The translations under genes were made by a program, and so were the position numbers. The notes below the pieces were generated by a model. It did no database searches. It saw nothing but the letters and a program-made list of their open reading frames with translations, and was not told the origin of the DNA. From positions 28,784,001 to 28,848,000 of the forward strand of contig NC_133024.1 in the NCBI RefSeq assembly GCF_048771995.1: 64,000 nucleotides of DNA. The letters are read 5' to 3'. This DNA is from Taeniopygia guttata (lineage: Eukaryota; Chordata; Aves; Passeriformes; Estrildidae). Positions 1-64,000 of this stretch are shown piece after piece; position 1 is the stretch's first letter, and every line of letters begins with the position of its first letter.

Positions 1-399
1 CTCATTTTGTTGGAGACAGATACTGTTCCTGTTACAGGTGGGTTGGAAAATCAGAGAAGAGTAGAAACAGTTGTAATATTCTGTAGAATAGCTGCAAGTA
101 TCTATAAATATAGAAATGTCACAAAATAAAAGCTGTTTAATTCTCAAGTGGCAGTAAGAATGCTTGACAATCATAGCCAAATTAGTGTTCTATGGCTTCT
201 GTGTTCTCATAGTTCTTTTTGACTCTGGAAGATAATTCTGTAAGAAATTCAGATGAAGAAAGCATTATGTAAATTACACTTGCTTCCTTAACTATCATCA
301 AGCTCAGACTTGTGCCATCTTAAGATCTGTGACACCACAGCACAACGTGGGCTGGAGAAATCCCAAGAAACATTCTGTACCTTTCACACAGCAACTCAC
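1..399. other. Intron of the SRCR gene, no feature seen
   Basis: This stretch follows the donor of exon E on the minus strand. I see no SRCR exon, repeat or simple tract in it. The next exon of the receptor should be beyond the window edge. Confidence 0.6.
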
Positions 400-717
400 C
401 TGAACAAATCACACCAACGTCTTCAGAAACTCCCGTAGGCACTGTGTGATAATGGGAGGTGTTGCAGAGCATCACTTGAGTCTCATTTCCAGTACACTGG
501 ACACTCCTAAGGCCAACAAGACCCATGCCTCGCTCAGACTTTGGCAGGTAATAGGCTTTCTCAGCAGTTCCACACTGGAGCTGTCTGCACACCACGTGGG
601 CATCCCTAATGTCCCAGTCGTCATCCAGGACTCTGCTCCACACACCATGGAGGGAGATCTCAACTCGCCCACCACAGCGGCTCTCACCTCCTGAGAGTCT
701 CAGTGATTCAGCAAGAC
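400..717 (-). CDS. SRCR domain exon E, a six-cysteine domain
   Basis: A 318-bp phase 1-1 exon, acceptor CTTGAGCCCAG and donor GTGAGT. It encodes [16 protein letters not shown] through [10 protein letters not shown]. Cysteines 1, 3, 4, 5, 6 and 8 are present, but the second is Leu (WSRVLDDDW, where family members have VCDDDW) and the seventh is absent between MLCNTSHYH and VGVIC. Cysteines 2 and 7 pair in SRCR folds, so a whole disulfide is missing rather than one half. The reading frame is intact and both splice sites are sound, so this looks like a functional six-cysteine domain. Confidence 0.88.
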
Positions 718-3349
718 CTGGGCTCAAGAGAGTTGGGAAATACATTGACATCTCTTTATCTCACTGCAGTAGAAATACCTTGCAGGAAAGCTATGAAAGA
801 CACATTTCTGTGCTGGCAAAATATTAATTCCCACCAGTAATTAAGGAGACTGCCCCCGTTAAGACTTTGTTTGCTTTCATGCACACAAGGGCCTGCAATG
901 GGAACCAAGAAAGACTTCCCTGCCTCAAAGATTAGATCCTGTCAGTGAGATCACCAGCACTGCTTTGGTCTGAAATTGCACCACCCATAAAAGGCCACTC
1001 CTGACTTACCTGAGCAAGTTACAGTGGCTACTTCTTTGGCTGAACAGGTTGGATTGCCCAAAGTCACTTGAACACAATCCCATAGGCAGGACTCTGTCCC
1101 TTTACAGTGAAAAGCATCTCTCCATATAGGCCCATTTCCATCCACAAAACCGTCTTCCATCTGGATTGATTTTGCATAGCCACAGTTCAGCTGATGGCAG
1201 AGAACACTGGCAGCTTGCAAATTCCAGTGGGAGTGGCAGAGTCTTCCCCACGTGTCTCCATGGCGGACCTCCACTATGCCAGAGCACTTAGTGCCATTCA
1301 CCAGCCTGCCCCCTGGGCACCCTGAATGTAAGAGAAAGAGAATATTGGAGTGTTACATTTGCTCATGGGCAGGACCTGGAAGTGACTGGGAAATGGGAAT
1401 GAGTTTTCCTTATCATTCAGTAGTAAAAATGACTTAACCGGGCCATACTCATGACTACAAACTTCCATACTCATAACTAGACTTCACTCAGGCCTATTTT
1501 GCTGAGAAGAATGACTAGAACTCAGGATCACATCCCATTTGCAATTTTTAAAATCAGGGCACTAGGTTTTGGGGGCTCTGGGTCAACCAATCGACCTTAA
1601 TTTTTCAAACCAATATCACTGAGGGCCTACAGCTCTGCATCCTTCAACTGCTGGTCCAAGTCCTCACTTAAACCTGGGCCAGGAATTCAGTCCCTGCCTC
1701 AAGGACACGACAGGTGTAACTGTCTCCAGTCTTGTCTCATGCTATGCCTGGCTGTTCTCCCCAGGCAGATCCTACACCTCTGTTTGCTTTGACTTGTCTG
1801 GGACTGCTCATAGACTTATTACCAATACCTTCCTCTGTCCTCTCTGCAGATGCTTTGGATTGTGTCTTGGTGACAAGGACTCTGCCTGTGCTGTGCTCAG
1901 TTTCTGTGCCCAGATTATCCTGGTTTGTGCAGCAGCCCTGCTCTTGCTGTTACCTGACACTAGGAGCATTTTAGAGAGAGCAGCCTTATGGTACAGTTGA
2001 AGTGCAGCCTTGACTCCTGTTGCAGTAGCCAAAAGACAGAGCCTGACTCCACATATGCCCTCTGAATTTTGAGTCCATATTTTTACTCAAGGAAGTTTTT
2101 CAGTTCTCTTCTTAGACCTTTCCACTGCTCACCTGAGCATACCACACGAGCCTCTTTTCCAGCGGGACATTCATCCTGGCCTAGAGCACGCACGAGACAG
2201 TCTCTCAGGAGTGAGCCATTCTTCTGGCAGCTGAATGTGGCGTTCCAGACAGATCCATTTCCTTCCCCAAAGGACTGTCCACTTGGTATCAGTAGTGCAA
2301 CTCCACAGTCTAGCTGCTGGCAGAGGATATTGGCGGCTGGTAAATCCCACAGGTAGTCACATAGGGCTCCCCATGTGCCTCCATGAAGAAGCTCTACTCT
2401 CCCTGAACATGTGGTATTGCCATTTGCCAGCCGGTACCCACCGTAGCCTGCAGAAAGAATAAAGGAGCTTAGCAGCTACGTTTGGGATTTTGTGCTACTG
2501 CACTGAAAACTGTAAGAGAGCTCTCTCTATCTGCAAGAAACTAGCACTCACACATGTCAGGTTATTGGAAAGCATCTTAGAACAGGATGCCAGCTATGAA
2601 AAAAAGTCACTATTGTCCATGTTGTAGCCTGCACTATATGACTAAAAGATTTTGACTCTTTAAATTCAGTGTCTCCTCTTTGCTCTGCTCTCTCCTCTTC
2701 TCCCCTCACAATACTGCTGCTTCCTTACAACATCTTCTCTTGCAGAGGCAGTTTCAGCACTGCCTCGCATGTGGGGAACTCAGGGAGCAACTGGTATCAC
2801 TCTCTCCCCCAGCACCTGGCCATGTTACATTTCCTGGTAAGTAGAAACTGCAGTGGGGAAGTCTCAGCTTTCATCCATGCCCCAGAGCAAGTCTCTGAAC
2901 ACCCCAGGCCATAACCATCATAACCATCATGACAATAAATTAAGGGTGGCATGGATGGCACTGTGGTGTCCTACTGCCAGCCCCATGCAGTCCCTCTGTG
3001 TTCTCACATTGTTACTTTCTACCCTTACCTTGTCCTTGCATTGTACCCCTAATGAGCCCAGGATTTCAGCTCTGAGCTAAGACTCTTGCAAGGTAGAGGC
3101 AGGAGCCAAGGCCTGCTAGAAGCCTTAACTGAGGTGTTGGGCTGCCACTGGTCACAGTGTCCAAAGCAGTCTTGAAACAGACTGAAGCCCTTTGGACAGG
3201 AAATGGCCATGAGCTGCAGCCCTGTTCCAGGCTTGTGTCTGACTGTTGCCAGCAGCTCTGCCCAAGGTTTAGCTTGCCCCTTTAGAACTGTGGCCTCAGG
3301 AAAAAAGTGTTACCTTCCAGTCTCAATGAAAATCATCTAGGCCTCTGGC

Positions 3350-3393
<44 letters not shown>

Positions 3394-6300
3394 ACTTGCA
3401 TTTGTAACTTGTGCCTCCTTCAGCCTTTGGACATATAGTACCTCTTCCTGTTTTATAATTAACTGAAGTACTGAAGTGACAGGGATTAACCTACACACTG
3501 ACACCACAGGAAATAAATTAATGTCTCAATATTCCTGCTTTTCAGCTCTGGCCATTTTTCCTTTTATTTATAAGAGAAGGATGTGTAGAACATTCTTAGG
3601 ACTGTTGAATGCATATTTCTAATAGCATAAAATAAATAACAGCCCTTTTGAGATCTCTGTGTGATAGTGATTAGAACAGCCCATGTTAGATGCAGAGTTT
3701 CAGTAGAGTGAATGAGACATTGTGGGGTTGTTCTGTTATTTTCTAGTCCCTCTTGAATGGCTCAAAGCATCCAAGGATCCTGAGGACCACAGAAGTGCAC
3801 AGATGCTCTGAACTGTGGGTTAACAAGAAGAAGACATATAGGACACTGGTGAATAATGTCCATCAATCCAAAGTCTCACCTGAACACACAACAGTGGCAT
3901 CATGAGAGCACGTGTTAGTGTGGTGCATATTCCTGGGACAGTCTGCAAGGTGAATCTCGTTCCCTACACAGTGAAATTCTTCCTGCCAGATCAGCTCATG
4001 TCTGTCTCCAGAGTGAGTTCCTCTCAAGGTATCCACAGCCTGGCCACACTCTAACTCATTACATATAACAGAGGCAGTTTTGAAATTAATGTGTGAGAAA
4101 CAGACAGTGGCCCAAGTTTCTTCTTTCTTTACTTTCAGATGTCCTGAGCAGGCAGTGTCCCCTCCAGTCAGATGCAGATCAGAAAAGCCTGAAAAAAACA
4201 CAAAAACCAAGAAATCCATCATCAAGGGTTGGTTGTACTGACCTATTTTTATAAGTCCTGTACCTTAATAGGCAAGACACATTTCACTTCTCTGAGGACC
4301 ACTGATACTTTTGAATGGTGACTGGGGCAATTCCTGTATAACACCAATAAAGAAAAAAGTGGTGTATGAGATTGCTTATTTCTCAGTATGTGAAAATACA
4401 AAATCCTTGGGAAAGAAGGAAGGAAGCTTTGAACATCTGCCAATGACTGCGAAGTAGCAATTCCCAAATAGATAAACAGACAAATACTAATTTTACTGGT
4501 CTGTGTCCTTGAGATTTCATTATTTCAATAAATAGGAAGCTGAAGCACCCCAGGAAGAGGAAACAGGAAATGCTTCACCCAGTTTCAGAAAATGCTAAAA
4601 AGACAGTCTGGAGATCTACAGGCTGGCCAGCCTCACTTAGGTACTTGAAAAATGTATATAGTGAGACTTGCAGAAACTCATTTGTGGGCACAAGGATATA
4701 AATGGGAAGAGTCAACATGGTTTTATCAAGCATATATCATAGCTGTGGGACTGTAATGCTTTCTCTGATTAAAATAGATTTATGGATGAGGGGACAGCAG
4801 CACATGTCATTTACCTCACATTTAGCTCTGCCATTAACACTATCTTGCACAATATTCTTATGTCCAAGAACTAGGATGTTACTGTCTGGCTGGAAGGACA
4901 ACATGATTAAGCAGCTGATGGAATGGTCAGGCTCAGTCATTAGTGAGCTGGACTCTACCTGAAGACTGTCAGCAAATGGAATATCACTTGTTGAGTGTTT
5001 CCAGGGGCCTGTTCTGCTCAGTGTCTTATCTTCATGGAGGTAGTGATGGAGTACACTCTTATGATTTTGGAGGGGTGAGGACATCACCACAAGGGCAGAG
5101 CTGCCATTCAGAGAGATCCAGACAGGCTAGACTAATGGGCTGACAGGAACCTTACAAAAATAAAAAAACTACAAATGTAAAGTCCTGAAGCTGGGAAGGA
5201 AAAACTTCTTGCAGTGGTTCTTTTTCCAAAGAGTAAAACCATGCACATCTTGGATAGGAAGCAGCCATGAAACAGGAACTGGTCTTTTTTTTTTGCCATT
5301 GCAGACTGTCCTGTCTTAGCCTACCTGAAGATCTGGAGAAGGTCAGTTGTATGACATAACATTGCATTTTCTTACTTCTCTACCTACATCTGCTTTTCTA
5401 GCCCCTATTCCTTGTCAAAGACAAGTTTAGTACTGCTCTCCTGTTGCCTGGGAGAGCTGTGGTAGAAACAAATAATGTTTGGGGTTTTTTTCCTGTTCTA
5501 TGTAATTTAATATGCTCATATGATGTCATTGCTGTGCCCAGGCTTGCACTCACAGTAAGCAGAAGACTAAATGCTGGAACCACTTACTTTGGATGAGCAG
5601 AGGGAGTACTTGGCTTTATCCAACTAGGACAAAGTTTGATCCCAGGCTCATATCTTTTTTCTCTTATACAAGACTGGATCACTTCTTACCTGAGCAGATC
5701 ACTCCAATATCAAAGTAGTGAGGGCAGGTAAAAGAACCCCATCCTGTATGTGAGCAGTTCCAAAGAGCAGATTCATCACCACGGCAATCAACTCGGTACA
5801 ACCATGTTGGTCCAGTTCCTTGTCCAAAAGGAGCTCGATTTAGAGCCTTAACAGCAAATCCACATTGTAGTTGCTTACAGACAACCTCAGCATCCTTTAT
5901 GGTCCAGTCGCCATCACACACGGTTCCCCACTGCTCCTCATGTTTTACTTCCACTCTCCCAGAGCAGGGTCCAGTTCCATTTGACAGCCTCAATTCATCA
6001 GTGCCTTCAGACAGAGCAAGAATATAGAAAGGACAGAGCTTAATCATGATTGTCATTGCAGATGTTAATGAGATCATTACTTCTCTTAATTTACTCTTTA
6101 CATCAGACCTGTTTGGTTCACCTTTCTAAACAGTCCAACTTAAAGGGCGTTTGTGGGGTTTTTTTTTGTTTTTTTGGTTTTTCTTTTTTGCAAGGAGTTA
6201 TGTCAGTATTTACAAGTTTGAGCTAACTGCACTGCTAAAATGTAAATTATTTCTAATGACAGGCAAACTTTCTCTTTTACTGACTTACCAGGGCTGGGAA

Positions 6301-9300
6301 ATGCCGAGTAATGTCCCTGCTTTGTGATTCACAAAGTCTGCCACAATAAACACAGGCAACTGGAGTGGGTGAGGGGACTGCCTGTTAGTGTGTGATTGCT
6401 ACAGTAAATCAAACTTCATTATCCTGTGAGTTAATTGTCCTGAAAGCCAAGTTTGTGTGTCTTTGGGAGTGAGGTAGCTGGAGGAGTTGGCTACCAGAGG
6501 GATCAAACTACTGGAGAGGTGATAAAGTCAGGGGATCTACTTGAAGACTCAGGTCAAAGTTGGTTTTCTGTGCTGCAAAGGCACATTGCTGGTTCATGTC
6601 CAATTTGTCCCCACCATTATCCCCAAATCCTTCTCCATGGGGCTGCTCTCAAGCCATTCATCCTCCAGTCCATGATAATCCTGATGGTTGTTCTGAGCCA
6701 GGTACAGCACCTTGCACTTGGCCTTGTTGAACTTCATGGGGTGAGGCTCATTTTTCAAGCCTGTCAAGATTCCTCTGGATAGCATTCCTTCCTTCAGTGT
6801 CTACACCACTGAGCTTGGTGTCCTCTGGAAACTTGCCAAGGGTGAACTCAATCCCACTACCAATATCAATAGTAAGGATTTTGAACAGTTCCCATCCCCT
6901 GAGGGACACCAACTTGTTACTGATCTCTATTTGGACATTGAGCCATTGACTATAACTCTTTGGATGCATCAATCCAGTCAATTTCTTATCCATTGAATAG
7001 TCCATCCAACAAACTTACATATGCCCAATTTAATGACAAGGCTGTTGTGTGGGACCATGTCAAAGGCCTTAGAGAAGTTAAGATAGATAATTGCAAGGCC
7101 ACTTGCTGTTTATGTTTGTGTCAAATGAGTCACATGTCACATGTTTTCATCTGTGTGGGCAGCCAGGTACAGCCGCGGTGTGTGTGGGTGTGTATTTGTA
7201 TGTGGGTATTACATAAGTGTGACTGTTTTGAACTAAAAGTTAGCCATGCTACCAGCTGGATCAAAGGCACTGCTGTTTGAAGCATGAAAGAGGATGCTCA
7301 TGAAATGGGTGGAAAATCAAATAGTAAAAAACTACATGCAGGACTCTTGCATTCCCAGATTAAGGACAGACTACAAGCTAAATGTGCAAAGGAAACAGGA
7401 AGAAGTTGGCCACTACGTCTGAGTTTGGTCTTCAGTTTGATCAGGTTTGTATTTCAGCATGTTATGGAACAGATAAATCCCTGAAGAGGGCTGGCAACTT
7501 CTTTTGGGCTTGGGGGATTATTTGGATTGACCACATAGCTTAAGGAGGTTTACAGGAGTTGCATAAGAAGCCTAATAACTTTGGTCACAAATTTTTAGTG
7601 TTTCAAGACCTGGCACACCATGGAATAGTAAAGCAAACATTTGTAGAAGAGGTTCGATCCAAATGTCAATATCCTGAGTGCACTAAGAATCCTTAATGAC
7701 CTTGGCCTTCCCTTCCTAGGTTTTACACATGCATGCTCTGCCCATAGGCCCATTTCAGCACAGACCTGGACCTTCTCTCACTGCCTGTGTTATGTGGGAG
7801 GTGCATCTGTGTTCCACGCTGGCAGAGCCATGCCTGGCCATGGGCCCTGTTGATCTGCACTCACAGCCACAGGGACCAGGTGCCAAGAGAAACCTGAAGT
7901 ATTCATCCAGACCCAGCACTGGGCTCTGATGTGGATGGAAAGCAGTGCAGCTTTGCAAATCTTGCAAATAGCCCAGGAAGATCATCTCCTGTCATTGATG
8001 GCTTTTGATAAGCAACAAAAGATAATTTGCATTAAGAGCCTTGAGTTTTCCTGTAAGATTTTTTAAAAACAATCTATGTAAAATATCACCCTCCCCTCTT
8101 CCTCAAAAGAGAGAAGCGTTTCCACATGTCACACATCTTGCTGTCGTCTGACATTGTGAAATGAGAATATTTAATTTTTCTTTGCATTTGGAAACAAATC
8201 TAATTCTTCTCTCTACTCACTGCAAGTGTGTCAGTCTTAACCCATGAGCTGGTGCTAATGCAGCCATTTCTTTCCAAAACTAACCATTGTTTCATTTCTT
8301 ATTGCAGAGTAAAATGCTAGCAGTAGTCAATTGGAAGACAATTTTGCCTCCATCTTCATATGGTCTGTAACTGCTTCATCACACACAGACAATGTGTCTT
8401 TGACACATCATCACCTCTCATACACAGGCAAAGGCTTTACCTCTTTGCTAACGCTGCTGCTTTTCCTCACAATTTTCTGCCTATCATTTAAATTTGGAAA
8501 CAAACAAACAAAAAAAAAGGTGGTTATTCATGTGAGACAATTGGTAACTTCCAAAACCTATTTTTCCTGCAAAATATCTTCTCTCCTCAAGTCTCCTGAG
8601 TGAGAAAGGCACACACATAGTACAATTCTCAGGTACTAGAAAACCACTTTGTACCTGCAACATGTTGTCTCAGAGGGGGCATAATCTTTCTGTAATAAGT
8701 CTTGTAACTCTCTAGAGAGATATTCTGGAGAACAACTCCCAGAGTATTAAGAATATAGTAAAAAAAAAAAAAAAAAAGAGTTTTCTCAGCTATAATATTT
8801 ATACATTTAAAAGGGTAATGGATTCTAAGAAAAGATAAATTCCTAATACATTTTTAAACAAAGCAGATAACCAATTCCTATTAGCCTCATCCAGGAATAA
8901 AACAAACCGCTCTTCACTCAACTGTATAACCTCTGCGCACTTGAATTTTACATAATTGTACATCTGATGTTTTCAACGTGTAACAGCATACAAGACTGGA
9001 TGCAGAGGTAGGCATAACCCAATTGACAGATTTAAATATTTCCTAATAAAAGCTATAATTTGCTGTAATCACTCTTCTGTGATTTTTTTATGATACGTAT
9101 AGGTACAATTTTGTATTTCTTCACATTGCACAGTATGTCCCACAAGTACCTTCATTGAATTCAGTGGTTTGGTGTTCTGCTTGGCTGAGAAGGCATGAGA
9201 TTGTTGCTTGCTCCAGCTGAAAACCCAGTTCTTCTCATAGGCAAAGGGTGCACCATGCATTCCTGTCCCCAGGCCCTAAGAGGAGGTTTCCAGCCCAGGC

Positions 9301-10412
9301 TGCCTCAGGGACAGATTTTCAGCTCTCTCCTGGAGACTTAGGACTCCTGCACTGCTCTGCACAGTGCTCTGTGCCTGGGTGACATCAGAACTCGTGTAGC
9401 AGCATGGAGAGTGCAAGTGCTGCCAGATCAAAGATGAGGGTGGTAGGGTGTTGACGATGGTGTCATTGTAAAGCTACTCTTGTCTGCATCTTCCAGTCAG
9501 TCTATTACTGTTCCCTGATGTTAACAAGGAGTTGGCAGAAAAGTCAATCTTATTTCTGCAGTAGATCAGTTGACACTAAAATGTCATTACAAAGGTGTCT
9601 AAATAAAAAACGTTTCATATTATGAAAATGTACGTCAAGAGTGCCATGTGTGTCATGTCTGACTGCATCCACACAATTGGTGAGAACCTTCAAGGTTCAG
9701 GGCCATGCTATAGCAAAACATCAACCCTGAAGTCTTGTTCTCAGCATATGGGGATGCGACCACCACCACAATGCCTTAATGTCATCTCCATGTTTAGAGA
9801 GAATAAAATGAAGTTTCCCAAATCTGTCTCTCATCACCAGCATCAAGCAAGTACACATAGCTCCAGAAGTGCAGAGAGACAAATAGTGAAAAAGCTTCAG
9901 ATAGACAGGAACAACTGAGGAGATATGGTGATACCCAAACTCCACTGGACTCATAGGGTAGAGCTACATCATTTCAATCGGTGCTGACAAAGACCTGGAA
10001 TCATTAATTCCATCTACAAAGAGTTCAGCAGGAGAGATAAGACAGTAATAAGAATACCCAGCTGGTTTTTAGTACAGCTAAACTGTTTACAAAATTTGGA
10101 CTTGAATTCTTATGAGAACAGCCAGTCACTGATACCTGAGTAAAATACCAAACTTTTAGAAAAGGCTTACTGTTCCTTTTCTCAGGATTACCATGGAGAT
10201 TGAATCAAAGACAGAACACTTAATACTTAAACACCATTTTGTCACTTTGCTTTAGAGGTTGGTAGAAGAACAATTTATTTCTATTAAATTTGCATACTTT
10301 TTTTTGTCTCACTGCCTTATGCAAAATAAAGTATGTACTTACCCAGGGAGACCTGAATGGAGAGGAGAATCAGCCACAGCACTGGAGCAGAAAGAAGTCC
10401 TTTTATTGCCAT
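400..10412 (-). CDS. CD163/WC1-like scavenger receptor, SRCR group B (5' part of gene, continues past left edge)
   Basis: Six exons are visible in transcript order: 10412-10343 (signal peptide), 6004-5690, 4188-3880, 2447-2133, 1321-1010 and 717-400. Each later exon encodes one whole scavenger receptor cysteine-rich domain of about 103-106 residues. Every junction has AG/GT borders and phase 1, so any domain can follow any other, as in the CD163/WC1 family. Known members are myeloid or gamma-delta T-cell surface receptors that bind ligands such as haptoglobin-haemoglobin or microbes. No transmembrane segment is in the window; it should lie to the left with any further domains. Four domains have at least eight cysteines (group B) and the fifth has six. 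The exact orthologue (CD163, CD163L1 or WC1 type) cannot be settled because birds carry several related genes. Intron 1 (4.3 kb) and intron 2 contain CR1 remnants. Confidence 0.88.
1010..1321 (-). CDS. SRCR domain exon D with two extra cysteines
   Basis: A 312-bp phase 1-1 exon, acceptor TTACATTCAG and donor GTAAGT. It encodes [14 protein letters not shown] through VATVTCSG. The eight group B cysteines are all present, and two more occur: one in the opening CPGGRL and one in GTESCLWDC. The domain is similar to exon C and to CD163 domain 6, so C and D probably arose by internal duplication. Confidence 0.88.
1322..3879. other. Introns around exon C, including a 37-T tract
   Basis: The introns flanking exon C (1322-2132 and 2448-3879) hold no further coding sequence that I can support. 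A run of 37 T lies at 3353-3389, directly followed by AATAACTTGC. No clear LINE or SINE body is attached to it, so I list it as a simple homopolymer. Confidence 0.6.
2133..2447 (-). CDS. SRCR domain exon C
   Basis: A 315-bp phase 1-1 exon, acceptor TTTCTGCAG and donor GTGAGC. It encodes a domain starting [16 protein letters not shown] and ending KEARVVCSG, with eight cysteines in group B spacing. Two NxS/T sequons (NGS and NAT) lie near [14 protein letters not shown], with a third at the start (NTT). The sequence is close to domain 6 of CD163 (the [19 protein letters not shown] part). I translated this domain by hand across its full length and found no internal stop. Confidence 0.88.
3880..4188 (-). 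CDS. SRCR domain exon B
   Basis: A 309-bp phase 1-1 exon with a strong acceptor (T-rich tract then CAG) and donor GTGAGA. It encodes [15 protein letters not shown] to [10 protein letters not shown]-like ends; the last residues read [11 protein letters not shown]. Eight cysteines are in register. The segment [12 protein letters not shown] resembles domain 5 of human CD163 (IWAEEFQCEGHE, recalled from memory). The usual CDDxW motif is replaced by CFSHINF, so the domain core is more diverged than in exon A. Confidence 0.88.
4595..5206 (+). mobile_element. CR1 LINE fragment, reverse-transcriptase region
   Basis: The stretch follows the CR1 consensus in order: GGAGATCTACAGGCTGGCCAG near 4610, a block matching 'agtcaacatggttttatcaag' in the sense of the CR1 text, a block like 'atgaggggacagcag', and CATTCAGAGAGATCCAGACAGG near 5106, ending in the segment for the KxLxLGR motif near 5190. 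It lies antisense to the SRCR gene in intron 2. No long frame remains, so it is an old 5'-truncated copy with many small deletions. Confidence 0.8.
5690..6004 (-). CDS. SRCR domain exon A (first visible scavenger domain)
   Basis: A 315-bp phase 1-1 exon encodes one SRCR domain starting [15 protein letters not shown] and ending DIGVICSG. All eight group B cysteines are present (GPC, TVC, VVC, LQC, VDC, WNC, FTC, VIC), as is the usual WGTVCDGDW core. The acceptor is preceded by a pyrimidine-rich stretch ending TCTGAAG and the donor is GTAAGA. The domain starts much like the first SRCR domain of mammalian CD163 (TDKELRL), which fits its place directly after the signal peptide. Confidence 0.9.
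6592..7095 (-). mobile_element. CR1 LINE fragment, reverse-transcriptase region
   Basis: Translating the minus strand gives recognisable CR1 polymerase text in two frames: [20 protein letters not shown] then [14 protein letters not shown], and further [18 protein letters not shown] with [15 protein letters not shown]. The catalytic box that is FADDTKL in active copies reads FPEDTKL here. The copy lies sense to the SRCR gene in intron 1 and is inactive: it is truncated at both ends and shifted in frame. Confidence 0.88.
7096..10342. other. Rest of SRCR intron 1, no gene seen
   Basis: No exon-like SRCR sequence was found here on the minus strand. A TG-rich stretch lies at about 7160-7210 and an 18-A run at 8760-8777. 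The other open frames are short and lack family features. Confidence 0.5.
10343..10412 (-). CDS. Signal-peptide exon of the SRCR receptor gene (coding exon 1)
   Basis: The minus strand reads ATG in a good Kozak setting (A at -3, G at +4) followed by 23 codons plus one base. It encodes [13 protein letters not shown] then a leucine-rich core ending SIQVSL, a classic cleavable signal peptide. The exon ends G|GTAAGT in phase 1, exactly the phase that all the SRCR exons need, so the next residue is Gly split over the junction. Only 70 coding bases are present, which makes the exon easy to miss. Joining to the domain at 5690-6004 is inferred from strand, phase and the lack of another SRCR exon between them; a further small exon in the 4.3 kb intron cannot be excluded. 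Confidence 0.8.
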
Positions 10413-12157
10413 CCTGACCACAGACGGATGAAACTTCACTCTCCAGGCACTGCCTAGCTAAAACTCCGTCTGGGCATTCTGGTATCTCACAAATGACTAC
10501 AAAGAAGGAAACATATAGATTCACGTGCTAGCATGAGCTACCTGAAGGAACCAATAGAAATATTGTTCACCTTTTTAGACGTTATCAGCAGATTAATCTC
10601 CAATCTGAAGGAGCCAAAACCTCCAATAAAATTCAAAAAGTGTACTTTTGACCTTATATGAAGGATGATTGTGTATCTGATGTCATCATCAGAATTGTTT
10701 TACTGTGGGACCAACACTGGTGGCACAGGCAGAGCACTGTGCAAAGTGGTTATTTCTCATCTGAAAAAGGAGTAAGAAAGTGCAGAACACTGGTCATTTA
10801 TGAATCACTTCAGAAGAAAAAAAGGCAAAGAAAATACCTTTAATTTGTAGCTTATCTGTCATATTGGAAGAAATTGTACCCGATCAACAGAAATGGTGTT
10901 TATCACGGTAGTTTGGTGAGTAAAAAATGCTACCCTCTCTGTCTTTGGGGTAGGCTTAAGGCTTCCATATTTGGTCATAACTTTTTGGGCAGAAGCTTTT
11001 AAAAATATCTTCCTTAGGATTTGAATTACAGGCCTTCCTGTTTCCTCTGCTGAGTTTCTTTTTGTTTCAGGTGACCACTGATGATAGCTCTACCCCCTGC
11101 TCATTCATTCTAGAATGGCAACTTTAGGGAAATAAAAGATGCTATTAATTACACAGTGGCATCTTGACTCATTCTGACAACTGGGACAAGTTGCAGTATG
11201 CTGTTTGCACCAATCTAAACACACATTTCCCTTTATGACACTGACAGCATCCTCCTTTTGTCTGATGGTATCTATCTGACCTTTATCCAAAATCCCGAGT
11301 TCAGTAACATCCATGCTGTTGGGTCCTCAGAGCACCAATCTTTGCAACCTCTTCCCCTTCTCACTGGGCTTTGGTCATTCAAGTTCTGTGTAACTTTGCA
11401 GCAGGATAGCCTTGGGTCAGACTGCTGCAGAAAAAGATGAGAGGAAGAGCAGAGGCTGGCTGGAAGATGAGAATCTGGCTAGAGGCTGCCTGTTCTTTGC
11501 TCAGGACCTCAGACACTTGCCTGTGATCTCTGCTAGAGCTACAGGGCAACCAGGCTGGGGTCTGGCCATGAATTTTGCTGATACCTGACCCTAATCTGCT
11601 GACTTGACTTTATGGCTTGATCTTATTTTTTTCTGGATTGCCTGCCCTGCTGGCTTAACCTTGCTGCTGTTGCTGATTTATTCTGGAGGTTTTTTTTGTT
11701 TAAGTACTACGGTATTGCAACTCTTGTGAGGACATTGCTTCATGCCCGATTAGCTGTCAGCTTCAGTTCCTGGCTGACCTTTTCTGCTTCTGCTACCTGA
11801 TACAGACATCTGAAAACCAGAAAGTCGCTGCCACTCCATTGGAAATGTGGTCGGGGTGGGGAAAGTCCCACTACAGATGTGCTAATGAGAGATAGGTAAG
11901 GTATCCATTATCATGTTGGTTCCTATAGTGAGGTTCAGTGGTTTCACTTAGCACTATTTGCTGATAGGTGTCCACCAACTGAATTCTCACTGACATTTTA
12001 AACCCACTCCAGGAAGCCTTAGAGTAAGATCTGTTTCTCAGCATACTGGCCATCGATGACCAGAGCCTCTTTTATGGGCACGGTGTCCATGTTGCCAGCT
12101 TCATGCCAGTGCCCATGGATGTTAGAACAAACAGCATGAAAGAAAGTTACCTCACGT
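10413..12157. other. Intergenic DNA upstream of the SRCR gene
   Basis: The 5' untranslated region and promoter of the SRCR gene should lie just above 10,412. I see no convincing TATA box or CpG island there. The rest holds no supported feature. Confidence 0.4.
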
Positions 12158-12366
12158 TGTGTTAGTGGAGGCTCAGGTGAAATATTGGGAAAAAATTCTT
12201 CACTGACAGGGTTGTCAAACACTGGGACAGACTTCCAAGGGAAGTGGTTGAGTTGCCATCCACAGATTTATTTCAAATATATATGGATGAGGCATTTAGG
12301 GCCACAGGTCCTTACCTTTAGTGCTAAGTTAATGGTTGGACCTGACATTAATATATTTTCTGATTA
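12158..12366 (+). mobile_element. CR1 LINE 3' end fragment
   Basis: The order 'ggctcagg', 'aaaattcttcactgacaggg', 'ttgtcaaacactgggacag' and 'gggaagtggttgagttgcc' follows the terminal part of avian CR1 elements in the sense direction. It is a short, diverged, 5'-truncated copy. Confidence 0.82.
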
Positions 12367-15300
12367 AAATGGTGCTATGATTCTGGGAAAATCAGGCAGG
12401 AAACAGCAGAACAACTCTGACATATTTTGCTTAAGAAACTGAACACACTACTTTGCTTACCAAAATGATGTGCTAGAGTTGGATATACAAAGAATGCCTT
12501 CAGGGATGATCAGAGGAATACAAAGTCCATTTTACAGTCAAAGGGTAATGAAGAGACTTCAAAAAGTTGTCAGCCTAGCAAAAAAAACTTTTACTTCTAA
12601 GTATTTTGAGACAGATTAACACTAACTGGAACATGGACTATATAATGTAAAGAAAATAAAGTATATAACAAGGGGGTTTCTAACAATGAGAAAAATAAGG
12701 CCCTGGAATTCAGTCTGAGTAAAAATGGTGGCAGAAAACTTCTGCATTGATGACCAAGGTCATAATTACTGAAAGGAGCTATTGGGCATGTTTCATTCAT
12801 TAACACAAGTGTACATTTGATGACTCCAATGGTCCCCTTAAATCCCTTCTCCACTGTTCAGGAATTACCACAACAGACCCTCTGAATAAATAATCCTTTT
12901 GCTGCAGATACAAGAGAAGATTGCTGTAGAGCAGACAGAAAGGCCTTACTCCATAGTGACCATATAGCATTTTAATCTGGTACTTGACAACAAACTCTGC
13001 CCAGAGGATATGCAGTATCTCAGACTATGATCAACACAGTGCAAAGTAGGCAGGTCAGTGAAGGGGCAATGAGCAAGATTAGTGGAATATTTATTGGTTA
13101 GTGAGGTACAGATGGGGCTCAGGCAGGCAACCATTAATGAGCCTGTAGTAGTCCTAGAGAGTCAAGCAAGGATGTGATGGTTTCATGAGTAAATTTGCAA
13201 ATTTTCCTGGTTGATATTCAAGTCAGGAGAGAAAAAGATCACAATTAATGTCTATTAGATCACTTCTTACTAGTTAGGCTATTAGTAGATTCATGCTGTT
13301 ATAATTAATAGCAGATAACAATTCACACATTATGCCCAGTTATTGTCTCACACTGAGACACTCACCGGTTGTTACTTCATATCCCAATGTGCTGGTGGCC
13401 TTGAGAGACTTGAGAATGTTGATGTTCAGTTTTTCTGTTCTTGTGAATCTGCAGAATTGACAGTCTCCTGACCTTATGTATTCTTAGGAGAGTTTCATTT
13501 GTCTCTCAGCACCTACCCATTCTTTCTTTGATCAGGTTTCTGATATCACAGGCACAGGCCCTGCTCTTTCATGCAAATTCATCCCATGTGGGCTTTTATG
13601 ACAGAAATGCAGAGCCAGAGTTCATCCAAAAGCCATCATGCATCCCAAGGGACACTGTCCTGTCCCATGATTGCAGCTTGCAGCAGTAATTTTCACCTCC
13701 AATCCCTCTGAACACAGTTCTTTTGTACCTAGGGGAAATTTATACCTTTACTGCTGCACTTTATAAATAGAGTTTCAAAGTACATCACTCACTGCAAGAT
13801 AACAAAGACACAAACCACAGCTGCCCAATTGTTTCAATTCAGAGTGTGAACCCTTTTGTACAGAAGGCTGTACATATTTCTGAAGGCTTCCTCTGGGTCT
13901 TAGGACTGTCAGTTCCACACGCCTGTGCAAGTGAGAAAAATAAGCACAACCAAATGCATGTCTTGTGGTCTGAAGTTAATACAGGCTGCTTCACAACTTG
14001 TTTTGGGGCTGCGTAAGTACATGTGCCTTTGAATTGCTGTTATCTTTAAACACAGCATAGATGGAGTTAAGAGATGAAGGTGATACACTGAGAACTAAGG
14101 TAAAAATGGGGCTGCCTGAAGGAAAGCAAGCAGTTAGGAAGGAAACCACTTTCTTCCTTACTCGGGCTGTGCTGGAGGGATTTTGAGTTTCAGAGAAATG
14201 AGATGTATCCTGTGCTAAGATAAACCTGAGCTTTGAGATGGATTAATCTCTGTATCTCAAACTGACAATGGTTTAAACAGACATCTGAAATGAAGTTATC
14301 TGGAGTAGTATTTACCTTTATGTTATCTTTATGAATGTATTTGTCAAAGGCTTCCAAAAGCTAGTTATAGATTTACTGTCTTGTGAGCCCAAATGGTTTT
14401 GCGGAATCGTCAATCAGAAATTTTTCAGCAAAAGTACCACTTGAAGAAAGTGGACTCTAAAGAAATATTAATATTTGAGAAAATTTGGTTTCAGGGAGAC
14501 TTCAAGAGTGAACCAATATGATTTCTATTGTAAGAAAATATAAGATGTTACTCAGTTTTGGAATAAACTGTATTTTGATCTTATGACCCATTGAATGAAG
14601 AGTTAAACTGAAAGTAATGTTTTAATTATTTCTTGAAATTGTGGTCTAAGGCATATGTTTTCAGTGCAGTCCCACTGAGACATTTTCATTTATACATACA
14701 TTTATACAGGGTTTTTTTGTGACTATTGTTGCTTTCTATACTATTTTTCCTTAATAATTAAAAAAAATCTTTTTATATGATTCTCTCTTGCCTTTTCCCC
14801 CCCTCAGATTTTGTTAATTCCAAGTAATCATGAAATCACTATTTATTCCAGCCATATATAGTAAAATTTACTTGGGGTCACTGTCTAGGATTTCATGTTA
14901 AGTGTGCAATCAGCTAACAATGGAACAACTGATCCAATGGCCACTGAAAATTTGCAAAAATTATGGCAGATTATGCTCTGACCTTTGCTTGAGAGAATTG
15001 TGAGGACTAATTTTTAATTAAATGCCAGCATCTTGGTTCAAAGATCAAAATAATTCAAGTTTCAATAGGTACCAGGTGATGTGTATATCTGTGTTTATCC
15101 CTTTTTGTAAGATAAGGTTTTTAAACTTATCCTCTGAATATTTAAATCTTTCATTCCTGAATTTGAAGGCACAAGTTAAAAACAGTGAACCAGGTCACTC
15201 TCGTAGCTGGTCTCCAAACTCACAATTTCTCAAGACCAAATCAGCATAACACCACAGTTCTACCTTAAGAAAGGGATTTCAGATGTGATCTGAGGGATGC

Positions 15301-17089
15301 AAATCACTCATTAATCAACAATCTGCTGCTTGCAATGTTTGTCTATTTCCTTGCTTCAGCACTGGTGATTATTTGTTGCTAATAATTTAAATCTGTTTTC
15401 CTTTTTTAATTCAATTACAGGTTACTATGTGTGTGTGTGGGCATGTGAGACAGAGAAAGAGGGAACTGAGCAAGTGTATTTGCTTTGTGAATAGCTATTA
15501 ATTTAAAACAGTAACAATTTTACTATTAATTAAAATGGTAAAAAATTAGTTTTTATTTATTTGTTATTTATTTATTTTATTGTTTATTTATTGTATTTAT
15601 TTCTTATTTATTAATTTAAATTGTAAAAAATAGCCTCTTAATTAATAAAAGACATAGAAGTAAATATTTTTTGTGCTCTTTCTGCATGGCAGAATCTTTT
15701 GTCAAGTAAAATGGAATTTGCAGTAAACATTATGTCTCATGTCTTGATACATAAAGGAGAAAATCTGTTCAAGAGTTGCCAGCTCTGCTATTATGTACAG
15801 CTGATAGAATCCTTAAATTTTCATATTTGGAAAACAGAAGAATGACTATATCTTTACAAGGAAATAATTTCAAAACTGAAAATTTAGGCATCAGATGTGA
15901 TTAGTCACTTTTTACTAATGTTTGGAGGGTTTTATAATTTTTTAAATAATATTTTTTAATTATCATAAATGTATTAGGCATATTTTCAATATGCTATGTT
16001 AAAGTTATTTGTTATGTTTCAGAAGTATCATCTGCATATAGGCATTAATCAAGCTAAAATCAGGATGATAGTATTGCTCTTAAGGTATATACCCAGAAAA
16101 AGACAAAGTTGTGGATGTCCAGGAAAGCCTTAAAAATGCAATGGGATTTTCCATTTCTCTTAGCTGAGGATAGAATTCTTTGATTTTAAAAGCCCAATCA
16201 GTAATTACAGAGATGGAAACTACAGTGAATAGATGCTTGCATGTTCTGTTAGTTGCTGCATTTAACTCTTTCTATGTTAAATTAATAGAGTGCGTGGATC
16301 ATCCTCCTTCACATTTCCATATTGTGCCCAGGAAAAGCAGGCAATAAAAAAATAATTAATGTGAGTGCAAGCTGTGTCAATTAAACTGCATTAGCTTTGT
16401 GACTGCTGTCTGAAGAGATTTCAAAAGAAAAACTGAGCATCATACACGTAGAATAGAGTCAGCCTAAGTATTATCAATAACCAAGGCTATGGAGGTTGTA
16501 TGAAATTGATTTGGTAAAGCAAAATGGTTGGATCCTCTTAGGAATACATAATGTGTCCTTATGCTCTTGCCTCTGATTGGAAGGAATATGTCAAACACTG
16601 AAGACCCTGATGATCTTGCCTGTCTAGGAGTTGAAAATTGTGGTGGTGTCCAACATAAATGATGAAAAACATGAGATACAGCAACAGAAAATTAAGGAAA
16701 GCTACAGCAATTAATTAGTTAATTAATTCCCTTTGTACTACTGGTCTTTTGCACTTGTACGCAGTTATACAATAGTCTACATTGTTCCCTTCATTTTTTT
16801 CTCTGACCCTTTTGTTCCTTTGCTTCTGTACCAAGAGTGTGTGTCACATTCATCTGCCCTTTCAACTCTCTTCCCACTTTTGAGAGTGCAAGTTATTCCA
16901 TGCCTTATTCTTACGCAGTGGGATCTTCTCAGCGTTAGTTCAGACACAGCTGGGAAAGGATTTGGTAGCTCTTTCTTCTGTCCGTCACTTCAGCTTTTTA
17001 TTGGCTGTGCTGGTTTATCCACCAGCCCCTGCCCTTTCAGGCCGCACTGTGATCTGAAAAATGCTCTTTCAGTTCAGCCTTGATGAGCA
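12367..17089. other. Intergenic, AT-rich with low-complexity stretch
   Basis: No gene is supported in this stretch. A low-complexity block of TTTATT-type repeats runs from about 15,540 to 15,640, and homeodomain-like TAATTA strings recur there and at 16,710-16,730. The (GT)-type tract near 15,430 is short. Conserved regulatory DNA is possible but cannot be judged from one sequence. Confidence 0.4.
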
Positions 17090-17570
17090 GCCCCTGGGAC
17101 CAGCTCCTCTTGAGCTTATCAGAAACACTGTTTGCTCCCAGAAACTTGCACTGCCTAATGAGATTCTGGATTTTTTATGAACAGCCTTGGAAACCATTTT
17201 TCTTGCCTGAATGGCATAACATCCTTACTCTCACACTTTCAAAGAAAGGGTGCCGGCCCAAAGCGTGGGCAGGATGGAACATTGTTAAGACTAAGGCCTG
17301 CTCACTTGTGGCCTATAAACAGCGGTCCAAAATGAGACCCTTGGAGCGCTCCTGTGCCGCAGCAACTGCGACCAGCAACTGCCCTCTGAACCAGCAAACT
17401 CTCCTTTGCTGCTCTTGGAGATCACCAAATAACGATGGGTCCTGGGCTGATACCCCCACTCCTCAAAGCCCCTTTGCCCATTGCGGAGATGCAAAGGCAT
17501 CCAAAGTGAGTATTTTGTTAGCTTCAAGGTATCAGAATAATCAGCCGACCCCAGGTGCGGGAAGAAATGA
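17090..17570. mobile_element. GC-rich segment, possible old LTR-element piece
   Basis: This block is clearly richer in G+C than its surroundings and directly abuts a recognisable LTR at 17,571. It contains a TATA-like CCTATAAACAGCGG at about 17,312. A long open frame crosses it and the neighbouring LTR, but it has no protein-family features. I read it as a fossil of an LTR element, family unknown; confidence is low. Confidence 0.35.
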
Positions 17571-17938
17571 TGATGTCTGGCTCCAGATCAGAAGCTTGAA
17601 GGATAGCTTTATTAAAACTATACTATATTACATTAATATACTATTTAAAGAGAGACTATCCTATTCTACATACTTACTTCTTACTTACCTAACAACTAAC
17701 AAACTCATGACTCTCTGCTGAGAGGTTGAGTCGAGACACAGCTGGATCCAATTGCTCATTGAACCCAAACAACCTTCACCAGAACCCAGTCCAGCAATCA
17801 CTTCAGGTAAACAATCTCCATACCAAATTCCACGTGGAGAAAACGAAGAAGCAGAGATAAAGATTGTTTTCTCTTCTCTCTGTGCTTCTCCTGAAAGACA
17901 GAATTACGTCTCTCTGTCTAGGGAATGTGAATGTCACA
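17571..17938 (-). mobile_element. Fossil LTR of a songbird-type endogenous retrovirus
   Basis: On the minus strand the unit begins TGTGACATTCAC and ends CCAGACATCA, giving TG...CA ends and 368 bp, typical of an LTR. The segment around 17,580-17,640 (GGCTCCAGATCAGAAGC and the TTTATTAAAAC region) resembles an LTR family that is common in songbird genomes. That match is from memory. The copy is a fossil. Confidence 0.6.
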
Positions 17939-17974
17939 TTGAGGGGAATTTTTCATGAGTACCTTGCACTGACT

Positions 17975-18570
17975 TTTCATGTCTGTGTGTGCAGACATAA
18001 AGAGTCAGTGCATACAAGTGTGCATAGCTATGGCAAAACAAGAGAAATGCTGCTCTCTTGGGTGTTTAAGTACCTTAGGTATCTAAGTAAGTTAGGCCTG
18101 TAAGTAACTTTTATTTAAGTTATAAGCTATGTTAAATGCTGTTGAGTGTTAATTATTTGCTAAATTGTTACATTTAAGGTACAATTTAAGTTATGTTAAA
18201 TGCTATTCAGTGTTGTTCCATTACTAAATCGTCAAGTTTAAGGTACAAGTAAAGTTTAAGTACTCTTAAGTTTGTGTGCTATTAAGTTTTTAGGCTGTTT
18301 TTCTTTTTGTCCTTGCCCTTTCTGTCTTTTTATCACACACAGCTAAACACACACACACACATAGATAGTACTCGGTTAATTTCTGTTTTTGATTGAGTGG
18401 ATTTTGTTTGTTTCTTTTTTTACCCTTGGTATGCCTTAACCATCTAGCAATTAGTAGAGTGAACCTTGTAAATAACCTTTGTTGTGCTGTTGCTTAGCAT
18501 TAAATCTGATTTTTATTGATACCCTTGCTGGTGATTTTTTAAGCATCTCAACTTTCATAATGCTGAATAG
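17975..18570 (+). mobile_element. Fossil LTR with internal GTTAAGT-like direct repeats
   Basis: The block carries two imperfect copies of an AAGTTATRTTAAATGCT-type unit (about 18,118 and 18,190) and several TTTAAGT strings. It ends with a region holding ATTAAATCTGATTTTTATTG and a GATACCCTTGCTGG segment that resembles the 3' end of some avian retroviral LTRs. Boundaries are approximate. It sits directly beside the 17,571-17,938 LTR, so the locus has taken several insertions. Confidence 0.45.
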
Positions 18571-19369
18571 TGAGGATTTCTATTCAGGTCTCCTTTTTTC
18601 CTTGAAGAATAAGTGATCTGGGAATCCATGAGTGTAATATCTACTTGTAGACAGACCCTTTCTGTGGCTGTGGTAAAAACAGTGATTCGTTGACAACTCC
18701 CTTAAGTAGAAATTTCCTTCATTTTTTGAGCAACTGACATTGATTACTCCTGGACTTTCACAAACACATATATGCCATCATAGCTGAACTGACATTTCTG
18801 CCCATCCTGCATTTTAGGTTGATTCAACATGTATTTACATATGTGTGCAACTACTTGAAGATAATAGAATTTTTGTTTTTCAACTCTGAGCTTAGTGTAG
18901 TGTGCCATTCCATTTCATAGGATAGATGAAAATAATTCAAAAGCTAAGTGCAGGTATCATAATTTTAGTTTCCCTTCATAAAAGAAAGATACTGTTCTAA
19001 GAGATTTTACTGCATAAGTAAAAGGTGCAAGAAGAGCTCAGTGAATTGGCCTGAATAAACAACAAAATTTGGCTTCTGTAAGACTCTTGCAACCTGAAGG
19101 CCTGCGTAACACTTGCATTTCCATATCTCAACAAACTAAGCTCCTCTGAGATGAAAAAAGAAGGAATTTTGGTGAAGAAACTATCAGTTTAATAGATGTG
19201 TATTTTCATGTAAGATGCTATCCAGTTAAATGTTCCATTCCTGCTCTTCATTTCAATATGCACATGCAGAGCTAATAAGGGAACATCATATACTGTGCCC
19301 AGCTGCCAACTGTACATGTGCTACTAATTATTAAATCATGTTCTGATGGGCATTGAAAGCAGAGCCCAT
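18571..19369. other. Intergenic DNA before the TAS2R repeat units
   Basis: No gene, repeat or RNA is supported in this stretch. Homology with the unit 3 flank begins at about 19,370. Confidence 0.4.
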
Positions 19370-20397
19370 CAGATGTTGTCCAGAATTTCCATTATGAAAA
19401 TTCCAGCTGTGTTTATGGGAATGCAAATCAGAGAAGGATCCTGTAGTGATCTCCCATGTAGATGTTTGCATTTCTTGCCTTGAGCTAAGGACTCTAAACA
19501 AATTACTGTTTTTTCACTTGGAAAAGACTATGCTTTAGAAAAGAAGTGGGGACTACTCTCTTTCTTTGAATTGCTCACTGATGACTGATGACTTTTTTCA
19601 TCATTAAATTACAGTAATACAAAAAAGTGCTTTTAACAGAAATGGGCTTTGTTTCAAATGCTGGCCTCATTGCTTTGTGTTACATGTGAGCATTTCCTAG
19701 AAAATATTGTCCTGGAGTCCTGGATGCTCAATGGAAAGAGGTACAGGACAAGATGATTTGCATGATGTCCTTCTGTCAGTATTAGAGCAGGATGAGCTTT
19801 GAGTTCCATTTTTTTCCTGATTTGATTCAATGTTCCAGACTTGAATCAAGCTGCCATTGCAGTTACATGGCATTGGGGTGTGTGTGTGGAAATAGTTCAA
19901 CGTTTGGTTTGATTCCATGACATTCAAACCTTTTTCAGGTTGCAAACTGGCAGGTTTAAGGAGGGGGTAAACAAATCACCTTTAGATTACAAACAGAAGA
20001 GAAAAAAGAGAAAATGCCTGCTCTCAGACAAGATGAATGTCTTCAAAGGATATTAATCCCAGTAATTGTAATTTTCCTACTAATACAGGTGTTGCTATTT
20101 TCTTTCCCAGAACAAATCGCTATCAAACTTATCTTAGAATTAATAGGGATTTAGTAGATGGTGTATATAATTTATGTTGAAGATATCTTTATTCATATGG
20201 CCATAGTTAGTTAGGAGAGTAGTTACAGACAAGAAAGGTCTTCCAGACTGAGCCTATGAAGTGTTTTCCAATATTTCTGTCGGCTTTCCCTCTTAGATGC
20301 CCAAATATTGATTTAATTCTAAAGAAAGAAAGCTTAGGAGGGAAGATGTACTTAAAGAGGTTGGAAAATAGCACAGGAGCTGCTTTTGACTATCATA

Positions 20398-20817
20398 TGC
20401 ATGAGGAATGTGGAATAATGGCGCGCAAACCAAACTGTGTGGGAGCAGCTGTTCAGGGTGTCCCTGCTGAGCAGCCGTGTGCCCCTGAGCTCAGCCAGGA
20501 GCAGGGCAGCACACACGGATTGTGGGTCGAGCACAGCCCAGGTGTTTTGCTTGTTGGTGTGGTCTGGGAGCTCTGAGGTTTGTTCCTGAAGGTTGGTGAG
20601 GGGAGAGCAGGGAAGGGCAGAGGATGGACCAGCCCTCCCAACACAGGTGTCTCATGGTGCTGGGCTGGGAACCAGCATGGTGACACTGCGGGGTGATGAT
20701 AATGGCATGTCCGAGTAGCATTGCCATGTGCTGAATTTCTACCATCCCTGTTAACTGGCATAAAAAATGCTCCTGCAAGACACTTCTGTCACCTGTGGCA
20801 CAGTTTATGTCATGAGG
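20398..20817. other. Conserved co-duplicated block, copy 1
   Basis: A block of about 420 bp with several CpG sites (for example GGCGCGCAAACC near 20,420), lying about 0.83 kb beyond the stop of the unit 1 TAS2R. By eye it differs from copy 2 (23,418-23,836) at about nine positions beyond its left edge. A frame of 102 codons on the minus strand is open in all three copies, but its composition shows no known domain. It could be an untranslated exon, a regulatory element or a gene-conversion tract. Confidence 0.7.
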
Positions 20818-21646
20818 GGAAGGGCGACTCCAGCACAAATTATCCTTTGGCTTGGTATTTTTTGATTTGTAAAATAAAACAATTGAGGCACAGAGTGAGA
20901 TCAATTACAGGTACATTGCTTTAAACAGATTGACAGCATCCAAACCAGATACATGGAATCAGGATGGGCTGAGTCAACATAAGGCTCAAGTCAAGTATGT
21001 TTCTGTGACTGTTGCTTCAAAAGTAGATGAAAAGGATCATGAAATTCCAGTTGTGATGTAACAATAATGCAGTGACACAGATCACTATTTCAGCAGAGGA
21101 GGAATCTCAAAAGGCCATGTCATTCTTTCCTCAACCATGCTGGAATATTATAGGCACATTTAAAATCAACAAATGGTTTTCTGGAGTACTATCAGTGTCA
21201 TAAATGGTCACTGAGGTATTCCGATAATATTGGGACTTCCTTAGAATCCTAATTAGGAGATTTTAGTAACCAGAAACAACATTCAAGCCTTATATTCACA
21301 AATGAAATCTGATCATGCCTGTGCTTAAACGGGTCTGTTCTATTTGTATCAGGTGTTGTAACGTAAAGCATTCCAAGACATTGCATTCTAGTAATTCTTG
21401 GCTGTGTTTTTCTGATGTATTAGCTAAACTGTGGTGATCTTCTGAACAAAGTACAGTAGATAGTAAAGAATTTAGATAAGTTTTCATAACAAGATTAAAG
21501 ACCAGGTAAAGCAAATTTTCACTTCTTCATGATTCCACATCAAGGCCCTAATCTACTCATTCCAGCATCTCTTATTTATGCCTCTGATGATTTCAATTTA
21601 ATTGACTTGGATCTAAACTAGAAAGTCCAGGCTAAGCCACTGTCTT

Positions 21647-22579
21647 TTACATGGATGAAGTTCTGACACGACACTTAATGTGTTGCCAAATCCTCGCTGG
21701 CAACTCTTGAAATTTTGGATTGCTCCAAAATAAGACGAATGTGTGTGCTGTAGAACAGGCAGCTAATAGAGTTTCACAGATAGATTCCTCAATGCTCAAG
21801 GATAAAAACTCACTGTATAGGAGTAGAAGCAAAGAAATAAAATATATGATGTAAAGGATAAGGAAGGAAAAGACTGACTTGATGGCTTTCATATGGGCCT
21901 CTAAGCTGGGGTCCCCAAAGCCACTTGCATTATTTTGCATGTGTCTAGTGTGTATCCACAGAGACCAAATCAGCAGGATATTTGAAACAACAGACAGTAT
22001 TAAAGGCAAAGCTGTACTTGCATTCCAGAGATTCTTCAATAAAGTCAATCTGTCATTCCATGTGGTTCTCCTTGCTGAAGAGTTTGTCATGGACAAAGGA
22101 GCAGTGAAGTTCTCGTGCACTCTGTAGACATCCCAAGCAAAGGGAATTGCAGCAGTGAAGGAGCAGAGCCATGATGTGAGCAGCATCCAGGGCACCAGCC
22201 TGGCAATTCTTAGCTTCAGCCAGATGAAGAAATGCTGTGTAAAACTGGCAACCTTGATACAATAGAAGACACTAAGCCAGGCTCCAAACCAGAGGCTGGA
22301 GTAGCTAAAAAATATATAGCCTGGATTGAAAACAAAAGATATATCTTCTTTAAAATAGGAGTGTTCACGCAATATATTAATGAACAAATACAGTATATTC
22401 CAGAAATGGAAAATGAATCTAGATGAACTCAGCGAGATCACAATCATATCATACTGGGGCCATGTCTTGCTCCCAATGCAGCTCGATGAACTGGCAGCCA
22501 AGATAATTCCATTTCCTAGAACTCCTGCCAGGAATGCAATTATAGCAACTGACAGAAAGAGGACAGCAAAAGGTGTCAT
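21647..22579 (-). CDS. TAS2R40-like: Bitter taste receptor, TAS2R40-like, copy 1
   Basis: An intact single-exon frame of 310 residues encodes a seven-transmembrane type 2 taste receptor, which signals through gustducin-type G proteins in taste and other chemosensory cells. TAS2R marks: GNGIILAAS in TM1, WFGAWLSVFYCIKVASF in TM3 (residues 97-113), FIWLKLRIARLVPWMLL (118-134) running through loop 2 into TM4, HMKAIKSVFSFLILY in TM6 (229-243) and HTFVLFWSNPKFQELPARI in TM7 (279-297). Sequons N157FT and N166SS lie in extracellular loop 2, where TAS2Rs are usually glycosylated. Identity with copy 2 is about 78% (67 of 310 residues differ). Copies 2 and 3 have an extra Met codon at the start. The TAS2R40 label rests on linkage to KEL and recalled bird annotation. 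Confidence 0.93.
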   Translation of the reverse strand: MTPFAVLFLSVAIIAFLAGVLGNGIILAASSSSCIGSKTWPQYDMIVISLSSSRFIFHFWNILYLFINILREHSYFKEDISFVFNPGYIFFSYSSLWFGAWLSVFYCIKVASFTQHFFIWLKLRIARLVPWMLLTSWLCSFTAAIPFAWDVYRVHENFTAPLSMTNSSARRTTWNDRLTLLKNLWNASTALPLILSVVSNILLIWSLWIHTRHMQNNASGFGDPSLEAHMKAIKSVFSFLILYIIYFISLLLLLYSEFLSLSIEESICETLLAACSTAHTFVLFWSNPKFQELPARIWQHIKCRVRTSSM

Positions 22580-23417
22580 TATTGCAACTCAAGAGCTTGC
22601 AACTATTACCCAGCTGCTCCTGGGCTCCTGAGAACCTCAGATCTGCCATGCACTGCCAATTCCAAGGCGCTGTTATGGGCAATGCTCACCTATTTATCTC
22701 AGGGGCAGAAATATCCTAATGTCATTTAATATTTGTGCTATTTTAGATCTTGTTTTTGGGGTTGCTAGCTCAGGTAATTTGTCTAAGCATGCAAATTGGG
22801 TCAAGATTCAATTACATAGTTTTCATTTTGGTGAAAGGATTTGCATTGGAAGGGTTATGGAGCAGGTGAACTGTGGTGTTTACAAATATGGATTTCCATT
22901 CCAGTGTCTGAAGTCCTGCTTTACATGACTAGATTTGTTTTTTCTATGTGATGCCTTAATGTCTCCCTGTCTTGCACTGTTATCTCTTCATGGTGTCTGA
23001 GACATACATGCCATGGCCTCTTCTAATAGTGGGGTTGTTCTTCTCTTTGTCAGATAGTTTCAAATTTCTGCTGCAGAGAGGATTATCATGCTTTTCTTTT
23101 GTGTGTGGAGATATTTAAGCACTATAATTTTCCAGTAGAACACAGGGATTTAGTAGACTGTGTATAACATGTGTGTTAATGTTAATTTTATAAATATGAG
23201 AATAGTTAGTTGTCTGGTCAGGTGTAGACAGAAAGGTTTTCCAGAAGACTGAGCCTATGATGCATTTTCCAATATTTCGGTTTGCTTTCCCTCTTAGATT
23301 TCCAAATGTAAGCTAATGAACTGGTAAGTATTTGTTTTAATTTTATGGGAAGGAAGCTTTGGAGGGAAGATGTATTTAAAGAAGTGGGAAAATAGCACAT
23401 GCTTTTGACTCTGGTGT

Positions 23418-23836
23418 GCATGAGGAATGTGGAATAATGGCGCGCAAACCAAACTGTGTGGTTGCAGCTGTTCAGGGTGTCCCTGCTGAGCAGCCGTGTG
23501 CCCCCGAGCTCAGCCAGGAGCAGGGCAGCACACACGGATTGTGGGTTGAGCACAGCCCAGGTGTTTTGCTTGTTGGTGTGGTCTGGGAGCTCTGAGGTTT
23601 GTTCCTGAAGGCTGGTGAGGGGAGAGCAGGGAAGGGCAGAGGATGGACCAGCCCTCCCAACACAGGTGTCTCATGGTGCTGGGCTGGGAACCAGCATGGT
23701 GACACTGCGGGGTGATGACAATGGCATGTCCGAGTAGCATTGCCATGTGCTGAATTTCTACCATCCCTGTTAACTGGCATAAAAAATACTCCTGCACGAC
23801 ATTTCTGTCACCTGTGGCACAGTTTATGTCATGAGA
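23418..23836. other. Conserved co-duplicated block, copy 2
   Basis: Nearly the same as the blocks at 20,398-20,817 and 30,352-30,770. It lies about 0.85 kb beyond the stop of the unit 2 TAS2R. By eye it differs from copy 3 at about five or six positions, while the DNA between block and receptor has diverged far more. The 102-codon minus-strand frame is open here also (23,472-23,780). Confidence 0.7.
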
Positions 23837-24680
23837 GAAAGGAATACTCCATCTCAAGTTGCCCTTTGACTTAGCATTTTTTAATTTGTAAAATAAAACA
23901 ATTCAGGCGCAGACTCAGATCAATTACAGGTAGATTGCTTTAAACAGATTGACAGCATCCAAACCAGATACATGGAATCAGGATGGGCTGAGTCAACATA
24001 AGGCTTAAATGATGTATGTTTCTGTGACAGTTGCTTTAAAAGTGTGTAAAATGTCACTACAGCTGGAAAGTGCCATGAAGCTCCAGTTGTGATGTAACAA
24101 TAATGCAGTGACACAGACCACTTTTTCAGCAAAAGGAGGAGTCTCAAAACGCTGTGTCATTCTTTCCTCAGCCCTGCTGGAATGTTATAGGCACCTTTAG
24201 ATCACCAAATATTTTACTAGAGTTCAATCAGTGTCAAAACTGATCAATGTGATATTCTGAAAATATTGGGACTTCCTTAGAATCCTCCTTAGGCGGTTTT
24301 AGTAACCATAAACAGCATTCAAGACTTTTATTAACAAATAAAATGTGTCCATGCCTGTGCTTAAACAGGTCTATTCTATTTGTATAATGAATTGTAATGT
24401 AAAGCATCCCAAGAGACTACTTTCTAGTCAGTCTTGGCTGTGTTTTTCTGATGTCTTAGGGAAACTGGTGATTCCCAATAAATTTACAGCAGATAGTTGA
24501 GAAAATACAGATTTTTTCCTGACCAGAATCACATCCAAGTAAAGCGAATTCCCACCTTCCTATTGACTACATATCAAGGCCCTAAACTCTTCATTCCAGC
24601 ATCTCTTACTGATACCTCTGATCATTTCAATTTAATTGATTTGGATCTAAACTAGAAAGTCCAGGCTAAGTCACTGTCTT

Positions 24681-25616
24681 TTACACGGATGCAGTTCTAA
24701 CATGACACTTAATGTGTTGCCAAATCCTCGCTGGCAACTCTTGAAATTTTGGATTGCTCCAAAGTAAGACGAATGTGTGTGCTGTAGGGCAGGCAGCCAT
24801 TAAAACTGCAGAGAGTAAATCTCCACTGCTTAAAGGTAAAAAAGCATTGAATACAATGATAAGCACACAAATAAAAAATATGATGTAAAGGATAAGGAAG
24901 GAAAAGACTGACTTGATGGCTTTCATATGAGCCTCTAAGCTGGGATCCCCAAAGCCACTTGCATTATTTTGCATGTGTCTAGTGTGTATCCACAGAGACC
25001 GAATCAGCAGGATATTTGAAACAACAGACAACATTAAAGGCAGACCTATACTGGCATTACAGAGGATAATTAATAAATCCAATCTGTCATTCCATGTGGT
25101 TCTCCTTGCTGAAGAGTTTGTCATGGACAAAGGAGAAGTGAAGTTCTCGTGCACACTGTAGACATCCCAGGCAAAGGGAATTGCAGCAGCGAAGGAGCAG
25201 AGCCATGATGTGAGCAGCATCCAGGGCACCAGCCTGGCAATTCTTAGCTTCAGCCAGATGAAGAAATGCTGTGTAAAACTGGCAACCTTGATACAATAGA
25301 AGACACTAAGCCAGGCTCCAAACCAGAGGCTGGAGTAGCTCAGAAGCGTAAAAATTACCTTGGTAAGTGTTAGCAGGTTTTCTTTATAAAAGAAGGGTTC
25401 ACAAAATATAATTATTAAGAAATCCAGTGTAGCCCATAACTGAAAAATCAATCTAGATGAACTCAGCGAGATCACAATCATATCATATGGGGGCCATGTC
25501 TTGCTCCCAATGCAGCTCGATGAACTGGCAGCCAAGATAATTCCATTTCCTAGAATTCCTGCCAGGGATTCAATTATAGCAACTGACAGAAAGAGGACAG
25601 CAAAAGGTGTCATCAT
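24681..25616 (-). CDS. TAS2R40-like: Bitter taste receptor, TAS2R40-like, copy 2
   Basis: An intact single-exon frame of 311 residues starts MMTPFAVLF. It shares all the TAS2R marks of copy 1. The stretch from TM3 through loop 2 into TM4 (copy 1 residues 92-141) has no amino acid difference from copy 1. By contrast, copy 1 residues 55-91 (TM2, loop 1, start of TM3) carry 27 or 28 of the 67 differences, and residues 246-272 (end of TM6, loop 3, start of TM7) hold most of the rest. These are regions that shape the ligand pocket and its mouth. The two loop 2 sequons (NFT, NSS) are kept. Confidence 0.93.
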   Translation of the reverse strand: MMTPFAVLFLSVAIIESLAGILGNGIILAASSSSCIGSKTWPPYDMIVISLSSSRLIFQLWATLDFLIIIFCEPFFYKENLLTLTKVIFTLLSYSSLWFGAWLSVFYCIKVASFTQHFFIWLKLRIARLVPWMLLTSWLCSFAAAIPFAWDVYSVHENFTSPLSMTNSSARRTTWNDRLDLLIILCNASIGLPLMLSVVSNILLIRSLWIHTRHMQNNASGFGDPSLEAHMKAIKSVFSFLILYIIFFICVLIIVFNAFLPLSSGDLLSAVLMAACPTAHTFVLLWSNPKFQELPARIWQHIKCHVRTASV

Positions 25617-26168
25617 TGCAACTCAAGAGCTTGCAACTATTACCCAGCTGCTCCTGGGCTCCTGAGAACCTCAGATCTGCCATGCACTGCCAATTCCAAG
25701 GCGCTGTTATGGGCAATGCTCACCTATTTATCTCAGGGGCAGAAATATCCTAATGTCATTTAATATTTGTGCTATTTTAGATCTTGTTTTTGGGGTTGCT
25801 AGCTCAGCTGATTTGTCTAAGCATGCAAATTGGGTCAAGATTCAATAGCATAGTTTTCATTTTGGTGAAAGGATTTGCATTGGAAGGGTTATGGAGCAGG
25901 TGAACTGTGGTGTTTACAAATATGGATTTCCATTCCAGTGTCTGAAGTCCTGCTTTACATGACTAGATTTGTTTTTCTCTATGTGATGCCTTAATGTCTC
26001 CCTGTCTTGCACTGTTATCTCTTCATGGTTTCTGAGACATACATGCCATGGCCTCTTCTAATAGTGGTGTTGTTCTTCTCTTTGTCAGATATTTTCAAAT
26101 TTCTGCTGCAGAGAGGATTATCATGCTTTTCTTTTGTGTATGGAAAATTTCAAGCAGTATAATTTTCC

Positions 26169-27391
26169 TTGCATGTTTGCTCTGAATGTCCCAATGGAGA
26201 ACAATAAATTTCTGTGGGACAATCAGAACAGAGAAATGGAAATAATTTTACAGAGTACCTCACTGGTCCATTATTCACGAGCCTCCAAAAATAGATGTGG
26301 AATTTGCCTAACAAATTTAAGATCTGGGAATATACAACATTACATACCGGAGCAATAGCACATGTGTCAATTGAGGCACAATTTTGTTTCCATATTCCAT
26401 ATGGAATATACATGCTTTTGAAATTCTGTTATATGTGGTAAAAGAAGTGAATTCAAACACTTTCCGCATCCAAGAAGATATAGGTCTTCTAAATAAGTGA
26501 AGAGGCTTGGATTAATTGAAAAGCTTTGGAATTCACATCTTATCTGTAGCCCAGAATACAGAAGGAAACACATAAAGGCTCTTCACAAATGCTGTGACAC
26601 AAGTAGCTGTCAGTAGTACAGTAAGCTGTGGGCAGTGACCAAATGAGAAATTTTGAGATGTTTTCAAGGTTGTTTCTTTGAGTTTTTTCAAATTTCCTAT
26701 TGCTTAATATAAATTATTTACTTTAGTATTAATGCAAAATCTTTTTCTGTTCTCATTAAAAATATTATTAATAATTAATTTTAGTGAGAGCAACATGATT
26801 GCATATGCTTCACTATTTTTTTTAAACTGTTCTTACCACTTTGTGACACTGTGATTAGAGGCCTCACTCTATGTTTAATTTTGTGTACTACATGCTCTGA
26901 ATGGCTTTCTCACTATCACATCTGCAAAGTTCTTTGTTGAAATTCAGTTGAAATTGCCAATTTCCTTCTTGTCAAAACTTGCAAACTATTCACGTATTCT
27001 TCTGGTTTTATATGTTTAACAAATGGGTTCAAAACTCAGAGAAGCTATTCCTTTGGAGGTTTTTAAAACAGTGTAGAAGATTCTGCTTCCAAATTTGCAG
27101 GTGTACCTGTATGAGTGTTTTTGAAGTTGTCACACTTATACGATTTTTGGCACCAAAAACTTTTGAAAAGCAGTTACTTTCTCATCTCCTTTTAGAATTT
27201 CACTTTCAACTTGAAGAAATAAAAAAGTGTCTTTGGTTTTTTGACAGGAACTGCTGTGTAGCATGCTAGTGACAGACACTTCCAATAGAAAAAGGCGAGC
27301 AAATATTTATCATTTCCCTTTCAGTAAAAGAAAGCTGAGTAGCTGCTGTTTCAATTCAAGTCATTAAATTCAGATCTTTTAAAGCTCACTC
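26169..27391. other. Spacer between TAS2R units 2 and 3, left part
   Basis: An AT-rich stretch with no supported gene or repeat. Short open frames at 26,979-27,269 and elsewhere have no family features. Confidence 0.4.
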
Positions 27392-27530
27392 ATGGAATCA
27401 CAGAATCACAAAATGGTTTGGGTTGAAAGGGTCTTTAAAGACCATCCCCCAGTTCCAACGCCCTGCCATAGGCAGGGACACCTTCCTGTAGACCAGGCAA
27501 CTCACAGCCCCCTTCAGCATTGAGCCTGAG
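27392..27530 (-). mobile_element. CR1 LINE 3' end fragment
   Basis: The plus strand reads GGAATCACAGAATCAC, then AATGGTTTGGGTTGAAAGGG, then CCCTGCCATAGGCAGGGACA, the reverse of the CR1 3' end. It is a short 5'-truncated copy of about 140 bp. Confidence 0.9.
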
Positions 27531-28233
27531 GCTCTTGCCACAAGATAACCATGCCTGTATGATATGTGTGGGGTTTATGGGCAAGGCGCTGGTAGTGGGG
27601 AGGCTGCAGGGGTGGTTTGTCCAAGAAGAGACCAGAAGTTGCCTCTGTGTCGCACAGAACCAGTCCCAGCTTCCTCAAAAGGGACCCCGCACTGGCCAAG
27701 GATCTGCCCACCAGTGATGCCAGTGACATCTCTGTGGCAACTCATTTAAAGAATAGTAAATGAAGCAGTCCCTGCTCTGGTGCCATTTGTAGCAGTGGGG
27801 AACAAAGTGACACGGCCCCTTTATACATCTAAAGGAGAATGCTTTATTGTAAAAATTGGCCCCTTTTTATACCTTTAATTTTAACCTGGCATCACTGAAA
27901 ACAAACCAAAACTTAACAGAACTTGACAGAAAGAAGGCACCCATCGGCTGGCTCAGCTGTCATGCTGCTGTCCACGTGTCCTACCATCCAGTTTCCTGCT
28001 CATACACTGTCCATGCGTTCCTTCATCGTGGACAGTGTATCCAATCACAATCCCAATTGTGAACACACAGTGTCCATTCACAATCTCACTTCCAGCTGAC
28101 TCTCTCCTCACTCATAGCCTCTCATCTCTCAACCAACGTCCAACTATCCACCCTGCAGCTGTGCCTTTCCTATGGGGCCTTCTTGTGAGCATAAGCCTTA
28201 GCAACTTTAATAATTATAACCCCATATCCTACA
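27530..28233 (-). mobile_element. Fossil retroviral LTR (27,788-28,233) with adjoining internal leader
   Basis: The 446-bp LTR has matching inverted ends (TGTAG/CTACA) and a poly(A)-type AATAAA on the minus strand near 27,845. Two bases beyond its 3' end, at 27,768-27,785, lies TGGCACCAGAGCAGGGAC, which by my count matches a lysine-tRNA primer-binding site at 15 of 18 positions. The DNA at 27,530-27,767 would be internal leader. Family is probably ERVK-like (inference). It is a broken, truncated fossil with no gag or pol text recognised. Confidence 0.65.
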
Positions 28234-28299
28234 GGTAAAGACCAGTGCACAGCAGCTGTGAGAGAGAGAGGACAGAGAGAGAATATGTGAGAGAAACAG

Positions 28300-28720
28300 C
28301 CTGGCAGACAGCCAGGTCAGTGAAGAAGGAAGGGGTCAATATGTTCCAGGCACCAGAGCAGACATTGCCATGCTTTCCCTGGAAAGGACCATGCTGATGG
28401 AGACTGTGATCCTGCAGGCCCTGGCAGACCACACTGCAGCAGATATCCACACTGCAGCCTGAGCAGAGCTCCCCTGGCACCAGGTGGTAGTGCCCTGAAG
28501 GAAGCTGCATCCTGGGGAAATCCCACCATGGAAAAGGCTCGTGGCAGGAGCTGCAGCCTGTAGGGATCCCATGCTGAAGCAGGTTGCTCCTGGAAGATTG
28601 CACCTTGTGGAGAGGATCCCCTGTGCAATCCCCATTCCCTGATCCTCTGCCCTGCTCAGTGGGGGAATGGAAGAGTGAAGAGGAAGGGATGGGGGGGAAA
28701 GTCTCTGATTATATCCCCTA
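28300..28720. mobile_element. Possible old ERVL-type LTR fragment
   Basis: A GC-richer block containing GGATCCCATGCTGAAGCAGG at about 28,564 and a trailing GGAAGAGTGAAGAGGAAGGG segment. It resembles, from memory, an LTR type found widely in bird genomes with repeated 'ccatgctggagcag' units. Boundaries and family are uncertain. Confidence 0.4.
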
Positions 28721-28794
28721 GTCTCTTATTGATTGGAATTCAAATTCAGTTATTTTGCCCATGTTGAAGGAATCCCTACAAGGCAAGGCAAAGA

Positions 28795-29200
28795 CAGTGA
28801 GAGCACTGTCAGGCCTGCAGTCCACCCACAATGTGGGCGAGGACAACAGATAAGCTCCATGAGAACAATTAGGGACAGCCACAAGTCCAGGGATTGCCAG
28901 TCATATCCAGAGTGATAAGACATCCCCAGGATCAAGCCAGTAATTCCAATCTGCAGGCCAGGATCGGTATCTAAGTAAGCTAAGCAGGTGGAAAGGCAAA
29001 ACTGCAGCACAGCTCAAGGAAAGACCAAGGTTGACCATCAAGCTTGGAAGCAGCTCCTGAATGTAGAGGGGTCCAAGCCTCACTGAGGCCTCACTCAACA
29101 ATTTTCTAAAAGGCCAGCCAGGTGGACTGTGGAAGTTGGCTCTGAAACAGGGCAGCGAAACCCCCCAAAATAAGGCCTTAATTTCACCAGAAAGTCCATT
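28795..29200. repeat. Dispersed repeat family, copy 1 (left of TAS2R unit 3)
   Basis: A second copy in the same orientation lies at about 35,190-35,615. Shared landmarks include AGCTAAGCAGGTGGAAAG-like text, GCACAGCTCAAGGA, GAAGCAGCTCCTGAA-like text, GGTCAGCCAGCTGTG-like text and GTGGAAGTTGGCTCTGAAAC. I suspect an LTR-type element but cannot place its family. Confidence 0.7.
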
Positions 29201-30351
29201 CACAGCTTTTTGTCTTCCCCTGTCCCCACATACACAGAAAAGCAGTACAGCCTAGCACACAGGCTTTAAATCCTGCAGTGTTGGGCACTGAAAATTGACT
29301 CAATTGCATGTTGTTTTGAATTTCAATAATGAAAATTCTAGGTGTGCTTATAGGAATGCAAATCAGAGAAGGATCCTCTCATGTAGATATTTGCATTTCT
29401 TGCCTTGAGCTAAGGACTCTAATCAGACTACTGGGTTTTTTTTGGAAAAGACTGTGCTTTAGAAAATAAATGTATTCTTCTGTCTTTCTCTGATTTCCTT
29501 ACTGATTATAATTTTCATCATTAAAATACAGAAACCCAGAAGAGTGCCTTTACCAGAAAAGGGCTTTGTTTCTAATGCTGGCCTCATTGTTTTATGTTAC
29601 ATGTGGGCAGTTCCCTAGAAAATTTTGTGGGTTTTTTTTCCTGGATGCTCAATGGAAGGAGGTACAGGACAAGATGATTTGCATGATGTCCTTCTGGCAG
29701 TGTTAGAGGAGGATGAGCTTTGAATTTTATTTGTTTCCTGATTTGATTCACTGTACCAGAATTGAATCGAGCTGCAAGAGGGTCTGAGTAGCATTGGTGT
29801 GTATGCAAATAGTACATGTTTTGGAAGGGTCTGAGTCCATGACTTTAAAATTTTCATCAGGTTGGTATATGGTTAGTTAAGATGTGGGAATCAAACTAAT
29901 TTCCATCTTATGGACAAACACACAAAAAGAGAAAAATGCCTACTTTCAAACAAGATGTGTGACAACAGAGGATCACAACTGCTATAATTCTCATTTTTTT
30001 TTAGTACAGAGGCTGTTATTTTGTTTCTCAGAACAAATTTTTGTCAAATTTATTTATTAACTTATTCAGTAAAACACAGGGAATTAGTAGATGGTGTATA
30101 TAATGCATGTTAAAGATATTTTTATTCGTGTGATAATAATTAGCTAGGTGGTATATTACAGAGAGGAACATCTAGCAGGAAACTGGCCCTATGAGGTGCC
30201 TTCCAGTATCTTTGTCAGAGTTCCCTCTTAGATCCCCAAATTCATGTGAGTAAACTGGTAACTATTTAATTTAATTTTATGGAAAGGAAGCTTTGGAGGG
30301 AAGTTGTATTTAAAGAAGTGGGAAAATAGCACATGCTTTTGACTCTGGTGT

Positions 30352-30770
30352 GCATGAGGAATGTGAAATAATGGCGCGCAAACCAAACTGTGTGGTTGCA
30401 GCTGTTCAGGGTGTCCCTGCTGAGCAGCCGTGTGCCCCTGAGCTCAGCCAGGAGCAGGGCAGCACACACGGATTGTGGGTTGAGCACAGCCCAGGTGTTT
30501 TGCTTGTTGGTGTGGTCTGGGAACTCTGAGGTTTGTTCCTGAAGGCCGGTGAGGGGAGGGCAGGGAAGGGCAGAGGATGGACCAGCCCTCCCAACACAGG
30601 TGTCTCATGGTGCTGGGCTGGGAACCAGCATGGTGACACTGCGGGGTGATGACAATGGCATGTCCGAGTAGCATTGCCATGTGCTGAATTTCTACCATCC
30701 CTGTTAACTGGCATAAAAAATACTCCTGCACGACATTTCTGTCACCTGTGGCACAGTTTATGTCATGAGG
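30352..30770. other. Conserved co-duplicated block, copy 3
   Basis: About 98-99% like copy 2 by eye, although the surrounding unit 3 DNA and the receptor have diverged much more. It lies 0.6 kb beyond the stop of the unit 3 TAS2R. The CpG-bearing strings (GGCGCGCAAACC, ATGTCCGAGTAG, CTGCACGACA) are kept. The 102-codon minus-strand frame (30,406-30,714) is open. Confidence 0.7.
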
Positions 30771-31366
30771 AGAAGGAAGACTCCAACACAAATTATCCTT
30801 TGATATGTCATTTTTTAATTTAAAAATAAAACAATTGAGGCACAGAGTCAGATCAATTACAGGTACATTGCTTCAAACAGATTGACAGCATCCAAAACGG
30901 ATACATTGAATCAGGATGGGCTTAGTCCATATAAGGCTCAGGCCAAGTATGTTTCTGTGCTTCAAAAGTGGATAAACTCCCACTGTAGCTGGAAAGACTC
31001 CCAAAACTCCAGACCTAATGTAACAATAATGCACTGACAACAATCATTACTTCAGGAAGAGCAGAAGAAGATCAAAATACTCTTTTGTTCTTTACCGAAT
31101 CATACAGGAATCTGAGTCATTGCCTTGTTTTTTTCTTGTCCCAGAGGAACCATGGCAATTTCCAAGGAAAGGGTAGCAAATAGGAGACAACTTACACAAT
31201 TTTTCAAAACAAGACTCACATTTAAGTAATGCAAATTTCCACTCTTCATGATTCCAGATCAAGGCCAAAATCTATTAATTCCATTGCCCATTATTTTATA
31301 TCTCTGACAACTTCATTTTAATTAGTTTGGATCTAAACTAGAAAGTGCAGGCTAAATCATGATCTT

Positions 31367-32302
31367 TTACATGGATATTGTTCTGACAGGACACTTTGTG
31401 TGGTGCCAAATCCTAGCTGGCAACTCTTGAAATTTTGGATTGCTCCAAATTAAAACCATTGTGTGTCCTGTAGGACAGGCAGCCATTATAACTATACACA
31501 TGGATTCCTTATCACTAAAAAGTGAAAAAACTCTGGAGTAGAGGACAAGCAAACAAATAAAATATGTAACGAAAAGGACAAAGAAGGAACAGATTGACTT
31601 GATGGCTTTCATATGAGCCTCTAAGCTGGGGTCCCCGAAGCCAGTTGCATTATTTTGCATTTCCCTGGTGTGTACCCACAGAGACCGAATCAGCAGGATA
31701 TTTGGAACAACAGACAGTATTAAAGGCAAAGCTGTACTTGCACTCCAGAGATAAATCAGTAAAGTCAATCTGTCATTCCATGTGGTTCTCCTTGCTGAAG
31801 AATTTGTCATGGACAGAGGAGAAGTGAAGTTCTCGTGCACACTGTAGACATCCAAGGCAAAGGGAATTGCAGCAGTGAAGGAGCAGAGCCATGATGTGAG
31901 CAGCATCCAGGGCACCAGCCTGGCAATTCTTAGCTTCAGCCAGATGAAGAAATGCTGTGTAAAACTGGCAACCTTGATACAACAGAAGACACTAAGCCAG
32001 GCTCCAAACCAGAGGCTGGAGTAGATCAGAAACGTAAAAATTGTCTCGGAAACTATGTACATGTTTCTTTTAGAAAAGACGGGCTCATAAAATATACTTA
32101 TTAAGAAATCCAGTGTAGCCCATAACTGCAGAATTAATCTAGATGAACTCAGCGAGATCATGATCATATCATACTGGGGCCATGTCTTGCTCCCGATGCA
32201 GCTTGATGTACTGGCAGCCAAAATAATTCCATTTCCTAGAACTCCTGCCAGGGATTCAATCACAGCAATTGATAGACAAAGGAGAGCAAAAGGTGTCATC
32301 AT
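31367..32302 (-). CDS. TAS2R40-like: Bitter taste receptor, TAS2R40-like, copy 3
   Basis: An intact single-exon frame of 311 residues starts MMTPFALLCLS. It keeps the TM3 motif (here SVFCCIKVASF), FIWLKLRIARLVPWMLL, the loop 2 sequons NFT and NSS, HMKAIKS in TM6 and SNPKFQELPARI in TM7. It groups with copy 2 in TM2 (LWATLDFLI) but with copy 1 in the loop 2 to TM5 stretch (LWxASTALPLILSVV), a mosaic that suggests gene conversion among the units. The loop 3 region (FSLFSDKESMCIV) is unlike both others. Confidence 0.93.
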   Translation of the reverse strand: MMTPFALLCLSIAVIESLAGVLGNGIILAASTSSCIGSKTWPQYDMIMISLSSSRLILQLWATLDFLISIFYEPVFSKRNMYIVSETIFTFLIYSSLWFGAWLSVFCCIKVASFTQHFFIWLKLRIARLVPWMLLTSWLCSFTAAIPFALDVYSVHENFTSPLSMTNSSARRTTWNDRLTLLIYLWSASTALPLILSVVPNILLIRSLWVHTREMQNNATGFGDPSLEAHMKAIKSICSFFVLFVTYFICLLVLYSRVFSLFSDKESMCIVIMAACPTGHTMVLIWSNPKFQELPARIWHHTKCPVRTISM

Positions 32303-32790
32303 TGCAACTCAAGAGCTTGCAATTATTACCCAGCTGCTCCTGGGTTTCTGAAAGCCTCAGATCTGGCACTGCCAATTCCAAGGCGCTGTTATGGGCAATG
32401 CTCACCTATTTATCTCAGGGGCAGAAATATCCTAATATCATTTAATATTTGTGCTGTTTTACATCTTGTTTTTGGGGTTGCTAGCTCAGCTGACTTGTCT
32501 AAGCATGCACATTGGGTCAAGATTCAATTACATAGTTTTGATTTTGGTGAAAGGATTTGCATTGGAAGGGTTATGGAGCAGCTCAACTGGGGATTTAGGA
32601 ACTGTGGTTTTGCACTTCAGTATGTGATGTCCTGCTTTACATGCCTAGATTGGTTGTTTTTTAATACCTTATTCCTAAATCTCTCCCTGTCTTGCACTCT
32701 CATGTCTTCTTTGTTTATGAGTGTAATCTCAGTGGCCTCTTCTAATACTGAATCAGGTCCTTATCAAATGTATTCAAATATCTGCAAATC

Positions 32791-35189
32791 GGCTTGGTGG
32801 GCATGTGACAGCCAATCACGGTCAACTTCCCACCAGTATACAGGATTTTCTTTGTCTCTCCCCTACCATTGCACAGTATTTTAAAAGTCCTAATATTTCA
32901 AGGCCTTGTTTTTATGAAATGAACCAAACTGATGACATCCTCTAGCACCTTTTGCAGGTCTGGCTCCAGTTTCTTTGCTGTAATAACTCATCTATGAACA
33001 TTGCAGTGAATGAATTCCAGGTGTAGCGGCAACTACGTAATCTTACCAACCAATCCTTCTTTTATGTGAGTCAAAGCAGCTATTCCACTGGCCTTTACAC
33101 TTGCACAGCTTTTCCAGAAAACATTTTTATTAAAGAAATAATTTACTGTTGAGAATACAGCTTATGTGGTAAATCTTCCCTTCAGTGGCTTACAGAAGGT
33201 AGCTCTTCATTTATTTCACCATTGAAACAGAATTTGTCAAATACCTTAATCTGAGACATTTTAGAAGCATTTGTAGTTTCATCCATTCACTCAAGAATCC
33301 TCTTTCACTATGTAATTTGTAATTTGCAGATACTTGTCTCTTCAAACCTTAAGTAGTATTTTCTATGTGTCTTCTAACAGTGTTTGCTGACAACAGAATC
33401 CATTTTAGTTTGCTGCTCTATTGCTTTCTGTGTATTATCCCAGCCATTTTTATTTTTTATGGCAGGAGGAATAAGTGTTCTCTGGCACTATGTGACATTT
33501 TTTCTTTTGCTGTGAAGGAAAAAACCTCAAAGGAGGCTTCTCTACACATTTGTCATTACGTTTGGTGAAATTTTTTTAAGTACTGTATTCAATGTCACGT
33601 GGCTTAAAACATGGCTGAAAAAATTGTAGAGGTTTGTCTTTGTGCTCTGGATGCTTATATTTTAAATATCTTGCTAATTCTGATGACTTCATAGTGACAT
33701 TACCTAAATTTTCGTAGCATTCTCAAAGTGAAATTATCAAGTACTTCCTGTCCATGTGATCTGCATGGCCAACTGTGTGCTTGAATAGTCTGACTGTATG
33801 TGCTTGTGTGTGTTTCTAAAGACCACAGGATGATAAAGTCATAGAATGGTTTGGATTGGAAGGGATTGTACATATCATCTAGTTCCAATTTCCTCACCAC
33901 AGGCAGGGATACCAGCCCAAGGAGTATTTGCTCAGCCTTACTCCCTAGCTTGACTTCAAGAAAACAGAGCTGTAGCATCCACACCTCATCAGGATAATGG
34001 ATTTATCCACTTGTAGCAATACAGGCAATACATGACAGAATCTAATTAAGTAGAATAGCAAGTATAGATATAAACAAATAGCATAAATACCATCTCTGCT
34101 GGAGATGTTTCAATAGGATATGTTAGACATTTAACGAAATTATGGAACAATGGAACAATGTCTGTTTATAGTTATTAACATACTACAGTACCCTCCTAAT
34201 GTTGTACAATTAGAAAATCAGACACAGTTTGAAGTCAACAAACTGCTTACAGAAATAATTCTAAATTTAGGGTTATTACTAAAATGCAATTCATCCCTTA
34301 TGCAACAAACTACAGAACTTGCAGTTGTTTCATGCAACTTTATATTATCCTGGGCACCCACACCAGGGAATGACCTTTGTTTCCATGGCTAAGAGACCTG
34401 GAGTGACTCATGTGCCTCTACTCACTGCAGTCCTCAAAAGCCAAGCCAAGCCTACCCTGTCTGGGAATGGGCTGACAATCTTAGTGACACTGCTGCCATT
34501 TCAGCTGCTGGATTTGATTCTGCTCCTATATTCTCAATTATGCTCATCTTCAGGAATTATCTAGAAAGTACTGGAGCAATCTTTTTCTCCAGGAAGGGTC
34601 AAAGAAAGTTGCTGATGGGTAGATAATTCCTGCACCCTGCAAAAATGACCATCCAATTCCTGGGATCATATTGTGCTGTGCACTTAGGTGAAACAGCAGG
34701 AAGTGACATATTTTGACCTGAAAAGGATCAGTTTAAGATTCTATGTAGTGATATCATGTCTGTCACTGTCACCATATCACATTCAGGTCACCAACACCTG
34801 AGAAGAAGGTGCTCCATTGCATTTTGCAGCCTTACTCCCTCAATGCTGATTGTCAGGCACTCAGTCTGAATGCATGACGCAGATGGAGACAAAGGTCTAC
34901 CCATGAGTCAAAATCAATATCAGAGATCAGATGGGTGCTAGCTGAACCTGAACATCCCATTCTCATGGAGTCAACTAGCAAAGTACATATATATCCCCAT
35001 ACACGGTTTATAGAAAGGTAACCTCAGAAACCTAGTAGTCAACTATTTCAAAAGCTGCTCAACATTGTGTGAGTCCACAGGGAGAATTATGTTTGAAGCA
35101 TAGATTACAATGGCCATGTCAAGGAGCAGCAGGAGGAGCTGTTCCATAAGGAAAAGAGATCCAAAAAGGCAGCATCACCACAAGAGCAG
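32791..35189. other. Intergenic DNA right of the TAS2R cluster
   Basis: Apart from a CR1 tail at 33,836-33,985, no gene is supported. An open stretch of about 80 codons at 34,150-34,392 has no domain that I recognise and may come from an old insertion. Confidence 0.4.
33836..33985 (-). mobile_element. CR1 LINE 3' end fragment
   Basis: The plus strand reads CATAGAATGGTTTGGATTGG, then CATCTAGTTCC and AGGCAGGGATACCAGC, the reverse of the CR1 3' end. The copy is short and diverged. Confidence 0.87.
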
Positions 35190-35615
35190 ACAAGGACAGG
35201 ACTGTCAAGCATGCAGTCCCACCTCCTATGGACAAGGAGAGCAAAGAAGCTCTATGATGGGTCAGCCAGCAGTCCAGTCATACCAGATGTGTCCATAGTG
35301 ATATGACAGTAATTTCAGTTTGTAGACCAGGAGCAGTATCCATGTCAGCTAGGCAGGTGGAAAGACTCCAGCAAAGCTACAGCACAGCTCAAGGAGAGAG
35401 CAAGGTTAACACCCATCTTAGAAGAAGCTCCTGAAATGAAAGGGGGTTGAGCCCTGCTGAGGCATCTCCCAGCAATCTGTTTTAAGGTCAGCCAGCTGTG
35501 CTGTGGAAGTTGGCTCTGAAACTCAGCAGCCAAAACCCCAAAAGCAGTGCAGAGCCCCTAATCGTATTCACCATAGCAGTACCTGGGAACTTTATCAATG
35601 AGTCCATCCCAGTCC
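35190..35615. repeat. Dispersed repeat family, copy 2 (right of TAS2R unit 3)
   Basis: Same orientation and same landmark order as the copy at 28,795-29,200, including GCACAGCTCAAGGAGAG and GTGGAAGTTGGCTCTGAAAC. Together the copies bracket TAS2R unit 3 at a spacing of about 6.4 kb. Confidence 0.68.
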
Positions 35616-38600
35616 CACCTTTTTATCATCTGGTGGTAAAATTAATTGTATCACAGTATTCAACACAAGTAGATTCCAAGAGCTTAACAAGGAAATCAGA
35701 ATTAACTGCCACAGTAGATGTGTAGCTAAGTACATAAAATAGCTCAGTAAATGTCTAGAGAATAAGTATACACTCTACAGCATTCTAATCTAGTTTACCA
35801 GGAGCACAGCCTGGTAAAAAATCAGATTAAGGAAAGTGATGATCTTCCTCAACACTTCTTAAGATGATATCTGGAATATTGCATCCAGTATTTGGGGGGA
35901 ATTCTATTTTTCTGGTGACTGGGCGCTACTGAATTTACACATAACACTAGGCTTAGGCTGACAACAAAGTTCTGGAAGACAGACTCACAATCCAAAATCA
36001 TTTTGGCAAGCTGGAGATGCAGGCTGATAAAACAGGGACAAATGCCTACAGATATGAATAAACACATGCATATATAAATTTCTGAAGAAAGCTGTAATAA
36101 AAATAAATGCCATGCTGAGAGATGCAACCAAAAATTTTTGTTTGTTGTATAAATTAAAGCATTGTACTCTTGTATGTAGCTCTAATTAAGTTGCATTGCA
36201 GAACTATAAAAATTGGAAGCGACAGTCTTTTTTAGTTTTGAAAGAAGACATCTACAAAAGGGCTAACAAACATGAAAAATAACTCTGAAGATACAGGAAT
36301 AAGCTATTCTTAAAGTGCATTGTGGACAGGGCAAGGAGTGGCTGGTTTCGTAATTACAAAGTGGTGTCCTTTTTACAATTAGTGTTGAAACTTAAAAAAA
36401 TCATGCAAGTTTTCATTGCAAACTTTTTAGAAGGGTTTGAACAACAAGCTTCTGCAGTGTCACAGGGAAAGTTGATCCTGCTTTGGAGAAGTGAATGAAA
36501 GCAAAGCTTATTCATCAAACTATATTGAAATCTACTAAAAGTTGACTTGTTTCCATTTCATCAGTCTGGGAGAAAATCTTTCCCAATTAATTTGGCTGTT
36601 TGGTGGACCAAAGTGTTTGGTACTTAATAATACCTCATAGTGACACAGGAAATTATTTAGTTCAATTCAAAATATGCCACATTGCTGGCCAGATGCAAAC
36701 AATTCCTCTTCATAGATGCACTGGCAAGTTTCCTGATTACTCAAAACCACATATTGCAACAGAATCAAAGATACAAATGGAACTTGAAATCTCCAGAATT
36801 ATAAGATTTAGTCTTAACTTCTGAAACACAGTGCAGTAACTGGAGATATGGAGATACTGAGGAGGAAGAAAAGGCTAAGAAGAGGAGACATAAAATGAAA
36901 TTGGTTGGAAATATGGAAGAACTTGAGGGTTCTGCTCAGAAGGATGAGGTAACTTCTTTTTTTAATATTTTTATTTCACAAGCATGACTTTGTGATATTG
37001 CAAAGTATATGAAGAGCTTTAGTATCTAAGTTGGATCTAAACCACAAATGAGGATAGCAGATTTGGGGGCTGAACCAAAGAGAATTTTTGTGACTGATGA
37101 CACTTCACTGTCTGGTTCACAGACGAAACGAATGGTAGATATTAAGGATGTACTTCAACAAAAAATACTTAAAAACAATACCAATGCTGATACCTTCCAA
37201 AGTATTTTGAATGGCCATGAAGTTAATATAATTTTGAGTTTAGCTGTATATGCTTCCATATAGTTTCTTGTTGCAGCATTACAATTAAAATACACATTTG
37301 GAGACATAAATCTGAGTTGTGGTCAAGTGGCTATTGCATTGTAACATACATGATTCAAGTGATTTTGCAGCAGAAGAATGTTATCTACATGTGAAATATA
37401 AATAATTCTGCTTGATAGACCCATAATCTCTGAAATTCAAGGCTGTTTTCACCTCACACATTGGCACACATAATTTGGGTTATAAGGCTTTGTTTTATTT
37501 TGCTGTCAACAAAGCATAGCAATTAGTCTGAGTTTTCCATAAGTAGGTACAACTCCACATCTCACACAAAGTTGTTTTTCATCTGAATTATATCTGTAGG
37601 GCTAATACATTAAAGCACAGGATATCGCTTTTATGTTATGAAATTCACCACTTTTGATTATGTTGCATATGAAAGGGTATTTTTGTTATGGTCATTTTTC
37701 ACAATCAGAATGGAGTTTTACAGGAATATCCCTTTAAATCAGCCGGTAAACAATTGTAAAAACAAAGCAGATAGCAAGCACTTCAGAGAGTCACAGAAAA
37801 TGGTTTTCTAGGATGTATTTTGGAAGGTGGTGCACTGTGAAGAAGCAAGAACAGAATTGATACACACTCAATTGTAAGAGAAGCCCTCTGGCATCTGGTG
37901 GACTCAGATATTTAATTTGCCTTAACATGCCTCCTCAGTAGAAGGCTGTGTGGCTGCTTATTCAGGGATTAGGCTTTTATTCTTTCTTGCTCTCCTTGAT
38001 GTTAAATAAATGCTTCAGAGGCTAGGACTTGTTTTTCTGAATGGAATACTATGCCTTATGGGTGTTTTGGAATGGTTTCACAGTGAATATCTAAATGCAT
38101 AAAGAGATATACAACTGCAAAAATATTTTTTAAATATCAGTCCTCACCCTGTTGCAGAGAAAAAAAAAAAAAATCAAGTTCTCACTAGTACAGTAGCTAC
38201 AAAAAAAAAACAAAACAAAAAACCCTACAAAATTTTAACAATAGCCTGAGGTGATATTCTAATTATGCTATTTATTCTTAGAGTTTGTGTCCAATGAGGC
38301 AACAAATGATATATTAAAGTAACACAGAAAATAATAGAAGACATTCATGTATGATAGGGTTATGACCAGGGAAACTCATGTACATTCCTGTAGGACAGGG
38401 AAAAACAAGGTGTTTTTTTTTTAGTTTCAACTTTAGTGGTTTTTGCCATTCTTATTTTCACTGCTTCTCCTGTCTTTCTTGCCTAATCTTCTTTACCCTC
38501 TTACCCTTCATTCTCAGACTTTCCTTTCCTAATACCTGAAACCAACTCCTTTTCTTTCCTGTCATCAAGGATACCCTTCCTGTCTACGTCCCAGTTCACA

Positions 38601-41600
38601 TATCTTGTATCCATTCTATCCACTGGGATCCCAGGTTTGAGTATAACCTCCCTTATGGGTTGACTGATGAATCTTCAATTTGAAGGACTCACAGAGGTCA
38701 GGCTATTCCTCTTTTTTTTCCCCATTGTCTTTAACAAATTCATCCAGGTAACTGAATTGCTACAGATTGAGCTAATCTGGGGTTACAAATTTAGGTTTCT
38801 CCTCTTGTTCCTTCCTCCTCTGAACCTAATGTGTATGAACTGGTGGTTGTGGTTAGAAGCATCAATGACTTTTCTGCCCTTTTTTTCTGAATAAAGATGT
38901 CCCAGAAAGCTGGAAGGACGGGTTGCCCAGGGAAGTGGGGAATGCCCCCTACTAGAAGTATTCAAGGCCTGGACAGAGATTAAGCAGCCTGACCATGGTG
39001 GCTTGGTTGAACTGGATGATTTTAAAAAGGTCCTTTCTAACTACATTCTGTGAGTCTTTGAGTTTGTGTACTGGTAGACTGATGCTAGATGAGAGAGCAA
39101 GTTTTTGGTGGATAAAAGGGTGAAAAGTTGCCATCTGTGTATGTGATTTGAAAGTGTCTGAGAGCACTTTTGCCGCAGAAGGGATCTCTCTCTGTCACCT
39201 GCAGGGTAGTGGGAACACTCTGCTGGATCCCTGACAGACAGCTCCAATTATGAGCTGTTTAAATTGAATTTATCCTGTCATCAGTCCTCCAATCTACAGT
39301 GGAATATTATGGCTCTCAGGCTGTCATGCCTCCAATTTTCTGAACTTCTTTAGTGAAGGAACAAGTGCTACAGTGTTCTGATGTCTTCAGACCAAATTTG
39401 TGCTTTTGATGGTTACTAAAATTATTACTAACCTTTAGCAGACAGTCTTTCATATCAAGGAGATTTTCTTTCATGTTGTTTTAATCTTCAGGTCACATTG
39501 CTCAGTAGTAGTACCACCAAGGACCATTTGAGGTAGAAGAGCTTGAATTAAACAAGTTTTTTTAAACCTAAGTGCAGTCACTTTTTAAGTGATAGCCTTT
39601 TCACAGGAGTTTTCAAGATGACCAGTGTCATTAACATTGCCTCACCATGTTTTTCTAATGCTCTTTTTAAAAGAGCAAACTTTCATGCAGTCTGTAATAC
39701 ATATATATTTTGAAAGGTTGAAGATGGAATATCAATCCATGAAGCAAAACTTCAGTCTACCAAACTGTTGTAGTGAAATTTACTATTCACATGATGTAGA
39801 AGATTAAAGTCCCAATTAAATTTCACTTCAGGACATATATTAGAAAAATAATTTGCTGAAATCTGCTTTTGATTCCAAACCATTTGAAATACTAACCATT
39901 TTAAATTACCATAAGAAATACTTGAAACAACATCTGTCAAATGCACACCAACACACTTAATATGTCCATATTTCCTTGAATCATATGTTTATTTAATTCT
40001 AAGAGGTATCTAAAAGATAATTGCTGTTCAACAGTTTTATGTGTAACAGCTGGAAGGCATGCTGAACATTATATTTTTTTCAATGTGCTGATCATTGTTA
40101 GATTTGGAAGAAGATAATGCACTGTATAGAGGAGAGAAAGTGTCTGTCACAGAGAAAAAAGCCAGAGGTTCTCTTACTAATTTGTGGACTCAAGGGAGCA
40201 GAGCTGTCATATGTGCCTTAAAGATAAGAAGGGAATGAGTTGATAAGGATTACTTGTGACGTCTTCTCCCTCCCTGCCCTCCCTCCCTCCCCCAAGCCCT
40301 CTTCCTGCTTCTGTAATTAGAAAAAATTTACAGGGAAACTTTTTGTCTTTGCTTTCTGTAAGTGCTAAAAGTGTCTTCAAAGAAACCTACATGCTAACAG
40401 GAAAAACAACAGCACCATTTTCATGTATATGTGAATGCTTCATGCATTCAGCTCTGAAGGTGCCCAAAGCTCTACAAGTTATATATTCAAAACCCCATCA
40501 GAATATTTACAATGGCATCATGCAATCCTCTCCAAGGTAGTGATTTTTCAAGGCCTAAATATATATACAGACTGTCGCTTTCAGATAGAAAGTGCTACTG
40601 TCCTGTGCCACATAATCTGAAAGAAATTTCCATACTTAATTTGTGATGTGGAAAATGTAAGATATGGTTCACTGCCTTATTGCTACCAAATGCAAATATG
40701 CTCTATTCTTACCTTAACAGATGCAAGAAACTCTGCTTAAAAATATACATACAGTGTCTGAATTATTTTGCAACAACTAATAACCACAGCCAAACAGATT
40801 TTTCTGAAGTGTGGATCATATAATTTCAGATTAAATATGTCTTATACCTGGATATCTCAGCCCATAGTCACAGAGGGAGCATCAATGTGAAATAAATCCA
40901 CATTTTTTCCAATGAGATACACAAATTTTGGAATAAATAAAAGTTTTAACGACTTAATTCTCTCCATAACAGCTCAACTTTGCTACTGAATTACTGAACA
41001 AACTCAAAACCCTATGTCCATTACAGCAGAATACTACCCAGGAGCATACTTTTCCAGAACAGTATTGAGAATCCAACAATAATGTCTATTAGATCCAGTA
41101 CATGATGTTACTATGGTATGTCATGCCTTCCGAGAAGAAATAACACCACCACACTAGATCTTGCAAGGCAGCTTTCTCAGCATCACAGCACCCCTGAAAC
41201 ATGTTCTAATTCAAAGAACTGTGCTCTTCAACGAGAAAGAGAGGGTTTCTCAGGTTGCCTTTCCTGAAACATCCCACGCACTCTTGAAATGAAGATGTGA
41301 TCCATCGACTTTTCAGGATGTGTCCTTATTAGCTGGCAAGTCTGGTAAAAATTGTCTGTACATACACATTCAAATAATTTCTAGATAGTGTGTGTGGGAC
41401 AATCCATGTGTTGTGGCAATAATTATGTGGTAAAATTTCATTTTATCAAGAGGAAATGAGAATACCTGTTTAATAGATACTGGTATATGAAACGACGTTA
41501 GTGGCAATCATATCCTCCCAGCATATTGACCAAAGGCTTTTTTTTGTCTTCTCAAGTGTCATTTTAAAAGTGAATACTTCAGCCAAGGTTTTATTATTTG

Positions 41601-43146
41601 CTTTAATTTTATTACATCGACTTCAAAATCATCATAACCATTTTATAATCAAAAAAAAGGTAATAAATTCCTTGCCCAGGTAAATTTTAAAACTTAGATA
41701 GTGTTCATAGAGAAAAGAGAAATAAAATTTACTTCATTACATAAAGCTTGGCAGCTGTTAGATGCTGTAATGAAGGTATAAGAGTTCAGATACAGTTAAG
41801 ACAGATAAATAAACTGAATATTGTAATGAACAAATTTGTCCAGATAGTATACAAAGATATCTTCACTGTGAGATCTCAACTGTGACTAACAAATGACTGT
41901 TTTGTTGCTTTCATTAAGTCAAATCTCAATCAATTTATGAGAGAGGTATTTGCAAAATGGATTCTGATGTTAAAGTGAAGTGACACACTGCAAGGAAAGA
42001 AAGATCAGTAGGGATCTTTTTGTCAGTATGCAAGGACTTTCTTGCTGTATTTAGAGCTGTTTGGCAAATATAGAAATATATAGCTACCAGTAACCTGAAT
42101 GCTGAAAAGAACTGGGAGTAAGTAACTGGTTGCAGCCACATAAGAAATCTGTTATGATAGTAAAGTGTTAAATTATGCAAGCAGTACAGAAATAGGGAAA
42201 AATCAGGTTGATAGGAGCTCTGAATGACTGAACAGATATCAAATTATCTTCAGACTAGTGAACCAATATATCAAATTCTCCTCAGAGACTTGCAGCTTGG
42301 GGAGGCAAACAGTCCTGTCCTGGTATTCTGCTTGTTTCAAGCACTGTGGAAGCTGACACCAAGACGGTCACCACTACCTCTCTCAGCTCACAGCTGCCAA
42401 TTGAGAAGGTCTCAAGTCTCAATGTCTTGCTCTCCTATTCAGTTTTTAATGTCTCAGAGAAATAATCTAGGTTCCTAGTCTTCAAAGTAGAGAAATTTCC
42501 CTCCCAAATCTTCACAATGTTCCTCCTTAAAAAAGCAAAGGCACACAGGCTGGCCATTTTCCAAGAAGAACAACTGTAAATAGAATCAGTAATTAATGAA
42601 TTCTTTTTTCTATACCTCCTAATGGGAAAGAGAAAAAGTCAGATGTGTTCACCCCTTGAATGGACATTAAGGTGCAGATGAGAGAGCAAGAGCAAGAAGC
42701 AAGTCAGCACCTTGGCCTTTCCTCGTGGGAGGAGGAGCACTAGGATCCCTAGCCCACACTATCTAGCAATAGGCAGAAGCCTGCGGGCCCCAAGGCAGCA
42801 GCAGGTTGAAACAGGCTAGTGGCAGGGAGAATATCAGACCAAAACAGGCTTGTTGGGTGGGCAGGATAGTGAGGCTGCTGGAGAGAAAAGAAACAGCAAA
42901 TAGCTCAGAAGAGTCTGAAGGAGATAGAGAATCACATACTACTCTTCAAAAAGATTTCAGTGGAGCTCCAAGAGACAGAAAGGCAGGTGGGTCACAGACA
43001 CACAGAAGGGGAAAAAATATCGTTTTATAAGAAGTAGAGGTGTTAGGAAGGTGGGTGGAGAGTTGCAAAAACATCATTTCCCTCCCTCCCATTTTCTCTA
43101 AGGGTGTTTGTCTCTGAGCTTTTCCTCTCACTTCTCCTCCGCACAG
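35616..43146. other. Intergenic DNA upstream of KEL
   Basis: A long AT-rich stretch without supported genes. It should contain KEL exon 1 and promoter, which I could not place. One consensus GATA-factor motif (AGATAG) is at 42,922-42,927. A-rich tracts occur at 38,160-38,225. A CR1 tail at 38,905-39,060 is the only clear mobile element. Confidence 0.4.
38905..39060 (+). mobile_element. CR1 LINE 3' end fragment
   Basis: The order 'gaaagctgg', GGTTGCCCAGGGAAGTGG, 'agtattcaaggcctgga' and a terminal 'ctttctaactacattctgtg' follows the sense 3' end of avian CR1. About 155 bp, 5'-truncated. Confidence 0.87.
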
Positions 43147-43299
43147 CAAACAGTCAAGCTGGAAAGAAGAGATTGTCTCCAAACTCAGAAGAGTGCATGG
43201 GCACAGGAGACTGATAGCAGCCAAGTAAACAGAGTTCACAACTGTGGTAGCCGCAGGAGCAAAGACTGCTCAGTGACAAGCATGAGCACTGTTCCACAG
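43147..43299 (+). CDS. KEL: KEL exon 2, cytoplasmic tail; possible start at 43,282
   Basis: A pyrimidine-rich tract ending CCGCACAG gives a strong acceptor before 43,147, and CAG|GTAAGA gives the donor. The exon is open throughout in phase 0 ([18 protein letters not shown]...). Human exon 1 is known to encode only the initiator Met, so the full exon may be coding. The only ATG in frame is at 43,282 (MSTVPQ, A at -3), which would leave a cytoplasmic tail of about 25 residues. Confidence 0.65.
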
Positions 43300-46200
43300 G
43301 TAAGAAAATGGGTCTGTCTTGCAATCTGCTGAGGGACCTTTGTTGCACACCTTTCTTTTCCTTCCCCTTTCATAGCTACACTGCTTATTGCCTTGGGGGA
43401 CTGAGGTAGTTGAGTTTTTGACAGTTTGTATCTAGAATGGTCTTGTCCGGGTCTCAGAATTAATGATTTGGGATATGGTGTGATGATTTAGGGGTTCTTG
43501 CCCTTCCCGTTAGTCACCCTAATGGCCATTCTGAGAACTGTTTGAAGCACTGACCAACAAGTAATAATAATAATAGTAAAACTATTAGTAGTTGTAATAA
43601 TGATAATAACAACAATAATAAAAATAATAATGACGTCTTTTATTCTATCTCCATTTTTTTTGGCAAGGTATGATAAAAAAGTACTTACACTGAAATGTGC
43701 AGTTCCCCCCCACAAATAGTTGTGGATAAGCAAGGCATAGTTTTTGGAATGTGAGAATGACATGGTGAGCCTAATTGCTTCCCATGTAGTGTGGTGTCCT
43801 TTTTCTGCTTTGATGTCTTATGTAAATAGCTAGCAAAGTCTTAATTGGATATTTACAGACAAATTGCACTGAACTGAACTGTTAGCTCAAGGTTGCTAAA
43901 AAAGTACAAAACATTCAAGGGCAACAGAGATAAGTGAAGTGTTTTATGTTACTAAATAATAAAAACACTGAAATGTGTGTTGTTCTTACATTGAGATCTG
44001 TTCAGTGTGACTGTGACTGTAATGCAAACAGTCACTTCTATTTATCTTGTCTGCATTTTCATAGTTGAAGAATTTGCAGAAATGTTTGTTTTGTATATCC
44101 ATTCCCAAATTTCTGTGTGATGAAGATCAAACCATAATCATAATTTTAGTTGTTTGCCATGGTTTTGCTTTGCAATTTTAGCACTCCAGAATACAATTCA
44201 GCAATATTTCTGTTTCATATTTCATGTGAGCAGGTATTCTATTTCAAACACAGGCTACTTGTTTCTCAAGTGGCATTTAATGGGTTCCATTTATGTGCTT
44301 AAATAATTTGCTGACAAAAGATAAACTTTAGAAAATTAAGGTTTTTGTGATATTGGGGTATTGGTCTGAAAATATGCCATCCATGTGAGTAATGTGGTAA
44401 ACATGATTTGGGTAAAGCCAAAGTCAGTAATTCATGAATAATTTACTGGCTGAAAAACAATACTCCTAACATTACCTGGTAAATAGTTATGAAAAATAAG
44501 TTCAGCTCTCTCTTCCTTTGATCTCTTTTTTAAAATTTCTTTTATTTTCATGAAACTAGATGCTCCTTTTCCTGTAATATAATTTAAAACTGTGAAAATT
44601 GAAGGTGAGAAAGAATTAGGTAGAGTGTCTTTAACCTCCCTCACAATTCAGGAATAGCTCACAAACAGAAAGAAGGAGATGCTCAAGGAAAATCAAATTC
44701 TTTGGCTGATTTAGTTGTATCAAACAGTTCTTGCTTTAGTGATAACAGTACTTGTCATGCTATCCCAAGTCATGCTTGTGTTTGAGTTAGATGATACACA
44801 TAGTACATTAATTTAAAGTAATAAATTTTTATAATTTACAGCTATTAGAATTCATCTTTTAATGATTTTACAGCCATTTGTTCTCACTTAGCTATAGTGA
44901 AGCCATTTAAATTTGAGCATTTGCACATGCTTAAAAACATGAAAGAACTGAAACTGTACTGAAAATTGCATTCATCTTTATGCTAATACTGATTATTCTT
45001 GTCACCCATAAGTGAGGCCTATAAGGAAAAACCCTGTCAGAGGTTGAATCTTTTTATCCTTTTCCACTGGCTTGTTCAAACCATTCACTTGTATCTTTGT
45101 ATGGAGCCAGCTGGATGAAGTAACCTAGCCTCAAAACATACCACAATAAAGTGCTGCTGCTTCCTGTAAGCTATGTAATGCTCCTGTATCCTGTGCTCTG
45201 GGAGTGTTGTATGCCATCTCTGGGTCCATCTAATTACATCCACACCTCTGCCTTGCCCAAGAATAGCTGGCTTAGGAAGAGGTCTCTATTTTAGTGCCTG
45301 TGAACCACTTAATCCATTGTGGCACAAAAATGAAATTCTGGTCAGGATCTGTGTAAGAGTACTGAAAAAGCAGTATTTGTTTGTCTAGATTTGTTTAAGC
45401 TGTTGTCATGAAAAGACATAAAGGAGAACTAAATATGACTGCCCTCCTCTTTTTTCTCTGTTTATGTAGGTCCACAGTTTCTCTCGAATCCCGCCCCATT
45501 TACAGAAGCAAGGTTAGAAAGGCATTTATTATGGAAGATGAAGCATTTCAAGAACAATTTTTATGCTTATGGTTCACATACAGACCATAATCCTGTTTCT
45601 ATGTAGAGGTCCACAACCAGTTCCCACTCCCCTGTCATTTCTTTTGTGCTATGTTATTATTTGGGCATGCTGCTCTCAGCCAAGTACTTCTCAAATTGTT
45701 TCTTAATGGAGATTTGAGGGGGGCAGTGCTCTTTCTCTTAGAGATTTTAAAAAATCTGTTATTTGATGCATTTTGCATTTCAAAATAAACATCATGCATG
45801 GACCTGAAATAGACTGACTGTTAACCAACAATTCATAAGAAATTGCACCAGCAGCCTTGAAATGCCAGTTTCTTGTTAGTATCTCCACAGTCATGCCATT
45901 TATGAGTCAAAAGAGAGAAACAGATGTCTTCTGATGACATGAAACCAAATAATTGCAAAATTATTATTATTTCATGGTAGGAGTAGGCCAGATTTTCCAT
46001 GTGAAAAACAAGAAGTTTATTGCAGCAGAGAAGTCAGGAGAATTGTGGATGTAAATCATTCGCTCTTTCCTAAATGGTCAGAGAAGAAGGCTTGCATGCC
46101 AAAGAACAGTGTTTAGATTTCCTTTATCAGCTAAACTAATTTTCTTTCACTCAGTCCCCTGCCATACTGTTGTGACACTTTCGCTCTTACTCCAGGAGTA

Positions 46201-49200
46201 AAACAAGTGTTTTGCTATGGGGACTTATGAAAGGAATTTGGAGTTCCTCCTTTGTAGTTTGTACACTGTACTTTGCCAGTATGATGATGCCAGTGTCTAG
46301 CATCTTCTAATGTCACTTGTACATACTTGCTCTCCATTTGGTTATTCTGTATCCTTCCTGAAAAAGTCAGGAGAATAGGATTTTAAAGGAGAAAAGCATT
46401 AGGCATTCAACTTTTGTTAGTAATTTCCAGGAGTCAATTAAGCCTTTGAGAGGCTTTTTTTTGAGACTGAATAAAATTCACGTTTGAAAGATTATAAAAT
46501 TATGAGTCTGTTTTTCTATTGCTTATTTTTGTTTTCCCTTCTATTAATGTTTTTGTGCAGAAGTTGTACATAGTATATTAGTCCAGATGATTAAGAGCAG
46601 ACTCATTCATTTCCTTAATGCTCCCTTAGGCGAAGGGGCATGTACTGTGACATACTTAATTCCTGTAAGATTTTGCTCCATTTCTTGTGATTTTTGTCAA
46701 GATCCATGTTTCCTGGTTTTGTGGCAAAGAACATAGCTACCGAGAGTAGTGACAAATGCAGTTTAGCTGCTGCATGTAAGGGAGCAGCCAAGGCAGAAGA
46801 GAGATGACAATCTGAAACCTGAGACTCATAGCACAACAGGCAAGAAGCAATGATTTAAAAAGCAAGGTGTGCTCCCCCCAGCCTGAAGGCGTAAGGTAGG
46901 CCTGGTGACAGTGCCCAGAGTCAACCAAGAGTGTAGATTTCCAGTCAAGTCCCTTGTGAGGAGGCAGCTCTGAGGGCAAACCTGAAGAATCAAGGCTTTA
47001 GGTGACGGTCAATATCCAGATCGATGGGATGCCTGTCCAGGGAAAGGCATGACTGCCATTGCAGCAAAGTTCAGATGGAGACAGCACAGGAGAGTGCAGA
47101 CGGCCAAGTGAAGAAGTGGGCATGTGCACTAAGGCTGCTCCTTGCCTTTCCTCAAAGAGCTCCAAGGCCTGACAAGTTTTCTCAAACAGATTTCTCTTAT
47201 CAAAGAATCAAGATAGAACAGGAAGCTGAACTTGAACCTGTGGGGACAGTACAGGTCAGGCCAGGCCCTGACAGTGACATGTAGGACTCTCCCAACAGCA
47301 CTTCCATCAGCTTTCACAGCTGTGAGATTTTTCTCCCTGTTTGCTACAGCTGAGGTTTTCCATTATCCTCTGGCTTTTTCCCCTCTTCTGCCTCCCTTTT
47401 CTCACTGTATACTCCTATTCAGTCATTTCACTTTTTTTTTCAATTCTTTCCCTTTCCTTATATATCACCAACATGCATTCCTGTGTCTGTTCTTTCATAA
47501 ACTGTTGTTCTCCAGTCTTATGTAGATCAAAGTATGCAGAAGGAGAGAAAATGTCATATTATCTAACTGTATCCAGGTAGATGTTAGTTGTGTATCCTAA
47601 GATAGTCATCTGGCTTCCTTTGCAGCCAACAGAGAAAAGGACAAATAACTCTGGAGAATGCTTCAGTTCATCCTAAAACAGATACCTAAAACAAAAGGTG
47701 TACCCATTAGGTCCCTAGCCTGTTCCATGGACTGAAAATACACACCTAGATTATGAAAAAAACTAAATTTAAATGACATAAAACCTGTCTCTATATAAGA
47801 TCTTCTCAGCGATTTACAGCTTACTCCAGTTTGTAGAATAGAACAAATATTTTCTCTCACTTGAATTGGACTAGAGGGCTTTGGATGCACTTTATTTCTT
47901 GAGGAGAGATCTGAAATTAGTGCTCATATTGCCAGACTCTGGCAGAATAAAGAACCACCAGTCCTAGCCGTCCTATTATTAGCTTTATAGACTCAAAAAT
48001 GCTTTGATATCTTCAGGAGGTATATGCAAGGTGGTTTCATAAACCAGAATGAACCATGGAGGGACAAGTCTTCTCATAGCAAGCTGGATTTTCAATGAGT
48101 AATTCATAACACTGTGCAACAGTTATTGCTTGAAAAAACAGAGAAATGAAGAAAATGAGAAAGCCCATGGGAATACAGTCATGTAGATGACTTGGATGAC
48201 TATTGGTGTTTTAGCACTAGTCCTGTGAACGATTTTCTGGTAGGTTAGGTGGGAGATGGAGTATGTTATTAGTGCTAACTTTAATATGAATTTTTCTTTC
48301 TTGATTTTTTTCTGTCTCTTCAGACCTGTGACCAGGAGCTGAGAACAGGTGCAAAGAAAGAACGATGCCTTCAGGGGAAAAGCCTACTTCTGTGTGCACT
48401 TCTTCTCAGTACTCTCCTTGGCTTTACATTGCTTATCATCTACCTCATGATGACTTGTGCTCTAGGTATAATATATTTTCCATTCTTCCTCATCCACCCC
48501 ATTTTTAAGATCCCTTTCTCTCTTACCTGCCTCCAATGTGTTTTAAGCTTAACATCAGTATTAAGAACCAGACTTTCAGACTTTCCAGGAATCATAATAC
48601 CTTTTGTCAAAAAGGTACATTTGTTTTCCTCTTCCTTAAGTCACAGTGGGGAGAGATCCTCCACATCTGTCCTTCTCTGCCTGATATTTAATATGCCTGA
48701 GCCCAGTTTGAGGCAGAAAATATTATATTGTTTTGCACCTCATCAATGTATTCTGCTCTATCTGTAGTCAAGAAACTGAACTAGATCTGAGACTTGGAGC
48801 ACCTCATTTGCCTTTCCATATCTGACAAGTCTAGTCCTGGTTTTCTAGCACAAATCAGTGCAGTCATAGAGTAAAAGCAAAAGTCAGAGTTTCTTGCTAA
48901 TGGAGAAGCTGTGAGTATAGACTACAAACATTAATTTGCCTTCCAAATTCACTAAAGAACTATCTGCAGAATGGTCCATGTGAATATCTCAGCATATGGA
49001 AAGCTCAATACAGAAGGTACATTTATATTGGTGGATACAGACATTCCCTGCCCAAAAATAAGCACTGTTGGATCTTTACCTAGCTGTTTTCTTTACTTTT
49101 TGTTGTATGTTAGAGACTGCAGAGACCAAGGAAAATCTGTTTAGATCTAGTCCATTTCTACTCTGCCTACCTTTTCCCATGTCAACTTTGAAACCATAGT

Positions 49201-52200
49201 ATGGGAAGTCTTACCTTGATTTGCACGTGGATTATTTCAGTAAATAATTGATCTGATCTGATGTTGATGTAAGATACCGGACTAAAATGACAATGTATAC
49301 CCAGAAATTTGAATGAGTTTAGAAAAAGAAAATTATAGACCAAAGCAAGATATTCTAGAAATATCCTTGTCCTCTTTTGACAAATGTCATGCTGAAAAAT
49401 GTTTCCCATGCTTGAAAAAAACATGTTTTAATCTTATCTCATTTCTTGCTTGGTGCTCTGTCCTTCTCTTGCATCATGTATTGACACCATCAGTTTCTTC
49501 TTGTTTATCATGTGGCCAAATTTGGCTGATTCAGAGGAAAGATATTGAGAAGGCAGAATAATCCAACCTGTGGCTGCCTAGATATTACAAACAGAGGACA
49601 ATCTTCCTGGGATGTGAAAGAGAAAACTCACTTCCTCCATATTCAGCAATACCTTACAAGGAATTCAACACTGCATGCAAAGGAGCTTGTACCAAAAATA
49701 AGTCTTTTGGGGTAAATGCCCCCTAAAAGATCTTTGTTTGGAGTTGTTCTCACTCTCCACTGTCACTTCTCAGTTCTCTCTTATTTACTTCCTCTTCAGG
49801 ATCCTGTGATGCTGAGTCAGATCCTGCTCTATTGGCAAGACTTCTGAATTCTAGGAATGACACTGTAAACCCCTGTGAGAACTTCTACAAATATGCCTGT
49901 GGCAGATGGGAAGGCAAACAGTCAAGCAGAACCAGAGAAGAATCACTAAATGTATTTGATGTGTTGTTGGAAGAAAACCTGTTGATCCTGAAAAGGCTTT
50001 TAGGTAGGGTCAGATGATTGGTGTGTTACCTTCGGCATCTGCCTCGGTCAGATCTGACAATAGTAGTGACAATCATTCCTAACAGGGGCTGAGTCCCTTC
50101 TCTTCGTTCTTCTATCATTACAGGTACAGATTTATTTTTTGAGCATGTCATGTTACAGTAGCTGCATTTTAAACATTTTAGTTATTCTTGCCAAGTGTAA
50201 CAGATGAAAGTCACACTTTAAATTCTGACAGCAACTCAGACCATTTTCCTGTTGCCTTGTCAAAGTAGGCCATTGCTGCTGTGCTAGTCTGAATGTGCAC
50301 TCTGGTGATGTGTCCTGTCTCCATGGAGGACTGAAGCCTAGATATGCACTAACTTCCTGTTGTGCTCCTGTTTCCATGCAAAGAAACTCACATATTTGGT
50401 CTCAGGAAGAGTCATGGCACTAGAAGGTCACTGTGGGAAATGTGGATGTTTTTGTTAACATGTTCTGGATCAAAGTGCAGTATTTTCTTAAAACTCTTCT
50501 CTGCTCTACTGCTGTCCCAACTTCTTTTTAAGTAGTTTTTTTTTGGGTTTTTTTTTTCAATTTTAAATCTACTTTTTTCCTCAGAAAGTCCACAGTTTGG
50601 GATAAGAGGTTCAGCCAAGGAGAAAGCAATCCGATTTTATCGTTCCTGCATGGATACTGAACAAATAGAATCCCAAGGAGCTCAGCCACTGAAGGACCTC
50701 CTAAATCAGGTGAATGTTTGTGCTGTGTCCTCTCCCTCAGGAAGAGAACTCCTGCAGGGAGAAGGAAAGTGAGTAGGTGGGGTCATATAGTCCTACATGA
50801 TGTAACTTTTGTAGAATCTGACCCTAGTCATGGTTCACAGCACAACTTCCTAGTGATAAATCTTCTAGCTTTAAATGCTGTTTCAAGAACTGATTTTTTG
50901 ACATTGGGAACCTGAATCTCTCCTCATAACCTTATATATTACTGACAGATGGTAAAAAACCAAGTCTGTAGAGAGAGATCATGTTTAATCTCAGAAGTCT
51001 GGTTCAGCAGGATCTGACTCACAGATTGGGGAGCATCTTGCAAATGGATGAAATTTTTGTGTCTAAAACCAGGTGATCATTCAGTAGTTAAGGCTTCCAG
51101 GAGAGCTTGTTTAAAGGAGAAAATCCTTCTCTTTCCATTCTGGGAGACTCCTCTTGATGCCAGGGAGGGCTGGACATCTTCCTTCCAGCAAAGAGCATTT
51201 ATGCCCTGTGTCAAAGGAGGATGCAGAACCTTCCAGCAAAAAAAAAGAATAGTGACTACAGGCCTACCTGTGAATCTGCTGGGCAAGGAGGTGGGACCAG
51301 TAATCACTGATCCCTGTTTGTCCTCCTGCATAGCTTTAGAAAAATGAGACCTATTTCCTGTCTCCTGCTTATCCAGCATTTTTTCCTGCACATCTTGCTC
51401 TGTTGCTAATTACAATTCATTTTCCCTTTGTCATTTTGCAGCTCATTGCTTTGCTTAAGGGAAAGTGTCAGGTCATTTTAAAGCCAGTAGGGTATGTAGA
51501 ATATTTCACAAGTTTCCCTTGGTGCTTTTTGCTGTGTTGCTTCTCAGTTACCAGAATGACTGAGCTTATAGGTGTAAAAGAAAAAAAAAATGTAAGTATG
51601 GATCCAACCAGATTTTCTCACTTGCAGCATTTCTGTCTTTCTCTAGGTTGGTGGCTGGCATAACACAGATGTAGGGGAAACAAAAGATTTTAATGAAACT
51701 CTTCAGATTCTCATGAGTAGATACAGCACCTTTCCGTTTTTTAGAGTCCATGTGGGACCTACTCCTTTTGACCCCAAGACCAATATTATTCAGGTGAGTG
51801 TGCTAAAGAAAGAGCATTATCAAGGAAGCACTGTGAGTAAAGAGTCAGACCAAGGCTTGCTCAAGTTAAGCCTGTGTCCTTCTCTGAAGAACTGAGCAAA
51901 CATTTTTCAAAAGTAAAAGCACGTTAATAGCATTTCTAATTCCATGATACAGAATATACCAAAATATCCTTACGTTTGCATTTCTGAAAATAGTCAGTTT
52001 TTTCTTTACTCCTTTTTGCAGATTGACCATCCTGAGTTTGATATTCCACTTGAGAGTGAATTCAAAGAGAAAAATTATCTTGAGGTAACATATCAGAGGC
52101 TGAAGAAAGGTAAAAATAGCTATTTGATGCAGGGATCTCCTTGAATTGCCTCCTGGTTCAGAGTGGTCTGTTTCCATGGGTTACGGTCAGTGACCTCTGA

Positions 52201-55200
52201 AAATGCCTTCAGAAAGAATTCTTCATGAAACTCAGCTTTTCCAAAGGATAGATTGTAAAATGTAACCCATTTTGCCTGCCAGGTTTAAAACTTCTAGTTT
52301 AGAATGTTATAATTATAATTTTAATTTTTGTTTGCTAAGTAGTCTGAACCTGGGCTTCCTTTTATTTTTTGCCTTGAATGAATGTTTTATAAAAAATGTT
52401 TTTGTCAAAAATAAGGCTTTATAACAAAATTTGTGTACTGCAGGGAGGGATAGCTAGAATTTTTCAGCTTATTTTAAAGTGTTTGAACATACGTTGGGGG
52501 AAGTTCTTTGACCTTGGGACATTGTAACAAAATGAACTTTGTCATTTCTGAACTTCATAAAAACTGAGTTATCTGAGCCTTTCAGAAAAATCCTCAAAAT
52601 AACTCCTGAGCTATCATAAGCATTCCTCTGAAACCTCATGAAGATAGAAACAAGAAGTTGACATTTTCTGTCCATTAAAATACTGGCTCATTATATCACT
52701 GAATTTCTCTCCTCTGACTCCAGAGATTGCAGTCCTACATCTCTAAAGTTATTCTAGTATTTTAAGTAATTGTGAGTTGTGAGAAGAAGAATCATTTGGG
52801 AATTCATTGTTCATCACTGAGATTTGCCAATACATTGTTCTTCACTTTGCCAGCTGTACATGGCAAAGGGTATTTCACATGAGCAGTTACATAAGGGTGT
52901 TGCAGCAAGAAGAGACTTTTAGAGATGGGGCTGGTCAGCAGTAGTTTTGAAAGACTGAAGTTTATATGGTCAGAATGGATGGATGGATGGATGGATGGAT
53001 GGATGGATGGATGGATGGATGGATGGAAGGATGGATGGAGTGACTAATTTTTGGTCATGTATCTTCCACTGAAGATATGCTCTGTATTGCAGGTTCTCCG
53101 TGTGTATCTTTCGTATTTGAAGAAATTGGGAGTCCTACTTGGAAGGACAGAGGATGGTCCCCCTGACTCATTTTCCTTGACCTTGTCCTTCATCTCTAAC
53201 CTCCAGCGATTTGTCACTCCACTACAGAAAAGACAGCAGAGGGGGATGCTGTTCTTTCACACTACCATTAGGGAGCTACAGGTACCCGTGCCTTAAAGCT
53301 TGAGCAACACACTTACATGTGACATTCATGTTTCATTCTGAAGATCCAGATCAAAAGAGATATGAGATGCTGTGTTTAAATGCCATTGTCTTGCAAATTA
53401 CACTTGGAGCCTGTTGAGCTTTAAATAACCCAATAACTTACAGTCCTTTACTGACAGAGGTTTTTCAGGCCCACAGCTCTCTCCCCTCCCCAGTGCTAAT
53501 TCTCTTTTAAAAAGTCAGTTCTCCTTTTCAAGATGCATATTATAAAAACAATTTAACTTGTGGAAAGTATCTCTTAACATTATTGGGAAGACTATCCTGG
53601 TTTCCCTATTATTTCTTGTGAGCCAGTTTAGATTCATAGTTCAGCACGTAAGCTTTGTTTTGCTTGCAGGAAAAGGCACCTGCTATTGACTGGCTGGCTT
53701 GTCTCAAGGCTGTCTTCCATCCTGTGCCAATGAACCTCTCTCAGCCAATTGCAGTGCATGACATGGATTACTTAAGCAACATGTCACAGCTCATTGAGAA
53801 ATGGCACAAGGGAAGGTAGGAGTCTATATCTATGGTTGCAGTTGTTCATGCCCCAAGAAATATTTTCTTCAAATACCGTAAGTTTAATAGATTAGAGGCT
53901 GCTGTGTTAGAGGCTGCTGAATCCAGTAGTCACAGCAAGGCTGATGTGGCTTTATAGCCACAGGTTTGTCTGGTGCTATGGCTTAGCATATATTCCCAAT
54001 AGGTTTGCACATGCATGCACCATGTATGAACACACATATAAAAGAATATATTTATGTGTGTCACACAGAGAGTGAACATAGTGTCTTGACAGACACCCAT
54101 CCACCCACAGCACTCATACCAACATGAACACAGACTGATTCTATTCCTCAGCTCCAGCCGATCAGGATTGGTTATACTATTGAAATATGTGTGTGCACAC
54201 ACATGATGTGCCTCACTCCAATAGCTGGTCTTGGGTATTCAGTCTGTCAAGAAGCTGGCCAAGATCTCCTAGTGTCCAATTGGATGTATCACATGAATAT
54301 ATGATTCCCCTAGTCTTGCAGCCCTACTTTGGTTGCTGATACTTTGGTGTCTTCCTGTTACAAACACACCTATACTACCAGGTCTCTTCAGTAGCTCCTC
54401 CCAACCACTCGTATTCCAAATAGCCAGCTCTCAGACTGCTGCTCTATCCAGAAGCTAGCTGGATCCAAATTCCCTCCAGTAGTCAACTATCAGACTTGTA
54501 ATCTCTCCAGAATTCAGTTCCATCTTCACACACAGTGAGTAGAATGTTACTTAACAATAGTATTTAATAAGTTAGGTGGACAAATCCTGGTTACCATGTG
54601 CAGGGCTCAGTCAGGTGACACCCTGGCAAGCACAAGTTTACACTCAATCATTCCCTCTTATCAGCTTTCCTCTCCATTTTCCCACATATATTCTCCCAAT
54701 CCACTATGATCCTTCCCTTTCCTTGGCTTTGATCCTTCCCATAAACATATCATCATAAATCTTACATAATCCCACAGACATCTCATAATATTCTATATGT
54801 TTCACCTAGTCCTAAAAGGTATCCTTCTCCAACTTCCCATAAAGAATCCTGTGCTCCAGCAGCGAGTTACCCCTTAAGTCTCCACAGTGTTTTGGGGAGT
54901 TTCTGTATTTGACTCATGTCAGTGATCCCTCTTTGATAGCCCCAGGTGTATTCTGTTCAGAGTTCTTTGTTGTCATTGTTCAGGTTCCTAGGATTTCTCT
55001 GCCTCAAGTTACTACTCTTGACACTTGCCTCGCTTCTGTGTTTATGGTTACCAGCCTTCAATCTTCTGTCTGCAGGGTCCTTCACATTTATATGATTGTT
55101 TGTCTGGTTGGGAATCTCTCCCCAGCCCTTGACAGTCAATTCCAAGATGCGCGCCTGGAGCTGTATAAGATCCTTTATGGAAAAATGGGATCTAGAATGG

Positions 55201-58200
55201 TGAGTTAGCCTTTCATCAGTTTCTTCAGCCTCCCCAACAGCTGAACACTGTAGCTCATGCCTTCTGAATGTTCTTGTGATACCTTAAACGAATGCAGTTT
55301 CTTAGATCTGGGGAGAAAAACTACTCTCTCATGGTATTTAGTGCTTCTTTTTTCTCAAAAGAAAGGTGTGAGTAGATATGACCCTCAGAAGTTTAGAGAG
55401 CTGATGTTTTGTACTGTATCATGGAGTAGGGAAAAATATGTAGATGGTCACCTTTCTTCTATGGCTTTTTCTCTGCTAATATACAAATCTGCATCTTGAG
55501 GGAAAGTAAGTGGACTAAATCATAAGGAAATAAATATTTTACTAAAAATGTTTATTGGGCTAGCTTAAATAGAACTACATTACTTCTCCACTGCTGTCAA
55601 TTTTAGACAGTGCTACTGTCCACACGTCTACATATCATTTTACTGATTTCCTAGTCCTTTGTTCTCACTCTCATGTGTCTACTTCTTTGTTCCTATAGAT
55701 CCCAGCTGAACGCTGGAGGAAGTGCTTGACTGATACCAGCTCTTTCTTTGAGCCAGTTCTAGGGAAGATGATTGTGCAAGAAATTTTCCCTGAGCAGACC
55801 AAGAAATTTGTAGGTATTCATCTCTTAACCCCTAAGCAGAATTCAGCTTCCTCTCTTTCTTTTTTTTGACATGCCACCTTAAGACCACATCAAGGCAGCA
55901 AAATCATCTGTAGGTTTCCTACCTTTTGTTCCTCTGCTTATGCACGTCCCCTCCTTTTTTGGGAATATGTCAGAACAGACATTGGTGTCATTTTAGAATA
56001 ATCACTGCTAAATGCCAGCTGTTATCTTTGTCTCAACTGTTAGAAAAGTCATATGTGCAGCACCAATAGCTATGACAGCCCTACAAATGCATGCAATCTC
56101 TGTATACTCCCTGGAATAACAGTGTTAACAGTATTCATCACCAATGAGACATATCCCAGTAAGATTTTCAATTGCAAAGAGACTAAACAATCACATGAAA
56201 ACATTCTGAGTGGATCCATGGTGAAAAGAACACTTGCCTGCAGTGTGGAAAAGATTCCTGGTTTTTTCATGCTGTGATGGTCAGAGTTCCTTTTTTTTTT
56301 TTTTTTTGAGGAAAGTTAATGTAGCACCTGTTTAGCAGAGTTTGAAGTCTATAAGGTGGCAAGAGTAAATAACACAGAGAAAAGCTAATCAGAAAACCAA
56401 GACTACATGTAGGGAAGCATACATTTTAATGAATAAAGCATAATTTTGGGAAGGGTTGACTCAGATTGCCATAATTTTGGAAAGGGAGACACCAGCAAGA
56501 AATACTTGTGGATACTGAATTTTCATTTTGCTCAAGTGGGGGACAATTATTCAATATTGAATGAGAAGGAATTGTCTCCCTCTTAGTTACTGTGAGAGGC
56601 CAGATGAAAAGGTGTGTGGGAGAGAATGGTGAGAGAATGGTGAGGAAAAACTGGAAGCCAGATAGCTTAAAGTTAAATCACTGTAGAAAATGAAATCTTC
56701 TCTTTCATCACACACAAAAAAATGGAATTTTCCCCCAGTTATTCTGTGGTTGAATTGCTAGAACATGGGAAGATGATAGCTAAGAGTGAGCAATATTTTT
56801 GTGCAGTTGTGACCATGCCTTCTTTTCTCCGTGGCAGGCTGAGCAGATGTTCTCTGTGATCCAGGATGCCCTCTGTGACCGCCTGGATCAGGTGGAGTGG
56901 ATGGATGAACACACTCGGCAAAATGCTAAAGCCTTGGTGCGTGCAGAAGGCAGAAATTACTGAGGCCTTCCTTTCCCTGAAGCTTCTGCAGAAGGAATGG
57001 AAGAGACCTACACCTTTATTCATTCCTACCTGCTTCTACAGACAGACACAGTCTTAAATAGATGTCTTATTCATACTAAAAATTGAAGGTGGTTTTATGA
57101 GTGCCGGCATTCATGGGTACATACCCTGATGGGTAGACATAGAGCGGCTCAGTTTTTATCTGTCCATGAATACTCTGAATTAACTTTTTTTGAGATACAG
57201 TTCAATTCTATACATCTAGTAAGGTTAAAAGCGAAAAAGCTGAATGGCAGAAGACAGTACAAAGAAAAAGATTTAGAACAACATTAGGCCTCAGGTTGTA
57301 GAGTTGAGAAAGCAGAGCAGCAGAACAAGATGTCTTCCTGAAACAGAGTAGCTGTCCTTTGGAAGGGCTGACTCACAGATCATGCTTGCACTGGTTAGAA
57401 ATAGCCTTTAAAAGGACTTGCCAAATGTAAAGCCTCAACGGATCAAGTTTCTTTATGTTTCTTTGTTTGTTTATTATTATTTTAGGTATCCAAACTACAA
57501 GTGGAGATTGGTTATCCAGCTCACATGCTCCAGACTGACAAAGTGAACCTGGAATACCAGAATGTGAGCTATATAATGTAAACATGCCTGCCTCATTATT
57601 GGCAGTTTACCTGTATCAACTGCTGTCTTGTCTGCTTACAAAAGAGGCTATGACCCCTGGAGCACATTTCCTATATTTCCATTTTTTGGGAACATATGGG
57701 ACCACAGAACCTTTATCTGTTGCTTCTATATTGTTGCCTATACTGTCTCCTATTTAGAGTGGCTGGCCTGATAAAAGTAATTTTTTACCTGTTTATATTC
57801 TGTTTGGCTTTCAGATAACATTCCTGTCATATCTTAAATTGAAGGTTTTTAGAAATGGGAGGGAAAAAAACCTACAAGTATCCCATTGGTTTCTCTTTTG
57901 ATTAACCTTTTTTTTGATCCATGGAACTTTTTCTCACTTTTTCTTTTTCTCAATTGTTCAATTCATTCTTCATTTATGCCCTGTGACAGTCACATTCCCT
58001 GTCTCTTCCCTCAGCTGGAAATAAATGAAGACACTTTTTTCCTCAATGTGGTGGCTTGCTTGAAAGTACAGAGGGAAAATTCCTACCTGAAGCTCCTTCA
58101 GCATAACCCACAGAAAAGGTAAGTCAGATCGTGATCTGAAAAATATAACCAAACTACATGCTTGTGAACCAGCTGAGGTTGGAAGAGACCTGTGGAGATC

Positions 58201-61200
58201 ACCTAGTTCAATCCTCCTGCTCAAAGCAGGATTAGTTAGAGCAGGTCACTCAGAACTGTGATAACTATATGTCTGTATCTCTCCTTCACTGAGGAAGAGG
58301 AGGAAGGGCAGGTGGGAGCCAGTGGGCAGAACTGGATTCAGTAGCTCTGAAAGTGGTTTCACCGGTTCTCAGTGTTCCTGCAAGTCTGCATCTCTGCATC
58401 CTGCTTTAAAGAAATCTTGAATCTGGCAGGCTTAGAAATCTTGAATCTTTAAAGAAATCTTGAATCTGAGCCTTAGCAATGCTACCAAAGTACCCACCAT
58501 TGTGAAGAGAGCACCAGACCCCTGAAAAAAACCCCACTTTTTTGACCATGCACCCTTAATTAAGGGGTGTAGCTGATTCTCCTGGACTTCTTAACCAAGC
58601 CAACAGCAAGGCACTGTAATGACAGGAATGCTGGTGGAGTCACCTCAAAGGCAGGACATAGGATGCTTCAGAAGGAAGGCAGCATTGACAGATGGGCTTA
58701 GGGCCTTACAGCTCCTGCAGAGTATTCTATGCACGACTTCACAGGAGGTTACTAATCCCGATTTACTTGACAGGGAAATTGTGAGGGAGAATGTCTATGA
58801 AAACTACGCTATTAGTTCTGACCATCTATAAACAATTGAAGATTTATTTCTAACACCTATAACTCTAGAGAATGTGAATTTCATCATTTGCTGATGCTGT
58901 GTGAGCAGCTGAGCTATGTTTGCAAGCTCAGTGAAGGATCAAAGTGTGAGATAAGGAATGAATACATTCTCTAATTTCTCTTTTTATTTTGCTTCTAGCT
59001 GGCATGTGCACCCCTGGAGTGTGCATTCTTACTATTCAATAAGGCACCACATGGTGGTCTTTCCAGCTGGAATGTTCCGCAGTCCTTTTTTCCACATGGA
59101 GTTTCCCAGGTATGGAGGGGCTTCAGAGGTGCAAGCTGAATGTATTCCCTGGGCTGCACCATGCTTCCACGAGGAATCTTAGCAGGTGGTCTGTCCTTAA
59201 TTTCTTTTTCTCACTGCATCCCAGAAAGACACAGGAAAGGGGGGAAGCCCAGCTTTTTCTAAGCCAGATGGATACTGCTTGATGCATTCTGAGAGAGAGT
59301 GATCACTGACTCTGCTGAAGCAAAATCAGAATCTAGGTGAAACTGAACTAACACAAAGATATTACTCCAGAGCTAAGAGAAAGAAGTCACGTGTAGGTTA
59401 ACTGCAAAGAAGACATTCCACCTTTGTCTCTCATTTTCTAAATTCCAAGGATTCCTGAAATCTAAGCCAGAAAAAATAGGAGTCTCACATAGCAACTTGT
59501 CAGAAGTATTTTTCAAATGTATCACAGTTCTTTTCTTTTTAAGAAACCCTTTCTACTAAGCAAATAGATTTTTAACTCTGAGTCTTACCCTGCAATAACA
59601 ACGCTTCTCTAGACCATACTCCACTTGTTCTGTTCTTTCATTATATGGAACAGATCTCTTAAGCAATATTTTTTCTGATAATAAAAGCACTCCAAACAGT
59701 TGACTGTAAACATATAATTCTATTTTCTTTTTGCATATAGTGGAGATATACTTGTTCTAATACCATGGTACTGAAAAATAAGCTCACATTGTGGCAAGAG
59801 GCTGAAGTTCAAAAGAAACATGTTTCAGTTAAAACTAATTATTTTCTCGATGGTGATCTTCTAGTGCTTGCATCATTTAATTAATGTATTATGGTATGTA
59901 GGAGAGGATATTCTCAAAAGAATAGTAGGAAAGAATTTTTTTTCCAGTAGTATGGGCTGTCATTGTCTTCTTTCTCTGTGAAAAAGTGTCTATGCCTTCT
60001 TATTCCTTTTGTATTCAGTGTTAGTAAAGTACGTTTTTCTCACTGTCACCTCAGCTGTGTACACTGATAAGTAAAACTTGATCAGTTTTTGATGAGTTGG
60101 TACAATAGCATTTTCTCAGATGATGCTCCTGAGTTTAAACTCTACTGGCAAAAGCCAGTTCAGGTGACTGTCAGGATAATTTTTTAATTTTTAAAATAAG
60201 ATCTCAGCAAAGCAGTACAATTGTTATAGAATCATAAAAAAGTTTGGTTTGGAAAGAATCTTTAAAGATTGTCTAGTTCCACCCTCCTGCCAGGGGCAGG
60301 GACCCCTTCCACTAGACCAGGTTGCTCAGAGCTCCATCCAGCCTGGCCCTGAACACTTTCAAGGGTGGGGCATCCACAGCTTCTCTGGGTAAAATTTATA
60401 AATTGTCAGCTATAGAACTCCTACTGAGTTCCCAGTGATGGAATAATGATCTAGTATGAAAATGTCATGCTTCAGCAGTGTTAATCAGTGCATGGGAAGA
60501 AAGAATGACCCTGTAATTTCATATAATGGAAATGCATTTTGAGTGTTCTCTTCCTTGTGGGAATATCTGTAAATTCATTGCATAGAACCATAGAAATTCC
60601 ATTTGAAAATAACTACTGGAGGTCTCTAGGGCAACTTCTTGTTTGTAGCAAGATTGCCAGTGCTAGACTGTTGGAAGGGTCTGTATCCACCCAAACTGTC
60701 CTGGAGCCCTCAAACATCTTTACACTAGACCAGAGTAATTGCAGTCAAAACATCATGATTTTAATTTGCATTGCCAATTTTATGTATCCCTTCTCAACAA
60801 AAGTTGCAAGATTGCTTCTCCAAACATCCTGCTTTTGTATAGTTACCATTGTAGTTGTTGTTTGTGCAGCAGTTCAGACAGCAGAGGTTCAATAAGGACA
60901 TATATCAACATCAGCAATACCTGTCATTACAGCTAACAAAGGCAGAATCTCATTCACAGATTCTTCATTGTTATGATGGCTTATTAGCAACAAATACTTT
61001 AAAGTAAGCCCATAGTACAATTTTAAGCATAAGTAGGATAATTTGCACTTGTATTTGCCCTTTTACATGCCCGAGTGACAATACATCGAAAGTGTTTCTG
61101 TGTAGTCCCAGAGTAGAATTCTCCTGTGGAGCACATGGTTGTGCTCAGTGGCTATACAGAATGCTCATTTGCCCTCTTTTTCTTTCCAAAAGCACTCTTT

Positions 61201-63974
61201 TCATCTTTATTTTTCAGCGCTGTGAATTTTGGAGCCATCGGAGTCTTCATGGCACATGAAATTCTTCACGCATTCTATGGTTATGGTGGGTACTGGCTGT
61301 AGTGTCTTCATTTACTCTTCTAGGTCCCACTAGTACTTCCCCTTAGAGGATCTGAAATCCTAGTCCTTACATCAATATATGCATATTTTATTAAGGTAGA
61401 TGAACTTAAGGAAAACATATTTCAGTCCATGCTGCCTACTAGGAATAATCAGTGATTAGTAAGAGGAAGAGAGGTGAATAAATAACTGTACTTCTATGAC
61501 TTTTTTTTCCTCCATAGTGTTGCCTGAGGGCTGTCCTGCATGCAACAGGAGTGCACTACAAAGCTCTATAGACTGCTTGGTTGAGCAGTATGAAAGTTAC
61601 AGCTTTAATGTCAATGGCACCTTCACACTGTTGGAGAATACAGCTGACACTGGAGGGCTTGCTGTCGCTTACCAGGTATTGTGATTTACTTCTGCAATCT
61701 CATAGTCTCATGATGTAACACACAAATTTGCCCTGCTGCTCTTCTCTCCCATGTCCTGCTCCAATTCCAGATTTCTTGCACACCTGTGCCAGTGGAGCAT
61801 GAGCCCAGCATGTCCTCTGTTAGTCCAGAAAGAGGTTCCTCACAAAGCTTTGCTCATAGCCTCAATATGTCCATGTAAGACAATTTCTCCCCTTCACCAC
61901 CTTTACTTCCCTGCTTATATCATGCATACAAAGCATACTGTTGTATATATGCTTATGTTATACTTGAGGAAGTAAGCTGAAGCATGAAACAGAATTTTGT
62001 GTGATGGTGAAATGACTCCATAACAATATTTTCTGCAGTACTTTAGAGAGAATTTTTTGTTTCCTCATGCAGTACTTCAGTGTAACTGCTGAGGGTGGTG
62101 TGAGATCCTTAGGTGTAAAATGGTGCTTGTTACATTCTTTCATGAAGAACACTGGGAGGCAAAAAGTCTTTAATTTGTAGTCAAATATTTGTGATTTTTT
62201 TGTGAAAATAATTTTGCATGCTTTCATAATGTAATTACCACATCATATAACAATGTGTCTATTAGTATCTGCATCTGAAATGGTAAGGAAAGTAATTATG
62301 TTGTATTCTCCCACTTTAGATTTATTTAGGGCATGGCCAGCAGCAGAGAGCCACAGAATGAGGAGAGAGATACAAACTTGCTAATTTATTAAATATATAT
62401 TAGATTGATAGATTTCATTGACAGAAGACATGAGCTTGTGATACTGTCTAAGGAAGATTTATAATTATTTATTTTATCTCTCCACAGGCCTATAAGAATT
62501 GGCTGAAAAAGCACAAAGAAGAGGATTTACCTAAGATTGGACTTTCACACGATCAACTTTTCTACCTCAGTTTTGCTCATGTAATGAATTCTAGTCATGT
62601 GTCTTTTTCACTCTCCATTTCTTCCACACCCTTACAGTTTGTCTTTCTCAATATTCAATCACTTTCCCCCCTCTTCAGAGAACTGAGAATGACCAATGAT
62701 TCTCTGAGATCCAGAATCTTATTTAGAAGCTAAAAATCATATTTACAGCTGTTACGGATCTCAAAGTTAACAAAAGGCCTGTCTGCGAATATATTTTTAT
62801 AAAGACTGAAATCCACCAAAATTAAGTCATAGTGTCAGGGAAAGCAGGCTTCATTGCCAGCCTCTGAGTACTTTTTTGCTGTTATGAGCAAAATGGAAAG
62901 TGAAATCTAACCGTAAAAGTCATGTATCTGTCCCTCCCTTCCTTCATTCACTTCTCTGTCATGGTGCATAGCTGGATGTCACATCACTGATTGGCTGATA
63001 GTGAAAAAAGTGTTTCAAATGTTACTTAGAGACAAAGAACTAGAAGTACATGCACCCATAGTTTCCTGTTTCTGTGGGAAGCTGCATTAAATTGCACAGC
63101 TATGCATAGCTGTGCTGCCAAGTTCCTCATGATAGATGGTTGGATTTCTGTGCTCAAAAAATCACATCCTTTTAAGTCATGAAATTGTGCAAAGGGAGAA
63201 GTTTTGTGTGTTTATTAAGTCAGAGCAGTGCATGAAAGAAACAGCTTATTGGGCCTTGCTGGCAAGATTTGCATTTTAGAAGCTAAATGACAACTGCTGC
63301 ATCATTTATTGATAAAGAAGGACTGAAATCATGAGAATGAAGACTTGGATTGCCACTTTAACACCAGTAAAGTGATATCATTTTCCCCGAGTCTCTAGAG
63401 TAGTAATTGGATTTTGTGTAAGTGCTCTCCCCTGTTGATGAGCACTTGTTGATTTCACTTAACAAGCTGAATCCAGGCACTGAGACATCTTTATCACTTT
63501 TTTAGATAGAGTTCAAGGATGCATGAGCCTAGTCAGGGTGGCCTAAATTTTCTGTGTTCTGGACTATGCAGTATAGAAAAAGAGCAGATGACTTGTCAGA
63601 GAGTGAAATGGCGACAGAGAAATTTAAGGGAAGAGAAAACAATCCAAAGAAAATCTGACTATTGTTGTCAGCCATGTATGCACATTTCCTTGTTTTCTCC
63701 AGTGCCCTCTGACATGTGCAGAGGCATGAGGAGCCCTAAGTCTTGTTCACATGAGGATTTTCAGCCAAACTGACTTTTCTATTTTGTTTCCCTTCAGGCA
63801 ATGTGTGGACACCAGGATCCAGAGACGCTCCAGTCTTCCCTGAACACAGATCCACATAGTCCCTTGCCACTTCGTGTCTCTGGGCCTGTCAGCAATAGCC
63901 AGGACTTTTCCAAGAGCTTCCAATGTCCCAGTGGGTCTCCAATGAACCCAGAAAACAAATGTCGCATCTGGTAA
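43147..63974 (+). CDS. KEL: Kell metallo-endopeptidase (M13 family), exons 2-19
   Basis: Eighteen exons give one continuous frame of 763 codons: 43147-43299, 48324-48465, 49800-50003, 50585-50709, 51647-51793, 52022-52084, 53093-53281, 53670-53815, 55076-55199, 55699-55809, 56838-56936, 57486-57563, 58015-58118, 58999-59109, 61218-61285, 61518-61675, 62488-62580, 63798-63974. All borders are AG/GT and phases agree. The product is a type II membrane zinc ectoenzyme; human Kell cleaves big endothelin-3 and is disulfide-linked to XK on red cells. Diagnostic text includes [31 protein letters not shown] (zinc site), ENTAD (third zinc ligand) and the C-terminal CRIW. Counting an initiator exon, the membrane segment falls in exon 3, the zinc site in exon 16, and there are 19 exons, as in human KEL. 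Exon 1 is missing from this model, and a start at 43,282 within exon 2 is an alternative (718 residues; human 732). Confidence 0.95.
43300..48323. other. KEL: KEL intron 2 (5.0 kb)
   Basis: The longest intron. It holds an AAT-rich low-complexity tract at about 43,560-43,635 and no mobile element that I can name. A potential 43-bp exon at 45,470-45,512 has splice-like borders but breaks the frame. Confidence 0.6.
48324..48465 (+). CDS. KEL: KEL exon 3, transmembrane segment
   Basis: A 142-bp exon encodes basic residues (KKERCLQGK) and then a hydrophobic stretch with [19 protein letters not shown] followed by YLMMTCAL. The positive-inside charge fits a type II anchor. The Cys in MMTC aligns without gaps to human Cys72, which is bonded to XK. 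Confidence 0.92.
49800..50003 (+). CDS. KEL: KEL exon 4, start of the ectodomain
   Basis: Encodes [16 protein letters not shown], sequon NDT, then [16 protein letters not shown], the M13 opening motif (human PCTDFFSFACGR). The residue aligned to human Cys82 is Asp. Confidence 0.93.
50585..50709 (+). CDS. KEL: KEL exon 5
   Basis: Encodes [20 protein letters not shown], matching human EEKAFQFYNSCMDTLAIE. Flanked by TTTTTTCCTCAG and GTGAAT. Confidence 0.93.
51647..51793 (+). CDS. KEL: KEL exon 6, with the sequon matching human N191
   Basis: Encodes [15 protein letters not shown], then [18 protein letters not shown]. Human Kell has NRTLRLLMSQY here; T193M at this site defines the K antigen and removes the glycan. 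The bird sequence keeps a glycosylation sequon (NET). Confidence 0.94.
52022..52084 (+). CDS. KEL: KEL exon 7
   Basis: A 63-bp exon encodes [19 protein letters not shown] plus LE, against human IDQPEFDVPLKQDQEQKIY. Phase 0 at both ends. Confidence 0.93.
52975..53038. repeat. ATGG tetranucleotide microsatellite in KEL intron 7
   Basis: Thirteen perfect ATGG units, one AAGG variant, then two more ATGG units, 64 bp in all. It ends 54 bp before exon 8, near the 3' splice site. Confidence 0.97.
53093..53281 (+). CDS. KEL: KEL exon 8
   Basis: Encodes [18 protein letters not shown] and later [19 protein letters not shown], against human REYLTYLNQLGTLLGG and FLRPLEQRRAQGKLFQMVT. Confidence 0.94.
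53670..53815 (+). CDS. KEL: KEL exon 9
   Basis: Encodes [19 protein letters not shown] and [15 protein letters not shown], very close to human Kell. Contains sequons NLS and NMS. Ends in phase 2. Confidence 0.94.
53816..55075. other. KEL: KEL intron 9 with degenerate direct repeats
   Basis: Between about 54,230 and 54,540 a loose unit of roughly 50-70 bp recurs (AGCCAGCTCTCAGACTGC... and AGTCAACTATCAGACTTG..., each ending in a TCCAGAA-type string). It may be an old LTR or an unclassified repeat. The rest shows nothing. Confidence 0.45.
55076..55199 (+). CDS. KEL: KEL exon 10
   Basis: Encodes [20 protein letters not shown] and [16 protein letters not shown], against human [20 protein letters not shown]. 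Confidence 0.93.
55699..55809 (+). CDS. KEL: KEL exon 11
   Basis: Encodes [20 protein letters not shown] and [17 protein letters not shown], matching human PRWMKCVEETGTFFEPT. Confidence 0.93.
56838..56936 (+). CDS. KEL: KEL exon 12
   Basis: Encodes [19 protein letters not shown] and [15 protein letters not shown]-like text (MKLFTAIRDALITRL and LPWMNEETQ in human). The last codon before the donor is Leu. Confidence 0.92.
57486..57563 (+). CDS. KEL: KEL exon 13
   Basis: Encodes [19 protein letters not shown] and VNLEYQN, against human VAQLQVEMGASEWALKPE. The acceptor follows a TTATTATTATTTTAG tract. Confidence 0.92.
58015..58118 (+). CDS. KEL: KEL exon 14
   Basis: Encodes [19 protein letters not shown] and [12 protein letters not shown], against human LGSSFLQSVLSCVRSL and QSFLQPHPQHR. 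Ends in phase 2. Confidence 0.92.
58158..58250 (-). mobile_element. CR1 LINE 3' end fragment in KEL intron 14
   Basis: The plus strand reads GAGGTTGGAAGAGACCTGTG, GATCACCTAGTTCAATCC and CTGCTCAAAGCAGGATTAG, the reverse of a CR1 3' end. Fewer than 100 bp remain. Confidence 0.85.
58999..59109 (+). CDS. KEL: KEL exon 15, altered substrate-binding motif
   Basis: Encodes [20 protein letters not shown] and [17 protein letters not shown]13 enzymes, human Kell included, have Asn-Ala-Tyr-Tyr where this protein has HSYY; the Asn and Ala contact the substrate backbone in neprilysin. Confidence 0.94.
59110..61217. other. KEL: KEL intron 15 (2.1 kb)
   Basis: Apart from the CR1 tail at 60,226-60,395, no feature is supported. 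An open frame of 118 codons at 60,539-60,895 shows no family features. Confidence 0.5.
60226..60395 (-). mobile_element. CR1 LINE 3' end fragment in KEL intron 15
   Basis: The plus strand reads ATAGAATCATAAAAAAGTTT, then TGCCAGGGGCAGGGACCCC, CACTAGACCAGGTTGCTCAG and GGGGCATCCACAGCTTCTCT, a clear reverse copy of the CR1 3' end of about 170 bp. Confidence 0.92.
61218..61285 (+). CDS. KEL: KEL exon 16, zinc-binding HEXXH
   Basis: Encodes [25 protein letters not shown] is an intact HEXXH zinc and catalytic motif (HELLH in human). As in human Kell, the GxDxxG-type text that usually follows in M13 enzymes is missing. Confidence 0.96.
61518..61675 (+). CDS. KEL: KEL exon 17, third zinc ligand
   Basis: Encodes [14 protein letters not shown], two sequons (NRS, NGT) and [21 protein letters not shown] supplies the zinc-binding Glu (ENAAD in human) and the Asp that orients the catalytic His. 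Confidence 0.95.
62488..62580 (+). CDS. KEL: KEL exon 18
   Basis: Encodes [19 protein letters not shown] and [12 protein letters not shown], against human AYSKRLLRHHGETVLPSLDL and SPQQIFFRSYAQ. Confidence 0.93.
63798..63974 (+). CDS. KEL: KEL exon 19, C-terminus and stop
   Basis: Encodes [28 protein letters not shown] and NPENKCRIW followed by TAA at 63,972-63,974. The His in PHSP matches the M13 transition-state His, and the C-terminal CRIW is the family ending (CQLW in human Kell, CRVW in neprilysin). No poly(A) signal is reached in the 26 bases that remain. Confidence 0.95.
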   Translation, partial: AMCGHQDPETLQSSLNTDPHSPLPLRVSGPVSNSQDFSKSFQCPSGSPMNPENKCRIW

Positions 63975-64000
63975 TGGGCATGGAAGAGCAGGAAGAGAGA

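What the first reader, a model, noticed from the sequence alone, without database searches (positions are those of the whole stretch)
20398..30770. A 415-bp block beside each TAS2R is more conserved than the receptors themselves
The blocks at 20,398-20,817, 23,418-23,836 and 30,352-30,770 differ by about 1-2.5% by eye, while receptors 1 and 2 differ at 67 of 310 residues and the DNA between block and receptor has diverged visibly, most of all in unit 3. The block keeps CpG sites and lies at a fixed side of each gene. Separate insertions are unlikely because the flanks align too. Explanations are purifying selection (regulatory element, untranslated exon or RNA of the taste receptor locus) or focused gene conversion.
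Basis: partly seen in the sequence, partly recalled or inferred. Interest (0 to 1): 0.75.

Follow-up and report, generated by a model that had tools for sequence, protein, structure and literature searches.

The report
Homogenised patches between bitter-receptor gene copies
Three neighbouring bird bitter-taste receptor genes share short stretches that are almost identical while the DNA between those stretches has drifted apart, most likely because the copies keep overwriting one another in patches, and a second bitter-receptor cluster in the same genome shows a similar pattern.

Summary
The block at 20398-20817, 23417-23836 and 30351-30770 differs by 1.4-2.9% without gaps, against 16-25% in the DNA on either side and 11-14% across the receptor coding sequence. 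Three copies were found in this 1.14-Gb genome, so it is not a high-copy repeat within the reach of those searches.

It is not alone. The middle of each receptor (22062-22261, 2-3%) and the 5' flank (22589-22820, 1.7-5.3%) are about as alike. Relatedness switches along the unit: block plus left edge groups units 2 and 3, adjacent DNA does not (P=2e-6; block alone P=0.003). Synonymous divergence is patchy for two of three pairs. The unrelated four-gene TAS2R cluster on contig C4 carries its own homogenised patch at each gene; its fourfold sites differ at 0 of 24-28 per pair, against 5-16 of 48-58 beyond it.

Best reading: patchy ectopic gene conversion between tandem TAS2R copies. Purifying selection on the block itself remains possible, because no second bird genome could be searched. 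A 2015 survey of avian Tas2r genes found little conversion (passage of PMC4607536).

The parts
20398..20817 (.). Block, copy 1 (GC 55%), on the 3' side of receptor 1
23417..23836 (.). Block, copy 2, on the 3' side of receptor 2 (and about 830 bp upstream of receptor 1)
30351..30770 (.). Block, copy 3, on the 3' side of receptor 3
20334..20397 (.). Left edge of the block: at 8 of 9 variable sites units 2 and 3 agree against unit 1; run 20351-20397 for pair 2-3, permutation P=0.008
21647..22588 (-). Receptor 1, TAS2R open frame (Pfam PF05296, E=1e-67)
24681..25622 (-). Receptor 2, TAS2R open frame (PF05296, E=4e-70)
31367..32308 (-). Receptor 3, TAS2R open frame (PF05296, E=9e-67)
22062..22261 (-). 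Homogenised tract inside receptor 1 (2-3% from its counterparts at 25096-25295 and 31782-31981)
22289..22420 (-). Divergent tract of receptor 1, codons 57-100 of the open frame (the 100-column window from 22312 has 60% identity for 1v2 and 1v3, 80% for 2v3)
21761..21847 (-). Second divergent tract of receptor 1, codons 248-276 of the open frame
22589..22820 (.). Homogenised 5' flank of receptor 1 (1.7% to unit 2, 5.3% to unit 3)
22821..23133 (.). Far 5' flank: units 1 and 2 alike (9/313), both about 26% from unit 3; two runs with permutation P=0.0002

Best explanation
The block is one of several patches in a three-copy TAS2R tandem array that are kept alike by ectopic (between-paralogue) gene conversion, while the intervening DNA and two hypervariable receptor segments have been left to diverge. 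Shown: near-identity of the patches, a switch of relatedness along the unit, patchy synonymous divergence (two of three pairs), and a similar pattern in an independent TAS2R cluster. Inferred: that the agent is gene conversion, and that the patches are places where exchange starts or is tolerated. The GC-richness of the block and of much of the C4 patch would fit conversion-prone, promoter-like sites, as described for birds, which lack PRDM9, or GC-biased repair.
For: Block plus left edge: 16 of 23 singleton sites set unit 1 apart, against 31 of 160 in the noncoding DNA between block and receptor (Fisher P=2e-6; block alone 8 of 14, P=0.003); in the 5' flank 81 of 88 set unit 3 apart. Fourfold sites of the receptors differ less than the noncoding DNA beside them: 4/102 v 134/825 (P=3e-4), 10/103 v 132/575 (P=0.002), 9/104 v 150/591 (P=7e-5). 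Synonymous divergence within the receptor is patchy: divergent tracts 15.3/45.5 v rest 11.0/163.5 for pair 1-2 (P=2e-5), pair 1-3 P=0.005. In the divergent tracts, pairs 1-2 and 1-3 differ about equally at codon positions 1, 2 and 3, as unconverted old divergence would. C4 cluster, 4 genes, codons 1-64: pS 0-0.034 and fourfold 0/24 to 0/28 in all six pairs, against pS 0.26-0.33 and 5-16 of 48-58 beyond codon 64 (Fisher on pS, P from 8e-4 to 1e-6); the 5' flank there is also alike. That patch has four copies in the genome, one per C4 receptor, and no similarity to the block beyond 13-15 bp. GC correlates with paralogue identity in both clusters (rho 0.54-0.81 for the whole C1 unit; 0.61-0.69 in C4). 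The left edge of the block fits a gradient better than a step (AIC 375.4 v 379.6).
Against: No orthologous DNA from another bird could be searched, so constraint on the block is untested. The right edge fits a step slightly better than a ramp (AIC 353.5 v 355.6), as a bounded functional element would. A synonymous mosaic is not seen for pair 2-3 (P=0.82). Fourfold sites in the first divergent receptor stretch (22262-22411) differ at 0 of 27, three pairs pooled, which does not fit old neutral divergence there. GC does not explain every patch: the 5' flank of C1 is homogenised at ordinary GC (rho 0.06, 0.24 and 0.10 at windows of 50, 60 and 100; 0.54, P=0.06, at 40) and the overall rho falls to 0.41 without the block. 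Only 14 variable sites lie in the block, and a faster unit-1 lineage could mimic the 2+3 grouping. Singletons in the block show no W-to-S excess (7 v 6). The C4 patch is not gap-free: it holds a GC-rich length-variable stretch, and whole-patch identities against the c1 copy are 76-85%.
Confidence: 0.66

Rival explanations
1. Purifying selection on a cis-regulatory element (enhancer, insulator or promoter-like element) carried by each TAS2R unit keeps the block unchanged.
For: Bounded 420-bp block without indels between gapped flanks; step-like right edge; CpG at twice the window's observed/expected ratio; one per gene at a constant side.
Against: Constraint alone predicts the same branching order as the adjacent DNA, which is not seen (P=0.003 for the block alone); the ratio of block to flank divergence is 0.15, 0.12 and 0.06 for the three pairs; equally homogenised tracts include synonymous sites.
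Confidence: 0.2
2. The block is a transcribed untranslated exon, 3' UTR part or structured RNA of the receptor locus.
For: Lies about 600-845 bp downstream of each stop codon; an AATAAA lies about 200 bp beyond it on the minus strand in unit 1 (TTTATT at 20188); a minus-strand frame of 130-142 codons is open across most of it in all three copies.
Against: No Rfam match; folding z-scores 0.91 and -0.06 for copy 1; no Pfam match at E<=1; variable sites show no codon-position signature (4, 7, 3 in that frame); unit 2 has an AATAAA before the block (TTTATT at 24327).
Confidence: 0.08
3. The block is a high-copy transposable element or the result of separate insertions.
For: GC-rich patch in AT-rich DNA; a six-base direct repeat (CATGAG) lies at both ends of all three copies.
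Against: Three genome copies only; the same search recovered a 70%-identical copy of another segment; flanks align in all three units. The search skips very common words.
Confidence: 0.02
4. Recent tandem duplication alone, with fast-evolving intervening DNA.
For: Units 1 and 2 are adjacent and alike over their last 500 bp.
Against: The same pairs go from 93-99% to 64-74% identity within about 200 bp, and the branching order changes.
Confidence: 0.04

Closest known systems
Patchy concerted evolution by ectopic gene conversion in tandem gene families (general knowledge, recalled)
   Same: Homogenised tracts, switching relatedness, patchy synonymous divergence, divergent receptor segments spared
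   Different: The longest homogenised stretch is a noncoding block rather than an exon; conversion is inferred from one genome
Avian Tas2r clusters (survey of 48 bird genomes, PMC4607536, passages read)
   Same: A few clusters of 2-5 TAS2R genes; three and four genes here
   Different: That survey reports only two possible conversion events, from GENECONV tests among paralogous genes, and judged conversion not a major factor; here homogenised patches are plain, one of them wholly noncoding
PRDM9-independent recombination at promoter-like and CpG-rich DNA in birds (PMC5519329 and PMC10781513, passages read)
   Same: GC-rich patches; the block has more CpG than its surroundings
   Different: The block is not a CpG island by the usual ratio (0.23-0.26); no recombination data for this locus

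Membership tests
TAS2R bitter taste receptor cluster | Intact single-exon frames matching PF05296 | tested here: met
   3 of 3 frames in the window, E 9e-67 to 4e-70; 7 matches in the genome from 13 scored candidates, 3 here and 4 on C4
Gene conversion between paralogues | Change of branching order along aligned copies | tested here: met
   a faster unit-1 lineage in the block could mimic it
Gene conversion between paralogues | Pair-specific identity runs beyond permutation | tested here: met
   Pair 1-2 P=0.0002 at 22824-22992 and 23058-23104; pair 2-3 P=0.0014 at 22379-22406 and 0.008 at 20351-20397; pair 1-3 best P=0.037. The permutation ignores autocorrelation
Gene conversion between paralogues | Homogenised silent sites | tested here: met
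   divergent-versus-rest contrast absent for pair 2-3
Gene conversion between paralogues | Block phylogeny groups by species, not by position, across species | not testable with these tools
   no other bird genome held
GC-biased gene conversion | GC rises with paralogue identity | tested here: inconclusive
   Positive overall in both clusters (shift control run for C1 only); weak in the C1 5' flank at three of four window sizes; 0.41 (P=0.004) without the block
Dispersed repeat | Many copies genome-wide | tested here: not met
   3 copies
Conserved noncoding element | Conserved between species | not testable with these tools
   no other bird genome held
Structured RNA | Family match or stable fold | tested here: not met

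The most novel reading that the evidence does not exclude
Each TAS2R array of this bird carries a GC-rich patch at every gene that acts as a stable focus of meiotic exchange between paralogues; the patches differ in sequence and position between arrays but do the same job, homogenising gene ends and flanks while sparing the divergent, probably ligand-binding, segments, so that receptors diversify on a shared, repeatedly overwritten frame.
Probability: 0.25. Interest if true: 0.62.

Novelty: new member of a known kind. Interest (0 to 1): 0.42.

Why it matters
The one avian survey seen here judged gene conversion minor in bird bitter receptors (PMC4607536, passage). If both TAS2R arrays of this bird are homogenised in focused patches, one of them noncoding, surveys of receptor genes alone may miss much of it, trees of these receptors mix histories, and songbird arrays become a test case for whether PRDM9-free, promoter-like exchange sites shape gene families.

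Tried and rejected
High-copy repeat: rejected (the search could find a 70%-identical segment). An exact 16-mer over the right edge of copy 2 gave that place and one on contig C2, reversed control 1: uninformative. Protein-coding block: open frames exist, but no Pfam match and no third-position pattern. RNA. Positive selection as the sole cause of the hypervariable receptor tracts: raw counts suggested it (17 nonsynonymous, 0 synonymous codon differences in codons 76-100, pair 1-2), but codon positions 1-3 differ about equally for pairs 1-2 and 1-3 and pN/pS is 0.84-1.61, no Fisher P below 0.27; it remains open, because fourfold sites at 22262-22411 differ at 0 of 27. A 5' untranslated exon is unlikely: the three block copies found all lie at lower coordinates than receptor 3, so none lies upstream of that minus-strand gene. 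Davis 2010 (white-throated sparrow TAS2R cluster) is not held and was not read; I know it from its citation in PMC4607536 and recall. PMC4607536, PMC10463633, PMC10781513 and PMC5519329 were seen as passages; other papers only as search listings.
Full report
What is there. The window lies in a 1.14-Gb genome of 41 contigs; that it is a songbird rests on the finding's wording, since no tool names the organism. Three intact TAS2R genes lie on the minus strand at 21647-22588, 24681-25622 and 31367-32308. A genome search with receptor 1 gives seven matches from 13 scored candidates: these three and four more, 28-31% identical, on contig C4.

The observation. Aligning the three units and counting, the block differs at 10/420, 12/420 and 6/420 sites without gaps; the left flank at 56/248, 56/248 and 64/273; the DNA between block and receptor at 134/825, 132/575 and 150/591; the receptor coding sequence at 106/936, 132/936 and 121/936. 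The block is 55% GC in surroundings of 34-39%. The whole block finds three genome places, 3 of 3 candidates scored, and a 29-mer with up to three mismatches finds the same three. A search with another 378-bp segment found a 70%-identical copy, so copies of that likeness are within reach, apart from very common words, which the tool skips.

The block is not the only such stretch. Receptor positions 22062-22261 differ at 4, 6 and 4 of 200 sites, and 22589-22820 at 4/232, 12/228 and 12/228. The longest stretch identical in all three copies (106 bp) lies in the receptor, the next (93 bp) in the block; the longest run in 2000 shuffles was 80. The four lowest non-overlapping 200-column windows start at 20607, 22103, 20398 and 22565 with 4, 5, 8 and 9 variable columns; the fifth has 28.

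Conversion or constraint. Constraint without exchange should leave the branching order unchanged. Of singleton sites, 16 of 23 in the block and its left edge set unit 1 apart, against 31 of 160 in the DNA between block and receptor (P=2e-6; block alone 8 of 14, P=0.003; 0.009 if two neighbouring changes count once), while 81 of 88 in the 5' flank set unit 3 apart. A faster unit-1 lineage in the block would give the same count and cannot be excluded. Receptor fourfold sites differ less than the noncoding DNA beside them in all three pairs, and synonymous divergence is concentrated in two tracts for pairs 1-2 and 1-3, not for 2-3. Permutation tests find pair-specific runs for 1-2 and 2-3, among them the left edge of the block (P=0.008); the permutation ignores autocorrelation.

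A second cluster. I fetched 18 kb around the C4 cluster. Its four receptors share a patch of about 520-600 bp covering the 5' flank and the first 64 codons. In 60-column windows it is 81-95% identical in the outermost window, 88-97% just after the start codon and 92-100% in the other windows that could be scored; one window could not be scored and another only for three pairs, because a GC-rich stretch there varies in length. Upstream the copies barely align; in the first window downstream identity is 73-78% in five of six pairs (97% for c1-c2), and in the next 63-72% in all six. In codons 1-64 fourfold sites differ at 0 of 24 to 0 of 28 in each of six pairs; beyond, at 5 to 16 of 48 to 58. 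Amino-acid constraint does not explain that silent-site result. The patch is found four times in the genome, one per C4 receptor, the other three at 76-85% identity to the c1 copy, and matches the block over no more than 13-15 bp.

GC. Paralogue identity rises with GC in the C1 unit (rho 0.54-0.81 over four window sizes; 0 or 1 circular shifts reach it) and in C4 (0.61-0.69, no shift control), as GC-biased conversion or GC-rich exchange sites would give. Against this, the homogenised C1 5' flank is not GC-rich, the correlation falls to 0.41 without the block, and singletons in the block show no bias. I therefore leave the hotspot reading as the novel case, not the verdict.

Literature. PMC4607536 (passages) surveyed 48 bird genomes, tested conversion among paralogous genes, found two possible events and judged it not a major factor. 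PMC5519329 and PMC10781513 (passages) place recombination in birds at promoter-like and CpG-rich DNA. Seven searches listed no paper that I recognised as describing this block; most papers were seen only as listings, and the library lacks most subscription journals.

Verdict. A real, well-measured feature. Patchy conversion in this array is well supported; that conversion rather than constraint explains the block itself is likely but needs a second species.

Changes made on checking: the coordinates of the divergent receptor tracts and of the CATGAG repeat were corrected, gaps in the C4 patch are now told, and the octamer control was recounted.

Noticed in passing
G000:C4:6300123-6300723 and counterparts near 6303219-6303766, 6307529-6308048, 6312624-6313185: Homogenised, partly GC-rich patch covering the 5' flank and first 64 codons of four otherwise diverged TAS2R genes; four copies in the genome.
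   Followed up: yes
19421-32555: The octamer ATGCAAAT (recalled as a POU-factor consensus; POU2F3 recalled as a bitter taste cell factor) occurs 19 times in the window on both strands, 12 of them here, several as duplicates of each other. It ranks first of 735 permuted 8-mers without CG (mean 3.4, next 15). Only one in 18 kb of the C4 cluster.
   Followed up: partly
22289-22420 and 21761-21847: Two hypervariable receptor segments (codons 57-100 and 248-276 of the frame); pairs 1-2 and 1-3 differ about equally at all codon positions, so old divergence and diversifying selection are hard to separate.
   Followed up: partly
28792-29169 and 35188-35543: A 70%-identical pair of segments on either side of unit 3 with no other genome match found.
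   Followed up: partly
20400-20405 and 20811-20816: A six-base direct repeat CATGAG lies at both ends of the block in all three copies (also 23419, 23830, 30353, 30764), perhaps chance, perhaps an old target-site duplication.
   Followed up: partly
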